Assembly: GCF_008326425.1 (NCBI RefSeq) | Contig: NZ_AP018929.1 | Location: 572,875 to 636,874 of the forward strand | Reading direction: 5' to 3' | Length of the DNA: 64,000 nucleotides | From: Sulfuracidifex tepidarius | GTDB lineage: Archaea > Thermoproteota > Thermoprotei_A > Sulfolobales > Sulfolobaceae | In this document: piece after piece, positions 1 to 64,000 of the stretch | Position numbering within the stretch: position 1 is the stretch's first letter | Layout: the number at the start of each line of letters is the position of its first letter | The notes under the pieces: generated by a model | What the model was told of the DNA's origin: nothing | The model's input: only the letters and a program-made list of their open reading frames with translations | Database searches by the model: none | Translations under genes and position numbers: made by a program

Positions 1-1487
1 GGGAAGTTACCCACTTCTCCCTCCCAAGACACTCGCATCTCTGCACAATCCACGACTGTTGCAAGTCGTGCTACTCGTGGTCATCACGACACTTCATTAG
101 GAAATAGAGAGAAAGTCTCTAGGTCTCAATGGCAAAGCTCCTACTATAATGCGTCTAAGTAAAGAGACAAAAAACAATCTAACGCCCAGTGTCTAAAGAC
201 GCCGGATCTCATGTTCCCCGCTCGCCTCTAACTTGGGAACAGTATGTGTGGACATCTCTTGCGACTGCCAAAACACGGTCTCACGTTTCCATGCAGTCGC
301 CGAAAACTCACCCGAAAGGTCACTTTTCCCTTCCCTTTTTAGAACCTCTTAGCTCAAGGTCTGAAAATCCTCCTTATTTTAGGGTAAAGTAGATCGTAAA
401 ACTGTTCAGGGTGTTAAAAATAATCCTCCTTATACGTGCGTATAATGATTTGTATCGCTCTTCTGCACACAGAGTTTAGGCTTCATACACTAAATCGACG
501 CAGACTATCAGGGAAGATAGAGAGACTGATGAAAACGAAGCCCAAGATAACATGAGATATAGAGAAGGAGAAATGAGAATGGTTTCCAACCCTTTGATAT
601 CATGTTCTGCAGTTGTGGAGAAGGAGAAAGCTTCAACCATTACACAGCACTTAACTTTCCTCAATCGTAGAGAAGGAAAGGAATGAGGGCTAAGGAACAG
701 GAGAAGGAGAAATTTCTCTCTATATGAAGATTCGCCTCTTTTTCCTCTCTTTTTTTCAGTTTTTATTCCTTACGATCTCTTTCACACGCGGGATAGCTCA
801 AAACAGGGAAAAACCCTGGGAATACCTCAGGCGCGTATTACTTTCAAATTCTGAAGAGATCACGAAGACCCCCTGTTCCTGTGGAGTTAACGTGGTGTTA
901 GGGGTCTCCCTCACTCGGGTAATATTTGGTATAGTTAACTAGCAGTTAACTAGACAAAATAAGGGGTTAAAATCTCAAGGTGTAAAACCAAGGGAAAACC
1001 TTATAGTTACGAAATTTACGTATGGGCAAGGAGTTTGACTTGTTCCAGTGGAAGGCTCAATAAGAGTATGAAAAAACGAGTATAAAAGGATTTCTCTCCT
1101 TTTTTAGTTAAGATAAGGGAGGTTACTAGAGATTGAAGAAAAAATGAGTGGAAATCCAATTCTACTCCATGAAAAGAGTTACAAAGACGTCAATTCGAAG
1201 AGAGCAGAGTCTAGAAACCCTTCCATTTAAGGTTCATGAAAAGAAATAAAGAAGACAATAAAATGAAGAAATAAAGTAAAACATTGAAGGATTAAAATTT
1301 AATAAATGAAAAGAAATAGCTGATTCTTTCAGCAACTTGTACATGTCAGTGTAAAAAAGTTAATATCCTTTGTAATTGGGTCAGCTCATGGTTATCAGGA
1401 GAATTGTCTTATGGATCGCAAAAATCTAGTTCGTCATTTAAACGTCAAAATTAAGAGTTATGTAGGAGAGGTATCAATTTCTCTTAG
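1..1487. other. No supported gene; decayed or intergenic sequence
   Basis: Only short open frames without recognisable motifs occur here. One plus-strand frame at 724-942 begins with a hydrophobic stretch that could be a signal peptide, but it has no convincing continuation. The sequence mixes GC-richer blocks (1-400) with AT-rich ones (950-1480), which suggests decayed transferred DNA. I assign no function. Confidence 0.5.
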
Positions 1488-1796
1488 TTAATGCGAAAAT
1501 TCCAGCCAGAAGAAGGATGACGAATGATATTCCGAAGAAAACCCAAAGAACGCTGGGAGGGATAGGAATGCTGCAATCAGAAGCAATATTCCCCCTGCCT
1601 CTCTATTGTCTATTAATGAACCCACAATTCCTAAGACTAGAGCCGGAATCCCGATGAACATGGGGAAGAAGGTCATGTAGCCGAAGCCACCCATCATAGT
1701 CATCATTCCGTTGAAGAAGGGATGAATAAAGAAGGTTAGAATCAAGAGAAGCGATACCACCAATCCCAGAATCTGATAATTCTCCATTTCATTCAC
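1488..1796 (-). CDS. Small integral membrane protein next to rusticyanin-like gene
   Basis: The 102-residue protein has three hydrophobic segments (roughly residues 8-25, 34-60 and 68-90), so it is probably a three-helix membrane protein. It is Met/Phe/Gly-rich in the middle (GMMTMMGGFGYMTFF). Its start overlaps the 3' end of the upstream copper-protein gene by 8 bases, so the two are probably co-transcribed and translationally coupled. A role as membrane partner or anchor of the copper protein is inferred from the overlap only; I do not recognise the family. Confidence 0.7.
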   Translation of the reverse strand: MNEMENYQILGLVVSLLLILTFFIHPFFNGMMTMMGGFGYMTFFPMFIGIPALVLGIVGSLIDNREAGGILLLIAAFLSLPAFFGFSSEYHSSSFFWLEFSH

Positions 1797-2421
1797 CTAC
1801 AACGATTTCACTGTCCATCCCATTCTCTGCGTGTCCAGGAAATGTACAAATGTACCAGAATTCACCCTGATTTAGAGTGAAAGTGTATTGATATTGATGA
1901 GCTTGTTCGGTGCTATAGTCAGCTGGGGGTAAATATTGCATCATAGTATCCATTTTCCCTCCTCCCATCATCTGCATTCCCCCCATCATTACGTTATACT
2001 GATAAGGCGGGGGTTGGGAGGTCACAACAAAGTTGTGATAATCTCCTGCGTCAAGATTGATCACCTTCACGTGGATTTGAGCGTTGCTAGGCATGATAAG
2101 TGTAGGATTAACCAACCCGTAGATTACGAATACGTTACCGCTTGCATTCATCCCAGTTAGGTTCTCAGCCCTCTTATGTCCCATGGTAAGGACTACAAGG
2201 TCAATTTGATGGGAGGTGAACACGATTGAGTCATTCTTGGAAAATACGTGGGCGTATGAAGGAGGAGATCTCATGAGTGAGATTGCCTGATCGATGTGAA
2301 CTAAAGTGCCGTAGGTGGAACCTGGGGAATAATAGTTGCCTTCGTGTTGGAAGAAGATATAACTTGCGCCTAAGGCTCCTAGCACTATAGCAATTACCAT
2401 GATAATGAAAACCGGTTTCAT
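1789..2421 (-). CDS. Rusticyanin/sulfocyanin-like blue copper protein
   Basis: This 210-residue protein has an N-terminal membrane anchor or signal (VFIIMVIAIVLGALGASYIFF, about residues 4-24) and a C-terminal cupredoxin domain. Type-1 copper ligands are visible: a His in AGDYHNFVV, then Cys, His and Met in YICTFPGHAENGM near the C terminus. This His...Cys-x4-His-x4-Met spacing and the following PPPY are rusticyanin-like. A Met/Gly-rich loop (MMGGMQMMGGGKMDTMM) sits between the first His and the Cys and may bind extra metal. Such proteins carry electrons outside the membrane towards terminal oxidases in iron- or sulfur-oxidising Sulfolobales. It is read first in a two-gene unit with the small membrane protein downstream. 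The call is firm for cupredoxin and less firm for rusticyanin against sulfocyanin. Confidence 0.85.
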   Translation of the reverse strand: MKPVFIIMVIAIVLGALGASYIFFQHEGNYYSPGSTYGTLVHIDQAISLMRSPPSYAHVFSKNDSIVFTSHQIDLVVLTMGHKRAENLTGMNASGNVFVIYGLVNPTLIMPSNAQIHVKVINLDAGDYHNFVVTSQPPPYQYNVMMGGMQMMGGGKMDTMMQYLPPADYSTEQAHQYQYTFTLNQGEFWYICTFPGHAENGMDSEIVVGE

Positions 2422-2564
2422 AAAGGTAATACTGCGGTTCGAGATTAATATGCTTATAATTTATTTTTCCCCAAACGCTAACACGGATAGTCCCTTTTCA
2501 CGTTGTTAAGTTTTATGTTTTTAGTCTCATAATTTTTTATTAAGCTAAGGTTAGATATTAAGCT

Positions 2565-3452
2565 ATGAGTGGAGAGAGGGTAATTGACGAGATCCTTAAG
2601 AATCCAGAGCTTATATCAGCCTTAGCACATAAGGTTTACGATAAACTGAAGGATGAAATCGTAATAAAGAAATTAGAGGAAAACAGTAGCGCTATTAAAG
2701 CACTTGAAGAAACCGTCAAGTCTCTTCAAGAAACCGTTAATAAACATACCGAGGCAATAGAGTCGTTACAAGAGGCAGTTAAGAAGCAAGGAGAAGCTAT
2801 TGCCTCATTACAAGAAACCGTCAAGTCTCTTCAAGAAACCGTTAATAAACATACCGAGGCAATAGAGTCGTTACAAGAGGCAGTTAAGAAGCAAGGAGAA
2901 GCTATTGCCTCATTACAAGAGGCAGTTAAGAAGCAAGGAGAAGCTATTGCCTCATTACAAGAGGCAGTTAAGAAGCAAGGAGAAGCTATTGCCTCATTAC
3001 AAGAGGCAGTTAAGAAGCATTCTAAAGCCCTTCTTAGGCTAATGAAGGAACAAAAGAAGCTATCCGTGGAAATAGGTAGTTTTACTTCCAGGGCAGGAAA
3101 AGGATTAGAGAAAACTATACTTAACATTTACAAGAAGGCTTTGAAGCTCCACCATGTTGATATTAGCAAAATTAGACATGGTAATGTAGTTGATGAGATG
3201 GGCTTAATTGAGAAAGGCAAATCATTTGAAATAGACTTTTACGAGACTAACGACCACGTCTACATATTTGAGGTTAAGAATTTCGCTGATGAAGGAGTTA
3301 TAGAACAGATTCTCATTAGGAGGAAGCTATTGGAAGCTAAATTCATGAAGCCAGTGAAGGCCTTTGTTGTGGCAAATTACGTAGAAAGGGAAATTAAGAA
3401 CATACTAGAGAAAGAGGGAGTTGAAATAATTTACTCATATGAAGTGAAATAA
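2565..3452 (+). CDS. Coiled-coil protein with C-terminal PD-(D/E)XK nuclease-like domain (DUF3782-like)
   Basis: The 295-residue protein has three parts. Residues 1-45 form a short helical head (ISALAHKVYDKLKDEI). Residues about 45-165 form a long repetitive coiled coil made of LQEAVKKQGEAIAS-type 14-residue units. The C-terminal ~120 residues carry a restriction-endonuclease-like core: EIDFYETND followed by IFEVKNFAD fits the D...ExK active site of PD-(D/E)XK enzymes. Archaeal DUF3782-type proteins share this layout; their function is not established, though nuclease activity is plausible. A second, broken copy lies at 56253-57034, and in both places an MFS gene follows on the same strand after 0.77-0.79 kb. 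The start follows a TATA-like AT-rich stretch. Confidence 0.8.
   Translation: MSGERVIDEILKNPELISALAHKVYDKLKDEIVIKKLEENSSAIKALEETVKSLQETVNKHTEAIESLQEAVKKQGEAIASLQETVKSLQETVNKHTEAIESLQEAVKKQGEAIASLQEAVKKQGEAIASLQEAVKKQGEAIASLQEAVKKHSKALLRLMKEQKKLSVEIGSFTSRAGKGLEKTILNIYKKALKLHHVDISKIRHGNVVDEMGLIEKGKSFEIDFYETNDHVYIFEVKNFADEGVIEQILIRRKLLEAKFMKPVKAFVVANYVEREIKNILEKEGVEIIYSYEVK
2713..3020 (+). repeat. Intragenic minisatellite: 42-bp units within a 105-bp duplication
   Basis: Three perfect 42-bp units plus a partial one run in tandem from 2871 to 3020, and a single unit also lies at 2766-2807. A larger 105-bp block starting near 2713 is repeated at 2818. Both unit lengths are multiples of three and seven residues (14 and 35 codons), so coiled-coil register is kept when copy number changes. 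The homologue at 56253 has far fewer units. Confidence 0.9.
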
Positions 3453-4225
3453 AGGTTTTAGATATTATATTTGGAACACTCTTTTCTTGCATAACTGACA
3501 CGATATAACATTTAATTGAAAGTATTTGAAAACCTTGAAAGACCAGACTTTGCTCTCCCTTTACCTCAATTTGTATAGACAATAGGAGAGGAAGAAAGAT
3601 ATGATATAAATAAAAAATATATAATAAAAGGAGATGTGTTTATATATCTTAACTAACATTGAGCCCATAAGATGTTGTCGTTTTTTCCTCGGTTAAACCT
3701 TGAAGAAAACACTAATTGAGTCAAGGCCTACAACACTCTTTTCAACTTTCCTTAATAATTTCATTTCTATATCAGCCCTCTAGCGTAGCATCTATTCTCA
3801 AGAATTCTCTTCAGCGCTAAAACATCAATCTTTGCCTTTTCATCTTTCTCACTGACGTCCTTTAGGGCGAGGGTAGTTTACTTGATGTTAATACATCTTC
3901 AATATCTTTACATTCTCTTGTGACATCTCATCAAGTTTTGGTACAATCAAACAAAGTTCCCAGCATAACATCTAAGATAGCTATATTTAACACCCTAATG
4001 TTAAGGTCGTATTTCTCTACGTTATTATTACAACAAATAATAAACTTTCTCTAAATAGATCTGTTCAACGCTTCCTTTGTTATCTATATGTGTTATCTAT
4101 ATATATATACATCATAACGTAACTTATGACTAAATAAGGTGATCAAGCTTAAACCTTTCAGTTTCACATAAGCTTTCCACCCTTCAACACTAAACTTTAT
4201 AAGACGAAATCTATTTTCCCCTTTC
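3453..4225. other. Intergenic, no supported gene
   Basis: The spacer between the nuclease-like gene and the MFS pseudogene is AT-rich. No open frame with recognisable content was found. A TATA-like run (tatatatata, about 4098-4108) lies about 120 bases before the MFS start. Confidence 0.5.
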
Positions 4226-5345
4226 ATGCCAAAGCTTTTCCCTTATTTGTTTCTCCTCTTCACAATAGGTTTCGGTTGGTTCATAATTGCTCCCCTAGTT
4301 CCCATCCTATCAGCTGACTTTCATGTAAGCATTCCTTCAGTTATTTTACTGATCTCAATCTACGGTTACGCAGTTGTTTTGGTAGGCCTACTTGCAGGTT
4401 ACATCCTCGGCTAGGTTCACGGTGAGGAACGTGCTTATAGCGTCGTCCATTTTCACCTTTTTAGGTCTTACTTTGAGGTTGTTTTTCCTTCACAACTTCG
4501 TCCTCTTCCTTATCATGCAGACGTTGGCAGCTGTGGGATACCCCCTTGCAATAGCGCCCGTGGGATAGGTAGCATCTTCCTTCAAGAACCAGAGATCTGT
4601 GACCGGCTTAAGCGTGGGAATTCTCTTCATAGGTATGGGGATTGGAAGTTTCATCTCTCCTCTACTTCTTACCTTCGGTGTGGAAGGCGATCTAGGATTT
4701 GCTACTGTGTTGTCGCTGATCTCCTTGGCGTTAGTATTATCATTCACTAGAGGTTATCCTAAGAACTACACCAGGAACTTGAGAGGTTCATTCTCTCCGT
4801 TAATGGTAAGGAACTGGTACGTTGGGTTAGTAATAGCTACATTCTCCGTGTTTTTCGGCGGAGTTGCGTCCACTCTTTTGAACGTGCATCACGTGCCTAA
4901 CGCGATTTCTTTTGGAGGCCTTCTAGGAGGCCTTTCATTCATTGGATCGGGACTCGGCGCAGCTTTACTATTACCAATTTTTGAAATAAAGAGGTTCGTG
5001 AAGGGCGGGATGATCTTGAGTGCACTTCTAGCCTTTATATTCGCTGTCGTTATAAGTTATTCCCTGCTGTTCGCACCTGAAAATTTCGTGTTAATTGTAT
5101 CTTACTTTCTTTACGGGTTCTTCGGCAATGCATTCTGGTCGTTAGCACTATCCTCTGTAATCAAGTACGTGAAGGATCCTACCCTCAGTGGATTTGCAAC
5201 TTCCATGTATAGCGTTGTAAGTAACTTAGGCGTAGCGTTGATCCCTTCAGAGCTCACCTTGGTGTTTCTGTCATTCCCGTTGGAAGGATTCTTAGTCATA
5301 GCGGTAATGCAGTTAGTGGCTCTGGCATTGGCTTGGTGGTTATAA
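4226..5345 (+). pseudogene. Major facilitator superfamily transporter, frameshifted copy
   Basis: Aligned by eye with the intact paralogue at 57827-58945, this copy covers the whole protein but is broken twice. An extra base near 4410-4413 shifts the frame just after LVGLLAGYI, and GCT is replaced by an in-frame TAG at 4566-4568. From 4599 the frame is open to the end (248 residues, about seven membrane helices). The intact copy predicts a ~370-residue transporter with unknown substrate. The reading frame downstream of the lesions is well preserved, so inactivation looks recent. A truncated product starting at 4599 cannot be excluded. Confidence 0.85.
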
Positions 5346-6411
5346 GGTAACATACTTTTTCTCTATGTTTATGCATTTTTCTCTCTCTTTCTTTTACTCT
5401 TTTTCTTTCTTTTCTTTTTCTTTTTACTTTCCTCCGCTATCTTCCATTAAGTCATCGATCTCTAAGTGACACTCCACTTAATAGTATTTTTAAATGCTTT
5501 TTTCGAATGCAAAATATTGAGATTGCTGTACACGTGTTCATGTTAGGGGCAATATAGTATCGAGAATTTAACTAGTCAATCATGAAAAGGTTCGTATCCT
5601 GCTTACGTTAAAAGACACGAAATCGATTTAGAAAAGTAGAGTTGAAGTTTCATTTCAAAAAGCCCTATGAAATAGAATACCTGAGTTCATTCTACTGTTT
5701 ACTTTATTTGTCCTCATGTAAGCAGCGAAGAAAGGCAGCTAGTTTCTTTTTCTGTACCTCAATCTATAAGTATACCGGTCGATTGATTGATACACTAAGA
5801 CCTCCAAAGTTCTGAGGAAAGATTAAAAAGATCATTAGATAAAAGAAAATTCCTCTAATATGTAAGAAAATCCTCATGAAAAGAGTGGATTTAACTATAG
5901 AGAGAAGTCTAGAAAATCCATCGAATTCTAGAACGTGCAAAAACAAGGCTTTTTCATTCATCTGAATACAGATGAGGGCTATATCATGAGAGAAAACTTG
6001 TAGAAGTATGATCCATGAAGGTAATACAACTATGAACAAGTTTTTCTGTATTCAAAGTATTATTTTTTGAATATACATATGAGAAATTATTATTATGGCA
6101 TTATATCATATAGAAGTTCTTTGATACATTAATATCAAAACTTTGAAATACCTTAAAATTATAATTTAAGGTATGAAAACTCTGCCCTTGGCAACTGAGA
6201 GAAGAGTTAACTTATTCGTTTTACGTTTTGCATTAACAATAAGTAAAGATTAGGGTAAGTCGTTACTCTCAATCAGTAGGTAAACATCTCCATAAAGTGA
6301 ATGAAGATATATGTGGAGAAAAAAGGGTGTACACCAGATTATGTTAATTAAATCAAAAATTGTTAGTATTAGTTAAGGAGAAAAGAAGTAAAAATAATCA
6401 TGACGAAAAAG
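5346..6411. other. Intergenic, no supported gene
   Basis: A pyrimidine-rich run directly follows the MFS stop (about 5355-5430, repeated TTTCT/TTTTC), a typical archaeal T-rich termination region. The rest is AT-rich. A frame at 5764-6039 on the minus strand is hydrophobic but has no motif, and I do not count it as a gene. Confidence 0.5.
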
Positions 6412-6702
6412 TTATCCGTTTATCTCCTGCAAGATCCTATGTTTAGGTATACCCTCCAGTATAGACTTACCATATCCAGTGGTGTCCTTGTATTCCTTGC
6501 TTGAGACGAACTTCTTAAACGTCTCAAGGGAGTCCCACTCACTGTATATTAAGTACTCTTGAGGATCGTCAACCCTTTTGTAAAGTTTAGCGTCTACGAA
6601 ACCGTGAAAACCCTTGAGGAAGTTGACGACTCCTTGAAATGACTTCTCGAATTCCTCTTCATGACCTTTCTTTACTCTATAATAAAGACCTACATTTATC
6701 AT
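6412..6702 (-). CDS. Antibiotic biosynthesis monooxygenase (ABM)-domain protein
   Basis: The 96-residue protein matches the single-domain dimeric alpha+beta ABM fold. It opens INVGLYYRVKKGHEEEFEKSF, has the usual GFHGFVDAKLYK strand and a YLIYSEWDSLETFKKFVSS core, with the conserved Trp in EWDS. Members include monooxygenases acting on small aromatics or haem and many unassigned enzymes. It stands alone, preceded on its strand by an AT-rich promoter-like region. The substrate is unknown. Confidence 0.85.
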   Translation of the reverse strand: MINVGLYYRVKKGHEEEFEKSFQGVVNFLKGFHGFVDAKLYKRVDDPQEYLIYSEWDSLETFKKFVSSKEYKDTTGYGKSILEGIPKHRILQEING

Positions 6703-6969
6703 AACATGAGTTATCTCCTTAAAGTTTATAAATTTTTCTATATTGATTGTAACATAGTATAAACATGATTTAGTAATTTATAATTTCTAACTTATTAAAT
6801 TAAAGAGAACAGGGAATCATGTTCGTACCATCTTGTCGTTCTTGGATATATCTTCTCTTATGCTTAATTTTTCATTACGTGAATTCGGGAAATGATGTTA
6901 TATGCGATCCTCGTGCCTCGCTGCAAAGAAGTCTCAAGAGAGACTTAACGGGGTTGAATTCTTATTTCA

Positions 6970-7278
6970 TTAAATCCCTATCCAGCCGTGAACATATCCC
7001 CACACTTGATAGAACGGGTTGACCTCAATCATTAGAGCCACAACAATCCATATTAGGAATCCGTAGAGAAGGAATAGGGAAGTGACAGCTATATCACGTT
7101 CATCCTTCCTTGTCATCAAGTAGTTAACTACAGAGCCAACTGGACCCAGGAAGAACGTGAGACCTAACCATCTATATGGCTCCCTCTTAGAGAGGAGGAA
7201 GTAGAAGATTGCTACTACATAGCCAAGTCCTGCTAGAGCGCCTCCAACAATCCACAGTTTAGAAGGCAAGAATAGCAC
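6970..7278 (-). CDS. Small membrane protein, unknown
   Basis: The 102-residue protein has three to four predicted membrane helices (about residues 8-28, 36-53, 64-83), with short basic loops (KREPYR, TRKDERD) that would face the cytoplasm. Its 5' end overlaps the 3' end of the upstream gene at 7259-7726 by 20 bases, so the two are probably one operon. I do not recognise the family. Confidence 0.6.
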   Translation of the reverse strand: MLFLPSKLWIVGGALAGLGYVVAIFYFLLSKREPYRWLGLTFFLGPVGSVVNYLMTRKDERDIAVTSLFLLYGFLIWIVVALMIEVNPFYQVWGYVHGWIGI

Positions 7279-7726
7279 CCTTGAAATATTGCTTTATCTC
7301 TTCACATAGAGCTCTCCTAACTTTTCTGCATAATGAGGGACTTCTATCCTCTGAAAAACCCAGCTCAGCAAGAAGAGCGTAATCTATCCTGCAGTCTCTC
7401 CTTAGGTCAATTAAGTGTACAACGTCTCTCCTCACCATTAGATACAATGGGTCGAGTTTCAATGTCTCATTTCTGTAGTCGAATTCATAAGACACAGCAA
7501 CCTTGAAGTTCACCTTCCCGTCCTCCACTAGCTTGTCCTTTCCAAGCCTCTCCAAGACGTAGTAATAGTAGCTCTTACTTATGTTAAGCTCCCTGTAATC
7601 GGGCTCAGCCAAAACCTTCATGAAAATCTCGTTCTCCATTATCTTCCTGAACTCTTCCCTGTTCAACATAACTAAACCGGCTTTCTCTTGTCTCTCCCTT
7701 CTCAACTGATAACATAGCTCCTGCAT
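7259..7726 (-). CDS. Uncharacterised protein, first gene of a two-gene unit
   Basis: The frame encodes 155 residues, rich in charged helices and with one SYYYYVLERLG segment. The likely start is the Met at residue 20 (LNREEFRKIMENE) because the residues before it are highly charged, but the longer form cannot be excluded. Two cysteines occur in the second half (RDCRIDY, SLCRKVRRALCEE). There is no enzyme motif I recognise. It overlaps the small membrane protein gene downstream, and the region 7730-8010 between it and the divergent bd-oxidase gene holds both promoters. Confidence 0.6.
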   Translation of the reverse strand: MQELCYQLRRERQEKAGLVMLNREEFRKIMENEIFMKVLAEPDYRELNISKSYYYYVLERLGKDKLVEDGKVNFKVAVSYEFDYRNETLKLDPLYLMVRRDVVHLIDLRRDCRIDYALLAELGFSEDRSPSLCRKVRRALCEEIKQYFKGAILAF

Positions 7727-7954
7727 TGCAACAACATATAACTATTTCTCATTATAGATTTTTATTACTTTCTTCTCTATAAATTTTGGTTTCTATTAAA
7801 AATAATATTGATCTCCTAGTTTAATTTTATCTAGTTAATTAAGGTAACTCACCTCAAGAAATGAATTAAATAATCTTTGTATACTTAATTAAAAATTTTT
7901 TAGAAAGTCATAGGACTAATACATGATAAATTACCTTCAAGTTCAACGTGTTAT

Positions 7955-8014
7955 CCTTTTAAAAGTTTATAATGACGAATTTATTTTTACTAAATTTAGA
8001 GATGGTGAAAGAAA
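7955..8014 (+). promoter_or_regulatory. Promoter and ribosome-binding site of the bd oxidase operon
   Basis: A TTTTAAAAGTTTATAATG stretch near 7955-7973 fits an archaeal TATA box, and GAGATGGTGA lies about 7 bases before the ATG at 8015 as a Shine-Dalgarno site. The transcript therefore probably has a short leader rather than being leaderless. Confidence 0.55.
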
Positions 8015-9514
8015 ATGGGTTTATTCGTGTTCGATAGAGTGCTAGCTGCATTCACAATGGGAACCCATATGCTGTTCACTTACTGGGCTATCTCATTGCC
8101 TATATTCATCGTTACTGCTGAATATTTAGCCTATAAGAGGAACGATCCGTACTACATGGCTCTAGCCAAGAGGTTTTCAGTAGTTATGGCTGTGTTGTTC
8201 GCTGTTGGTTCAGCAGCAGGCGCAGCAATCGCAGTGGAGTTCATAACAGTTTGGTATAGATGGATGTATATTGTGAACGAAGTCGACATTCTACCCTTCG
8301 AGATAGAGGTAATGGCTTTCTTCTCCGAGGTGATATTTCTATCGCTTTACTTGTACGGATGGGACAGACTAAGCAGGACTGCCCACATGGTACTTGGGCT
8401 CATGGTGGGAGTTGGTTCCACCATGTCTGCAGTGTTGATAGTGCTGGTGAATTCATGGATGAATACACCTAACGGTTTCAACGTTGAAGAGTTCGTCACC
8501 ACGGGAAAGATAACCGATGTGAATCCCATAGCTTCCCTATGGCCTCCTGCAGCAAGCGCCGAGGTCCCAATGGTGATAGCAGGTGCTTGGTTTGTGGGAT
8601 TCGGAAGTTTGACAGGATACTTCGCCTTCAGGAAGCTCTTCAGTAAACTAAATCACGACGAGAACGAGTACTACAATAGAGGACTTAAGCTGTCACTCTT
8701 TCTTGCTTCATTAGACGCACTTCTCTTGGGTTGGAGCGGAGACAACGCTGGAAAGGTACTTTATTCCGAACAACCGTTGAAGCTAGCTACCCTTGAGGGA
8801 GTTATGAAAACCGGTGCAGGAGTTCCTATGACTGTGGGTCCTATTTCCATACCAAATGTATTGAGTCTACTGTCCACTTGGCCTCCGAACCCAAACGCTG
8901 TAGTGCTAGGTTACTCTAGCTTCGTGAAAGCAGTTCAAGACCCGATATGGTGGATATCCCATGACGCTTACGACCTTCATGCAACTCTTGGAATTGTTGG
9001 TGCCCTAGTATTCTGGATTCTGGCGTCATTCACGTTCTTCAGACTACCCAGGATGAAGAAGGCTTTCGGCTTCCTTGGTCTGGATAACCCGCTAGAGAGG
9101 AAGCTTCCTCTATACGTTGCACTAGTTGTGGGATGGCTTCAACTTTTAGCGTGGGAGTCAGGATGGGTAGCAGCTGAGACAGGAAGACAACCCTTCGTCA
9201 TCTGGGGACCTATGGAGGAGACTTCAAGCGGTTTATATACTATACAAGCAGGAATGCTTACCACTCAGGGTTTCAACAACAATCCCGACGTTCTGCCAAT
9301 AGGAATAGCAATAATGGCAGCTCTAGTTCTTGCAGTGCTGGGAACTCTTTATATGCTGAGAAAGTTGTTCATGGGAAGGGACGTGAGCAAGGACGTTAAG
9401 ATCAGCGAAAACGAACTCAGCGTATCCGTAAAGACCGCAGGTCCTAGGACATCTATACATGGGAATACCGCTGAGGATAAAGGAGAAATGAAGGATAAGG
9501 GTGAGCTAAAATGA
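8015..9514 (+). CDS. cydA: Cytochrome bd oxidase subunit I (divergent archaeal CydA)
   Basis: The 499-residue polytopic protein belongs to the CydA family. It has His18 in MGTHMLF (haem ligand position near the N terminus), the FEIEVMAFFSEVIFLSLYLYGWDRLS block with the Glu pair of the proton path, and GRQPFVIWG matching the GRQPW signature. Where bacterial CydA carries the b558 His and Met ligands, this sequence seems to have Glu183 (SAEVPMVIAG) and His322 (YDLHATLG), so its haem coordination may differ. The quinol-binding loop is short. The C-terminal ~60 residues are charged and cytoplasmic. The next gene overlaps by four bases (ATGA). The role is quinol:O2 oxidoreduction in the membrane. 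Confidence 0.88.
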   Translation: MGLFVFDRVLAAFTMGTHMLFTYWAISLPIFIVTAEYLAYKRNDPYYMALAKRFSVVMAVLFAVGSAAGAAIAVEFITVWYRWMYIVNEVDILPFEIEVMAFFSEVIFLSLYLYGWDRLSRTAHMVLGLMVGVGSTMSAVLIVLVNSWMNTPNGFNVEEFVTTGKITDVNPIASLWPPAASAEVPMVIAGAWFVGFGSLTGYFAFRKLFSKLNHDENEYYNRGLKLSLFLASLDALLLGWSGDNAGKVLYSEQPLKLATLEGVMKTGAGVPMTVGPISIPNVLSLLSTWPPNPNAVVLGYSSFVKAVQDPIWWISHDAYDLHATLGIVGALVFWILASFTFFRLPRMKKAFGFLGLDNPLERKLPLYVALVVGWLQLLAWESGWVAAETGRQPFVIWGPMEETSSGLYTIQAGMLTTQGFNNNPDVLPIGIAIMAALVLAVLGTLYMLRKLFMGRDVSKDVKISENELSVSVKTAGPRTSIHGNTAEDKGEMKDKGELK

Positions 9515-10575
9515 ATCCTTATGTTTTACTGTTCTTCGTTCCACTCTCCTGGTTCGTCGCCATGTTTATGATGGAAGTAGGTTCCCTTGTTATGCTACCG
9601 GTGTGCAAGTTTGATAAGTACAAGGAGAAGATGAACTTGGTTGTGGGTTCAATATGGGCTATAATTGCAACATCTCTCGTTTACCTTGTGGTTTCATTGG
9701 ACGGTCTATTCGCTCCTGTTATGTTCGCTACCGGTGAGGCTCTATTCGGACTTCTCATGGTTCTTATCGTAGTTTTGGCTTTCCATCATTACCTTATAGG
9801 GTCGGCTGAAGGAGCCGAATCCGTTGAGAAAGACGAAAGCTCCAAGAAGTATCTGTTGCTTGCAACTCCATTTGCATTAATTGTAGCTCTCATAGGTAAC
9901 AGTCTCTTCACCTCAGTGTTCAGCGGTTACGGGATAGGGCTCAGCTTACCGCTCTCCACTGTGGCAAGTGTGTTGGAGAATCATCAACTCTCAGTGGTTA
10001 TGCATAACTCTCTTGGAGTTCAAGTGTTTTACCCAGAATATACGACCATGATATTTAACGCGTTTAACTGGGTGTTCTTCTTAGGCGTTGTGATGTACGT
10101 AGTCTTCTTCACGGTAGCTTTCTACGGAATTAAGGAAAGGTTCGCTTTGGGTGCATTATCCTTGAGCTTAGCTAACTTGCTCTTCCTCACTAGCAGTTAC
10201 CTTTGGTTACCTTTAGTTTTTCAAAATGCAATTAGAAACGTTGGTTTCTGGATTTATATTGCATCGCTTTACATAGTGCTTTACTTGTCTACCCACGACA
10301 TGTTACCTTTCAAACAAGCTTGGGTATTCACGCTAACGTTCTTAGGCGGAATGATGTTTGGGTTATTCACAGAGGGTAATATACTGGTGGACGCTGTAAA
10401 GGGAGGGATACCGGCATCATTGCTGTTAACCAACCCATCCATGCTTGAAGCTGGAGCAATCATGGTTGTTCTCATAGGGATTCTAGCTATGGGAGGAGTA
10501 ACTGCCGTTTCATACGAAATATTATTCAAGAATTCTCTAGAAAAAATGGAAACTAGAAAGACACAGCAGAGTTAA
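9511..10575 (+). CDS. Probable second subunit of the bd-type oxidase (CydB-like)
   Basis: The 354-residue protein has about eight to nine predicted membrane helices. It begins inside the stop codon of the cydA-like gene (ATGA overlap), so it is surely in the same operon and probably made in equal amount. Similarity to bacterial CydB is weak by eye. The first helix MFMMEVGSLVMLP and the length fit a CydA/B-like partner, and Sulfolobales bd oxidases are known to have divergent second subunits. No independent catalytic motif is seen. The C terminus is short and hydrophilic. Confidence 0.7.
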   Translation: MNPYVLLFFVPLSWFVAMFMMEVGSLVMLPVCKFDKYKEKMNLVVGSIWAIIATSLVYLVVSLDGLFAPVMFATGEALFGLLMVLIVVLAFHHYLIGSAEGAESVEKDESSKKYLLLATPFALIVALIGNSLFTSVFSGYGIGLSLPLSTVASVLENHQLSVVMHNSLGVQVFYPEYTTMIFNAFNWVFFLGVVMYVVFFTVAFYGIKERFALGALSLSLANLLFLTSSYLWLPLVFQNAIRNVGFWIYIASLYIVLYLSTHDMLPFKQAWVFTLTFLGGMMFGLFTEGNILVDAVKGGIPASLLLTNPSMLEAGAIMVVLIGILAMGGVTAVSYEILFKNSLEKMETRKTQQS

Positions 10576-11198
10576 GTTACAAAAGGAGAAAGCGACGTTA
10601 TAAATTTAAGCTTCTTTGCTTTTTCTCTTTTTTAAAGAAATATTATTTATTTTTGTTAATCTTCTTTAGATTTTTTCTCTTCATTATTATTTTTGAAATT
10701 TTTTCTTCTTGTTAGCCATGGATATATCTGTTTCTAGAACGTGATATGCATGTATAACTTATCCATTATGCCCACAGAAACTCCTCTGCCTTCAAAGAAG
10801 GAAAAGACATGCATGTATAAAATCTGCCATTAACGACTAAGTTTTGGACTACACTCGAAGGAAGATAAGGAAGATAGATTCTCACCTTGGTGGAGTTTCC
10901 TATTCCTTAGATATTTTATAAGCGTAAAAACCAGAACTAAGATCTTAATAACGATGAAGTCGGTAACGAGGAAGAGTTCTATCTAAGTGTATTCTCCCGG
11001 GTAGTTACTAAAGCGAGAAGGTCAACATTTCTAAATTTCTGAATTCCTTAATCAACCTGCTAATAAAATGAGATATATCATCGGAAGGTATGAAGCAAGA
11101 TTATACATAGCGGAAATTATAATATTATAAAAACCGATATAAAACAAGGCATTGATACCTTGTTGAAGACATCAGATCCAGAGAGGGAGGAGTAACTC
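10576..11198. other. Intergenic, no supported gene
   Basis: A T-rich stretch (about 10610-10700) after the oxidase operon is a likely terminator. The rest is AT-rich without open frames of note. The word GCATGTATAA occurs twice (10746 and 10810 area), possibly a small local duplication. Confidence 0.5.
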
Positions 11199-11891
11199 TT
11201 GAAGATTAAGATAAGGAATCACGCATTATATTTTGTGGGAATTTTCTCATATATAGTGTCCCTAGTCCCCTTCCACGTCAACTTTGAAAGAGCTCTCCTC
11301 CTGCTTCCCGTGGTGTTGATAAACCTCCCTGTGTTGGAGTACCTTCAGCCGAAGGTGATGTCCCTCAGAATGAAGTGGACGGATGCAGGATTAGCTATAG
11401 TGACTGGAGTTCCATACATTTTCATGATATCTCCCCTCATGGTTGTGCCAGTCCTTTCGCTTTTCCTTTCCCTTCTTCTTTTCAAAGAGCGAAACACTAT
11501 GCTGGGAAACGTCATGGGGACTACCTTCGTGGTATCGCTCTCCCTTGTATGGGGAAATTTTGTGAAGAACCAATTTTTGTTACCCGATGTTTACTGGATA
11601 TTATACATTCTCACTGGTGCACTTTACGTGGAGTATAAGATACCCTTCAGGAACCTTGATAAGAAGGTTACGTCAATTGTATGGATGGTTGTTGTAACAA
11701 TGCTAGTCTACCTTAGCATAGACAGTCCTCTCCTCCTCATTTCCTTGATTGAGCCTTCCATTCGGTTCCTAAATCCAGGGGATAAATTAAGGTCTACAAA
11801 AGAGATTTCGACCATGGGAAGGAACATAGCGAAGAGGGACGCAATCTTCCTAGTAATCCTGATTATTACTTCTGTGTTAGCGTTTAAGTGA
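11199..11891 (+). CDS. Polytopic membrane protein, unknown
   Basis: The 230-residue protein has about seven hydrophobic helices. It starts at a TTG; the choice is supported by a purine-rich Shine-Dalgarno stretch (GAGAGGGAGGAG) ending about 7 bases upstream. Charged loops (RNLDKK, GDKLRSTKEI) alternate with the helices. The last helix (AIFLVILIITSVLAFK) ends the protein. There is no transporter signature I recognise and it stands alone. Confidence 0.65.
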   Translation: MKIKIRNHALYFVGIFSYIVSLVPFHVNFERALLLLPVVLINLPVLEYLQPKVMSLRMKWTDAGLAIVTGVPYIFMISPLMVVPVLSLFLSLLLFKERNTMLGNVMGTTFVVSLSLVWGNFVKNQFLLPDVYWILYILTGALYVEYKIPFRNLDKKVTSIVWMVVVTMLVYLSIDSPLLLISLIEPSIRFLNPGDKLRSTKEISTMGRNIAKRDAIFLVILIITSVLAFK

Positions 11892-12995
11892 GTTGAGAAA
11901 GAAGAGCTTTCTAAGTAGAACGTACGCTGAAAAAGTCATAAAAACGACGTATCTTCCGTGTCATTATCAAAGTAATATCAAAGTTTGTCATTATTTAGAT
12001 GTCCCTTTATCCTCTCTTATGAACTTGATTTTTAATTTTACTAACTCTAAGAGAAATTTACATGTGAAGGACTTAATAATATTGAGCGATGAGAGTGGTA
12101 TGGAGCTCTTAATCAAGTAGTAACGGATTTAGGATATATACGAATTAATATCGTATTATAGAATATATTCCAAAATAAGAGACTTAAGCTAATTGTCAGT
12201 TACGTTGCGTAACAATACAAGATGTTACTCAATTTTTCAACGGAGCTGAGGGAGAAGACGTAAAAGAAAAGACAAGTAACTAAAATCAACACTATAAACA
12301 GTTCATTAGAGGAAAGAGTAAAGTGCATAATCCCTGCACCTTTGAAGAATTATCTAGCAATGTCAATAAGCTTAATGATTATATTAAAGTTTAAAAAATA
12401 ATAACACTAAATAGAAGATTAATTAGAAGGACATCGTATCAAAAAGAACTTTAACTTAATTATAGTAGAATTTATCAAAGTTAATATTATATAATCACAT
12501 ATCGAGAATTATATAAGTTAGTAGCATCGAGCCTAAGTTTTCGCCCAAGAAAATTGATATCCTAAATATAACCTCTCATTTTATTATAAGCTAGAATCAT
12601 TCACGTTAGATTCTTAACTGTTAATTTTTCATAGAAATCCTGTATTAAGTATAAAGAGAATAAGGAAGCTTCATCTTCCTTCATTTAGGGGTCGGAAATA
12701 AGAGATTATTCTTAAATGTTAAGATCTAGTAAATTTAAAACTATGAATAAACTTTAAAGATGAAATTAAAGGAAGAGTGACACCCTTAAAATCAGAGAAG
12801 TTGAGCTTATACATCACTTATACATCATACATTTACTGAACTGAAAGGTAAGAGTGAATCTTTACTACTTTTAACTGAAAGGTCTTCTCTCCTATTTTTA
12901 GCTTACTTTCATGGGTGAAGATCTCCGCTGAAAGACGAAAAGTGGAGGGAAAGAAACAAATATTTTTAATAGAAAAATATGCCATAAATATCAGA
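11892..12995. other. Intergenic, no supported gene
   Basis: The region is very AT-rich. A 75-codon open frame at 11893-12120 lacks motifs and membrane segments and is not counted. The 3' end contains the upstream region of the propeller gene, which might instead start at a GTG at 12915. Confidence 0.45.
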
Positions 12996-14174
12996 ATGAT
13001 TTTGTCGGAAAGGACTTATAAGGCTATTGTAATAGGGTTCTTTTTAGCTTTAATAACATCAATTTCATATAATATACAAGATAATATTACTCATTTAGAC
13101 TTATTGCCGTCAAACGTTACAATTTTGTCTAACACGGTGCCTCAGAATGGTTCTTTAAATACTTCGTTTCAAGAGATCAATTCATCTCAGGGAATCAATA
13201 TAACATCTCCTACTTCCTCATCGAATTCTGAATACTATGCTTCTTATGGTTCTCCTGTGAGCATGACACTAGGCTTTAACGGTAACCTATATATAGTGCA
13301 TCACGGATCGTCAAGCATAGAAATAGTTAGCCCTTCCACTATGAGACCTGTATCAACCATATCGTTTCCATATTCATCTTACCCTACGTTTGTTTGTTAC
13401 AATCCTTCTCTCGACGAGGTTATAGTTACCTTGAGTGGAACTAACCAGATCGCAATAATCTCCCCTAATAATCAAGTGAGGTTTGTGAACACGGGAAACA
13501 GTCCTATTGCAGTTGCATATGACCCTGTGAATCATGACTTTATAGTTGCTAATACAGGTGAACCTAACGGCTCCTTCTTTATAAATGACTTCATTAATTC
13601 AAGTATTTATATTTATAACCAGAATTTCCAGCTCCTCAAAGTAATAAGTTATGGATTTGAAGCACCCCAAACCATAGCTGTATCCTCTAACGGAGATGTA
13701 TTCGTAGGTTTCGAGAGTGAGGACTTTGTTTCAGTCTTAAATCCTGAATTTGAATGCATAAAGATCATCAATTCTTCAAATGACGTAGATCAACTCATAT
13801 ATGATAATTATGATAATACAATCTATGGATCCAACTTAAATGGTTGCATAATAACTATAAATCCGAGCTCTCTTACCTCATCCTGCATAGAAAATCCTTT
13901 AGTCAATATTTCTTTTGTGATGTATAACTATTATGAAAAACTTTTTTCTATAGCAGCATTACCTGGAAATCAGATAGTAGAGACTAATGAACAGAATAGC
14001 CAGTTAGTAATATTTTCAAGTAATAATATAGAATTTGAAACAAATGTGAGTCATCCTTTATACGTTATTTACGATAACCTAAACGACCATATTTACCTAA
14101 CTAACGAAAATAACGAAGTTATAGAGATGACTCATTCTGGTGGGTTTGAAGAAGCTCTCAATATGTCAAGTTAG
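12996..14174 (+). CDS. Membrane-anchored YVTN-type beta-propeller protein
   Basis: The protein has 392 residues from this ATG, or 419 if the upstream GTG at 12915 is used. I prefer the ATG because it places a typical signal-anchor helix (AIVIGFFLALITSIS) at the N terminus. A Ser/Thr/Asn-rich linker follows, then repeated blades such as GNSPIAVAYDPVNHDFIVANTG and PSLDEVIVTLSGTNQIAIIS, typical of extracellular YVTN/NHL propellers. Many NxS/T sites suggest heavy N-glycosylation, as usual for Sulfolobales surface proteins. A membrane-anchored kinase follows 256 bases downstream on the same strand. A related propeller fragment lies at 28187-28701. Binding partner unknown. Confidence 0.75.
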   Translation: MILSERTYKAIVIGFFLALITSISYNIQDNITHLDLLPSNVTILSNTVPQNGSLNTSFQEINSSQGINITSPTSSSNSEYYASYGSPVSMTLGFNGNLYIVHHGSSSIEIVSPSTMRPVSTISFPYSSYPTFVCYNPSLDEVIVTLSGTNQIAIISPNNQVRFVNTGNSPIAVAYDPVNHDFIVANTGEPNGSFFINDFINSSIYIYNQNFQLLKVISYGFEAPQTIAVSSNGDVFVGFESEDFVSVLNPEFECIKIINSSNDVDQLIYDNYDNTIYGSNLNGCIITINPSSLTSSCIENPLVNISFVMYNYYEKLFSIAALPGNQIVETNEQNSQLVIFSSNNIEFETNVSHPLYVIYDNLNDHIYLTNENNEVIEMTHSGGFEEALNMSS

Positions 14175-14430
14175 AACATGAAGTGTGTATTTTTCCTGGT
14201 TCTATATTGACATCTCTATCCTTTTCGCTTAATTTTTTCCTTTTTTACTTTTATCTCCCTCTCTTTTTCTACTTGCTTTACTAATGGATTCCATCAATCA
14301 TTTATCTTTATTCCATTATATTTATATCATACAATTCAAGTATTAATATATATAATAAGCAGTGAATATACATAACTGAAAGAAGATAAATTAATATAGA
14401 GGATTAGTTTCTTAATAATGTAGAGCGGGA

Positions 14431-16557
14431 TTGACTTTTACTCCTAGGAAGGCCTTATATTCGCTTCTAGTTATCGGAATAATAGGAATTCTTTATTATC
14501 TTCTAATTCAACAATCAGTAATAACTCTTACCATAAGTATTCTTTCAATTATTACTGGAATTATAATTCAGCCCAGACGATATAAGCCTGGTAAGAGAAG
14601 AAGTTCCAGAAATTCCAGTGTTAGCGTTTCTGATATGGTTCAACAAGACGAAGTTATTCCTAGCCCAAAAGCTCCAGTTTATGAAAGTAATTTTAGTATG
14701 GAGAGGAGTGATATGAGTACACATAGACTTAACTGCGACTTAACCTATAAGGTAGAGGAGGAGGATGGAGATTATTCTACCGTGTTGATTCGCGTCAAGA
14801 CAGACGTAGATGGAGTTAAGGACGATGTAGATAAGATAGTAATGTATGTAGATGGAATTATCTCTGATCTAAGAAAAGATGGAAGAGGAGAGTATGTTAC
14901 CAAGAAAAAACTCCAGCCTGGGAATCATAGTGTTTACGTTAACATCTCAAAAGGGCTATCAGATACGGTGAGAACTTTCAACGTAAACATCAGAGACGTG
15001 AGCAACCTAGAGCTAAAACTGAATACACAGCTTGAAGGTGATGAAATCAGAATAGATATTTGGACCAAACTGGAGGATTCATATATAGATGTATACTCCA
15101 TAAGGGCATTTGTAAATGGAACCCCAGTAAATCTTCAAAGGGTAAATCAAGGTATTTTAAGAGGATATCATAAGCTATCTAGAGAAGGGAGACTCAAGGT
15201 TGAGGCGTTCTGTAACTACAAAGGAAGAACATTCTCTACAATGTCATTTGTAGAAGTGAATGCAAGTGATGTAATCATGAATGCCTCGGTTGATAACGAT
15301 AAGATTATACTCAAGTTAACAAATTCAAACGGTTTCAGGATAGATCTAGCAGACATGAAGATGTTTATTGACGATTTAATTATAAACCCAATTAAGATAG
15401 ATCAAGGAATTTACCAGACCTCGACGTTATCTCCAGGTAGGCATTCTATTAGGGTAAAGGGTGAGTTCCTCGGCAAGACGGTCGACGTAGCGAAAGAGGT
15501 AGAAATCTCAGGTCAAATTAGATCGTCAGAATTCAATCCTAACTTGCTTTTGAACAGAAGATTAGGAAACGTTAAGCTAAATGAGTTGATCTCTGAAGGT
15601 GGTTTCGGTTATGTGTTTAGGGGAACGGATGATGGTGAGGAAGTGGCGGTAAAAATATTAATACCTGATAAGATTTCCTCAATAGATAGGTTTATAGATT
15701 ATATAAATTCTCTTTATAAAGAAGCATCCTATCTCATACAGTTATCAGCTAACAGTTTAGGGATAGTTAGGATAAAGAAGTTTCATCTTGACGTGAACTA
15801 TAAGATGCTAGACAACCTACGCGGGGACAACTTAGTGGATTTAATAAATGATCCTCCTTATCTAGTAATGGAACTGATGCGTGGAGGATCTCTAAACAAT
15901 TATATGCTTTCACTATCTTCTAAGGAAAGGAAGGATTTGGCGAAGATCCTTATTTTCTATGTAGGAAATGCGTTGAAGTCTCTCCATGATATAGGGATAG
16001 TGCATAGTGACATAAAACCCTCAAATATTCTCCTGAGCTCTTCTCCTAGTTCAGATAGCTTAGTTACAAAGATAATAAACGGTCAAATTAAGGTTAAGCT
16101 TGGTGATCTAGGTAGCGCTGTAAAGAAGGGTGAGAGTGCACTCACATATTCCTTATACTCCTCATTCGACCAAATGGTATCAGTTGCAATGACATCCATG
16201 AAAAATCCTAACGTGACCAAGTTAGGAGTATTCCCAGAGGACGATGTATATGCATTTGGATCAACACTTTATTTTCTCGTAAATCAGAAGGTGTTAAACA
16301 ATGTGAACATACATGGAAATAGTGTTGATATTGACAAATGGGTTGCGAAAAATTATGATCGTTTCAGGCATGCAAACTCAAGCAACTTCTTTACTGTTTA
16401 CAATGATGTGATGAATGAAGCTTTAGAATTATGCGAGCACAGAGAAGTTACTACGGACAGAAGCCAACTTGATGAACTTATCCTGATGATGGTTAACTGT
16501 GACAAGAGGAAGAGACCTTCTATCGATGAGATATTGAGAAGAACTTCATCTCTATAA
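14431..16557 (+). CDS. Membrane-anchored eukaryote-type Ser/Thr protein kinase
   Basis: The 708-residue protein starts at TTG. Two hydrophobic helices lie at about residues 8-45. A region of about 300 residues follows with three similar all-beta segments, each closing with a G(N/R)HS motif (LQPGNHSVYVNIS, LSPGRHSIRVKG). The kinase domain begins near residue 380: glycine loop EGGFGYVF at 389-396, Lys408 in VAVKIL, catalytic loop HSDIKPSN with Asp527 and Lys529, and DLG with Asp559 in place of DFG. The HRD Arg is Ser, so it is a non-RD kinase, and no clear APE motif is visible. The beta repeats and the kinase both follow the helices, so they should lie on the same, cytoplasmic side. Sulfolobales kinases of this class act in starvation and motility signalling; the target here is unknown. 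Confidence 0.85.
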   Translation: MTFTPRKALYSLLVIGIIGILYYLLIQQSVITLTISILSIITGIIIQPRRYKPGKRRSSRNSSVSVSDMVQQDEVIPSPKAPVYESNFSMERSDMSTHRLNCDLTYKVEEEDGDYSTVLIRVKTDVDGVKDDVDKIVMYVDGIISDLRKDGRGEYVTKKKLQPGNHSVYVNISKGLSDTVRTFNVNIRDVSNLELKLNTQLEGDEIRIDIWTKLEDSYIDVYSIRAFVNGTPVNLQRVNQGILRGYHKLSREGRLKVEAFCNYKGRTFSTMSFVEVNASDVIMNASVDNDKIILKLTNSNGFRIDLADMKMFIDDLIINPIKIDQGIYQTSTLSPGRHSIRVKGEFLGKTVDVAKEVEISGQIRSSEFNPNLLLNRRLGNVKLNELISEGGFGYVFRGTDDGEEVAVKILIPDKISSIDRFIDYINSLYKEASYLIQLSANSLGIVRIKKFHLDVNYKMLDNLRGDNLVDLINDPPYLVMELMRGGSLNNYMLSLSSKERKDLAKILIFYVGNALKSLHDIGIVHSDIKPSNILLSSSPSSDSLVTKIINGQIKVKLGDLGSAVKKGESALTYSLYSSFDQMVSVAMTSMKNPNVTKLGVFPEDDVYAFGSTLYFLVNQKVLNNVNIHGNSVDIDKWVAKNYDRFRHANSSNFFTVYNDVMNEALELCEHREVTTDRSQLDELILMMVNCDKRKRPSIDEILRRTSSL

Positions 16558-17542
16558 ACACTTCTTTTCCCTTATAGTTCCTACACTAAACTTCTTTATA
16601 GGATTAGTCTTCCTAGCTTTTGAAGCAATAGTCCTAATTGGTGAATGTTCGACCTAGAACCTCTATAAATTTTCTCCTCTTTTTTGAATGAAAATGAGAT
16701 AAATAATAATAGTTTGTGTCATTTATTCCCTTTTTATTATTCTTAGTCAAACTTATACTATTTCAATTATTTCAAAACAATCATTAAACCCGTTTACCTA
16801 CTCTACCTGAAACTCATCAGTGGAAGGGACATCTTAGCCATATGTTATCCTTTTGTGGATAGCACTAACAATTTAACTGAAATAGCTTTAAGGTTGTAAG
16901 CTCAAGCCGTATAATATGTAAAGATTCTCGTTATTAATTGAACTTAAAGAAAAGTAGATGTAATGATGTAATGTAAACTAAACATGGATAAAGAAATCAA
17001 AAGTTCTTGTGTCAGAAGATTTATGTGAGCTTCGCTAACTATTGGCGTTTTATAGTTAGTAATAATAGACCTAGATTTCAATCATATGTTAATCGGTTAC
17101 GCTTATTAACTAAAAAATTAAAAATATTATTCTTATGTGACTGTTTTTCTAAATACTTTTAAAAGCATTCATAATATTTATTAATATATAAATAGTAAAA
17201 TTTAGATAATTAATTATATTATCTAATTCTATCTAGATCTATATAATCACAAAAGTGCAGGTCAACTAAAAGTCTCTGGCGAAAATAGCCGTTAATTTTC
17301 TTTATGTTCAGACATGAGATCTCTTACTTGAATACCCCATTAGAGAAACCAGAAAGTCATTACTGCCGAGAGAAAGTAAGGAAACTGCTATACTTTAATT
17401 AAAATTCTTTAATCATTGAATTTTACTTATAAATATATCGAAAATCATTTAAATGTCTTAATTATCTCTTGGACGAATTTAAGTTTTCGTCACATCATTT
17501 ACCCAGAGAAATTCTAAATAGTTTTGAAAGTGACTTTAACAT
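16558..17542. other. Intergenic, no supported gene
   Basis: The region is strongly AT-rich. There are no open frames with coding character, and no tRNA-like cloverleaf or CRISPR repeats were seen. The last 60 bases form the upstream region of the flavoprotein gene. Confidence 0.5.
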
Positions 17543-18724
17543 ATGACAAAAAAGAAGATCATCGTGGTTGGAGGAGGAATTGCAGGAATGGGAGTAGCGA
17601 ACACCTTATCCGAAAAGATGAAGGATAAGGCGGAGATCACGGTTATAAACAAGGAGGACTTCTATATATCAGGTCCAAGTAGGCCTCTGCTGTTGACCGG
17701 GGAGCAACAATACGGAAGAATTATCAGGGGCTATGAAAACGTAGGCAGTAAGGGTATAAAAGTAATGACAGGAAACGTAAACAAGGTGGACCCTGATAAC
17801 AGGAAAGTTTACGTTGCAGAATCAACCTTCGGGAACAAGGTAAGTGAGGTAAGTTACGACTATCTAGTTCTAGCCCCAGGAATAGTATTTGACGGCTCTG
17901 ACATTGTAGGATACGACAAGTGGTGGTGGAAGAACACTAACGTATATGACCCGGGAAAGGTGAACGTGCTCAAGTCCAAGCTTTGGAGTGACAATGAAGG
18001 GTCTGTGGTTATTTATGCGCCTAAGGCTCCTTACAGATGTGCTCCAGCACCAACGGAGACGGCAATGCTGGCTCATACTGTCCTCTCAAATAGAGGAGTG
18101 AGAGGAAAGTTCAACATAGTTCACATTGACGCTAATGATAAGACTCAACCTCCGTTCATAATGGACGTGTTAAAGCAGACCTATGAGAAGGCTGGTATTC
18201 AATTGGCTACTAACCAAGAGTTGTCAGAGATCGCAGAAGACTACGTTGTCACTAAATCCGGTGAGAAGTATAAGTACACTGTATTAGCTCTGCTAGAACC
18301 TAATAGAGCTCCAAAGTTCGTGGAAGAGGCAGGCCTAGGTAAAGGTTTCATTGATGTAAGGTCTCCCCAAGACTTGAGACATCCTAAGTATGACGATATT
18401 TTATCTGCCGGAGACGCTGCTAAACTTCCGTTCCCAAAGAACCAGGAGATAGCCTTTGAAAGCGCAATGTTCGCGTCTAACAAGATCATGGAGATGGAGG
18501 GGTTGACTGAGAAGGTACCAGTCCAATACGCGTTCGTGGGTTGGGCTTACATGGGTAATCTTGAGGGTAAGCTTGAGAGTTGGAGTTTGCAGTTTCAACT
18601 TGACTTGACAGTTCAACCTCCTAAACCAACAAAGGACCCACAGCTTAAGAGGGACTATACGCTGCAGAAGGACAGATGGGAACAAGCCTACCTCGAGAAA
18701 CTTTTCGGGTACAAGGCTGTATAA
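17543..18724 (+). CDS. Sulfide:quinone oxidoreductase / flavocytochrome c-like FAD protein
   Basis: The 393-residue protein starts with a dinucleotide-binding fold ([18 protein letters not shown]). The mid-protein FAD motif is LVLAPGI, and a C-terminal FAD-contact motif is [13 protein letters not shown]. The segment [11 protein letters not shown] contains Cys166, which corresponds to a redox cysteine of SQR/FCSD proteins. It is the only cysteine in the sequence, so the two-cysteine trisulfide chemistry of classical SQR cannot operate unaltered. The length is close to that of SQR (about 400). It stands alone with a 0.98-kb AT-rich upstream region. Likely role: peripheral membrane oxidation of a sulfur compound or NAD(P)H with transfer to quinone; substrate uncertain. 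Confidence 0.8.
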
Positions 18725-19264
18725 ATACTTTATCTAGTATTTTTGTGTATTTTCTTATATCTTAATCCTATTCTCTTTTTATTTTAAGTCTTTTATTTTA
18801 ATTTATAGATTTCCTCAACGGGCCATTTGTGCTATATTTGGACTATTTTAAATTTCATTATTTCTAAATTGTAATATAAGATAAAAATAATACTCTGCCT
18901 TAAAATTGATAAATTATCTTTGAAGTAGTAATGGAGTATCTTTTTTTCTATATTGATAGTATTACTATACTTTAAGCATAATCTGAATTAGTTGATTTTT
19001 ATATATTGTATTTCTATTTAATTTTAATAATTTAATAGTAGGTAATCTAGAATTGTATATATTTATAGTAGTATATTTTCAATAATAGTATTGTTACTTT
19101 CAATTTTTCTTATAAAAAGTACTACTTAGAAGGTTAAATTTAAAGTTGAATTTATAGATTAAAAGTTTAAAAATTAAGAATAGATAAATAAAATATCTCT
19201 TATTATTTTTATAATATTTACAAAATATACGTGGAATTATTTCCCCTGTCTCCTATATAATCTA
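18725..19264. other. Intergenic, AT-rich, no supported gene
   Basis: The region is over three-quarters A+T by inspection, with a T-rich terminator-like region directly after the flavoprotein stop. There are no open frames of note on either strand. Confidence 0.5.
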
Positions 19265-19905
19265 TTATGTTTCAGTCACGTTTTCGTTCAAGTTAATCTT
19301 TGGAAATGTGCTCATGTGGATAACGTAGTATATAGGAATGGCGAAGACCCAATCTGTTGACGTCATCTCAATAAGCGTGTCCCCGACAATTATTGGTTTC
19401 TGCCTTATAATGAAAGGAGCCCTGAATATATTAATTATCTTTCCATTTATTGACCTAATACATAAAATACATGTATAAAACATACGGGGGAAAGAGAGGT
19501 TAACTTCTAGACCTCCAAGGCATCAGCCTGAGGACATGTTCACGGATCCATTACTAACACTTGCATATATCACAAGAGTGATAATCCAAACCCAGAGTCG
19601 TGACGACGTTTACCGACAGTACTGTATCGATGTAAATGTCCCCGTTACCCAATGTCAGGTAGCATACTACCTTCATAATACCGAATGAGGTTCACTTATA
19701 TATTACCGTTGTCTGAAGAGACGTTGAGATTACTCAACGCGTTCACCAGTGGTATACCACCGTTTTCTGACTTCACAATTGCTCTAGAACTTCACGTCAT
19801 TTACACTGACGTCCCCGTTATTATCGTTAATGCAGATAATAGGAGCGTTTGTGTACGTCACCTCTATATATACGTCTATATATCACGTTAGGGAAACAAG
19901 ATGGG
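19265..19905 (-). pseudogene. Decayed DUF4097-like surface adhesin
   Basis: Read on the minus strand in shifting frames, the region gives recurring beta-helix rungs typical of DUF4097 proteins: NNGDVSVNDV, LSNLNVSSDNGNI, LGNGDIYIDTV and ASVSNGSVNMS. Several stops and frameshifts interrupt it. The last piece, VGDTLIEMTSTDWVFAIP, is open to about 19265. No full-length frame exists. It lies divergent to the thermopsin-like gene. The family assignment rests on the NG-D rung pattern only. Confidence 0.45.
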
Positions 19906-20117
19906 AACATAGTCAGCCTCACAGAGGGTCACTTTAAAAAGTTTATAAGTAATCCTTATTATATTCTATTCCTTATCTCTTCATTCATGAAATCACACAA
20001 CCGTGACTTGAAAGAGCAATCGAAGATAACGAGGGAAGGATGTATATCGAGAAAAACTGAGATCTATCTTCATGTAGAGCTTGCCCGCATTCTAGAAGGT
20101 TGGAGCACCACCTTTAA

Positions 20118-21608
20118 GTGGGTGTTTTTCCTGTGAATTGGATCCGCATCGCACTTCTCCTATTCCTGTCTCTTTCACCGATTCAGGCTTACCTAGCCAG
20201 CTCTTACAGCTCTGTGACCACCGGTGACAGCACACTTACTCATGACTATTACCTCTACTGCAACGTTACAGTATACAATGGCCAGTCCGTCTACGTCCAA
20301 CTGAAAGCGTCTGCCCCGGTCACTTTGATGGTTATGAACCAACATCAGTTCGAGGAGTTCTCTCAGGGCGACAAGTATTCATCCCTTTACAGAGAGGTCA
20401 CGCAAAGCCTCGACAGTGACTTTGAGGTTTTAGGAGGGGAGTATTATGTTGTTGTCTACAACAACGTTGTGAGCGTCACTGTGAGCGTCCATCTCAGTGC
20501 CCATGCGTTACCCATAGAACCGCTGGTCTATCACTCCTCGCTTCCAGCGCCAATAGGACTGGGCTTCTACGGTATCGTGAACGAGTCGGGGAGAATAACG
20601 GGGTTTGTGACACCGTACCAAGAGGCGATAGGGTATGCGACCGTATACTCCATATTAGCCTACAACGCCACCCCTCCTAAAGGAGTAAACCCCTGGGGGT
20701 CTAGCCTACAAATGAACGCAGTACTACAGGTTAACACTACACGTGGTACTTATGTTTACTGGCTACAGAACGTGGTGGAGTTCGTTACGGACAAAGACGC
20801 CTATTGTATAGAGGACAATGTGTGGAACTATTCGAGTGGAAAATCTACGCTTACCAACACAAGTGTCACTGGAGAGGGTTACGTGTATTTCCTTGAGAGC
20901 AGGGACGAGTACTACTACGCCTCGCCAGACATCCCAGCGAACTACTCGCTCCCGTTCTCTGTCGTCCTTTACACAAAGCTTGTCTCAATCACTCCTGAAT
21001 CTATAAATGTCTCCTTCGGGTATAACCTCGGCTCTGGGGTCGTGTGGTACGACAACGTGACGATACACCAGACGGATACTATCTCGGCACTCCTGCTCGT
21101 TAACCCGTTCAATGCTACGCCTAGTGGCGATCCATACGACCTTGACTTGGTCTTCGTAGGAGAAGGCAACTACGAGTATACCTATTTCGAGCAAATGAAC
21201 GCTAGTTTGGGGCTGCAGATGGTTTTACTAAACGGAAAAGTTGTAACCCCGTCTCCTCTATATACATTCGGCATGACTGGGGAAGAAGCAGACAACCTCA
21301 GGGTAATCGACGTGGATGGAAGGGCCTTCGTGATCCCCGGGAATAACACCTTCTGGAACCAAGTAAACGTGAAGGAGCTTCCAGAGCTCTACTTCAGACA
21401 AGGGGGTAACAATCCGTCTGTGAGCAATATTTTGTCCACTTACGGCTATACCCTGGGATACTTGGTTTTCTTTTTAGTGGTCTTCCTCATAGTGCTCTCG
21501 GCGCTCCGCAGACTTATCAGAAGAAGGAGGAGACGTAAGTTTACAACCCGCCGGTTTGACTATAGAAGGAGGGGCCGTCGGTTTGATAATAGAAGAAGAA
21601 ACATCTGA
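20118..21608 (+). CDS. Thermopsin-family (A5) protease homologue with C-terminal membrane anchor
   Basis: The 496-residue protein has a signal peptide (about residues 8-26). The thermopsin-like domain has APIGLGFYGIVNESG, GYATVYSILAYNATPP and the strongly typical QMNAVLQVNTTRGTYVYWLQNVVEFVT with a following DNVWNYSS. Thermopsins are acid proteases acting outside the cell. Unlike secreted thermopsin this protein continues into a beta-rich region, a membrane helix near residue 450-470 (LGYLVFFLVVFLIVLSAL) and an Arg-rich tail with about 20 arginines (RRLIRRRRRRKF). It would be anchored with the protease domain outside. The start is uncertain between GTG 20118 and GTG 20133; both precede the signal. 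It has many N-glycosylation sites. Confidence 0.8.
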   Translation: MGVFPVNWIRIALLLFLSLSPIQAYLASSYSSVTTGDSTLTHDYYLYCNVTVYNGQSVYVQLKASAPVTLMVMNQHQFEEFSQGDKYSSLYREVTQSLDSDFEVLGGEYYVVVYNNVVSVTVSVHLSAHALPIEPLVYHSSLPAPIGLGFYGIVNESGRITGFVTPYQEAIGYATVYSILAYNATPPKGVNPWGSSLQMNAVLQVNTTRGTYVYWLQNVVEFVTDKDAYCIEDNVWNYSSGKSTLTNTSVTGEGYVYFLESRDEYYYASPDIPANYSLPFSVVLYTKLVSITPESINVSFGYNLGSGVVWYDNVTIHQTDTISALLLVNPFNATPSGDPYDLDLVFVGEGNYEYTYFEQMNASLGLQMVLLNGKVVTPSPLYTFGMTGEEADNLRVIDVDGRAFVIPGNNTFWNQVNVKELPELYFRQGGNNPSVSNILSTYGYTLGYLVFFLVVFLIVLSALRRLIRRRRRRKFTTRRFDYRRRGRRFDNRRRNI

Positions 21609-21770
21609 GAACCGCATGGAGTACGTTATTTTTGACATGGATAAAGCAGGTTGTAATAAGGTAAACGCCGCGCTCAAGCAGGAAATTATCTGGTGACAAT
21701 GCATTCAGTTCTTTATAGTATTAAACTGGAAGTGAAAGCCTAAATTTCTTGTAATGTTATGTCTATCTAT

Positions 21771-22532
21771 AATTAATTAAACAGATTTATGGTTTTAACT
21801 CAATCAGGAAAACTTTGTCATCTTCACGATCCAGGCAGATTAAAGGAGTTAATTTATCCAGGGAACAAGATTTTAGTTAGAGAAGTTAACGGTAATAAAA
21901 GGAAAACTTTATGTCAAGTTACTGCAGTATGGAATAATTTATGGGTAGTTGTTGATTCAAGCATTCATAATGATACTGCTAAAAAATTTTTACCTAATGC
22001 CAAAGCTGAGGTTAAAGTAGGGAATAGTAGAATTGATTTTCAAGACGGAAATACTTTCATCGAAGTTAAGGGATGCAGCCTTGTCGAAAATGGCGTGGCA
22101 ATGTTTCCGGATGCCCCAACTGAAAGAGGTAGAAGGCATCTTGAAGAACTAATAAAACTTAAGGAAAAAGGATATATACTTCATCAGACTTTAAAGGACA
22201 AGACTCCCCCTTGGCGTCCAACTTTAAGGTCTCGAGTCACGTGTAGGCCTGAGATAAACCTTGTCTTTTAAGGTATGACGAAGTATAACGCTAAGTTATT
22301 GATATTAGTAATGAGGGACGCTGAATGTTTTTACCATAATGTTAAGACTGATAAAAAATTCTCAGAAAAGTTCTTTGAAGCTTTACAAAAAGGTGTAGAG
22401 GTAGAAATTAGGACTTTCTCATTAATTGAAAGTCAGGTTGTTTATAAAAGAAACATACAAATCTGCGATAAAATCAGCTTAGGAAGTATTCTCATGCAAC
22501 TTATTTTGAATTTATTAGCAAAATTATATTAG
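21771..22532 (+). pseudogene. sfsA: SfsA family protein, truncated and interrupted
   Basis: The sequence gives NRF then [35 protein letters not shown] and [16 protein letters not shown], all SfsA signatures, with DF...EVK being the nuclease-like core of the family. The first ~15 codons are lost behind a stop at about 21775. After KEKGY the frame enters foreign sequence ending in a stop at 22271, and SfsA resumes at about 22287 (AKLLILVMRDAECFYHN) to the normal C terminus at 22532. The intact protein is about 230 residues. The gene is therefore disrupted by an insert of about 111 bp and is almost surely inactive. Confidence 0.85.
22176..22286 (+). mobile_element. Short insertion inside sfsA; tail of an unidentified mobile gene
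   Basis: The insert separates GGATAT from AACGCT of sfsA. It ends in a coding-like tail reading [12 protein letters not shown] followed by TAA. The same tail occurs in degenerate form near 60728-60776 (RIICRPEI, then the same NLVF codons one frame over). It is thus a dispersed element end, not random sequence. I cannot name the parent element. Confidence 0.55.
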
Positions 22533-22627
22533 ATTATCTCCAATATGTTGATCCCTTTATCTATTTCTTATTTTGTCTACTAAAAATGTTTAAGACTGGT
22601 TTTACAAAAATTTAAATATAACAATAG

Positions 22628-22757
22628 TTAAATTGTTAAGTTAAATTTGCTTTTTATGTAATTCAATTTATTGAACAGATCGTTCACTTCAGGAATTAGG
22701 TAATCGCTCCCATCAGTTAATACGTGCCAATTACCTATATCTTTTCTCTTAAAAAGA
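22628..22757 (-). pseudogene. 3' fragment of a paralogue of the gene at 32615-33223
   Basis: On the minus strand this gives DIGNWHVLTDGSDYLIPEVN and then LFNKLNYIKSKFNLTI. That is clearly related to the C terminus of the 202-residue protein at 32615-33223 (EIGDWHVLTTDGNDITIPNV, KLNYVKNRFNLNF). No upstream part of the gene remains here. Confidence 0.75.
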
Positions 22758-22824
22758 GTAGGATCCTTGCATATCATTAAGAGCTCAGGGTAATTCTTTC
22801 ATTACCGAAATTTAGAAGATATTT

Positions 22825-23085
22825 TCACTTTGGTTCAATAAACAGAATAAAACTATCTTCTTTTATGGCAGAAAGTAATTTTTTCGCAGTTGTTTCTTTC
22901 TCAGCGTAAAGGATTATAGTAGGAGGATTAAATTTTCTGAATATCATTAAATAACCTTCATCAATTATCGTAAATTCCGTGTATTTATGATAAACTTTAG
23001 AGTCGTAAATCTCGAAAGCAAACTTAATAGGATCCGTTAGGAATAAGTTCTCTAATATCATAATTATAATGTCTAGGAGTTCCAT
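22825..23085 (-). CDS. Small uncharacterised protein
   Basis: The 86-residue frame has a hydrophobic N-terminal third and alternating beta-like stretches (EFTIIDEGYLMIFRKF, PTIILYAEKETT, SFILFIEPK). It has AT-rich codon use like the neighbouring host genes. I do not recognise it. It may be a real small gene or a fragment of the same decayed locus as the paralogue fragment next to it. Confidence 0.4.
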   Translation of the reverse strand: MELLDIIIMILENLFLTDPIKFAFEIYDSKVYHKYTEFTIIDEGYLMIFRKFNPPTIILYAEKETTAKKLLSAIKEDSFILFIEPK

Positions 23086-23372
23086 TTAAAATTGCTTGTT
23101 TTATTGTTTTCGTATTTAATGTTTTATGAACTATTCCAAATTTTATCAGAGAGATATAGAATTTACTTTTATCTTGATGCTGGATTTTAAATTTAAGAGA
23201 AATAAAAAGGATTAAGTTATAGGGAAATTGAAGGACTCAACAAATTAATATATACTGCTTTGTGGGTCTATTCAATTTTTCTAAGAGACTGCATTAAACT
23301 TACTGCTAATTCAACTGCTGATTTAGAATTTATACTGAAGAAGTGAGTCTAGAGCCTAAGAAAATTCAACTA

Positions 23373-24616
23373 GGGCGGCTCAGGAGTCCATTGCGATTTC
23401 AATTTATTTCTATAGAATTAGATAGTAGAAATTGATTCTACATTTTCGGTAACACTGATAGGGGGCGAGCATGAGGTAATATCATGGAACTGTAAACTGT
23501 GAACGAGGTAACCCTCTACGGGGTCCGGATTATGGAGCTCGTAGAGGGACCTGGGAAGATATCCCTCACGCTCGTCCCCAAGATATTACCCGATGACGCC
23601 TTATTGAACAAACCGGTCCAGGAGATCGAGAGGATGGCCTTGGAGGAAGCTGAGAAAACTAGTCCCAGCTACCAGAGGGGTAAGGAGGTCAAGAGGAAGG
23701 GTTACGCGAGCTACAGGTTCCTGAAGGGGTTTGGGATCGTGATGGACGAGAGGGAGACGAAGTACGAGTTGGAGTGGATATCGGTGAAGCTGCCAGTGCT
23801 TTACGGTGAAGGGAGGGTGAGGACCCAGGTCGAGGAGACTCTACTGAGGGAGGAAAGGAAGGTCTTCGCGTCCCTAATGTTGGTCTACTCGGTTAAGGGA
23901 GGTAAGTTGAACGCCAAGCTCTGGATGCCCGAGATTGAAACGGGAGGCGACTTCAACTACGTGATAGTTGACGGGAAGTACGTGAAGCTCAAGGGGCGAA
24001 AGGCGGTCCTCCTCGTGGCTATGGGCGTGACCCGGGAGGGAAACAGGGCGGTCCTCGAGCTCATCATAAGCGAGGCTGAGGACGCCATCTATTGGAGTCT
24101 CCTGGTCAGGGTCTGGAAGAAGACCAGCTTCGTCCTGGTCGTGGCTGACGGGATCAAGGCCTTGGACAGGGCGATCTCCCTAGCTGAACTTCACGTGGGG
24201 AGGCAAGGCTGCCTGGTCCACCTGAAGCGTACGACCAAGGAGGAAAGGGAGGCTTTAGACGCGATCACCTCGTCCGCCGAGCTCGGCAAGATCATGGCCG
24301 AGACCAACCCTTCTAAGCTACCTCATCGCCGACAAGAAGCTCTGGAAGTGGCTAAAGTCCAACAACCTGGTCGAGTCCTTCAACTCCCTCCTAGAGAGGA
24401 GGTTCGGGTTGTTTCACTCTCCCTGGAGGATACTACAGCTCGCGCGGGCCATAGCCCTCTACTACAACCTATCGGCCTATTTTCTCGCTATCGTACTAAT
24501 ATTACGATCATCTTCATTCTTCTCACTTTCATCAAAATATACCAAATAATTTGTACATTAGATAAGTCTAATTTAAAGCCAGAAAATACAATTCGCAATG
24601 GACTCCTGAGCCGCCC
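23373..24616 (+). mobile_element. IS256-family insertion sequence (1244 bp) with 8-bp target duplication
   Basis: Terminal inverted repeats of about 25 bp are seen: GGGCGGCTCAGGAGTCCATT starts at 23373 and its complement ends at 24616. The direct repeat TTCAACTA flanks both ends (23365-23372 and 24617-24624), which fits the 8-9 bp target duplication of IS256 elements. The transposase inside is frameshifted. The GC-rich content contrasts with the AT-rich host DNA, showing a recently acquired element. Confidence 0.9.
23499..24549 (+). pseudogene. IS256-family transposase, frameshifted near its 3' end
   Basis: The frame from a GTG start gives the mutator-type DDE enzyme: first Asp in VIVDGKYVKLKG and second in LVVADGIKALDRAI. 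Near 24318 the frame slips. The true C-terminal part, read one frame over, is YLIADKKLWKWLKSNNLVES followed by FNSLLERRFG, with the catalytic Glu region, ending at TAA 24547-24549. The original frame instead runs on to 24665 beyond the element end. Either the element is dead or a programmed or sequencing shift is present. Confidence 0.85.
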
Positions 24617-24674
24617 TTCAACTAGCCCACAAAGCACTTCAAACGGTGTCTTATACATTTTATAATTTTAGCCT

Positions 24675-25019
24675 TCACTTTGTTAATAGCTTTTCCAAAT
24701 ACTCTTTTAATGCAAAAGCGTTATTATAAGGTGATTTAGAAGCGTAAACTAAGGTCACATTAGTATCTTTTTTAGTTAACTGTAATAATACCTCAACTTT
24801 AGGGTTTTTCTCTAATTCCTCAAAGTATTTCCTCTTGAACTCTTCCCATTTGTTGGGATCGTGATTATACCATTTTCTCAATTTCTCGCTTGGAGCAACG
24901 TCTTTAAGCCATACGTCTACTTTATCCTTACTGATACCTCTAGGCCATAATTTGTCTACCAATATTCTTACTCCGTCATCCTTCCCTGCAGAATCGTAAA
25001 TCCTTTTTACCTTTATCAT
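24675..25019 (-). CDS. DUF488 (YeaO-like) protein
   Basis: The 114-residue protein matches the short DUF488 class: [52 protein letters not shown], then [14 protein letters not shown] near the end. I chose the Met at 25019 rather than the frame start at 25085 because family members begin at this point. Function is unestablished. It is convergent with the IS element and separate from the ECF operon. Confidence 0.85.
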
Positions 25020-25146
25020 AATTAATGATATGAAAAAGTTATTTAAAAAGAAAGATGCTAAGAGATTAGGTGTAATTAGTTTCAAAATGGATTATTGATT
25101 TCTCCGGATAAGACTCTTTTTTGACTTTCACAAAAAATCTTTTGAT

Positions 25147-26001
25147 TCACGGATGGAAAGGAATAGACGGTATCATGCCTACTATAACCAAGTAAGTATC
25201 AATAATAAGAGCTGCAATCATTATCGTAACTACTATTTTATCAATTTTCGAAAACGTTATATCGTCAATATAAGTTCTCTTTTTGTAAGCCATGAATGCT
25301 CTCGTCTCTGCTGAAATGCTTACAGTCTTAGCTTTCTTGAATTCATAAATGAAGAGAGGTATTATAGATTCAAACATTGCTCTTAAATTATATAGGAATT
25401 TGATTCTTTTCTTATATCCTATTCCTTTCATTAATTGAAGTTTTATTATTGTATCCGCAGTGTCGAATATTCTGGGAAGAGAAACTAAGCCTACAGTTAT
25501 TGCAAAAGTTATAGACATAGGTACTTTCATTTTATGAAATGATCTGATTATTTGAGAAGGAGTAGTTGTGAGAAATATTAATCCTGAATACATTAACATT
25601 GTCCAAATTCTCATGCTAACTTGGAAAGAGTAAATTATTGCTTGTAAAGTAAGATAAGGGACAAAACCCATGAAAACGAAATATGAAGGAAACTTCCATA
25701 TTATGGTTAAATTATTTCCGAATATCTCCCTAAGAACTACTGGAGAGACAAAATATGAATAATCCAATACACTACCTATCATTTGGAGCAAAGAAAATGA
25801 CAATATTAATCTAATTCTTCTTAATAAATAGTAGAAATATAATGAAGCTATCCCTATTATCAAGTCTACCCACCATATTGATTCGGCACAAATAATAGTT
25901 ACAATTACAACTATTAGCAGTTTAGTTAAAGGATGTAACAGATGATAAGGAGTTTTGTATTCAACGTATGTGGTTAATTTTTCAAAACCTTTGAATCCCA
26001 A
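25147..26001 (-). CDS. ECF transporter T component (EcfT-like)
   Basis: The 284-residue membrane protein has the T-component entry YKTPYHLLHPLTKLLIVVIV, five or more helices, and the long cytoplasmic coupling region SLPRIFDTADTIIKLQLMKGIGYKK followed by KAKTVSISAETRAF. The last is the counterpart of the Ala-Arg-Gly coupling motif, here ETR. It is the last gene of the operon, 77 bases after the ATPase gene. It starts at TTG 26001; the frame is open upstream but without a standard start. The role is membrane scaffold energised by the double ATPase. Confidence 0.85.
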   Translation of the reverse strand: MGFKGFEKLTTYVEYKTPYHLLHPLTKLLIVVIVTIICAESIWWVDLIIGIASLYFYYLLRRIRLILSFSLLQMIGSVLDYSYFVSPVVLREIFGNNLTIIWKFPSYFVFMGFVPYLTLQAIIYSFQVSMRIWTMLMYSGLIFLTTTPSQIIRSFHKMKVPMSITFAITVGLVSLPRIFDTADTIIKLQLMKGIGYKKRIKFLYNLRAMFESIIPLFIYEFKKAKTVSISAETRAFMAYKKRTYIDDITFSKIDKIVVTIMIAALIIDTYLVIVGMIPSIPFHP

Positions 26002-26078
26002 AACCTTGAAAAGAAGATAAAAAGGAGAAATAGATGAAGCAATTATTAGTATCCAGCTAATTATTTCATGAATAATCT

Positions 26079-27503
26079 TTAATCACCTTTATAATAATCC
26101 TTGATTATTTCCTCTGGAGAAGCTAATCCTAACTTTCCTTCATCCATCGTATAAACCATATCAGCATAATAATAAACAAATAAGGGATCATGAGTAACAA
26201 CAAGAAAACTTGCATCAATGCTTTTCAACTCCTCTCCTAACATTTTCCTATTATACCAATCCTGTCTGGTAGTAGGTTCATCGAGTAAGAAAACCTTAAC
26301 TCCTGTAGCTAAGAGTGAGGAGATTGCAACTCTCCTTTTCTGCCCTACGGAGAGAAGAAAAGGATCTTGATCCTCAGGCAAATTGAATTTTCTAATAAGT
26401 TCATTAATAACTTTCTCATTGTATTTTCTCCTAAGCTTTGCAGGATATGAAATTTCATCCTTTACCGTCTTCTTGGTGAACATTAAATCTACGTCCTGAG
26501 GTAAATAAGCTATTATCTCTCCCCTCTCTTCTACAGTAAGCTTAGAAATTTCCCTATCATTTACTTTAATATAACCAGAAAATTTTAGATTGGAAGGTAA
26601 AATTCCTGCAATAGCCTTCAATAACGTAGATTTACCACTTCCGTTATTCCCTATTAATGCAGTTATTCCTTTCTTTAATTCTATTTTAGTATCTACTATT
26701 AATCTCTTCCCATCGGAAACTTTAATGTAAGCTTCCAAGATATTTTCATTAAATCTTCTCCTTTCTGGAAGACTCCTAATTTCTAATGGTTCTATACCCA
26801 ATTCGTCAAAATCTATTTCCCTTATATCAGACTTTTTAACGTCACAAAGAATTTTTCCTTTATCTAGAATTATTATTCTATCTACAAAATCTATTACTTT
26901 ATTTATTTTATGTTCTGCGATTATCATGCTCACTCTATCTTTAAGTCTTCTCAAATTAGATAGTATCTCCTTTGTACCTTTCAAATCTATACTTGAAGTG
27001 GGTTCATCAAGAATCAAGGCTTTAGGATTCATGGCTAAAATGCTACCTAAAACAATCCTCTGTTTTTCTCCTCCCGAAAGTCTTAACGTTTCCCTATTAA
27101 GTAAATGCGATATTCCCACTAATTCGGAAACTTCTTTTATTCTCGAAATAATCTCATCCTTAGGAAGATTCAAATTCTCAGCTCCGAAAGCTAACTCCTC
27201 TATTACATAATAATTGAATATTTGTGCGTCAGGATCCTGTAGAAGAGTTCCAACTTTAGTGGAGATTTCTTGAATCGTTGAGGATTTTACGTTTAATCCA
27301 AAAACTTTGATCTCTCCTTCCTCCTCAGCTTCGATCTCGTTTGGAATTACCCCATTAATTGAATTAAGTAAAGTAGATTTTCCAGAGCCCGATCTTCCTG
27401 TAACTAAAACAGATTCACCCTCATTTACATTCAGTGAATCAAAAAATAATGAATAAGATTTTTCTGGATAAGAAACCTTCAAATCTTTAATTTCAAGAAA
27501 CAT
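26079..27503 (-). CDS. ECF transporter ATPase, two fused ABC domains
   Basis: The 474-residue protein carries two complete ABC ATPase units. The first has Walker A GRSGSGKST, signature LRLSGGEKQR and Walker B ALILDEPTSS. The second has GNNGSGKST, LLSVGQKRR and VFLLDEPTT. Such YkoD/fused EcfA proteins power group-I or stand-alone ECF vitamin importers. The ATG overlaps the stop of the S-component gene (TAATG), showing translational coupling. Confidence 0.93.
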   Translation of the reverse strand: MFLEIKDLKVSYPEKSYSLFFDSLNVNEGESVLVTGRSGSGKSTLLNSINGVIPNEIEAEEEGEIKVFGLNVKSSTIQEISTKVGTLLQDPDAQIFNYYVIEELAFGAENLNLPKDEIISRIKEVSELVGISHLLNRETLRLSGGEKQRIVLGSILAMNPKALILDEPTSSIDLKGTKEILSNLRRLKDRVSMIIAEHKINKVIDFVDRIIILDKGKILCDVKKSDIREIDFDELGIEPLEIRSLPERRRFNENILEAYIKVSDGKRLIVDTKIELKKGITALIGNNGSGKSTLLKAIAGILPSNLKFSGYIKVNDREISKLTVEERGEIIAYLPQDVDLMFTKKTVKDEISYPAKLRRKYNEKVINELIRKFNLPEDQDPFLLSVGQKRRVAISSLLATGVKVFLLDEPTTRQDWYNRKMLGEELKSIDASFLVVTHDPLFVYYYADMVYTMDEGKLGLASPEEIIKDYYKGD

Positions 27504-28183
27504 TAAATTCCACTTCTTACAACCTTTGCTACTCTATTAGCTGCTAAAGCCGATATGGCTCCTATTACAATATCCCCTGGTATGTAAGATATCAATAAGA
27601 AGAAAATTCTAGCTTGGTCAGGAACAAATCCGAAGACAATAGGCGCAATAAAGCCGTAAGTAAAGAAAGGATGTACAAAAGAGAATACAATTCCCAGAAT
27701 ACCGCCTTCAAAAATAGCTAGTAACGCTTGAAGTTTCTTTTCCCCTATTCCGAAAATCCTTCCCTGGGTTAAGTAGATAACTACATCAGCCATAATACCG
27801 TAAGTGAGGACATCCTCAATTAACCATAATGGTTCTCCAGTAAAGCTAAAATGAATTAGATCTCCAGTAATATCGAATACTCCCATAGCTAACATTCCCG
27901 CACCTACTTTCCTTACCACACCTATCACAATGATAAACACTAATATTCTGAACCACACAGGGGGATTAACAAAAGGATAAATGGGCGAAGGTAGGAAAAT
28001 AGCGTCTCCAATGACGTGGTCTGCAAAAGCAACTATGACTCCTCCTATTCCTGCAACAACGAAATCCATCAATTTCATTTTATTTTTTCCTTTCTTAACT
28101 ATGAAGATAGCTATTATTGAAGCTATTATAAAGTAAGCAATAACTATAGGTAAAGGAGTTATTCCAGGCTGTAGAGAGAACAT
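27503..28183 (-). CDS. ECF transporter substrate-binding S component (substrate unknown)
   Basis: The 226-residue polytopic protein has six predicted helices, with conserved-looking polar residues in helices (ADHVIGDAIFLP, DITGDLIHF, GEPLWLIEDV). Its position directly before the fused ATPase (TAATG overlap) and the T component marks it as the S component. The order S-A-T is that of YkoEDC-type thiamine-precursor systems, but the sequence alone does not fix the substrate. The upstream propeller gene ends only 3 bases before it on the same strand. Confidence 0.8.
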   Translation of the reverse strand: MFSLQPGITPLPIVIAYFIIASIIAIFIVKKGKNKMKLMDFVVAGIGGVIVAFADHVIGDAIFLPSPIYPFVNPPVWFRILVFIIVIGVVRKVGAGMLAMGVFDITGDLIHFSFTGEPLWLIEDVLTYGIMADVVIYLTQGRIFGIGEKKLQALLAIFEGGILGIVFSFVHPFFTYGFIAPIVFGFVPDQARIFFLLISYIPGDIVIGAISALAANRVAKVVRSGI

Positions 28184-28186
28184 TTT

Positions 28187-28701
28187 TTATCTCCTCTTCA
28201 TGAAAATTACTACTCCGATAACTGCTAAGATTACTACTCCTATTCCTACTGCGATATAGTAAGGAGTATAATTAGCCTTAGGTACCGGTTTTGCAACTAT
28301 ATGAGGTGCCGGAACGTTAAAATAGCTTACAGTTGAAGGTCCGTAATTCATGACGTATACCTCATGATTCTGAGGATCGTAAACTATACCGTTTGGAGAA
28401 TTTCCTACAGTTGCTTCAGAAATAAATCCTCCAGCGTCGTTAAATAAAACAACATTGGATCCTTTAGGGATAGATAACACTACGTCATTATCATAAGGTA
28501 TATAACACATCCAAGCATAACCGTTTATTGTTCCGAGAGTTACGGGCAAAGAATCAAAAGCTATAATATTTCCATTACTTATATTAATTAACTCAAAATA
28601 ATGATGGCCCGGAGAGACTGCCAATTCGTTAGGAGGTACGAAAGTCATAGCTTCTACTGAACTAACGTTAAGGCTTATTTTCTGAACAATGGAAAATGTA
28701 T
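28187..28701 (-). pseudogene. 5'-truncated YVTN propeller protein with C-terminal membrane anchor
   Basis: The surviving part encodes the last propeller blades (GNSPNGIVYDPQNHEVYVMN) and a C-terminal helix IAVGIGVVILAVIGVVIFMK ending RR. The 5' end is replaced at about 28702 by an IS605-type element remnant. An open frame running on into that element only by chance gives an apparent start at 28807. The gene lies immediately before the ECF S-component gene, so an intact ancestor probably belonged to that operon as an extracellular accessory. The operon promoter may have been lost with the 5' end. Confidence 0.8.
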
Positions 28702-29019
28702 GTGAACTCACCCCGCCCTTACGGACGGGGCATCCCCACCTCACGATGGAGATTTCCTGCTTCTCAGAGGAACCTCGATCCCCCTTCACCCAAAGCGGAG
28801 GTTCCATCGAACGGAACCGTTCTCTGATGCACCGTGTGGAAGAGAGGTTACGGAGGGTTTCCTCTCCACAAGCGTAAGTTCCCCCAGTCCCGAGGGTACT
28901 GACCCAGCTCTTACAGCCAAGGTCTAAGGAAATTTTGACATGTAAATATAAAAATGTTTCTATAGGGGGCTATCCATCCCCTCCCTAACGGAAGGGGACT
29001 TTCGCCCCCTTAACCCCCG
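28702..29019 (-). mobile_element. tnpB-less IS605-type element (copy 1), possible stand-alone guide-RNA scaffold
   Basis: This ~318-bp element reads on the minus strand. It begins with a compound hairpin (left-end type: GGGGGCGAAAGTCCCC nested with CCTTCC/GGAGGGG), continues through TATA-like AATATAAAAATG-type sequence, then has about 230 bp whose minus frame resembles the extreme C terminus of archaeal TnpB proteins (RSMEPPLWVKGDRGSSEK). It ends in the right-end hairpin GCCCCGTCCGTAAGGGCGGGG and TTCAC. Nothing is left of the transposase body. Related copies lie at 47309-47527, 55577-55638 (one end only) and 59427-59738. The element separates two truncated genes. Confidence 0.75.
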
Positions 29020-29558
29020 CAAAGTTAAAGGTCCTTATTACTATGCTCTTCTTTTCCGGCAACGTTGCTAAATATACGTCTCCTTCTATTCTACTCTTCA
29101 AGTTATACTTCTCTTCCTCTCCTACTGCGTAGCCAAATGTCATGCAGTTGGGACATTCTCTGCATAGCCCTCCCATCCTTTCCTCCTTTCTACCTGTAGC
29201 GGTTGTAGCCCTTAAGGAACAGTGCCATTCATTGTCTTTACCCCTTATTTTATTTAATCTCCTCCTTATATGAGTCGTAATCGCGTCTTAATTGCTCGAG
29301 CATTTCTCTTCTCCAAGACGATACTAACTTCTCGTGCAATATCATTGGGTATTTTTCTCTGTCAACGCTTGCTAAAGTTACGTCTTCTCCTCCCTCATGT
29401 CTTATTATCAATTCTCCTTCAGCCAATATTGTTACAAAGATGTTGGCTACTCTTCCTCTGGGTACTGCGTTCTCTTTATTTTTGTTACTTAGATCTGCAA
29501 AAAAGGTACTTATCTTTTCATTCCCTAAAATTTTTGAGACTACTTCAATTCCATTCAT
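28985..29558 (-). pseudogene. csc2: Remnant of type I-D cas7d (csc2)
   Basis: Two overlapping frames form one gene. The first (29558-29250) gives VPRGRVANIFVTILAEGELI and a charged helix. After a frameshift near 29250 the second gives MGGLCRECPNCMTFGYAVGE and then IRTFNFAGVKG. The C-x2-CPxCM-x-GYA motif with the following TFN fits the Csc2/Cas7d backbone subunit of type I-D Cascade. The usual protein is about 330-350 residues; only about 190 codons remain and the 3' part is cut off by the element at 28702-29019. It overlaps the upstream gene by 4 bases (ATGA), as in a real cas operon. The family call is by motif memory, not a search. Confidence 0.65.
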
Positions 29559-30216
29559 GATTTATCACCTTGAAGAACTAATTTATATGCGATATATAAC
29601 CAATTGGAAAGAGTATTTGCAATAGATATAGCTAAACTCCTGTCGGACTCTTCCTCAATTGAGTATAGTGTATTGAAAATATCTTGCAATGCAGAATATA
29701 CTTGAGCCCTATGTTGATCATTCAATCTATATTTATTTTCCAATGAAGATATTGTAGCATTTACTGAAATCCCTATCCTATTATCCTTATTTTCAATTAC
29801 AGATGTAGTTTTGAAGAACATGTCTATCCCGTCCCTTAAAAACCCAGTGACGTCGTATTTACTTACTTTTTGACTTTTTATTATATCCTTTAAAGTATAT
29901 GCTATTGAAAAATTGAGGATTTAAGAGTTTCTCCCATTTTACTCACCTTACCCGTAACCTTAAGTAGGAAACCCGAAATGGGCAAAAAAGTAGAGAAAAA
30001 TTTCTCATCGGTTTCTATCGGAGTTCCAACTCCCATGCCTATACTCAACACTCCTAAAGCGGGGTCTATTGAGGAGTAAAGGTTTGACTCCTCTGTTAAG
30101 TAACCCAGACAATTATCTAGGTCACTTCTACCGCATATCTTTCTCATTGCTTCGTATTTTGCTGAGTATGCAAAAATCGAGTAAAGCGTTGATAAATTTG
30201 AATCCAATGACTTCAT
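29555..30216 (-). pseudogene. Helical gene upstream of csc2, probably 3' end of cas10d/Cas11d-like small subunit
   Basis: Two frames (30216-29902 and continuing to 29555) join through a one-base shift near 29905-29915, giving about 215 residues of mostly helical sequence. Blocks include STLYSIFAYSAKYEAMRKIC, SSIDPALGVLSIGMGVG, YDVTGFLRDGIDMFFKT and SLAISIANTLSNWLYIAYK. It overlaps csc2 by four bases. In type I-D operons the gene before csc2 is cas10d, whose C-terminal part also yields the small subunit Cas11d; position and helical content fit that. No HD or palm motifs are present, so if correct it is only the 3' portion. The ATG at 30216 lies 28 bases from the CRISPR array. Confidence 0.45.
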
Positions 30217-30243
30217 GAAAGTGTAATTATAACTTGAAGTTAT

Positions 30244-30719
30244 CTTTCAATCCCGTTATGGGTTCAACCAGAGTCCTTTATTTGAAGGACATAAATTACG
30301 TCAATAACTTTCAATCCCGTTATGGGTTCAACCAGAGTCTAAAGTTGATTATCATATAGGTGCGTTTAGGAGCTTTCAGTCCCGTTATGGGTTCAACTAA
30401 ATCACGATTATCACGATAAGTATAATATCCGATATTTCTTTCAATCCCGTTATGGGTTCAACAAACCTTCAAATAAAAGTAGGAAATAAAATTGTTAAAT
30501 TCTTTCAATCCCGTTATGGGTTCAACGGGAAAGGATATACAATTGTAAGAATAGGTGATTATGTAATCCTTTCAATCCCGTTATGGGTTCAACGGTGATT
30601 AGATGACCATTAATCTTTACGGCAAGCAATACTTTCAATCCCGTTATGGGTTCAACCCTAATGCGGGAAGATACGACGTCGTGGTTACAGCCTCCTTTCA
30701 ATCCCGTTATGGGTTCAAC
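30244..30719 (-). CRISPR. CRISPR array 1: 8 repeats of 25 bp
   Basis: Eight repeats start at 30244, 30308, 30373, 30438, 30502, 30569, 30632 and 30695. On the plus strand each begins CTTTCAATCCCG and ends GGGTTCAAC; spacers are 38-42 bp. Read on the minus strand the repeat ends in ATTGAAAG, the usual Sulfolobales crRNA 5' handle, so transcription is leftward with the leader to the right of 30719. The third repeat has one substitution (TCAGT for TCAAT). The leader-distal end abuts the decayed type I-D genes, on the same strand. Both leftmost spacers begin CAGAGTC on the plus strand. Confidence 0.97.
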
Positions 30720-30965
30720 TCAAGGTTTTATTTACCCTCAATCTCATTTTCTCCTTTCTCCCCTATAAATTTTACGTCTCCTCCATCACCTCATAATTCG
30801 ACCCTTTTCCCCTTCCTTTCCTTACCGTAACCCGGTCGCATGGTGTTTTACACTAACTGAAAGAAACTACCCTATTTATAAATGTAAAACTCCTGAAATG
30901 ATTTCGTTTCGGTCGCAATGAAATTCGAACTTTATCGTTTATTAACTCCATTATGAGTTCGAACT
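30720..30965 (-). promoter_or_regulatory. Probable leader of CRISPR array 1
   Basis: On the minus strand the 120 bases before the first repeat are purine-rich, with an AAATTTATAGGGG TATA-like element around 30762-30776. Further out, 30940-30965 contains ACTCCATTATGAGTTCGAAC, which resembles a degenerate repeat (compare CCGTTATGGGTTCAAC). It could be an old displaced repeat or a regulatory palindrome. No gene is seen. Confidence 0.5.
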
Positions 30966-32035
30966 ATTAAGTACAATCTATTCATCGAAGCTCTTCATTT
31001 CTAGAATACTCACTGCATACACGAAACCTAGAAATTACTTCAATAACTAGAAGAACATAATATTTAACTTTCTTTAAAATATTCACAAAGATGAGTCTTT
31101 TGGACACCTCTTCGCCTCGGTAAACAGCAATTTTAGAAGGAACACCTGTTTTTTAAAAAAATTGCATTTGATACATATTTATGTCACATTCTAGTATATA
31201 ACTGACTCAAACCTCACGCAGAAGGATATCATTCCTCAAGTCCTGAGAGCTAGGTAAGGTCTAGCTGGGTTATTGGTGGGACGAACATCGCAAGGCTCAA
31301 GGATCCAAAGCTTGGAGGGCTGGCAGTTACTCCATGATGCTCATGAAGGAGTTTGGAGCGAGGTTCGGGTACATGAACTCTGACGAGAGACTTTAGGGGT
31401 CACTACGAGGGACTTGAGTGACCCCTAGGCCATAATAGTTCTACGGAGTTGACGTGAATTCTCCTCTCAAAAAGATATAAGACATTGGAGGCTGGGAACT
31501 CTTCGCAAGACTCGCGAGACTAGGGGATAGTGGTCATATGCCCGCTCTAAATCGTAGAGTCATACACTGGATATTAACAGGATGTGTCAAATGAACAACT
31601 CGACACCCTCTGGAGAACTGGGGTTTGCACCAGTGTAGAGTACGCCCGAAGATGTAGCGATGAGGAGAATCGGAAGAACTAGCTACACAAAGCGGGGGAA
31701 TAGACTGTGGCAGTCCGTGTATATTGAGAACTGACTATGGTCTACACAAACGCTCCGACTTACTGGTCTTCAAGGAGTACGTGAGCTTGAGGATGTGGGC
31801 TAGAAATCCCCACCAGTAAGACCCAATTCATTATCCCATCACAACCCGCAAATTCCCCTTAGCTCCACCATGGAGGCTGAGATTAAGGTCGGGTTGCGGG
31901 AGTACTCCGACGCGGGAAGCTCCTACGCGAGTCGAGAAGAGACAGAACTACTAAAGTTCAGCTCAGAAGGTTAGTTAAAAGCAAAAAGGAGCTTCATTTC
32001 CTTCACGAGTGCGCCAAGACTCATGTTTTCTCTCT
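30966..32035. other. Decayed coding sequence, no intact gene
   Basis: From about 31200 the GC content rises and short coding-like stretches appear in changing plus-strand frames (for example MMLMKEFGARFGYMNSDERL before a stop at about 31394). No frame is longer than about 60 codons. The character fits an old transposase or other mobile gene with many lesions, but the family could not be recognised. Confidence 0.4.
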
Positions 32036-32135
32036 TATTAATACTATAATTTATACTGTAGCAGGACCTTATCTTAGTGCGGCTGTTGCGGAATATACGG
32101 CAGGGTCAGCACTCATTGTCGGTATATTCGGACTG

Positions 32136-32579
32136 ATGGATTTCGTTCCTTTCGGCTTCGGAGATTCTGCTGATGTTTTTCTTGCATCACTGATATATCT
32201 TTTAACTATCACGTTAGCTGTAGCCACGATTAAGTATGCGGTAATGTTAGCAATTGTAGACACAATTCCTCTCTGGGCAACACTTTGGATATTTGAATGG
32301 ACTAGGAAAATTGCTATGATGGTAATAGACTTACTGATAGGTTTAATGGTAGCAGGGCTGATAGCTGCAGTAACATTCGCTATATTGGCAACATTGCCAT
32401 TAGGAGCGTTAATGTTCGCTATTGACCCAATCGCTATGGATGGGGAATTTTTGTTCACTGCAGCTTTCTTTGTCTTTGGACTAAGACCCGGAGAGCATAT
32501 GATGAGCGCATTCAGGAGGAAAAATCAAGGAGAATCTGGGAATACAGTAGTTGTTGTGAATAATAGTGGGGGGGTCTAG
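32136..32579 (+). CDS. Integral membrane protein, unknown; possibly 5'-truncated
   Basis: The 147-residue protein has about four membrane helices and a conserved-looking end FGLRPGEHMMSAFRRKNQ. The frame is open for more than 100 bases upstream of the ATG (TIIYTVAGPYLSAAVAEYTA, GSALIVGIFGL) without a standard start codon. An N-terminal helix has therefore probably been lost or fused to the decayed sequence on its left. It is convergent with the gene at 32615-33223, with only 35 bases between. No family recognised. Confidence 0.6.
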   Translation: MDFVPFGFGDSADVFLASLIYLLTITLAVATIKYAVMLAIVDTIPLWATLWIFEWTRKIAMMVIDLLIGLMVAGLIAAVTFAILATLPLGALMFAIDPIAMDGEFLFTAAFFVFGLRPGEHMMSAFRRKNQGESGNTVVVVNNSGGV

Positions 32580-32614
32580 TCCAGAACCTCCACCTGGAAG
32601 GTATATGTAAAAAA

Positions 32615-33223
32615 TCAACTAAAATTTAAGTTAAACCTATTTTTTACATAATTTAACTTGTTATAAGGATCGTCGACATTAGGTATTGTTATATCATTCC
32701 CGTCAGTCGTCAATACGTGCCAGTCCCCTATTTCTTTGTAAGTAGGGGCTACAGTATTTACAACTAAACTAGGTCTGTTAGCCACGTTCTCTTGCCTGAC
32801 GTTCATTACAGTTATTGTTTTAACTTGATCCCAGCTAACTATAAGTTCTCCCTCTAAATCATTAGTAATTTTGCCGAATCTCTTTCCTATCTTTACTAAC
32901 TTAATTATTCCAAATATACTACCTGCGACCAACCCAACGCCGATTAAAGTAGGTATCCAGTCTACAGGATAACTGAAACTAGTAGGTAACGCTAAAGAAA
33001 CGAGAAATATTCCAAATATGGCGATAAAGGCTAAAACTATTACTCCTATTACTATTCCCAATGTAGCAGCAAAACCTCCTACTCTCTTTGCTCTGTTCAT
33101 TCTATAAATCCCATCATTTGCTGCAGCATAGAGGGGGATGAATACTCTGGAAGACATCATTTGGTACCTAGTCTGAAGCGGATTGAGAACAACTATTTCG
33201 TTATAGTTGAACTTCCTCATCAT
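32615..33223 (-). CDS. Two-helix membrane protein with C-terminal beta domain
   Basis: The 202-residue protein has two adjacent membrane helices (about residues 45-75 and 85-108) followed by a cytoplasmic beta-rich domain (ELIVSWDQVKTITVMNVRQE, GDWHVLTTDGNDITIPNV). This is reminiscent of PH-like domains of small bacterial and archaeal membrane proteins. A C-terminal fragment of a paralogue lies at 22628-22757. Function unknown. Confidence 0.65.
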   Translation of the reverse strand: MMRKFNYNEIVVLNPLQTRYQMMSSRVFIPLYAAANDGIYRMNRAKRVGGFAATLGIVIGVIVLAFIAIFGIFLVSLALPTSFSYPVDWIPTLIGVGLVAGSIFGIIKLVKIGKRFGKITNDLEGELIVSWDQVKTITVMNVRQENVANRPSLVVNTVAPTYKEIGDWHVLTTDGNDITIPNVDDPYNKLNYVKNRFNLNFS

Positions 33224-33365
33224 CTTTCATTTTTTATTTCTTCTTCTATAGCTAAATACTTTTCGCTGAAAATTTTAACTCTACGGGTGTTTTCCCTAAA
33301 TTTACCTTAAGCAAAACGGCTGCTTAGACTCATTGTTTAAGGCAAAATATGGGCGAGCAGAACGA

Positions 33366-33542
33366 ATGCTAAAAGTTATAATTCTCTCTTTTGATTTAGA
33401 AAATATGCTAGGAGAAATTTTTGCTGGAATTTCATTCATACTTCTAATAATCCTAATAGTAATTGTTGTATATTACTCAAGGAAGGTTTCTCAATTAAAA
33501 AATTTTTATGAATTAGAATATGGTGTCATGAGGCTTCTATAA
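33366..33542 (+). CDS. Possible small single-pass membrane protein
   Basis: The frame encodes 58 residues with one strong helix (ISFILLIILIVIVVYYSRKV) and a short charged tail. Starts at 33333, 33366 or 33405 are possible. It is included because the helix with positive-inside tail looks deliberate. There is no homology evidence. Confidence 0.3.
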   Translation: MLKVIILSFDLENMLGEIFAGISFILLIILIVIVVYYSRKVSQLKNFYELEYGVMRLL

Positions 33543-33949
33543 CAAGTCAGGTTAAGCTACGAACGAACTAATCTATGGGAAGAATTGAAATGAATAAAAC
33601 TATAAGGTATAATTATTTTTTCTTTTTTATATATATGTTCAATTTATCTTTAATTTAATTATAGAAAAATGAATAAATTTGAGAAGCCCATCTCGTGATG
33701 CGAGAAGGTAGAGCTCTCTATTGAGTTCTTAAAATGCCAAGCGTTCTGATCCCAAATCACAGTATCCTGCCCATGATCAAAACAGCCTTGATGACTTGTT
33801 AGTCCTGATGAAATGTCCTCAAATAAAAAGTGTAAAAATATGAGAAATAATCATAAAAAAAACATAAAATATAAACTACACATGAGAATGTTACTCCATA
33901 ATAGGTGACCCTATAACCGTTCTTAGGGCCATGGAGGTGAAGGTGGCCG
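33543..33949. other. Intergenic, no supported gene
   Basis: The first half is AT-rich and the second half is sequence of unknown nature preceding the surface-protein pseudogene. No motif, repeat or RNA gene was recognised. Confidence 0.4.
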
Positions 33950-35463
33950 GAAGTGGGTGGAAGAACCTAACCTTGGATTAGGGGTAGTGGGGGAAACTGG
34001 TTCGGTGCATGGACGTCAATATCCCCAGGGATATACCTATTCAACGTTCAAGGAAACACGGAGAATGAAAGTATCACCGTCTGGTAGTCCTAGTACTTTT
34101 CCCGTTTATGGTGAGTCCGGTTTCCAGAAGAGTTCGTGGAGAACACCATTAGCAGGGTATCGTTCTGATGGACTTCAATGTAGAGTTTATCGTGGGAGAA
34201 TGTATAATTGAAAAAGTTAAGGTTAGTGTTCTGATTAGTTTCTGGATACGTTTCGTCTATAAACAGTTACTTGTTCAACCAAGGGGACTACACTGTACCT
34301 TTACCGCAAGGTATCCAAAAAATTACGTCACTGCTACCACAGAACAAGGTGTAATCAATTTCAACAGAACTTGGAATTACGAGAGAGGGTTTGAGGAGGT
34401 TCGCTCAATAACACGGCGCTTTACAACATTACCTTCTCGGAGTCATGCTTACCTCCTGGTAATACATGGAATCTAAACTTGAGTGACGAGAGGACTTATT
34501 CTTCCTCTTCATCGACCATCTCGATCTCGCTCCAGAACGGAGAATACTCTTTCTCTGTAGGTAATTCAACTTGTTATCAACCAGTCGAGGAAAAGGGCTC
34601 CTTCACTGTTAACGGGAGTAACGTTATAATAAGGATAGATTTCATAAAAGTACTCTACAGGGTAACTTTCACCGAGGTATGCCTCTCCAATTCGACACCT
34701 TGGTGCGTCAATCTAAGTATTGGCGAGAGTTTCAGGCCTGATCTACGGGATTCATATACCTTTTACTTGCCAATCGGAAATTACAGTTATACTGTTTCGG
34801 CTCCCTTTGGATACTCTGTACCTCAAAGGGCCGATCCCGTTCCGGGTAAATCTAACTAACTTGAACATTCTTGAACATTAAAGTTACTTTCTCAAATAGG
34901 CAAACTTTGACCCCTAATTTTACCGTTTATATAAACCTGACTGGTTTACCTCCTAAGTACACGTCGTACATTGAGATGAACGGAACAGCATGCAACCTGA
35001 CCTCAAACGAGCAGATTACGTTACCTAAAGGTACCTATTAATAAAGATCCTACCTATAGTTGAGGGGAAAGTGCGTTTCCTTCCCTCCTTTTTCAGATAC
35101 GTTACCTCGCCAAGTACTACGTGGTGATAAACTCTGTGTTATCTAAAGCGGTTTTGACCCCACCCCCTCCTCGGGTTGGTATAATGCCTCCTCTCTCCTG
35201 TCTCTGAACATGAGCCCTCATCATGGCATGAAATTCGTGTATTGGCAGGGTTCGGGTAAAGGGAGTTACGCGAGGAATTCACCGTCGGTGGAATTAAAGT
35301 TGACCGGATCCATGGCGGAGACTGCCATCTCACACTCGTTACTAACACTAGCCCAGAGCTTCACTCTACGTCTGAGCATAGTCATCAAACGGTTTTATAT
35401 ATAGTAATGACTGTTTTTATTATAGTAGTATTAGTTATTTTTATTTTTTCAAGGAGAAAATAA
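33950..35463 (+). pseudogene. Decayed surface protein with thermopsin-associated beta repeats
   Basis: Coding character moves between frames. Recognisable repeat units are YNITFSESCLPPGNTWNLNL near 34420-34470 and LYRVTFTEVCLSNSTPWCVN near 34650-34710, each followed by a GxYSxxV strand, plus INLTGLPPKYTSYIEMNGTA further on. These are the F-T-E-x-GLP-x-GT-W type repeats common beside thermopsins in acidophilic archaea. The very end encodes a membrane helix TVFIIVVLVIFIFSRRK with a stop at about 35463. At least four frameshifts separate the blocks. The 3' part is duplicated in inverted orientation at 37750-38102. Confidence 0.65.
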
Positions 35464-35530
35464 TTTTTTCCTTCTCTATTCCTTTGAATATTTGAAGTTT
35501 AAAAGAGGCGAAACCTCACGTAGGAGTAGC
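35166..35530 (+). repeat. Left arm of a long inverted repeat
   Basis: This ~365-bp segment (the 3' end of the surface-protein pseudogene plus about 65 bp) reappears as its reverse complement at 37750-38102. The arms are nearly identical; a 9-base CCTGTCTCT present here is absent from the other arm. The inner boundary is sharp at 35530, just after CACGTAGGAGTAG. Confidence 0.9.
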
Positions 35531-36065
35531 CTACCTTTGTGATCACCTTAGTGATGGCCGATGGGTAAGGTGGGCCATGGTGGGATTCTATGGAATAGAT
35601 CCATGGCGAGGAAGATAAGGATATGTACTTAGATTATATCAATCATGGAAAAACTTTACAGGTTAAAGATATGACCTTGAAGGTTCTAATGCCACAGTAG
35701 ATCCATCTCCACCTCCTAGCTTACTTCCTCCCTACCAAGACATGAGGCCAACTCCGCCGTCCGCTGGAGGCGCAGGAGTTACTTCACTATGAGTAAGCCT
35801 TCCCGGAGCTAGGTTACTCCCCTGAGCTCTCCTCAATTTCTGAGCTTGCCTGTCTAGCTCACGTCCTCATCAACGGCGAACTTCCTGAGCTACAACCTCT
35901 ACTCTTCCCCTCTCTCCTCCTGAGACTACACTCCTTATAGAACTTGATAGTCCTCTATGTCCCCTTAAAGACGTAAGTCATCTGAGTTAAACTTCTTGCT
36001 AGTCATCATATATACAAAACAAGAGCGCATGTAGAGTTTTTGTCCCAGAACCCCAAACAGGGAAA
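35531..36065. other. Spacer between inverted-repeat arm and ATPase gene
   Basis: No supported gene. A proline/glycine-like coding remnant (PPSPPPSLLPPYQDMRPTPP-type reading near 35695-35750) suggests another decayed gene end. The promoter of the AAA+ ATPase should lie near 36000-36060, where ATATATAC occurs. Confidence 0.35.
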
Positions 36066-37661
36066 ATGCTTATTAAATCTCAAGATATACTTCTCTCGTT
36101 GCTCCAGACTACTTGTCCCTTGTGTAGCGGGGAACTAGAGGTAGGATCAGACTTTCTCAGGTGCAAACTATGCGAATTCCAGTTCACACTTCGAGGAGAC
36201 AAGGAGTTAGAACCCATCTATAGGAAGGCTGGATCACTTTTCTCTGAGTCTCTATATTCAGAGTCCTTCATGCTTTTTATAGAAGGGCTAAAGAAGCACT
36301 GTGGGGAATTAACAGAGGAAAACAGGAAACTATGCCTGAACTCAGCGTATAATGCTGCCACTTGTAGTTGGTTTTTACTGGAGAAAAAGGAAGAGTTGAA
36401 GTGGCTATTTTATTCCTTACACCTCCTCCTCTGGTGCGTGAAGAACGGCGACCAAGGGGAAGACATAGCTAGGCTGGGAAGTAACCTCTTGAGTTACAAG
36501 GAGACATTGGAGATGAAAGGAAAAATGCCTAGGGGTGAGGAGGAAGGGTTTGCCGAGCTCGAAAAGGAGGTGAAGGAAAGGGAGAAAAGAAAGGAAGAGG
36601 AGGAGCACCGAAAGGAGGTTGAGGAAGTCCTAGACGAAACAGTTGTGGAGATAGGGAGAGACGACAAGGGAAAAGGAGAGGTGAATTGCGACAGCCCGCG
36701 GGAACCCCTGATAGAATATGACGGTGAGGGGAGAATAACAGACATCACCATGGGGTGTTCATCCATCAATTTCTCCTTCATGGGAGGGAACAAGGCAGTT
36801 AAAGAGGAGCTCTTTACCTCGATTATCTTGGGGTACAAGAACCCTGACTTGCTCAAGAAGTACAACTTATCGGTGAAGTCAAACGTGTTGCTATACGGAC
36901 CTCCAGGAAACGGTAAGACCACCTACATGAAGGCATTAGCGGGGGAGGCCAAGATCCCTTACCTGGTGATTCTCCCCAGTACAGTCCTGGACATGTACAT
37001 AGGAAATAGCGAGAAGAACTTGAACAAGGTGTTTAGCTTTGCTAAGGAACACTCTCCCTTCCTGCTCGCCTTTGACGAGATTGACTCCATAGCATTCAAC
37101 AGGGGTGCACGCCCCGACGACGCTAGGGGTTCGGTGGTGAACCAGTTGCTTTACGAGGTGAGCTCCGTCCCAGAGGATTCTAAACTTTACATAATTGCTG
37201 CAACCAACTACCCGTGGAACCTGGACACAGCCTTGTTGAGATCGGGGAGGTTAGACAAGTGGGTCTTCGTCCCGCATCCGAACAGGGAGGAAAGGGAAGA
37301 GATATTCTCCCTCTATTTGAAGAACGTATCAGGGAAGGACATAGATGCGGAGAAGCTAGCTGAGATGACAGAGTGGGCCTCAGCTGCCGAGATCAAGTCT
37401 GTGGTTAAGGACACGCTGGTGAGGAAAGTCAAAGAGGAAATCGCCAAGGGAAAAGAGTCACCCTTGACCCAATTAGACTTTGAAAGGACACTCAAGGAGA
37501 GGACCAACCTAGGGGTGGTGACTAAAGCGTGGTACGTTGAAGCAATAGGTAAGTTGAGCCAGAACAGTAACTTGATGCTGGACCAAGATGTGGTGAGTTA
37601 CCTCAACGAGATCAAGGAGAAGCTCCGCGGAGGGAAGGACAGGGAGAGGAGGTACATGTAG
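36066..37661 (+). CDS. Zinc-ribbon AAA+ ATPase (Cdc48/Vps4-like clade)
   Basis: The 531-residue protein begins with a zinc ribbon (Cys17, Cys20, Cys33, Cys36 in CPLC...CKLC). A helical, probably TPR-like region follows (about 45-150), then a Glu/Lys-rich coiled segment (about 155-200). One classic AAA domain has Walker A GPPGNGKTT (Lys284), Walker B LLAFDEID (Asp337, Glu338), sensor AATNYPWNLD and arginine finger region LLRSGRLDKW (Arg392, Arg395). It has a single AAA ring, so it should remodel proteins rather than act as a canonical Cdc48. It stands alone between inverted repeat arms and is clearly more GC-rich than its surroundings, which suggests transfer as a unit. Substrate unknown. Confidence 0.88.
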   Translation: MLIKSQDILLSLLQTTCPLCSGELEVGSDFLRCKLCEFQFTLRGDKELEPIYRKAGSLFSESLYSESFMLFIEGLKKHCGELTEENRKLCLNSAYNAATCSWFLLEKKEELKWLFYSLHLLLWCVKNGDQGEDIARLGSNLLSYKETLEMKGKMPRGEEEGFAELEKEVKEREKRKEEEEHRKEVEEVLDETVVEIGRDDKGKGEVNCDSPREPLIEYDGEGRITDITMGCSSINFSFMGGNKAVKEELFTSIILGYKNPDLLKKYNLSVKSNVLLYGPPGNGKTTYMKALAGEAKIPYLVILPSTVLDMYIGNSEKNLNKVFSFAKEHSPFLLAFDEIDSIAFNRGARPDDARGSVVNQLLYEVSSVPEDSKLYIIAATNYPWNLDTALLRSGRLDKWVFVPHPNREEREEIFSLYLKNVSGKDIDAEKLAEMTEWASAAEIKSVVKDTLVRKVKEEIAKGKESPLTQLDFERTLKERTNLGVVTKAWYVEAIGKLSQNSNLMLDQDVVSYLNEIKEKLRGGKDRERRYM

Positions 37662-37749
37662 ACGTTAGGTGCTAAAGTTACAGTGTCATATCTTTAACTG
37701 TCCTTAACTGTAAAGTTTTTCCACGATCGAGATAGTCAGGTGCAGTAGA

Positions 37750-38102
37750 GCTACTCCTACGTGAGGTTTCGCCTCTTTTAAACTTCAAATATTCAAAGGA
37801 ATAGAGAAGGAAAAAATTATTTTCTCCTTGAAAAAATAAAAATAACTAATACTACTATAATAAAAACAGTCATTACTATATATAAAACCGTTTGATGACT
37901 ATGCTCAGACGTAGAGTGAAGCTCTGGGCTAGTGTTAGTAACGAGTGTGAGATGGCAGTCTCCGCCATGGATCCGGTCAACTTTAATTCCACCGACGGTG
38001 AATTCCTCGCGTAACTCCCTTTACCCGAACCCTGCCAATACACGAATTTCATGCCATGATGAGGGCTCATGTTCAGAGAGGAGGCATTATACCAACCCGA
38101 AG
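37750..38102 (-). repeat. Right arm of the long inverted repeat
   Basis: This is the reverse complement of 35166-35530, including the membrane-helix-coding end of the surface-protein pseudogene. Together the arms enclose 2.2 kb holding only the AAA+ ATPase gene. Beyond 38102 the similarity stops. Confidence 0.9.
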
Positions 38103-38171
38103 AAGGAGTTCGTTACCCTTCAGGTTTCTCTAGTCTCATGCTAATACACGGGTGGATTACGGCTAATAAAA

Positions 38172-38365
38172 GATCCTGGAGCGATTCAGGTTTCTTTTGC
38201 TAATTGTATTTCACGAATAAGATGGATACAATAGAGTAAACTGCTGAGCGTGAACCCCTACCTCGCCTATGCTATAACATTCGGTTAAATTCGTTACACT
38301 TCTTTAAATAAACTGAATTCATAATGAACCCGTGAACGTTCTATATCTTGACCATTCCAAAATGT
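38172..38365. repeat. Dispersed ~190-bp repeat, copy A
   Basis: This segment shares ordered blocks with 54030-54240: CGATTCAGGT, GAGCGTGAA / AAGCGTGAA, AATAAACTGAATTC, and a following GTTATATCT/GTTCTATATCT-CCATT. Divergence is moderate. Copy A lies left of the small 30-bp-repeat CRISPR array and copy B right of the leader of the large one. Nature unknown. Confidence 0.6.
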
Positions 38366-38475
38366 ACCGGGCTTGATGACCTTTAATACGGTTAGAAAGA
38401 GAGTTTTTCTTGGAGATATTGTTTCTCTTAGATAGGATTGAATTTTAATTTTGTTCTAATAAGAGTATTTCCTTC

Positions 38476-39206
38476 TCAATTACTGAAACTTAAAGAAATT
38501 CCCGTACTGGTTTGTCTCTTGACTATAGAGGCATAGCTTTCGGCATCAACGTCTGATATCAGGTTCGACCTAATAAATACCTTGCCCTTTACAATTTTCT
38601 CGTGATAAAAAATATCAAAGTAATCCTCAGGAGGAAAGTAGTATAGGTAGAACTCGTAGTCGTAAGACGCCTTCTCTCCGTACTCTATCACTTTGCCTAA
38701 ATCCATTATAAAATGACAGTAATTGTTAGGGCATATTTCCTTCGTTAGAGGTATGGTGTTTTGCGTGTTTGGCGTCTTGAATATAAATGGCTTTGTCCAT
38801 TCAATATCTCCGTAAATATAGACGCTTACCTTGCTTATGGGTATACTGTTGTTTATGATTTTACACTTAAATCGATGTTTAAGTACCACGCTTTTATCGG
38901 TCACTCTATCATGTTCTAAGTAAACTGAAAGATCTAGATAAGTAATAGAGGGAGAGACCAGCGCTGCGTATCCTCTATCCTTCTTGTTAAAATCGAAACA
39001 CTTCCTAATTAATCCAGCTTCTATAAGTCTATCTAAGATCCTGGAAAGCGTCTGAGAGTGTAACCCGGTGGCGTCTTCAATTTCACTGAACTTAACACAG
39101 GAACCCCGAGTCATTATTTCTTTTAGAACCCTGACTATCCTTTCATTTTTGAATAATGGGTTCTTTCATTTTTGAATAATGGGTTCTTTTTATCATTTCT
39201 TTTCAT
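38476..39206 (-). pseudogene. Winged-helix regulator, 5' end frameshifted by a tandem duplication
   Basis: A MarR/IclR-like helix-turn-helix is visible (FSEIEDATGLHSQTLSRILD, RLIEAGLIRK), followed by a beta-rich domain of ~140 residues of unknown kind. Removing one of two tandem 23-bp copies at 39141-39186 gives an uninterrupted 235-residue protein starting MKRNDKKNPLFKNERIVRVL at ATG 39206, just behind a TATA-like TTTAAAAAATATATAT. As it stands, translation from 39206 stops after about 23 codons. The remaining frame can start only at an internal ATG (39114), which would lose the first helix of the DNA-binding domain. It sits directly left of CRISPR array 2, divergent from it; no regulatory link is shown. 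Confidence 0.75.
39141..39186. repeat. 23-bp perfect tandem duplication in a regulator gene
   Basis: Two identical adjacent copies (39141-39163, 39164-39186) begin TTTCATTTTTG and end GGGTTC. A length of 23 is not a multiple of three, so gain or loss of one copy toggles the regulator's frame. Confidence 0.97.
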
Positions 39207-39459
39207 AAAATATAAAATAGAGGACGAGATATATATATTTTTTAAATATCTTGACTCACTAATGACGTGAGTAAGTTCTATTGATATAAATTCTTTATAT
39301 TTAGGTACCATGGCTTAGTCCAAAATTTTTAAATGAAACGGTAAGTTCTAGCGTTATTTAAATCTAGGAAGCGATAGGAAGATATCATTTTTTTAGAAAA
39401 TTTTTCAATGAAGCTATATAACACTTTTACAGGATAAACACGAATTTTCAGGGGAGCTC

Positions 39460-39944
39460 GTTTGTAGCAATCCTTAGAGGATTTGAAAGTCGTTTTTGTT
39501 TCGTTTTCGTATTTCTGTACCATAGTGTTTGTAGCAATCCTTAGAGGATTTGAAAGGGTAAATATGAGGACGTGGTTTTCATAGTTCTGTATGTTTGTAG
39601 CAATCCTTAGAGGGTTTGAAAGGGTACGTGACAGGCAAATACCCTCGTGGGTATTTGCGTTTGTAGCAATCCTTAGAGGGTTTGAAAGTCAGTAACAAGG
39701 AGGCTGACATCGGCATTATTCGTGTTTGTAGCAATCCTTAGAGGGTTTGAAACAAATCGAGTTCTCTTCACCTCCTTCTCTTTCCCCCAGTTTGTAGAAA
39801 TCCTTAGAGGGTTTGAAACTAATAGCACTAACGATATCAACGAAGCTAATATATGTTTGTAGAAATCCTTAGAGGGTTTGAAACTCACATATATGATTGC
39901 AGACGTTATGGCAGTATGTGGTTTGTAGAAATCCTTAGAGGGCT
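39460..39944 (+). CRISPR. CRISPR array 2: 7 full 30-bp repeats plus one truncated
   Basis: Repeats start at 39460, 39527, 39593, 39659, 39724, 39790 and 39855; an eighth at 39921 breaks off after about 22-24 bases. Each begins GTTTGTAG and ends TTTGAAAC or TTTGAAAG; spacers are 35-37 bp. Positions 9-10 vary between CA (left five) and AA (right three). The repeat is the plus-strand counterpart of that in array 3 (where these positions are TG). Transcription should be rightward from a leader left of 39460. The third spacer holds a perfect hairpin. The truncated repeat continues directly into a coding gene remnant. Confidence 0.95.
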
Positions 39945-40100
39945 CGATTTGTTCCGTGTATTTGAAGTAACCAGGGTTCCCACCACCTGCAGCGCCAGGA
40001 GTCTTTATTGGCATAAATACAGCAGCGTGAGTTAACCCCCCATGACCCCGACTAAGACAAACACTAATAAGAATAAGGAAAAGAAGATGGTCCTCTTCAT
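39943..40100 (-). pseudogene. Secreted cassette protein, 3' end cut off at a CRISPR repeat and frameshifted at G6
   Basis: The ATG at 40100 opens a signal peptide (KRTIFFSLFLLVFVLVGVMG). After a run of six G (C6 at 40036-40041 on the plus strand) the frame must shift by one to continue as LTHAAVFMPIKTPGAAGGGN then PGYFKYTEQIE. A seventh G would restore it. The mature start resembles the AAYVPIPYPGPGGG region of the gene at 41068-42132. The gene ends at about 39943 where the CRISPR repeat begins. A TATA-bearing promoter motif shared with the other cassettes lies at 40119-40141. Confidence 0.7.
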
Positions 40101-40118
40101 GAGATGAAGAAAAACGCA

Positions 40119-40141
40119 TCACGTTTATATGTGAGAACTAA
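40119..40141 (-). promoter_or_regulatory. Shared cassette promoter, copy 1
   Basis: CACGTTTATATGTGAGAACT on the plus strand is repeated before three cassettes (here, 42158-42178, 43082-43102), with a related form at 44800-44815. On the minus strand it reads as a TATA box (ACATATAAACGTG) 20-40 bases before the ATG. Confidence 0.7.
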
Positions 40142-40172
40142 TGAAAAGGATTTACTTTTTCTTGACCTTCAA

Positions 40173-40643
40173 TTAGTCTTCATCAGGTTTATGTACTTTA
40201 AAATGGCTTTCCTCTTCTGACCCAAATTCGTAATTATACCACTTCCTGTAAAGCGCTTTTAGACCGTAGTAGAGATCCTTATAGTTACGGATCTTGTAAT
40301 TAGAGATCTTCTTGTAAAAGGAGGCAAGAAGAGTCCCAAACAAAATCGCAAATCCCGCTATCAGGGCTTCAGGCCACAGACTAGCATACCAAGGTGGTGG
40401 GATATATTTAGACTGCGTGATACACCCTGTTGGTGGTATTACACCAAATGCTGCTGTTACAGTAGTGTTGGAGCCGTTGGGGTGATGATATACAATATAC
40501 CCTGTCTGAGGTGTCGCTGGTACCGTTTGTGGAGTTACGACGTTCTGCGCTATAGGGTGGTCTATTGAGTGAAGGTATGTTCCTAAGCTTAGAATTATTA
40601 CCGACGAAACTATTAAAACTATTAAAATTATCTTCTTCATCAA
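40173..40643 (-). CDS. Two-pass exported/membrane protein, cassette family
   Basis: The 156-residue protein has an N-terminal signal-anchor (KKIILIVLIVSSVIILSLGT) ending YLHSIDHP, an extracellular part of ~75 residues with Thr/Pro-rich segments, a second helix (ALIAGFAILFGTLLASF) and a basic then acidic cytoplasmic tail. The N terminus is clearly related to that of the gene at 43406-43879 (KVILVSMMIFLVCSGFYLHS), but the rest differs, which indicates domain shuffling. Family unknown. Confidence 0.7.
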   Translation of the reverse strand: MMKKIILIVLIVSSVIILSLGTYLHSIDHPIAQNVVTPQTVPATPQTGYIVYHHPNGSNTTVTAAFGVIPPTGCITQSKYIPPPWYASLWPEALIAGFAILFGTLLASFYKKISNYKIRNYKDLYYGLKALYRKWYNYEFGSEEESHFKVHKPDED

Positions 40644-41067
40644 TAATCAATAAAAAATGTTGACTTATAAGGATTTTCGTTAGGGATTTATGTCAGTAGA
40701 ACACGCTGAAACGAGTAGATGTAAGTACTCCGACCTTAATTGCTCTTTCTTTGCAAGTATTTTCGCCATAGATTTACGACCGAAGTCATGGAAAGAAGTC
40801 ATTCTCAGCTGTTTACTACAGATATAGAAACTTTCTGGAAGGAGCCTAAAACGGCTGCGAGAAATTTTTGTCGACCCCCGACAATAAAAACCCTTTATCC
40901 TTAATGATCTAATATGGATATACCAGTACAATTTTTTTGGAATTAAATTGGACGCGTGGATGAAGATCTTCTTTTTCCTTCTATCTACAGCCCAAAAAGG
41001 CACTAGATATAGCATCCCAGTCCTTCTCACATATAAAATATAATTAAAAACCTACATATATTTCTTA
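40644..41067. other. Spacer in cassette block, no confident gene
   Basis: A 116-codon minus-strand frame (41030-40680) exists but is rich in basic residues and lacks helices or motifs. I do not call it, although it could be a decayed cassette. Confidence 0.3.
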
Positions 41068-42132
41068 TTATTCGTCGTCTTCTAACGTTTCGCCATAAAC
41101 ACCTAATCCAGCAGCACCAGGAACTTTTATATAGATATCACCTATTGTTGTTACCTCTGTAGGAAATCCCGCACCCCAACCTTCGCTGATTTCGTCCAAG
41201 TAACTGCCTATAGCTCCACCAAATTGGTCTAGACTGTCATAGCTGGAGTCTTGTACTGGGTCATAAATGAAGTCATTTATACTGCCGCCGTATTTTTCGG
41301 CTAAATTAGATATTGTTTTACCTAATAGGCTTTGCTCTTCTTGGTTGCCATTCACTATCTGACCGTAAGAGAGTTTACCACTTTCAAGTACATTTTCCCA
41401 TTCCCTCAATATGTTCAATAAGTTTGACCTGAAACCTATGGCATTGAAAGAGTTCGGCATATCTACCTGATATGCGTAAGCATAAGCGTTCTGTATTCTT
41501 ACACCTCCATCTGGCTCAAATGAAACTGAATATGACCAACCATAAACGTAAACTCTTGAACCACTCGTATACGTATAAACTTGGATTACAGCAGGATCAG
41601 TTTCTGGTGCATCCATTATCAATTGGTTGGTTGTACTGTTTACATAGAAGGAAAGCGGGAAGCCTAAGTTCTGATAACCTTCAATATAAAAGTAATTGTC
41701 CATCTGAATTGTTAGAAGGTTAGCCTCATCAGCCACAGCTGTGTAGTTATATGCCTCATTACCCGCAAAAGATATTGAATATACCCAAGTATCGTTTTTC
41801 ACATTAGAATAACATGAAGAATTGTATATTTCAAACCAGATGGTAGCATTAGTGCCGTTATATGACAAACCTATACCGTAATGTTCAATGTTACCACATA
41901 TGTCGAGTTCCCCAAAAATAATACCAATATACTGGTAACAATTACCACCACCTCCTGGTCCTGGATAAGGTATGGGGACGTAGGCTGCAGATGACTCCAA
42001 TGTATATTGTTGCAGAATCAGAAGAGGAGCTATTACTAATGATACTACTTCTAGAAGTCGTATGCCGTAAAGTAGGTATCGCTTCCAAACCTTGCTTGAA
42101 ATAGAATGTATGAAGGCTTTCTTGAGGTCCAT
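41068..42132 (-). CDS. Secreted PIPYPGP-motif protein (cassette C)
   Basis: The 354-residue protein starts MDLKKAFI, as do two other cassettes, then diverges into an unusual long N terminus with a hydrophobic stretch (LLEVVSLVIAPLLIL) before SSAAYVPIPYPGPGGGGNCY. The mature part is beta-rich, Tyr/Asn/Ser-rich with repeated YxYxYGWSYS-like strands, several glycosylation sites and an acidic end (GETLEDDE). The MDLKKAFI junction coincides exactly with the end of the 548-bp repeat at 42108, so the present 5' end was probably pasted on by recombination. No membrane anchor; probably extracellular. Function unknown. Confidence 0.75.
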   Translation of the reverse strand: MDLKKAFIHSISSKVWKRYLLYGIRLLEVVSLVIAPLLILQQYTLESSAAYVPIPYPGPGGGGNCYQYIGIIFGELDICGNIEHYGIGLSYNGTNATIWFEIYNSSCYSNVKNDTWVYSISFAGNEAYNYTAVADEANLLTIQMDNYFYIEGYQNLGFPLSFYVNSTTNQLIMDAPETDPAVIQVYTYTSGSRVYVYGWSYSVSFEPDGGVRIQNAYAYAYQVDMPNSFNAIGFRSNLLNILREWENVLESGKLSYGQIVNGNQEEQSLLGKTISNLAEKYGGSINDFIYDPVQDSSYDSLDQFGGAIGSYLDEISEGWGAGFPTEVTTIGDIYIKVPGAAGLGVYGETLEDDE

Positions 42133-42156
42133 TTTCTGACCTGGAAAAGCCTGGAC

Positions 42157-42179
42157 GAGTCACGTTTATATGTGAGAAC
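42157..42179 (-). promoter_or_regulatory. Shared cassette promoter, copy 2
   Basis: The TATA-like motif ACATATAAACGTGACTCG on the minus strand lies about 35 bases before ATG 42132. Behind it CCAGGTCAG provides a weak ribosome-binding site a few bases before the ATG. Confidence 0.65.
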
Positions 42180-42481
42180 TACCTCTTCGGCCTTGTACCA
42201 ACGTACCCCTGATACAAGTTCCAAGCAGAGATGGAAAACTCGAAGATGGTATCACCCAAGATGAGATACGATATCAATGAAGGCGAGCCTAGGTACAAGT
42301 AAAGGGATACCACGAGAGTTGCTAGGGAAAGCTTGTACAGGAGTAACCTCCACGTTGAAGAGGCTATCTTCCTCAGGAAGAAGTTACCCTCGTAAGCGTT
42401 TCCTACCCTCGAGAGGGCCATCCTGGTGGTGAGGAAGTCGTCGAAGTGGGCTAAGTAAAAAGCGAAGATCTCGACCCACAA
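42179..42481 (-). CDS. Small four-helix membrane protein (DUF5658-like), copy 1
   Basis: The 100-residue protein begins WVEIFAFYLAHFDDFLTTRM and has about three to four helices. The aspartates in helix 1 followed by EGNFFLRKI resemble DUF5658-type small membrane proteins (LD...T...EANP pattern). The TTG start follows the stop of the upstream gene directly (TAATTG). The choice is supported by AGGAGGAGGT, which lies 2-3 bases before the start and forms the last Arg codons of the upstream gene. The copy at 43103-43405 is identical, and a truncated divergent copy lies at 44823-45019. Confidence 0.75.
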   Translation of the reverse strand: MWVEIFAFYLAHFDDFLTTRMALSRVGNAYEGNFFLRKIASSTWRLLLYKLSLATLVVSLYLYLGSPSLISYLILGDTIFEFSISAWNLYQGYVGTRPKR

Positions 42482-42820
42482 TTACCTCCTCCTGTACACC
42501 AGGAATACCCCTATCAGGATAGAGATACCAACGCCTATCAACGCAAGGTTGATGTCTGTACTTGTTATGAGAACATGGGACGAAGCTATGGTGTGGGATA
42601 GGGATTGAGAGACGCTGTGAGAGATAGTAGGTACGTGGGTTGTTGGGGTAGTTGTTGTCGTACCTGTTGCAATTTGGCTTTGAGGTTGAGATGTCTGAGA
42701 GCCATTTACAAACATAGCCGGCATAGCCGGGACTCCAGTCAGACCTCCATTTGGAAAAATAGTAATATTAGAAATAGTTACATTATTTGCTGTCATATTA
42801 TACAAATATTCTACTGACAT
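42482..42820 (-). CDS. Thr/Ser-stalk membrane-anchored protein, short cassette
   Basis: The 112-residue protein has no signal peptide but a variable Asn/Thr/Gly N terminus (MSVEYLYNMTANNVTISNIT). A Ser/Thr/His-rich stalk follows (TTTPTTHVPTISHSVSQSLS), then a C-terminal helix INLALIGVGISILIGVFLVY and RRR. From the stalk on it is identical to the protein at 43406-43879. The absence of a signal suggests that the 5' end was replaced during duplication, so this copy may be non-functional. Confidence 0.6.
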   Translation of the reverse strand: MSVEYLYNMTANNVTISNITIFPNGGLTGVPAMPAMFVNGSQTSQPQSQIATGTTTTTPTTHVPTISHSVSQSLSHTIASSHVLITSTDINLALIGVGISILIGVFLVYRRR

Positions 42821-42873
42821 GACAACTAGGTTAAGAAAAATAACTTAAAAAATATTTTGCTAATAGCTTAGCT

Positions 42874-43056
42874 TCAATTTAAAGGATAAACGACTGCAGG
42901 TGTTTCTTTATTCGGTATGTAGCACCAACTGGGTCCTTTTGGCCCAGGGTATGGTATAGGCTTTGCCGGCAATGCTGCAGATGCTAGGAACGGCGTGGCA
43001 AGAGATATCAGGAACAGGGACATGAACACGGGTATGAAGGCTTTCTTGAGGTCCAT
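42874..43056 (-). CDS. Short secreted PIPYPGP protein (cassette B)
   Basis: The 60-residue protein has a good signal peptide (KKAFIPVFMSLFLISLATPF, cleavage after LASAA), then LPAKPIPYPGPKGPSWCYIP and a short tail. It shares the first codons with cassettes A and C. It is either a natural peptide of about 32 residues or a truncated cassette. Confidence 0.6.
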   Translation of the reverse strand: MDLKKAFIPVFMSLFLISLATPFLASAALPAKPIPYPGPKGPSWCYIPNKETPAVVYPLN

Positions 43057-43080
43057 TTTCTGACCTGGAAAAGCCTGGAC

Positions 43081-43103
43081 GAGTCACGTTTATATGTGAG
43101 AAC
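43081..43103 (-). promoter_or_regulatory. Shared cassette promoter, copy 3
   Basis: Identical to the copy at 42157-42179; it precedes the short PIPYPGP gene whose ATG is at 43056. Confidence 0.65.
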
Positions 43104-43405
43104 TACCTCTTCGGCCTTGTACCAACGTACCCCTGATACAAGTTCCAAGCAGAGATGGAAAACTCGAAGATGGTATCACCCAAGATGAGATACGATATCA
43201 ATGAAGGCGAGCCTAGGTACAAGTAAAGGGATACCACGAGAGTTGCTAGGGAAAGCTTGTACAGGAGTAACCTCCACGTTGAAGAGGCTATCTTCCTCAG
43301 GAAGAAGTTACCCTCGTAAGCGTTTCCTACCCTCGAGAGGGCCATCCTGGTGGTGAGGAAGTCGTCGAAGTGGGCTAAGTAAAAAGCGAAGATCTCGACC
43401 CACAA
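43103..43405 (-). CDS. Small four-helix membrane protein (DUF5658-like), copy 2
   Basis: Identical in sequence to the protein at 42179-42481, with the same TTG start coupled to the stop of the stalk-protein gene. The perfect identity of coding and flanking DNA shows a very recent duplication or ongoing gene conversion. Confidence 0.75.
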   Translation of the reverse strand: MWVEIFAFYLAHFDDFLTTRMALSRVGNAYEGNFFLRKIASSTWRLLLYKLSLATLVVSLYLYLGSPSLISYLILGDTIFEFSISAWNLYQGYVGTRPKR

Positions 43406-43879
43406 TTACCTCCTCCTGTACACCAGGAATACCCCTATCAGGATAGAGATACCAACGCCTATCAACGCAAGGTTGATGTCTGTACTTGTTATGAGAACAT
43501 GGGACGAAGCTATGGTGTGGGATAGGGATTGAGAGACGCTGTGAGAGATAGTAGGTACGTGGGTTGTTGGGGTAGTTGTGATTGGGCTTTGGGTTTGAGG
43601 GTTGTTTTGAGGGTACCCGGTAAAATTAGATCCCGACGCAACAGATGACGTATTAAGCCCTTCAATAGGCATATCAAGCTTGGAAATACATTCTTCAAGT
43701 TGTTTAGTGGGTTCCGTCACGTTAGTTACGTTCTGCGTAGTAGTTACATTTGTGTTAGTTGAACTCTGAGTAGAGGCTACGGTAGCACTAACTTCAACCT
43801 GATGGCCCTCTGAATGTAAATAGAAGCCTGAGCAAACGAGAAATATCATCATTGATACTAGGATTACTTTCCTCATCAT
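43406..43879 (-). CDS. Thr/Ser-stalk membrane-anchored protein with signal peptide
   Basis: The 157-residue protein has a signal peptide (RKVILVSMMIFLVCSGFYLH), a Thr/Asn/Gln-rich extracellular part with many N-glycosylation sequons, the shared Ser/Thr/His stalk, a C-terminal helix and RRR. This one-anchor, stalk-like layout is that of a cell-surface display protein. Its last codons (AGG AGG AGG) double as ribosome-binding site for the next gene. It is probably the parental form of the shorter copy at 42482-42820. Confidence 0.7.
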   Translation of the reverse strand: MMRKVILVSMMIFLVCSGFYLHSEGHQVEVSATVASTQSSTNTNVTTTQNVTNVTEPTKQLEECISKLDMPIEGLNTSSVASGSNFTGYPQNNPQTQSPITTTPTTHVPTISHSVSQSLSHTIASSHVLITSTDINLALIGVGISILIGVFLVYRRR

Positions 43880-44027
43880 GATATATATAGAGAGAAAAAA
43901 GTTTTAAAAACTTTTCACCAGCGGTATTCAACGCCCTGAGTTCCCACGTAATTGTTTCCCGTTCCAAACGTTGGAACCACATAGGCATTAGCGTGTGGGT
44001 ATTGCATTATAAATTCAACAGCATTGC

Positions 44028-44770
44028 CTAATGGAAGCCCCCTTCGAATATCATTGAGCTATTGGACGCATATGAATTAGCAAATACGTAGTTACTTGAG
44101 GGGATGGTTGGGAAAGATACAGGCGTTGTTCCGCTGAGTGGGTCTTCGACCTCGAAGAAGACTTGTTTGTCGGGTATAGTATATTGCAGATCTATTGTTT
44201 GGCTATAGTAAACTTGGCCAGTTTTAGCGTTCGCAATGTAAATGTACGCTTGAGTTATTTGCCCTTGGCTATTTAGTGTTGCATTAATTGTTAAATTGAA
44301 GATATAATTAAGATGAAGTGATGAACCTGAACCGCCAGTGATAACACCAATGGTATTATATTCTTCCACAACTTTACCGTAATCATCACCCCAAGCCTGA
44401 ACTTGCCAAGCAAGACACGAATCATTTCCGTCACTCGCAAAAATAATGACTGGTTGTATGTAATATGCACCGTATTTATCATTAGGTAAAATTTGCCCTA
44501 ATGCTATATAGTAATCTACTGCTTCCAGTCCTTTTTGAGAGCTGTTATAACTAAATGTTCCTGTCAAGTTAACAAGAGTCGTCACAAACGTTATCTTCGA
44601 AAGGTTGTATGCAAAACCCGCATCATTACTAGGGTAAACCGGGCCGATACAATATCCTCCACCAGGTCCGGGGTATGGTATCGGAACGCTGCGGATGCTA
44701 GGAACGGCGTGGCAAGAGATATCAGGAACAGGGACATGAACACGGGTATGAAGGCTTTCTTGAGGTCCAT
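44028..44770 (-). pseudogene. Secreted PIPYPGP-motif protein (cassette A), frameshifted at signal junction
   Basis: From ATG 44770 the signal peptide (KKAFIPVFMSLFLISLATPF) runs to ASAA. One base then appears to be missing near 44686-44690 and the frame continues as VPIPYPGPGGGYCIGPVYPS and a ~220-residue beta-rich secreted domain (NLTGTFSYNSSQKGLEAVDY, AYIYIANAKTGQVYYSQTID). The C terminus SMIFEGGFH ends at 44028. The domain is related in style to cassette C but not in detail. It is inactive as read unless the shift is a sequencing error or is bypassed. Confidence 0.7.
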
Positions 44771-44822
44771 TTTCTGACCTGGAAAAGCCTGGACAAGTCA
44801 CGTTTATATACAATAACAAGTC

Positions 44823-45019
44823 CTACTTTTGACGATTTTTCTCTAAAACGAGATAAGTGTTCCACGCCACTACAGACCCCTCTAACAAAATGTCCCCGTA
44901 CTCAATGTACCAACCGAATGGGAGGATTGAGCAAAAGAGTAGGATGAGCGTAGCTAACGTGAGCTTGTAAAGGAACAGCCTAACCCCTGTCTTGCCCCTT
45001 AAAATTAGGTAAGAAGGGA
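44823..45019 (-). pseudogene. 5'-truncated third member of the small membrane protein family
   Basis: Translation gives LRGKTGVRLFLYKLTLATLI and then LLEGSVVAWNTYLVLEKNRQ with a stop at 44823-44825. This aligns with RLLLYKLSLATLV and FEFSISAWNLYQGY of the intact copies. The N-terminal half is missing because the block ends at the solitary CRISPR repeat piece at about 45020. Confidence 0.7.
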
Positions 45020-45050
45020 TTTTTCTATAAATCCTTAGAGGGCTTGAAAC
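45020..45050 (+). repeat. Solitary CRISPR repeat piece at the right edge of the cassette block
   Basis: AAATCCTTAGAGGGCTTGAA followed by AC matches the last 22 bases of the 30-bp repeat family of arrays 2 and 3, with one change (GGCT for GGTT). The first eight bases are replaced. The same GGGCT variant is seen in the truncated repeat at 39921-39944. No second repeat follows within 36-40 bp. Confidence 0.8.
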
Positions 45051-45214
45051 AAGTTCTTGCCTATCTTCATAATTTTCTTGATAGAGTGCCTCAAAGTTAT
45101 GAATCTAGGTTCTAGAAACATGTTTCACTATTCTCTAAATCACTATCTCTAAAACTGCTTCATGACTAGAAAAGTAGTACTTTATATATATCTATTTATA
45201 CAATAAAATATATA

Positions 45215-46910
45215 GAATATTCTGAGCTTGTAAAAAACCTTGAAGAGCTGATTGGTCTTCCCATCTATGTAGTAGTAGGCAGGTTAAAAGATAATCCAAT
45301 CTTGTTAACCACTACAGAGGGAAGAAATACCGTCTCAACTCTGATTGAAGGCAAACTAAATCCGTTGACCGGTGAACCGATAGCCTCTGTGGCTCCTCCA
45401 AAGCAGCATTTAGACTTTATCGCTTTCACTAGAGACGCTGAAAAGGGAAAAGAAATACACTCAGTTTATATTACAAATCTAAGAGGAGAGGAATAGGAGG
45501 TGGCCTCACCAAAAATGAGAATATTTTCCCTTGCTTATGACAAAAACAAGATGGCCTTCATAGGATCCTCCCAAGACAAGTCATCCCTTTACGTTATAGA
45601 AGGAGGGAAGATCAGGGAAATAGCCCCTATGTCTCCCTATTCTTTTGTAACTGACGTGAACGAAAAATACATAGTCGGATATGGAATCCTGAGAGGCAAC
45701 CCTAAATCAAACGAGTTCTTTGTAGCTGATCTTAGCGGTAACGTGAAGATTTACACGCCAAAAGAGGGTAGCATGAACATGGCTTATGGCATAAAGGATA
45801 ACAAGGTATACTTTGTAAGTGATTATGAGAATCCTGGTGAATCATACTGGATTTATACCTTTGATTTCCAAAAATATGAAAGGATAGAATTTTCAGAAAA
45901 AGATATCTATAACTACCGAGCAGTGGAGCTATATTATGATCCAATCGATTCCATCACCATAGCTAAGAGAGACGGTAGATCCAAACTATTCCTCAACGGT
46001 AGGATGTTAAACACTCCGGAAGGGGTGATTGGAGGAGCAACTAGGGTAAAAGACGTAGTCTATTTCAGCTGGTCATCCTTATCTAGTCCTTACAGAGTGT
46101 ACAGCATTAACCCAAATTATAACGAGATCAACGTGATCTTGAACAACAAAGAAACTAATATTGGGAATGTGGACTACGTTAAAGTTAAGAACGGAGACAT
46201 TGAAGTCCCTACGTGGATCATAAGGGCAAAGGAGCCAACCAATAAATGCATTGTTTACGTTCATGGGGGACCATGGTCTGATGTTGACGACAGCTGGAAT
46301 ATATTAATATCTCCTTTAGTCCAGGCTGGATTTAACGTTGTTGCCCCCAACTTCAGGGGTTCCAATGGTTATGGAAGCAAGTTCAACTTGATGGATGTGG
46401 GGGACCCAGGAGGCGGAGACTTAAGCGACGTAGTAGCAGTCCGGGATTACGTTCATGAAAAGAAAATCGCGGAGAAGGTAGGAATTATGGGTTATAGTTT
46501 ATGGAGGTTATATGACCTTGTTAGCGCTGGGAAAGGCACCGGATAAATGGGACTTTGGAGTTGCAGGAGCGTCTGTAACAGATTGGATTGAAATGAATGA
46601 TTTATCTGACTCATTTTTCAAGGGATTCATAGAGGTCCTGTTCATGGGTAAGAATTTAGAGCTAATGAAGGATAGATCTCCCATCACTTACGTTAACAAC
46701 GTAAGGTCACCCATATGCATAATACATTCCCATAACGACTCTAGGACACCCCTGATTCCCGTGCTAAAGTATATACAAAAGCTTCAGGAAAACAAGAAAA
46801 CGTTCTACTTACACGTTATCCCAAATTTGGGACATACCATTTACAGAAAGGACGATGCTGTAGACATAGTGTTACCGGCTTTAATCTTCCTTAAGAAAAT
46901 GTTGCAATGA
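45215..46910 (+). pseudogene. Acylaminoacyl-peptidase / prolyl-oligopeptidase family (S9) gene, dead
   Basis: Coding similarity runs from about 45215 (IEYSELVKNLEELIGLPIYV) to 46910. The N-terminal propeller part is interrupted by an in-frame TAG at 45494-45496. The hydrolase domain has YVHGGPWSDVDDSWN and PNFRGSNGYGSKF. The nucleophile motif is broken by one extra T near 46498-46502: the sequence should read GYSYGGYMTLL but shifts to GYSLWRLYDL. The remainder, in the new frame, has HSHNDSRTPL (catalytic Asp) and NLGHTIYR (catalytic His). The intact enzyme would be about 560-570 residues. Confidence 0.88.
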
Positions 46911-47308
46911 TTTTTCTCTTCTATTTTTTCTTATGTGGTTAAAGTTCTCTGAGTTCATTAAGAGAATGTTAAGATCAGGGTGAGTTGGACACTTGTTTTT
47001 CCTGTTCATTCTACAAGCGTTCCCTGTTTTCGATCCTCTAGGTTTTCATCAATCTCAACGAACTTTTCTTCTAGTTTTGTCGAATTTCATTTGTTAGTTA
47101 AGAATATATTCTGTTTATTTGTAATAATTATGAAACTTTTCGTCTCTTCAATTCTTATCGCCACTTGTTTCCTCTGACTTCCATGCTGCATTAGACTAAA
47201 ATTGCTTTGTAAAAATAGTTTTGTTGGACATGCTATTTTATCTTAATGAGATTAAGGGAATTGAAGATGTGCTATTTAACAGTAAACCCGAAATCGTCTT
47301 CATAAAGG
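46911..47308. other. Intergenic, no supported gene
   Basis: AT-rich, with only a short T-rich frame (46980-47177) of no coding character. Confidence 0.45.
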
Positions 47309-47527
47309 TGAACTTACCCTGCCATTACGACGGGACATCTCTAACTGCATAATGGTGATTTCCTGCTTTAAAAACAGCCTTAATTACCCTTCACTTATGA
47401 GGGACGTTCTGGGGAAGAAACCGTTCTTTGATACCCATTAACAGAAGCACAGAGGTTTACTCTCCATAATGTCTTGAGTTCACCCATTACCGAGGGTGTT
47501 GACCTAGCTATTTTAGCCTAGGTCTAA
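47309..47527 (-). mobile_element. tnpB-less IS605-type element (copy 2), degenerate
   Basis: Shares order and many blocks with copies 1 and 3: GTGAACTTACCCTGCC..., GTGATTTCCTGCTT, GAAACCGTTCTTTGATACCC, CTCTCCATAATG, CCGAGGGTGTTGACCTAGCT and TAGGTCTAAG. It has drifted much more, and the left-end compound hairpin is missing. It is clearly an older copy. Confidence 0.7.
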
Positions 47528-47692
47528 GAATTATTCCCTTATTTATTGTTAACAAAATTTTATAACAAGACTACTTATACTACTCTTCACGAAAAGCGAC
47601 TTTTATCTCATCATCCTCAGCCACTTTAAAAAATCATGATTTTTATACTTAAACTTCTAGATAATGAAAAAAGTTTTCCATTTTCTTTCAAA

Positions 47693-47851
47693 TCAGGCAA
47701 TAAATTTTTGTACATCCTCTTCTTTCATTCCTTTGAATTTCTTGATTACGAAGAAAGATGGAATTCCCATTAACATGCCAAAGATACCTACTGCAAAAAG
47801 CACGTTAATTATGCCAAATAAGGTAGCCAGAAGTCCGTAAAGGGTAGCCAT
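47693..47851 (-). CDS. Small two-helix membrane protein
   Basis: The 52-residue protein from ATG 47851 has one long or two short helices (ATLYGLLATLFGIINVLFAV, GIFGMLMGIPSFFVI) and a charged C terminus (KKFKGMKEEDVQKFIA). The frame runs upstream into the first CRISPR repeat, which is not part of the gene. It may be the 3' end of a gene cut by the array. Unknown family. Confidence 0.45.
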   Translation of the reverse strand: MATLYGLLATLFGIINVLFAVGIFGMLMGIPSFFVIKKFKGMKEEDVQKFIA

Positions 47852-47882
47852 GACGGGGGAAGAGCTCAACAGGAAGATTTGA

Positions 47883-50800
47883 GTTTCAAACCCTCTAAGG
47901 ATCACTACAAACCTACATTACCCGACGGTATACTGTGTGTGTACGTATAGTTTCAAACCCTCTAAGGATCACTACAAACCGGAAGCCGAGTTCAAATACA
48001 ATATTACGGGGCGTTGTTTCAAACCCTCTAAGGATCACTACAAACGGACGGGAAGGAGTTACGAGGGAGTGAGGCACGCCAGTTTCAAACCCTCTAAGGA
48101 TCACTACAAACATACTTCGCAGCGTTTTCAATGCCATGGTTGAACTAGTTTCAAACCCTCTAAGGATCACTACAAACCAATAGGTGAAGGCGAAACAGCT
48201 GAAAGGATTATGATGTTTCAAACCCTCTAAGGATCACTCCAAACGAAATCGAACGGGTCAGGCAACTGACGGGCTTAAGCGTTTCAAACCCTCTAAGGAT
48301 CACTACAAACACGAAGCACCGAGTGAAGAGTAACCGCAGTAACCCAGTTTCAAACCCTCTAAGGATCACTACAAACCCGGTAGAAATAGGTAAAATTACT
48401 GATTTCTCTTTCGGTTTCAAACCCTCTAAGGATCACTACAAACCACAGGTGATGAAAATGACTTTCTTAGACCCTGATATGTTTCAAACCCTCTAAGGAT
48501 CACTACAAACACTCGTTCCAGCTTGTTCGGTTGGGATAAAGTCTATCAGTTTCAAACCCTCTAAGGATCACTACAAACATTCCAAAGCAAAAGAAATTAG
48601 AAGAAGAACAAAAGGTTTCAAACCCTCTAAGGATCACTACAAACAGAGTAGTAATGGGTATGAAAGATAGAAAGAAACCAGTTTCAAACCCTCTAAGGAT
48701 CACTACAAACTGGTTATGGACGAAGGAAAAAAAGAAAACGAAAATGGTTTCAAACCCTCTAAGGATCATTACAAACCTTATCCTCAAACTTTATCCTTTC
48801 CATTGAAAGTTCTAGTTTCAAACCCTCTAAGGATCACTACAAACCTCAACTTGCTCCTCAGGGTGTTCCTCTCCTCCTACCACGTTTCAAACCCTCTAAG
48901 GATCACTACAAACTCTCATCCACCTTTCTCAGATATTTTGAGAACTGCTTGTTTCAAACCCTCTAAGGATCACTACAAACACAGATATTCGTATGAGCAA
49001 TATATCTAGCACTTCTACGTTTCAAACCCTCTAAGGATCACTACAAACACACTACTGGAATCTCATTTGTGCCTGACTGAAGATTAGTTTCAAACCCTCT
49101 AAGGATCACTACAAACTTAAAGAAAGAGCTTTCTGAAATCGCACTAACTTAGTTTCAAACCCTCTAAGGATCACTACAAACCGGAGAACATACAGGCAGT
49201 AGCGGACAGCATTACAGGTTTCAAACCCTCTAAGGATCACTACAAACCTATTTGGTGCGCCTCTAGAATGGATGACTTATTCACGTTTCAAACCCTCTAA
49301 GGATCACTACAAACATTCGGTCGCCTAATCGTTACTGTATTTTTCCGAATATAGTTTCAAACCCTCTAAGGATCACTACAAACTCTTTTTCATTTTTTCC
49401 ACTGAAATCGAAAGATTTTATGTTTCAAACCCTCTAAGGATCACTACAAACATAGTATATTAGGGGAAAAAATGGTTGTATATCTACGTTTCAAACCCTC
49501 TAAGGATCACTACAAACCGACTCATGGCGATGTGATTATAGCGTTCCTCTTGAAGGTTTCAAACCCTCTAAGGATCACTACAAACCCCTACGTTGCCGTC
49601 AACTAAAGTCTGAAATTTCTTCTGTTTGGTTTCAAACCCTCTAAGGATCACTACAAACTTGATATTTGTCTCGACGAACTCTTCTCTGACTGGGTTTCAA
49701 ACCCTCTAAGGATCACTACAAACAGAAAAGGGCCTTAGCGCCCAAGTGATCCATCCTATGTTTCAAACCCTCTAAGGATCACTACAAACTGTTTGGAATG
49801 AGCTGTATGAATACATGGCTAACGTGTTTCAAACCCTCTAAGGATCACTACAAACGCCGGGAGAGCCATATGCGTTAGATTCTTGATTTTGGTTTCAAAC
49901 CCTCTAAGGATCACTACAAACTCAACCTCAAGATATGGATTACATAGTTTCGGTAGCGTTTCAAACCCTCTAAGGATCACTACAAACTATGTTCTCTCGT
50001 CAAAATTTCCAGAATTTTCTGCGTTTCAAACCCTCTAAGGATCACTACAAACACTTTGGAACACTATGAGCTTAGCACTTCGTTCTATCAGTTTCAAACC
50101 CTCTAAGGATCACTACAAACGGTCGTATATGTGATGAATACCGCGATTATCCCCCTGTTTCAAACCCTCTAAGGATCACTACAAACTGTCAGACCATGGT
50201 ATGCCCCATTCCTGTCAGATCTGTTTCAAACCCTCTAAGGATCACTACAAACTACTATTTCGCTCCTGCCAATACAAAAGAAGCTATTCGTTTCAAACCC
50301 TCTAAGGATCACTACAAACGTGGTTTTAGCTGAATCTAACAGTCTGCCTAGTCCGGTTTCAAACCCTCTAAGGATCACTACAAACTTATTTAAAATGTTT
50401 TTCTTCGTATACACGGACAAAAGTTTCAAACCCTCTAAGGATCACTACAAACTTTTCCTGACATACCCTAACTCTCTCGTTGATGTCGTAGTTTCAAACC
50501 CTCTAAGGATCACTACAAACATGTAGGCACAGCGTTCTTTGTCGATTCTCACTATTGTTTCAAACCCTCTAAGGATCACTACAAACAATGAACAATTAAG
50601 GATTTGGATAATCCTAGAACCGTTTCAAACCCTCTAAGGATCACTACAAACAAGAGAAAGAGCAGGATAACGAAGACGTCTTCAATGCGTTTCAAACCCT
50701 CTAAGGATCACTACAAACTCCCCTGCGACAGCCATAGTAGATTTCAGGAAGTACTTGTTTCAAACCCTCTAAGGATCACTACAAACTCGATATTGGATAC

Positions 50801-53521
50801 ACTGTGGAACAAAAGCCTGTTCTGTTTCAAACCCTCTAAGGATCACTACAAACTAAAAAAGACGATGCACAGAAAGAATATGAGAAGATGTTTCAAACCC
50901 TCTAAGGATCACTACAAACCAGGGAAAGACATGAGTGAAATGAGTACATTAAAATGTTTCAAACCCTCTAAGGATCACTACAAACAGTAGCCTACCTTCT
51001 CAGCCCCGGTTACGTAAAAATTGGTTTCAAACCCTCTAAGGATCACTACAAACGAGATTCTGAGTTGTTTTTTACGAAACATCTTCCACAGTTTCAAACC
51101 CTCTAAGGATCACTACAAACAGTAGCGTTCATTCTAGTCTTAGTGTGGCTTTTCATGTTTCAAACCCTCTAAGGATCACTACAAACCGTCTGGGGCGGAG
51201 TCCAAATTACTGATAGCCCAGTCGTTTCAAACCCTCTAAGGATCACTACAAACAAGTCAAAGACAAGAAAAATAAAGGTAAATTTCTTTTGTTTCAAACC
51301 CTCTAAGGATCACTACAAACCGAATATGAGAATAATTCCCGATGTAAAATAGAGAAGTTTCAAACCCTCTAAGGATCACTACAAACTCCTCAATAGGCTG
51401 GATAGCCGTCAATGAGGACGGGGGTTTCAAACCCTCTAAGGATCACTACAAACATATCTCTCGCCTCCCGCAAATCCCGATATTGATTCGTTTCAAACCC
51501 TCTAAGGATCACTACAAACAACTCACTTATGCGCTCAATCATTTTTTCCACTCTTTGTTTCAAACCCTCTAAGGATCACTACAAACCGTTGCTTCCATCA
51601 CAGTTTTGTTTTCCGTAGTTTGGTTTCAAACCCTCTAAGGATCACTACAAACGAAAAACGACACGATCATACTTGCATCAACTTTTTCTCATGTTTCAAA
51701 CCCTCTAAGGATCACTACAAACCATCTTCCTCCTCATAGGCACGCCTTATTGATGAGAGTTTCAAACCCTCTAAGGATCACTACAAACTTGTGCTTAAAC
51801 TCTCACCCTTACCCGCCGCCCCGAGTTTCAAACCCTCTAAGGATCACTACAAACCTCACAGAAGGCAACTTCTTATTATCCTTCATTCAGAAGTTTCAAA
51901 CCCTCTAAGGATCACTACAAACCTCTTCTGACGAGTTATAGGGAGATGGCTAGAAGGGTTTCAAACCCTCTAAGGATCACTACAAACTTTTCATTGCAAC
52001 ATGCAAGGTAAAAAAACGTTTATCTGTTTCAAACCCTCTAAGGATCACTACAAACTCCGTTTTGCTCTCGTATACCGTTACAGTGCAATTAGGTTTCAAA
52101 CCCTCTAAGGATCACTACAAACTATAAATATTAGTTCCAGTTATCGATTTCTGATAAAGTTTCAAACCCTCTAAGGATCACTACAAACCATGACCTATGC
52201 GTCTACAACATCCGCGACCTCTTGTTTCAAACCCTCTAAGGATCACTACAAACAAGCTATGAAGCTGTTAGGCACGCTGTATCTGAAGGAAGTTTCAAAC
52301 CCTCTAAGGATCACTACAAACAGTCTACCCATAACCCTAGAAGATGTGAAGAAAGGTGTTTCAAACCCTCTAAGGATCACTACAAACATACGGGACAAAT
52401 TGAAACTCATCCTAGATGTCGATAGTTTCAAACCCTCTAAGGATCACTACAAACGAAAAGAAGATCAAAAAACTAGAGAGGGAAATAAATGGTTTCAAAC
52501 CCTCTAAGGATCACTACAAACAAATCAATTGGCGTTCTAAGTGGTGGGGGGAATCTAGTTTCAAACCCTCTAAGGATCACTACAAACCCTCAGCTTAGTC
52601 CATTTAATTTTACCATTCTTTAGGTTTCAAACCCTCTAAGGATCACTACAAACTCATCTATCTTCTCTACTTCGAATCCGAATGTGAACGTGTTTCAAAC
52701 CCTCTAAGGATCACTACAAACCGTTTGCCCGAATGCTACAGCACTCAGTGATAGGGAGTTTCAAACCCTCTAAGGATCACTACAAACCGTTTGCCCGAAT
52801 GCTACAGCACTCAGTGATAGGGAGTTTCAAACCCTCTAAGGATCACTACAAACCCAACCACGTCGTATCAAACTCTTCCAAGATTTATGGTTTCAAACCC
52901 TCTAAGGATCACTACAAACAGGTATAAATGTTGAGGACGTTTTAGAGAAATTGAAAAGTTTCAAACCCTCTAAGGATCACTACAAACACATATTTCTATC
53001 AGTACAACCTCAAAACCGGGAACGGTTTCAAACCCTCTAAGGATCACTACAAACAGATTTGCGAGGAATACATTTTACCAATATGGGTTTAGTTTCAAAC
53101 CCTCTAAGGATCACTACAAACTTGATGTATCATTGTAAACTTTTATTCGCACTAAATAGTTTCAAACCCTCTAAGGATCACTACAAACCGGCTTTATCTC
53201 AGCCCTAGTATTCGGGAAGCAGGGGTTTCAAACCCTCTAAGGATCACTACAAACGATGAGGGGGGGGGGAAGAAAGAGAGGTTTTTTTTCGTTTCAAACC
53301 CTCTAAGGATCACTACAAACCACAACGTGACACAGAAATATGACATAGAAACCTTGAGTTTCAAACCCTCTAAGGATCACTACAAACTTTTTTGCACCTA
53401 CCTAGAGTTATCGAAGGTCATTTAGTTTCAAACCCTCTAAGGATCACTACAAACATACGAGAGAGGGTTAAGCCCTCATTCGTGACCCGTAGTTTCAAAC
53501 CCTCTAAGGATCACTACAAAC
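47883..53521 (-). CRISPR. CRISPR array 3: about 85 repeats of 30 bp
   Basis: I count 85 repeats from 47883 to 53492, each GTTTCAAACCCTCTAAGG... ending CACTACAAAC on the plus strand, with spacers of about 34-44 bp. On the minus strand the repeat ends TTTGAAAC, so transcription runs leftward from a leader right of 53521. Only two repeats deviate (48215: CTCC for CTAC; 48747: CATT for CACT), both near the leader-distal end as expected. Spacers at 52722-52757 and 52788-52823 are identical. The spacer at 53255-53290 is low-complexity, with G9 and T8 runs. No cas gene lies within the window next to this array. Confidence 0.98.
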
Positions 53522-53736
53522 CCTGCTTAATATTATGTAAAAACTCCCTAAAAAACGTTACTCTGAATTCGGCAGTGAAGTCGCACCATCAAATTCCCTT
53601 TCACTGCCGAGGGAGTTTTACGTGAAAAATAATATGTTTTGAAAAACATATTTCGTTCTCCCTTTCACTGCCGAATTTTTGACTTCCTTCTACTATCTGA
53701 AAATAATACTTTTTTAAGATTTTTTAAATCGGACTT
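53522..53736 (-). promoter_or_regulatory. Leader of CRISPR array 3 with repeated palindrome
   Basis: The segment next to the youngest repeat contains TTCGGCAGTGAA (53568-53579) and two inverted copies, TTTCACTGCCGA near 53600 and 53661. The latter two share CCCTTTCACTGCCGA. Between them AAATATGTTTTTC / GAAAAACATATTT forms a second palindrome. TATA-like runs (TTTTTAAGATTTTTTAAA) lie near 53711-53728. The arrangement suggests protein-binding sites for leader recognition or array transcription. Confidence 0.7.
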
Positions 53737-53877
53737 ATGGAGAGTCATGAATTGACAAGAGTTGCAACCGACATTACCAACAAATTGGATATAAGAAGAA
53801 GGGCTGTTAGATTAATAAAGGAGATCAAAAAAGACGAAATACGTACACTTAATTGCAGTTTTAAGATGAAGTATTAA
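53737..53877 (+). CDS. Possible 46-residue helical protein beside the leader
   Basis: The ATG lies 10-25 bases after a TATA-like run, consistent with a near-leaderless gene. The product (ESHELTRVATDITNKLDIRR followed by RAVRLIKEIKKDEIR) is basic and helical, suggestive of a nucleic-acid-binding peptide or the N-terminal piece of a larger protein. No family recognised. Confidence 0.3.
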   Translation: MESHELTRVATDITNKLDIRRRAVRLIKEIKKDEIRTLNCSFKMKY

Positions 53878-54680
53878 CGCCATGTATCCGCTTTTCTTCC
53901 ATAGTCTGTAATCCTTGACATAACTCAACGGTGATTCATACTTATATCGAACCCTGATTCAACTTCTTTAATTTCTTGCGTGATCTTGAATATTCATTAT
54001 ATATAATATTCATTATTATATAGTACTACGGTTATAGGACGATTCAGGTCTCCATTACAGATTGTAATTATGCTAAAAATAGATCAAACAAAGGAAATTG
54101 TCAAGCGTGAATCCTTGCCCGGCTCACACGAAAGTGTTCAATTAAATTCATCTTATTTCAATAAATAAACTGAATTCGCAAGGGAGACGCGATCTCCACG
54201 GTTATATCTCCACCATTATTAATACTGAGTATTCATCTACAATTATAGTATGTAAAGAACTAAATAGCTGTGATAATTGTCCATAATGTTATTGACACTC
54301 TTGATTACAAGATACGCGCCTTCTATTTCCCTCATTTCAGACCTTTAGTTACTTCAAGATTGGTCATTTATGTCCTCGTTGCAAATTCGCTCTGTTTCCT
54401 TAGGACGGGATGAGAATGATTGATTTTACATGGCAAGACATGTTGTGAAATAGGGAAAGAAGCTTTAAAAGCAATAGTGCCGTGCTCCACGAACTTGAAA
54501 GTGGACGTGCTTTATTGGTCTCTTCAATTCCTTTAGGTATTAAGTTCGTTGTATTTTATTAAATTCAAAATTAGACCTTATATTAAAAATAAGTCTTACG
54601 TCACCTTGATAAAAATTGAAGTATTCAACAAAGCGGAGCCGACCACAAACCTCACGTCCTTTAGTTAATGTCTTCACCAT
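53878..54680. other. Intergenic containing dispersed repeat copy B
   Basis: No supported gene. 54030-54240 is related to 38172-38365. The remainder is AT-rich and without structure that I can name. Confidence 0.45.
54030..54240. repeat. Dispersed ~190-bp repeat, copy B
   Basis: Shares GACGATTCAGGT, AAGCGTGAATCC, AATAAATAAACTGAATTC and the following blocks in the same order and orientation with 38172-38365. The level of similarity suggests an old duplication. Confidence 0.6.
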
Positions 54681-55334
54681 GTGAAAATGCTCCACAGACA
54701 CTTGAACCTTTATTATTTCGTGCTTCAAAACTACAATGTGAAACACGACCTATGGCTTGACTACGTGGACCCCGAGTACCACATGATGGACGCTGAAGAG
54801 AAGTCCCTTTACGACCAAGGCCTGAAGGAGTTTGCTAAGTACACTCGCCAGCTCAGGGTGACCAAGACTAACACGGGGGCTCAGGTGGGGAGCACAAGCA
54901 AGAAGAAGGGGAAGAGGGCCAACACGAGGAGGGTCAGTGAGGTCCTGAGGCTCTTGTCAGGCGTCGCCTTGGCAATACCTTTCATGTTCTTTTATTCCGT
55001 CTTTGTTTTGATAGTGTTCTACATGGTTGTTTTTAAAATCTGGACAATCGAAATACCGCAAAGCTTATCCTTCTTGTCTCTCCTCTCTCCCGTCCTCTTC
55101 ATAGCCGCAGCGGTAGGGTCACCTTTCCTCGGATTGGGCCTAGCGATGGGTTACTTGAAAGTGCTCGAGTTAGTCTTCACTAAGGTGTCTAAGGTGAATG
55201 CTTCCAGGCTGGCAAGGGTTGAGGGTGTAGTCACTGCGCTTTTCCTGACTTCACTGCTCGTGGGCTACTTAGCTTCCCCTCCTTTACATGAACTCATAGG
55301 TCATCTTGTGTCCACAGCGGTCTCTATCGTATGA
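54681..55334 (+). CDS. Membrane protein with basic N-terminal domain, unknown
   Basis: The protein has 217 residues. An N-terminal hydrophilic part (DPEYHMMDAEEKSLYDQGLK) is followed by a Lys/Arg-rich linker (SKKKGKRANTRR) and three to four membrane helices (about residues 92-125, 130-160, 185-205). The true start may be a later Met (residue 35 or 36) because the first ~30 residues have poorer coding character. GC-rich codon use differs from the flanks. Stands alone. Confidence 0.6.
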   Translation: MKMLHRHLNLYYFVLQNYNVKHDLWLDYVDPEYHMMDAEEKSLYDQGLKEFAKYTRQLRVTKTNTGAQVGSTSKKKGKRANTRRVSEVLRLLSGVALAIPFMFFYSVFVLIVFYMVVFKIWTIEIPQSLSFLSLLSPVLFIAAAVGSPFLGLGLAMGYLKVLELVFTKVSKVNASRLARVEGVVTALFLTSLLVGYLASPPLHELIGHLVSTAVSIV

Positions 55335-55576
55335 AGCATCAAGCACCTTCTGATCCTCGGGGGCGCTAGGTCAAGGCCCTCCTTTGAAGACTAAACGAAT
55401 TTTCCATTTACCTTAAACGGGGTTAAGGGGAGAAGACATGTGTGGTCGCGGGGTGAGTCCACGCGTACTCTCCACACGGGTAAGGTTTATTATCTCACAC
55501 TCAGAAATTCGAAGACGGGTTGTACGAACTAATGAAATGCTTCTTGGCTCAGTCTACCCTAGTAATATTTAAACTT
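55335..55576. other. Short intergenic, nothing recognised
   Basis: GC-richer than average, with no open frame of coding character and no repeat match found by eye. Confidence 0.35.
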
Positions 55577-55638
55577 TATAAAGGGGCTATCCATCCCCGC
55601 CTCAGAGAGGCGAGGCTTTCCGCCCCCTTAACCCCCAT
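55577..55638. mobile_element. Isolated IS605-type left-end compound hairpin
   Basis: GGGGCTATCCATCCCCGCCT, a loop, then GGCGAGG and TTCCGCCCCCTTAACCCCC match the left-end structure of the elements at 28702-29019 and 59427-59738, with compensatory-looking changes in the inner stem. No right end or scaffold is found nearby, so it is a relic. Confidence 0.65.
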
Positions 55639-55650
55639 TTTTTAGTAAGA

Positions 55651-55740
55651 CACGTTATAGCTAGGAGAGGAGAAGATCTGGTCCTGGTCACAGCCTACCC
55701 CGACCCAGACGCTGAGACTTTAGTTGAATTTCGAAGTTAA
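55651..55740 (+). pseudogene. C-terminal fragment, DUF4258/toxin-like
   Basis: A 29-residue frame HVIARRGEDLVLVTAYPDPD then AETLVEFRS and a stop resembles the C-terminal strand of DUF4258/BrnT-like small proteins (HVIVR...VVTAYP). It has no start and directly follows the relic hairpin, so it is at most a fragment. Confidence 0.3.
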
Positions 55741-56252
55741 AATGTAATAACATAGTTCTTCATAGAGAAAGAATTATTCTTTTTATTCATTTATTAATCA
55801 TTTCATTATTTTTATATGTTTATATATATAAAAAACATCCACAATTATGTATAGGTGTAGAGGCCCTCTAGGTGGAACTCTCCTATACCTCGGAAAGAGA
55901 TTAGAATGACTACTCCTTCGTTTACGGGAAGATTACGTGCTCTTCTGTACTAGCTCCCTCCAGTGTAAAAACGTTGAAGTGAACATGAGGACTTACTTGG
56001 TTACACGTTCACGCGTGCTGCCTATACTCTCTTATACTCTCCTTGCTTTTGACCAATGCTCTACACGTTTAGACACAATATAATTCATTATTTTTTATAA
56101 TTATATTTCTCTAAGGGCTCAATATATTTTTAAATAAACGCTTAATTTAGAGTTAAACATGAATGGGTGGGCTAAACATGTATTGAAAGGAAGTGACCTA
56201 AACACGCGTCCTTTCGTAATTTTTTATTAAGGGCTACGTTTGATACCAGTTT
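55741..56252. other. Intergenic, no supported gene
   Basis: AT-rich, with several TATATATA runs. The last 50 bases correspond to the upstream region of the nuclease-like pseudogene (TTTTTTATTAAG, also seen before 2565). Confidence 0.45.
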
Positions 56253-57034
56253 ATGAGCGGAGAGAAGGCAAACGAACTCCTTAAGAACTCAGAATTCATC
56301 TCAGCGTTAGCTGACAAAGTTTACGACAGACTAAAGGATGAGATTGTCATAAAGAAATTATGATGAGAACACCAATGCCATTAGATCACTGGAATCTTCA
56401 GTGAAGTCGTTGCAGGAGACTGTGAAGAAACACACCGGAGCTATTACGTCCTTGCAGCAGAAATATTGATAAGCACACTCAGGCAGTTGAGTCGTTGCAG
56501 GAGACTGTGAAGAAGCAGGGGGAGGCGATACAGTCGTTGCAGGAGACTGTTGATAGACACTCAAAAGCTATTGAGTCGTTGCAGAGGGCTGTCGAGAGGC
56601 ACTCTAAGGTGATTTCCATGCTAGTCAGGGAACAGAAGAAGCTGTCCGTCGAGATAGGTAGCTTCACTTCCAGAGCAGGGAAAGGGTTGGAGAGGACTAT
56701 CCTCAACATTTACAAGAAAGCCCTGAAGCTACACCACGTCGACATTAAGGAAATTAAGCACGGTAGCGTAGTAGACGGGATAGGCTTGGTCGAGAAGGGT
56801 AGGTCTTTCGAAATAGACTTTTACGAGACTAACGACCACGTCTACATCTTTGAGGTCAAAAACTTCGCTGATGAGGGAGTCGTAGACCAGATCCTCATCA
56901 GGAGGAAGCTGTTGGAAGCTAAGTACAAGAAACCCGTGAAGGCTTTCGTAGTCGCGAATTACGTGGAGAAGGAAGTCAAGGAGGCCCTAGAGAAAGAAGG
57001 GGTCGAAATGATCTACTCTTACGAAGTGAAATAA
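56253..57034 (+). pseudogene. Coiled-coil PD-(D/E)XK protein, frameshifted paralogue
   Basis: It begins MSGEKANELLKNSEFISALA, like the intact gene at 2565. A one-base insertion after KKL (TTATGATGAG, about 56358-56362) causes stops, and a second shift lies near 56458-56470 (CAGCAGAAATATTGATAAGC). From about 56480 the frame is open to the end and keeps the nuclease-like core EIDFYETND...IFEVKNFAD. The coiled-coil region is shorter and less repetitive than in the other copy. It is more GC-rich than copy 1. Confidence 0.85.
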
Positions 57035-57826
57035 GAGTCCACAGATCTCATCAGTCAAATTACGATCTATGAGCACATTTTAATTTTTAATTCTACCTGC
57101 AATTTCATAAAGTGAAAGAAAGAGTTTCTATGAAAACCCTGATCATCGAAGTCTTCAAGAAGAAGGGAAAACTAATTTTTTTTAAAAAAGAAAATCGCTA
57201 TGAAGCTAAAATTAGAGGCTTTTTAATTAAAAATCTATTGTTGTCTCAATGAAATGACTGGGGATGGGCCATGATAATGGAAGGACGGCTGACCCTTGAT
57301 GAAAGGATTAAGAGCTAACCCGTCCCTCATTCTCTCCTTTGATATGGGAGATAAAAAGAGTTGTGTAAGCTGAGAGTTTACAGAAAAATAGAGGACTTTG
57401 GCCATTGGTACGCAAAGACTCAGTGAAATGACCTCACACTTATATACAAATAACTAGTACTCTGAGAGACTAACTCCTTGATTCCTCTCTACGTTAAGCA
57501 GGACGGTCTTAATGAATTTTGGAAGATAATGTAATTTTAAAGTTAAAGAGCAATAAATCAATAATTTTTAATCTCTCCAATAGATTTCCGCCTAGAACCA
57601 AGAATGAAGAAAAACGGAATCGCTCTCTCTTTATTTTTCTTGAAATAAAAAAATACACTATCTTATGGTCTTAAGTTTAGAGAGCAAAATACACGTATAC
57701 AAAATTTTATACAAAAATTATAATATAATAAATGGGAAGAAGATCTTCTAGTTGGTATATCCTCTATCTCCTTATGAACATGGAGCCAACACTAAACTTT
57801 AAAGATAAGTTCCTTCTTTCTCCTCC
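57035..57826. other. Intergenic, no supported gene
   Basis: The length is close to the matching spacer of copy 1 (792 against 773 bp), but sequence similarity is not obvious by eye. The words CACTAAACTTTA before both MFS starts are shared. Confidence 0.5.
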
Positions 57827-58945
57827 ATGACAAAACTTTTCCCTTACTTGGTTCTCCTCTTCACGATAGGTTTCGGCTGGTTTTTGATCTCTCCTTTAGT
57901 ACCTATCCTGTCAGCCGACTTCCACGTGAGCGTTCCCTCAGTTATCCTTCTCATCTCACTGTACGGTTACTCAGTGGTCTTAGTGGGACTGTTAGCGGGT
58001 TACATATCAGCAAGATTCACAGTGAGGGACGTACTCATAGCGTCTTCTGTCTTCACTTTTGTAGGGCTTACCTTGAGAATATTCTTCCTCCACGACTTCC
58101 TCCCGTTCTTCATCACGCAGACGTTGGCGGCGGTGGGTTACCCCCTAGCGATAGCTCCCGTAGGGGCTGTGGCGTCCTCCTTCAAGAACCAGAGGTCTGT
58201 GACGGGATTGAGCGTGGGGGTCCTCTTCATAGGCATGGGAGCGGGGAGCTTCATCTCTCCTTTGCTTCTAGCCTTCGGGATACAGGGAGATCTAGGGTCA
58301 GCAGCTGTGCTGTCTCTGATCTCCCTGGCGCTAGTTTTAGCGTTCACAGGGGACTACCCTAAGAACTACACTAGGAACTTGAAGGGATCGTTCTCTCCTC
58401 CAATGGTGAGGAACTGGTACGTTGGTTTGGTGATAGCTACGTTCTCCGTGTTCTTCGGCGGAGTTGCGTCTGCTCTCTTAAGTGTACACCATGTGACCAA
58501 CGCTGTCTCCCTCGGGGGTCTACTGGGAGGCCTCTCCTTCGTGGGGTCCGGACTAGGGGCTGCCGTGCTCCTTCCTGTCTTCGAAGTGAAGGGGCTAGTG
58601 AGGGGCGGGACTATGCTCAGCGCGACCCTAGCGTTCGTGTTCGCTGTCGTTATAAGCTATTCACTCCTTTTCGCACCTGAGAGCGTGGTGTTGGGAGCGT
58701 CCTACTTCCTTTACGGGTTCTTCGGCAACGCCCTCTGGTCGTTAGCTTTGTCTTCTGTGGTCAAGTACGTGAAGTACCCTACCCTCAGCGGGTTCGCCAC
58801 TTCCATGTACAGCGTCGTGAGTAACTTGGGCGTAGCGTTGATCCCTTCTTATCTCACCTCTGTGTTCCTCTCCTTGCCGTTGGTAGGGTTAGCAGTTGTT
58901 GGGGTGATGCAGTTGGTCGCTCTTGTGATAGCTCGGTGGTTATAG
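57827..58945 (+). CDS. Major facilitator superfamily transporter
   Basis: The 372-residue protein has about eleven to twelve helices. It begins KLFPYLVLLFTIGFGWFLIS, and loop 2-3 reads GYISARFTVRDVLIASS, the position of the MFS GxxxDR motif. The second half repeats the pattern (LLGGLSFVGSGLGAAVLLPV). It is short for the superfamily (usually 400+), with minimal termini. It is intact, unlike its paralogue at 4226-5345, with which it shares most residues. Substrate unknown. It is GC-richer than the window average. Confidence 0.9.
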   Translation: MTKLFPYLVLLFTIGFGWFLISPLVPILSADFHVSVPSVILLISLYGYSVVLVGLLAGYISARFTVRDVLIASSVFTFVGLTLRIFFLHDFLPFFITQTLAAVGYPLAIAPVGAVASSFKNQRSVTGLSVGVLFIGMGAGSFISPLLLAFGIQGDLGSAAVLSLISLALVLAFTGDYPKNYTRNLKGSFSPPMVRNWYVGLVIATFSVFFGGVASALLSVHHVTNAVSLGGLLGGLSFVGSGLGAAVLLPVFEVKGLVRGGTMLSATLAFVFAVVISYSLLFAPESVVLGASYFLYGFFGNALWSLALSSVVKYVKYPTLSGFATSMYSVVSNLGVALIPSYLTSVFLSLPLVGLAVVGVMQLVALVIARWL

Positions 58946-59426
58946 AGAAGATTTTCCTTAGATATGGCGACCCTTCCCTTTTTCTATATCTTTCTGTCTC
59001 TCTTATTCATTTATTTTTTCCTTTTCTTGTTCTCCTATAAATGGAGAAATACTTTCTCTATATCTGCGCCATATATAGCGCCTCATCTATCAGGACTAGC
59101 GGAAAAACGTGTATCAGTTTACGGGAATTCCTGAGGCATAAATGTTTTCATCTTGTAGAGTCATAAAAAGCAAATTTTATCTATTTTGTATTGAGGAGAT
59201 CTTCGAACCTATAGCTAATTATTTAATCTCTATCACGTCACTATTAAGTTGTTTTTAAGGTCGCGTAACTCTACAAGGGTTTTCCGATAGAAGCCAAACA
59301 TGTCCTCCTTGACCCTCATCATTCACCTTCCTAAAAAGTAAGCAGGGAAAAGTAGTTATCCCCGTGACGTTTACGTCTCCCTAGGGACGAGCTCGATGAT
59401 CACTGACGCATCTACAGGGAGAAGGC
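58946..59426. other. Intergenic, no supported gene
   Basis: T-rich terminator-like sequence follows the MFS stop (TTTTTTCCTTTTCTTG region). The rest shows no coding character. Confidence 0.45.
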
Positions 59427-59738
59427 GTGAACTACCCCGCCCTTACGGACGGGGCATCCCCACCTCACGATGGAGATTTCCTGCTTCTCAGAGGAACCTC
59501 GATCCCCCTTCATCCACAGCGGAGGTTCCATCGAACGGAACCGTTCTCTGATGCACCGTGTGGAAGAGGGGTTACGGAGGGTTCCTCTCCACAAGCGTAA
59601 GTTCCCCCAGTCCCGAGGGTAGGACCTAGCTCTTACAGCCGAGGTCTGGGAGATAGCGCGATTTTTAGTATAAAAACGTTTCTATAAGGGGGCTATCCCC
59701 TCCCTGACGGAAGGGGTCTTCCGCCCCCTCAACCCCCG
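59427..59738 (-). mobile_element. tnpB-less IS605-type element (copy 3)
   Basis: This ~312-bp element is near-identical to copy 1 over most of its length. On the minus strand it has the left-end compound hairpin (GGGGGCGGAAGACCCC...), a ~240-bp scaffold region with the same TnpB-C-terminus-like reading, the GCCCCGTCCGTAAGGGCGGGG hairpin and TTCAC end. Small indels relative to copy 1 occur in both. There is no transposase. The sequence abutting the right end differs between copies. Confidence 0.75.
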
Positions 59739-59782
59739 TTAAGTTAAATTGCAAGTTCCGGTTATTGGTCCTCCATCTCGAA

Positions 59783-60139
59783 CTAGTCAGAACGGTCCAC
59801 CGGCAAGCCGAGGAAACCTTCTCCTCTTCCCCAGACTTTCCTTGCCCCCTTCATGAGCTTGTGTCCTTCCTTCTCCTCAGGAGATATGACCACGAAGTCT
59901 ACGTCCCCCCTTATGAAAGGAGATATTGCCTCCATCCTTTCAATTATTCCTACGTCTTTCATCCCGTCTACGACGAAAATAAGGTCTATGTCGCTTGTGT
60001 CCTTGTAATCACCCCTAGCCCTAGATCCGAACACGTACACTTCCCTGAGGGGAAATCTCTCATTCAACCGGTAAACCGTGTCCCTGACGAGTTCCTCCAT
60101 TCTCTTCTGACTCTCTATTGCAGACTTTGATTTAACCAT
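59783..60139 (-). CDS. Minimal nucleotidyltransferase (MNT)
   Basis: The 118-residue protein of the Pol-beta superfamily has GSRARGD followed by SDIDLIFVVD and a later acidic residue in GDVDFVVIS. Together these give the three catalytic Asp positions. It overlaps the upstream HEPN gene by 25 bases. Such pairs are toxin-antitoxin modules in several prokaryotes, the MNT partner modifying or masking the HEPN protein. The C-terminal ~20 residues (EGHKLMKGARKVWGRGEGFL) are basic. Confidence 0.88.
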   Translation of the reverse strand: MVKSKSAIESQKRMEELVRDTVYRLNERFPLREVYVFGSRARGDYKDTSDIDLIFVVDGMKDVGIIERMEAISPFIRGDVDFVVISPEEKEGHKLMKGARKVWGRGEGFLGLPVDRSD

Positions 60140-60507
60140 TCTAACACCTCCTTACAACTCCTCATGATACGCTCGCTGGTCTCCACGTCATATATCCTAG
60201 AAGGAAGAGAGTCTGACACGTCGGGATACCTGCTCAGTGTATAGTGCGGTAAAATCTGGTTCACGGCCTTCTCCACACGAGTCGGAACTTGAATACCTAA
60301 GTCCGTTTCTATCATCTCGAGCAAATCCGAGAGCGAGTGTGTCTTACCAGGGTCTTTTCGTCCCTTGATTAGTAAGGCCTTAAGTCCTTTTTCCACGCTC
60401 TGGTGGCAAAAGAACACAGAAGCATAATACCTACCGTTTTCATGGAGGATTTCGGCTGTCTTTAAGTCCTCTTTAGCCTGAACCATCCACTTCTTGTACT
60501 CCTCCAT
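60115..60507 (-). CDS. HEPN-domain protein
   Basis: The 130-residue all-helical protein has the HEPN core WMVQAKEDLKTAEIL, FFCHQSVEKGLKALLI, and the SRYPDVSD motif in the second half, as in PF05168-type HEPN proteins. The RX4HXY ribonuclease motif of HepT toxins is not evident, so RNase activity is uncertain. It is first in a two-gene operon with the nucleotidyltransferase. Confidence 0.88.
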   Translation of the reverse strand: MEEYKKWMVQAKEDLKTAEILHENGRYYASVFFCHQSVEKGLKALLIKGRKDPGKTHSLSDLLEMIETDLGIQVPTRVEKAVNQILPHYTLSRYPDVSDSLPSRIYDVETSERIMRSCKEVLEWLNQSLQ

Positions 60508-60647
60508 AAGAGAAGGTTAGTAGACTTTTCTATTAAGTTTTAGGATGTCTTGTGTAACACTTCAGTTCCTTTAAACCAATTTCTATCCCACGTTACGCTT
60601 GTTCAGACTTTAAAGATCAAGGGGGCCCCATTCAGTATTGAGGTATG

Positions 60648-60776
60648 AGGCTAGCCGCATCCCTTCACGAAGCGTTAGGTCATTTGCTCCAGACATGGAG
60701 CGTAGGGGTCTCTTAGTGCCACCGTTAAGATCAAGAATCATCTGCAGACCTGAAATTTAATCTTGTCTTTTAAGAA
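60648..60776 (+). pseudogene. Decayed tail of the same mobile gene as in sfsA
   Basis: The plus strand reads MRLAASLHEALGHLLQTWSV then stops and shifts, ending RIICRPEI and NLVF codons with TAA at about 60776. The last ~35 bases match the insert end at 22241-22271. Parent gene unidentified. Confidence 0.5.
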
Positions 60777-61059
60777 CGAAATACAATGAATTTATTTGAT
60801 CTATCTTTGCTATAATTACAATTCTCAATGGGAACCTGAATAGCCATCATCGGCTCTTTCCTTTTTCCTTCCAGAGACCTTAGCTACCAAAACATTTGAA
60901 AAACATTACTGTATTAGATAAAATGTAACGTACATTCTCTGGAAGTGATGTGACAATATTTTAGATAAGATTATTATTTTTTATGTGTGTATATATATAA
61001 AAATATATATATCCTTCTTAATAAGTTAAATAATTAAAAATAAATATAAGATGTCACTA
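60777..61059. other. Intergenic, AT-rich
   Basis: TATATATA runs near 60990-61012. No coding sequence is seen. Confidence 0.4.
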
Positions 61060-62474
61060 TTATTTGTTGCTCATCAGCCTCCTCTTTTTTATTAACTGAG
61101 TAAAGATGATATATCCTATCGCAAACGGTACGAATATCCAAAAGAGTACGTCTACCACTTCCAGTGGGGCACTGTAGTAAAAGACGGGAACAGTTGGGGA
61201 AAGGAACTCCTTAGCGTAGTGCTCCATGAAGGCTAAAGGAGCGTAGAACTCGAGGTAGTATTCGTTCTTACTTACATGTATCGTATTAGGTAGGATGAAG
61301 AACAGCACTGGTTCTATGAAGAAGAATATGAATGCGGAGATAGATATTCCCAGGAAGACCGCTGAGCTCTTTACGGAACTCCCTATCAGGAATAACAGGG
61401 AGTAATAAGCTAAAAGAGATAACGAGAGCCCAAGGAACATGAAAAGGGTGGGCGTGAGCTCCATGGAGGTCCCGGTGAGGAAGACCAAAGTGAGAGAGGA
61501 CGTGATCAGAAAGACGCCTGAGAGGATAAAAACGATCATGGCTCCGCTCAAGAACTTGTTGACGAATATCTCCTCCCTAGTGACGGGTTTTGAGAGAAGG
61601 AACTCGAGGGCTCCCGTCCCTTTCGGCTTAGCTAAGAGGGAATAGACCAAGTAAATGACGACCATGAGGAAGGGCACCAGCTAGGAATATGACAAGTCCT
61701 CGAACTCTCTTAGCTCGTCTATAGAGATCGTTAATCCAGATGTGACGTTCTCACTCGTCTCTGAAGTGATTGAGTTGTCTACATGAGGTGATTTAGATAA
61801 GAAATGAAAGACGAGGGTTGAAGTGTGGTCTTTCACTTTTATTATGTATGATTTGATACCCTCGCTCTGGTTACCCATGAGAGTCTCGAGAGACGAGGTT
61901 TCTCCTTGCTCAGAGTGTACGTAGTTAGTCACGTCATAACTCAGCGAAGCTTGGTGCAAAGTTGAAACGTAAAGCTTTACGCTCCCGTTAGAGAAGTAAT
62001 TAGACACGAGAAATGAGGGAGATGGACTTGTGCTTATGTGAAGAGAAGGTACATTCGTGTACGGTGATGAATAATAGAAAATCACATTTCCTAGTAGAGT
62101 CGCATCGACGTTTTGGTCGCCCTCCTGGTGAATTACCAATGTGTATCCCATTTCCTTATACGTGAAGCTCAGAGACACCTCCCCGGACGAGTTGGTGTTC
62201 CTGAGGTTATCTCGCTCCCGTTGAAGTTCACCGCTGAAATCTCCACGTCTGGGGCCGGGTCTCCGTTCGGTCGTATGGCCATGACAACGAGGTTAACGTG
62301 GTCTCCTTGGACCTGAGAGAAGCCTATCACGGAGTACTTGTAATCCACTTGGGAGCCGACGTACTGGGCTGTGTAATAACCCATTCCGACTCCAACTATA
62401 GCGAAGAGAACCAAGAGGAGGAGAGTGGAGACCCTCAGGAGACTCCTCTTGAATTCGAACGTCAATCTCCTCAT
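61060..62474 (-). pseudogene. ABC-2 type transporter permease, broken in two places
   Basis: The first segment (62474 to about 62175) has an N-terminal helix (LRVSTLLLLVLFAIVGVGMG) and the start of an extracellular beta domain (YVGSQVDYKYSVIGFSQVQG). A one-base shift near 62180-62200 changes frame. The domain continues to an in-frame TAG at 61681-61683. After it the same frame continues as a five-helix permease part beginning VPFLMVVIYLVYSLLAKPKG then FLLSKPVTREEIFVNKF, an ABC-2 hallmark. The whole gene would encode about 470 residues. An ATPase remnant overlaps its start. Confidence 0.8.
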
Positions 62475-62560
62475 TTTTTCATGTAACCTATGTTGTCAAA
62501 TCTCTTCCCGAGCTCCTTCGTTTCCCCGGTCCTCTCAACCATCCACCAGATAGAGACGTG
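62471..62560 (-). pseudogene. C-terminal remnant of an ABC transporter ATPase
   Basis: The minus strand gives WWMVERTGETKELGKRFDNI then GYMKK and a stop that overlaps the permease start (ATGA). Position and overlap are those of the ATPase partner of an ABC-2 exporter. The catalytic part is gone. The call rests on context more than on sequence. Confidence 0.45.
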
Positions 62561-64000
62561 TTAATGTCATTGCCTCGACGCTCTTCATGCCCACGTCCTA
62601 ACGTAAAATGCAGGCTGAGATCTCCTCCACAATACATATCCGCGACACTACTGTAGCTACACAAGGGAGTCTTATGCCTACCGCCATCACGTTACACCTT
62701 CAGCTGAACCGCCTTCCTTGGGTTGAAAACTGTTTCAAGCAAAGTATATCTCCTGTAACGTTCACTGTCGCTAAAACCTCACACTTTCCAACCACATGCG
62801 TCCACTCACGATCCATAACTTTGAAACAGTGAGGAGATATACCTACATTTTCACCTTGGATCATTAGTTTTTTGCAGATAGTTAGGTTAAATACTTTTTC
62901 CAAAGTGAGACATTGTGGATCTCTAACTACACAAAAATTATAGCTGAAGGCAATGTGATAATATTTATGAAGAAGGGAAGCACTCATGACCGGAGGAGTG
63001 TTCTCTTGCGCTCATCTTATTCAACAAGATGTAGTAAAAATATTAGAATAAGACGGAAATGCTTCCTTGAGAAGCAAGTACAAGTGGACATGGTGACTGA
63101 GTGAATCCTATGTTTCCTTCACGTGTTTACACTGGTGGGATCATCACGAGATGGACATGCTAAGACGAAGTATAAAACCGAGTCAGTTATACACCTTCCT
63201 ACCTTCACGTCTGGGGACTCCTCGTAGCGTTTGAGAGGACTAAGATCATCGAATCATCAGGCTACTTCATGGTGAAGAAGGGAGTGAAGTGCATGGACAG
63301 ATATCTGAGGACGAGATAGAGGTCTAGCCGAAGGCACGAGGATAGGCGTTACGGAATAGTAATGCGTTGTCGCGGGGTCGGGAAGAAGAGGGTTCCTGCT
63401 TCCTCAAGGTTAAGTAGTGATGAAGTAGACGAGTCTAGGACGGTCAAAGTTGACGTGACCACGAAGCAGATGAGGTCAATTGTGGGAAACAGTCAGGGAA
63501 CTCCAATATGAGGCACACGACCAGTTGACGACTATATCATACTGCTTTAACGAGATAAGATGAAATAGACGTGGCCGTCTACCTAAGAACCACGCGAGTA
63601 GAGTGAACCATACAGTACCACTCGACCCGTGGGTTCATGAGAATGGATATCAGGTTAGGCAGAGAAATGATCAGGTTGAGGTATATCGTCAGGCCACTCT
63701 TCTCAGCTATTAAAAAGGTAAGTCAATGAGGACAAAGACAATCCAGTTAGGTTAAGGACTCTGTGCTTAGTCAGGTTATACGCTAGATATCGCACAACGC
63801 CCCGACCTAGTGGGGAGACGGAAATCATAACCCGACCTAGATAAGCAGAATTAGTTAATAAAAAACATTCTCTTTTTTTATTTATTTATTTATATATATA
63901 TACTGTATTACTTTATATATATATATACTGTATTACTCGAGCGAAATGATTTAAGGTGATCTATCAAGCTGATGAGTTTCTTTTAAATATATATATAGAT
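62561..64000. other. Decayed sequence without intact gene
   Basis: Short coding-like stretches occur, for example FERTKIIESSGYFMVKKGVK followed by CMDRYLRTR at about 63230-63318 on the plus strand. None exceeds ~60 codons with coding character. This resembles the remains of one or more mobile elements. Confidence 0.4.
63890..63937. repeat. Tandem AT repeat (two units)
   Basis: TATATATATATACTGTATTA is present twice in succession (about 63892-63911 and 63916-63937), preceded by TTTATTTATTTA. It may be a simple-sequence expansion. Confidence 0.7.

Follow-up and report, generated by a model that had tools for sequence, protein, structure and literature searches.

Descriptions of CRISPR arrays stress their striking regularity, and the strict length of their spacers is thought to be imposed by Cas1–Cas2. 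Array 2 of the archaeon Sulfuracidifex tepidarius raises the question of what may lie between two repeats. Within the 64,000-nucleotide stretch of DNA that we analysed (the 'window'), this array (39460–39944) shows no departure from its repeat pattern until 39944, within the eighth repeat. A first-pass annotation of the letters alone reported this stop, at about 39944, together with a solitary repeat piece in the same orientation running to 45050, and supposed that foreign DNA had entered in, or between, the repeats like a giant spacer. Both observations are borne out, and so is the supposition: the intervening DNA is a fusellovirus insert whose two terminal genes break off where the repeats begin (Table 1).

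Table 1. Features of the insert and of the array that flanks it (window coordinates)
Feature	Position	Strand	Remarks
CRISPR array 2	39460..39920	+	seven full repeats; spacers 35-37 nt
Left flanking repeat (eighth of array 2)	39921..39950	+	GTTTGTAGAAATCCTTAGAGGGCT; 26/30, 24 nt perfect
16-bp direct repeat, left copy	39929..39944	+	AAATCCTTAGAGGGCT
Insert	39945..45028		about 5.07-5.08 kb; contiguous internal fusellovirus genome fragment; genes on - strand
VP4 (end-filament) gene, 5' end	39947..40101	-	about 52 codons; frameshifted; cut at left repeat
156-aa gene	40173..40643	-	phrog_9637 (virus family)
354-aa gene	41068..42132	-	Sulfolobus spindle-shaped virus proteins (MK054234, MK054221; 334-aa SSV protein), 36-38% identity
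548-bp perfect duplication	42108..42655 = 43032-43579		offset 924 bp
100-aa membrane protein gene	42179..42481	-	phrog_7761 / DUF5658-like; 33% identity to ASV1 A101
112-aa gene	42482-42820		shares C-terminus with 157-aa gene
Second, identical A101-like 100-aa gene	43103..43405	-	
157-aa signal/TM protein gene	43406..43879	-	80% over 50 aa to viral remnant in G002 L054
ASV1 B276-like gene	44028..44774	-	frameshifted near signal peptide
Third copy of duplicated segment	44685-44809		125 bp, 98%
A101-like gene, 5' end missing	44823..45028	-	reading frame open to right-hand repeat
Solitary distal repeat	45021..45050	+	TTTTCTATAAATCCTTAGAGGGCTTGAAAC; 27/30 to reconstructed repeat; array 2 orientation
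16-bp direct repeat, right copy	45029..45044	+	AAATCCTTAGAGGGCT, then TTGAAAC = repeat positions 9-30

The distal piece, annotated at 45029–45050, is present, and is in fact a near-complete repeat beginning at 45021. Its three substitutions all fall within its first 8 nt. It scores 27/30, whereas outside the arrays no other match in the window exceeds 19/30, and resampled DNA gives 18–21/30. In the left repeat, the 24 perfect nucleotides are followed by CGATTT in place of TGAAAC, and the sequence passes into CGATTTGTTCC. The insert thus has repeats of the same orientation on both sides (26/30 and 27/30), as a spacer would, each imperfect on the side that faces it; outside their 16-bp overlap, the similarity is marginal (P about 0.05). 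No further spacer or repeat occurs between the solitary repeat and array 3. Positions 1–24 of the left copy and 9–30 of the right combine to GTTTGTAGAAATCCTTAGAGGGCTTGAAAC, which is identical to the terminal repeat of an array (L055) in the sister species, G002. GGGCT, regarded initially as a variant, is indeed missing from the other repeats of the window's arrays, but it is standard in G002; because of this identity, it is apparently the ancestral sequence, which the old end of the array has retained. Repeats within array 2 change from GCAATCC..GGATTTGAAA on the leader side to GAAATCC..GGGTTTGAAAC at the distal side. Its 5' flank does not contain the leader that the four other arrays with this repeat in the genome have in common.

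The insert itself comes from the interior of an SSV/ASV1-like fusellovirus genome and is in decay; it runs from within an ASV1 A101-like gene to within the VP4 gene. The intact VP4 homologue in G002 comprises 813 aa (L051:11062-13503; phrog_6848, E 2.7e-248). The 156-aa gene has a 65% identical homologue in the G002 provirus, where it directly precedes VP4 on the upstream side, and the counterpart of the 354-aa gene in MK054234 likewise lies two genes upstream of VP4. The order A101-like, 354/357-aa class, phrog_9637, VP4 is that of L051 and MK054234, with duplicated genes in addition. The B276-like gene matches ASV1 at 73.5% nucleotide identity over 581 bp (about 70% at the amino acid level), and the truncated A101-like gene matches a G002 provirus gene at 78% over 64 aa. 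Searches of viral and genome contigs for close relatives yielded almost nothing, apart from one distant contig. The suggestion that surface-protein cassettes are stored or moved in this way finds no support: the genes are the fusellovirus block upstream of VP4, several are frameshifted, and mobility genes are lacking. The insert is now a decaying fossil that shows no evident mobility and probably has little or no function.

Comparison with G002 shows that the genes at both junctions are truncated, as first proposed. On the left, the homologues (L051, L053 and L054) extend past the junction, from window position 39947; on the right, nucleotide homology reaches 45001 and protein homology about 45018, beyond which the G002 sequence goes on. 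The G002 provirus, which carries split integrase halves, extends beyond both window junctions. Complete copies of the end genes at a site free of CRISPR repeats, with homology continuous across the junctions, had been named as the sign of simple adjacency. Such genes do exist, in the G002 virus, but its homology stops short of the CRISPR flanks of the window, and simple adjacency is therefore unsupported. Viral homologues show TTA beside the left junction; protospacer matches yielded no clear PAM motif for the genus. A search for an empty site in another strain found none.

The window is not the only place where this has happened. All 307 repeat copies in the genome (≤2 mismatches) belong to five arrays or to a solitary repeat at 645 kb, and two of the five arrays hold kilobase-scale fusellovirus inserts between their last two repeats (5,070 and 1,459 bp). 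In the 645-kb array (L089), a B252-like gene (59% to SSVK1) breaks off precisely where a complete repeat begins. The same gene is unbroken, at 93% identity, in a third species (G001), and so this junction with an entire repeat is exact to the base. We considered whether an inversion had parted the window VP4 from a VP4 piece found at 645 kb and dropped the idea, since that piece has its own insert and its own upstream viral genes. Viral DNA came to lie between repeats independently in two arrays of this genome, and since the second also holds a viral piece, arrays of this genus can trap whole blocks of viral genes. A staggered duplication of ~16 bp, as first envisaged, is not needed: both window repeats are near full length, that at 645 kb is complete, and the 16 bp are simply the stretch over which the window's flanking repeats still agree.

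How did the viral DNA get in? We favor, with a probability of roughly 0.6, an oversized, spacer-like capture by an array-directed process, the mechanism of which we infer. A long viral fragment, probably made during degradation or repair of the virus, would have been joined between repeats, either by Cas1–Cas2 adaptation with a prespacer that was too long and had not been processed, or by homologous recombination of array and virus through spacers already derived from that virus. Fusellovirus-matching spacers do occur within the genus (33/36 to the insert block, 31/36 to the G002 provirus); as for self-targeting, two array-3 spacers of this genome resemble ASV1 (28/36 and 30/38), but none is a good match to the block. 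Cas1–Cas2 normally measures 35–40 nt and acts at the leader end. A kilobase-long insert requires, then, an exceptional event, and since both inserts are distal, away from the site of ordinary adaptation, one must assume that older spacers were lost afterwards, possibly through repeat–repeat recombination. The lack of a standard leader at array 2 counts against array-directed capture, too, as does the insert-facing imperfection of both window repeats, which also fits break repair with 16 bp duplicated.

That last point belongs to an illegitimate insertion, in which a staggered break in the terminal repeat captured a linear viral fragment and 16 bp were filled in on each side, with no role for the CRISPR machinery. 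The window repeat pieces are perfect complements that overlap by exactly 16 bp, similarity beyond the overlap is weak, and the fragment ends are random, inside two genes. Even so, we consider this explanation unlikely. The 645-kb insert also lies between repeats, with its distal repeat complete and its junction exact to the base, and because arrays make up <1% of the genome, two chance captures in them are unlikely. A transposon or integrase-borne cassette would account for the direct 16-bp repeats as a target-site duplication, but no transposase, integrase or cas1 was found among the insert genes scanned for domains, nor terminal inverted repeats at 39945/45028, nor a second copy with the same ends among 31 genomes; the lack of such enzymes and inverted ends speaks against a casposon as well. 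The ends, moreover, fall within genes that continue elsewhere, and of all the explanations this seems the least credible.

Fusellovirus remnants are frequent in these genomes, and pieces adjoin the CRISPR trailer both in G002 and in the S. tokodaii-like G004, so an ordinary provirus remnant might merely chance to lie beside the array, or a provirus might have received the array later. Proviruses of the Fuselloviridae (SSV, ASV1) share the insert's gene content and placement relative to VP4, but they normally reside at a tRNA gene with a split integrase; the insert is an internal fragment between repeats, with neither att site nor integrase. Remnants outside arrays (L051, L052, L053, L057 and L107 of G001) adjoin tRNA genes, pieces of integrase, or both. 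No tRNA gene or integrase fragment is present in the 64-kb window or at L089, a difference that speaks for an array-directed process. Site-specific integration is not borne out on these grounds, and with repeats on both sides, both end genes cut, and the G001 gene unbroken where L089 has its repeat, either form of the provirus explanation is improbable. An assembly artefact, in which viral reads were joined to the array, is very improbable. Repeats and the 548-bp perfect duplication are error-prone spots for assemblers, but the contig is single and closed, two separate loci are involved with different breakpoints, the frameshifts are those of a fossil, and a second species has a comparable insert.

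In G002, two perfect repeats of one array are separated by 1,125 bp, and four older spacers follow. This DNA encodes an HSDR_N-like nuclease of unproven viral status and has 8-bp inverted ends, and for these reasons may be of another origin than viral capture. Gaps of 81–244 bp in array L055 were dropped as oversized inserts; they lie in a stretch of apparent sequence errors. In G004 (L104), a 16-nt repeat piece occurs 1.17 kb from the array trailer; as a comparable insert it is suggestive only, for the piece lies inside another short repeated motif.

A precedent exists in CRISPR locus F of S. solfataricus, where 899 bp of a pNOB8-like conjugative plasmid lie between two repeats (PMC4390879, section 4.5). 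There, too, mobile-element DNA far exceeding spacer length occupies a leaderless Sulfolobales array, but it is from a plasmid, and 899 bp rather than 5.07 kb of virus; section 4.5 presents it as a single irregularity, without junction analysis or recurrence. The 899-bp insert was not present in the array examined in the S. solfataricus-like G015. Insertion sequences such as ISC1359 also interrupt arrays with foreign DNA, but, as described in PMC4390879 and PMC3025118, they enter a spacer, where the transposon has its target site; the present insert lies between repeats, with no transposase or inverted repeats. Judged against these accounts, a rare irregularity with an 899-bp plasmid precedent was known, and its kilobase-scale viral form is new.

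Like ordinary spacers, the insert is viral DNA between two repeats in matching array orientation; they measure 35–37 nt in array 2, and it measures 5,070 bp, more than 100 times the normal length, between repeats imperfect on the insert side. When arrays of this kind are annotated, they may be broken in two and the lone repeat at the end overlooked. It is conceivable, though doubtful, that the adaptation machinery of the genus at times mismeasures, and inserts kilobase-long, unprocessed viral DNA (gene fragments, perhaps complete genes) as giant spacers; if so, these could yield long antisense RNA against the virus. Recurrent kilobase-scale viral inserts between repeats in a single genus, one of them with a base-exact junction, show that arrays can accept DNA 30–140 times the length of a spacer, which bears on how strictly length is measured in vivo, on the repair of interference fragments, and on how arrays decay.

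The first 24 nt of the eighth repeat in array 2 are perfect; other DNA then takes over, and beyond that DNA lies a solitary repeat (Table). The best of the window's other non-array matches to GTTTGTAGAAATCCTTAGAGGGCTTGAAAC is 19/30, against a background of 18-21/30 in resampled DNA. Positions 9-24 of the repeat are common to the left (eighth-repeat) and right (45021-45050) pieces which, when joined, form the exact terminal repeat of array L055 in the closed genome of a sister species, G002. Since the GGGCT form of the repeat is standard in G002, it is best read as the ancestral repeat, retained at the distal (old) end of array 2. The leader that the genome's other four arrays of the same repeat have in common is missing from the 5' flank of array 2 (39230-39459). 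The first two array 2 repeats contain GGATTTGAAAG. This array is possibly an inactive orphan. At 30245-30720 there is a small array whose repeat, CTTTCAATCCCGTTATGGGTTCAAC, is unrelated, and an acylaminoacyl-peptidase-like (S9) gene, broken by frameshifts, lies between arrays 2 and 3 (45220-46910).

Table. CRISPR arrays, flanking repeats and inserts in S. tepidarius (G000) and G002
Feature	Location	Orientation	Description
CRISPR array 2	39460-39944	+	30-nt repeats, 35-37-nt spacers
Solitary repeat	45021-45050	same as array 2	27/30 identical to GTTTGTAGAAATCCTTAGAGGGCTTGAAAC
L089 insert locus	L089:7472-8990 = G000:C1:643971-645489		1,459 bp between last two array repeats
L089 solitary repeat	L089:7472-7501		complete
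L089 last array repeat	L089:8961-8990		one A short
G002 array insert	L054:8871-10055		1,125 bp with a perfect repeat on each side

The 5.08 kb between the eighth repeat of array 2 and the solitary repeat is viral. Blast against phage records matched it to Acidianus spindle-shaped virus 1 (ASV1; 73.5% over 581 bp) and to Sulfolobus spindle-shaped viruses. Its counterpart in a G002 provirus (L051) reaches from an A101-like gene to the beginning of VP4; the provirus has an end-filament protein of 813 aa (phrog_6848, E 2.7e-248), C166, VP1, a DnaA-like gene and both halves of a split integrase. Additional ASV1/SSV-type genes are present in the block, as is a perfect duplication at a 924-bp offset. 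On the left the block stops 52 codons into VP4, past which three G002 copies carry the same sequence onward; its right end falls within the A101-like gene, homology extending to 45001 (DNA) or about 45018 (protein). VP4 and a B276-like gene are frameshifted. No integrase match was found in the block, no mobility domain among the insert proteins scanned, and no tRNA in the 64-kb window. Because its ends cut two genes and frameshifts are present, the insert is a fossil internal viral fragment. The first-pass annotation was right to place foreign DNA between CRISPR repeats; its mobile surface-protein cassette is not borne out. Elsewhere in the window, a Ser/Thr protein kinase gene is immediately followed, at 16556-16642, by 29 aa that share 90% identity with ASV1 A96. 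Several fusellovirus remnants in other genomes (L058, L100 and L103, from G004, G015 and G020) retain the stretch upstream of VP4 and terminate in its N-terminal part, as if this break point were favoured in the family's remnants.

The closed 2.56-Mb G000 genome, of which the window is C1:572875-636874, has a second such insert in the array at 645 kb (L089). A pattern search allowing up to two mismatches found 83 forward and 224 reverse repeat copies, all accounted for by five arrays and the L089 solitary repeat. The L089 insert comprises the C-terminal portion of a gene resembling SSVK1 B252 (59%), a VP4 fragment, and complete phrog_9637 and phrog_8567 genes; SSVK1 itself has B252 in a like place, two genes upstream of its VP4 homologue, B793. 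Same-genus comparison used G002 and the fragmented assembly of a third species, G001, sister genomes representing the source virus at junctions. In G001 a B252-like gene of 93% identity adjoins tRNA-Asp and reads ...GTAACTAG|CTATTTCC; in G000 it reads ...GTAACTAG|GTTTGTAG. As G000 departs from G001 at the first base of the repeat, this junction is exact.

Less than 1% of the G000 genome is array sequence, yet both of its fusellovirus fragments without tRNA or integrase context lie between CRISPR repeats, which argues for an array-directed process over random break repair; only the window insert, taken by itself, might instead stem from random repair that filled in 16 bp. In aberrant adaptation, Cas1-Cas2 would join an over-long prespacer into the array, explaining the repeats on both sides and the base-exact ends. 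Alternatively, the virus might recombine with the array via spacers previously taken from it, which would account for insert length while leaving the length rule intact. These two routes are not separated by the data. The left-end neighbour in three viral homologues is TTA; protospacer matches gave no clear motif, and no PAM is demonstrable at that end. Older spacers behind the inserts may have been lost by deletion between repeats, a process well documented in Sulfolobus arrays (PMC3025118); such loss could account for the present position of both fusellovirus inserts at the very end of their arrays.

Four older spacers lie behind the L054 insert of G002. The HSDR_N-like nuclease encoded by this insert is 287 aa long and has relatives in other Sulfolobaceae. 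The insert, whose ends are 8-bp inverted repeats (AAGAGAAT/ATTCTCTT), is a complete gene captured in the array and may be of other than viral origin. The distal end of this array has a truncated repeat, then fusellovirus pieces. In the S. tokodaii-like genome G004 (L104:10906-12121), an array trailer and a fusellovirus gene are about 270 bp apart, and an exact 16-nt repeat piece lies 1.17 kb from the trailer, within a motif repeated at a 68-bp period; as a further array-linked piece, this case is only suggestive. Among G002 spacers (L056:10300 and 6802) there are matches of 31/36 to the fusellovirus provirus of G002 itself, and one spacer hits the window block three times (33/36). Another L056 spacer, at 6466-6502 (ATAGGTCTGTGGACCCAGAGGTCCCGGGTTCAATCCC), resembles a tRNA 3' end, is possibly derived from a viral attP site and is potentially self-targeting. 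Homopolymer-like errors garble repeats in the G002 assembly at L055:6600-7660.

Irregularities in Sulfolobales arrays are few, according to section 4.5 of Garrett and colleagues (PMC4390879). The literature searched, with subscription journals mostly outside its scope, held no prior report of such viral inserts. The same paper describes an 899-bp fragment that in part matches a pNOB8-like plasmid and lies between two repeats of S. solfataricus locus F, which has no leader. Like that fragment, as described there, the G000 inserts are oversized foreign DNA between two repeats of a Sulfolobales array; unlike it, they are viral, longer and recurrent within one genome, and one junction (L089) is proven via related sequence.
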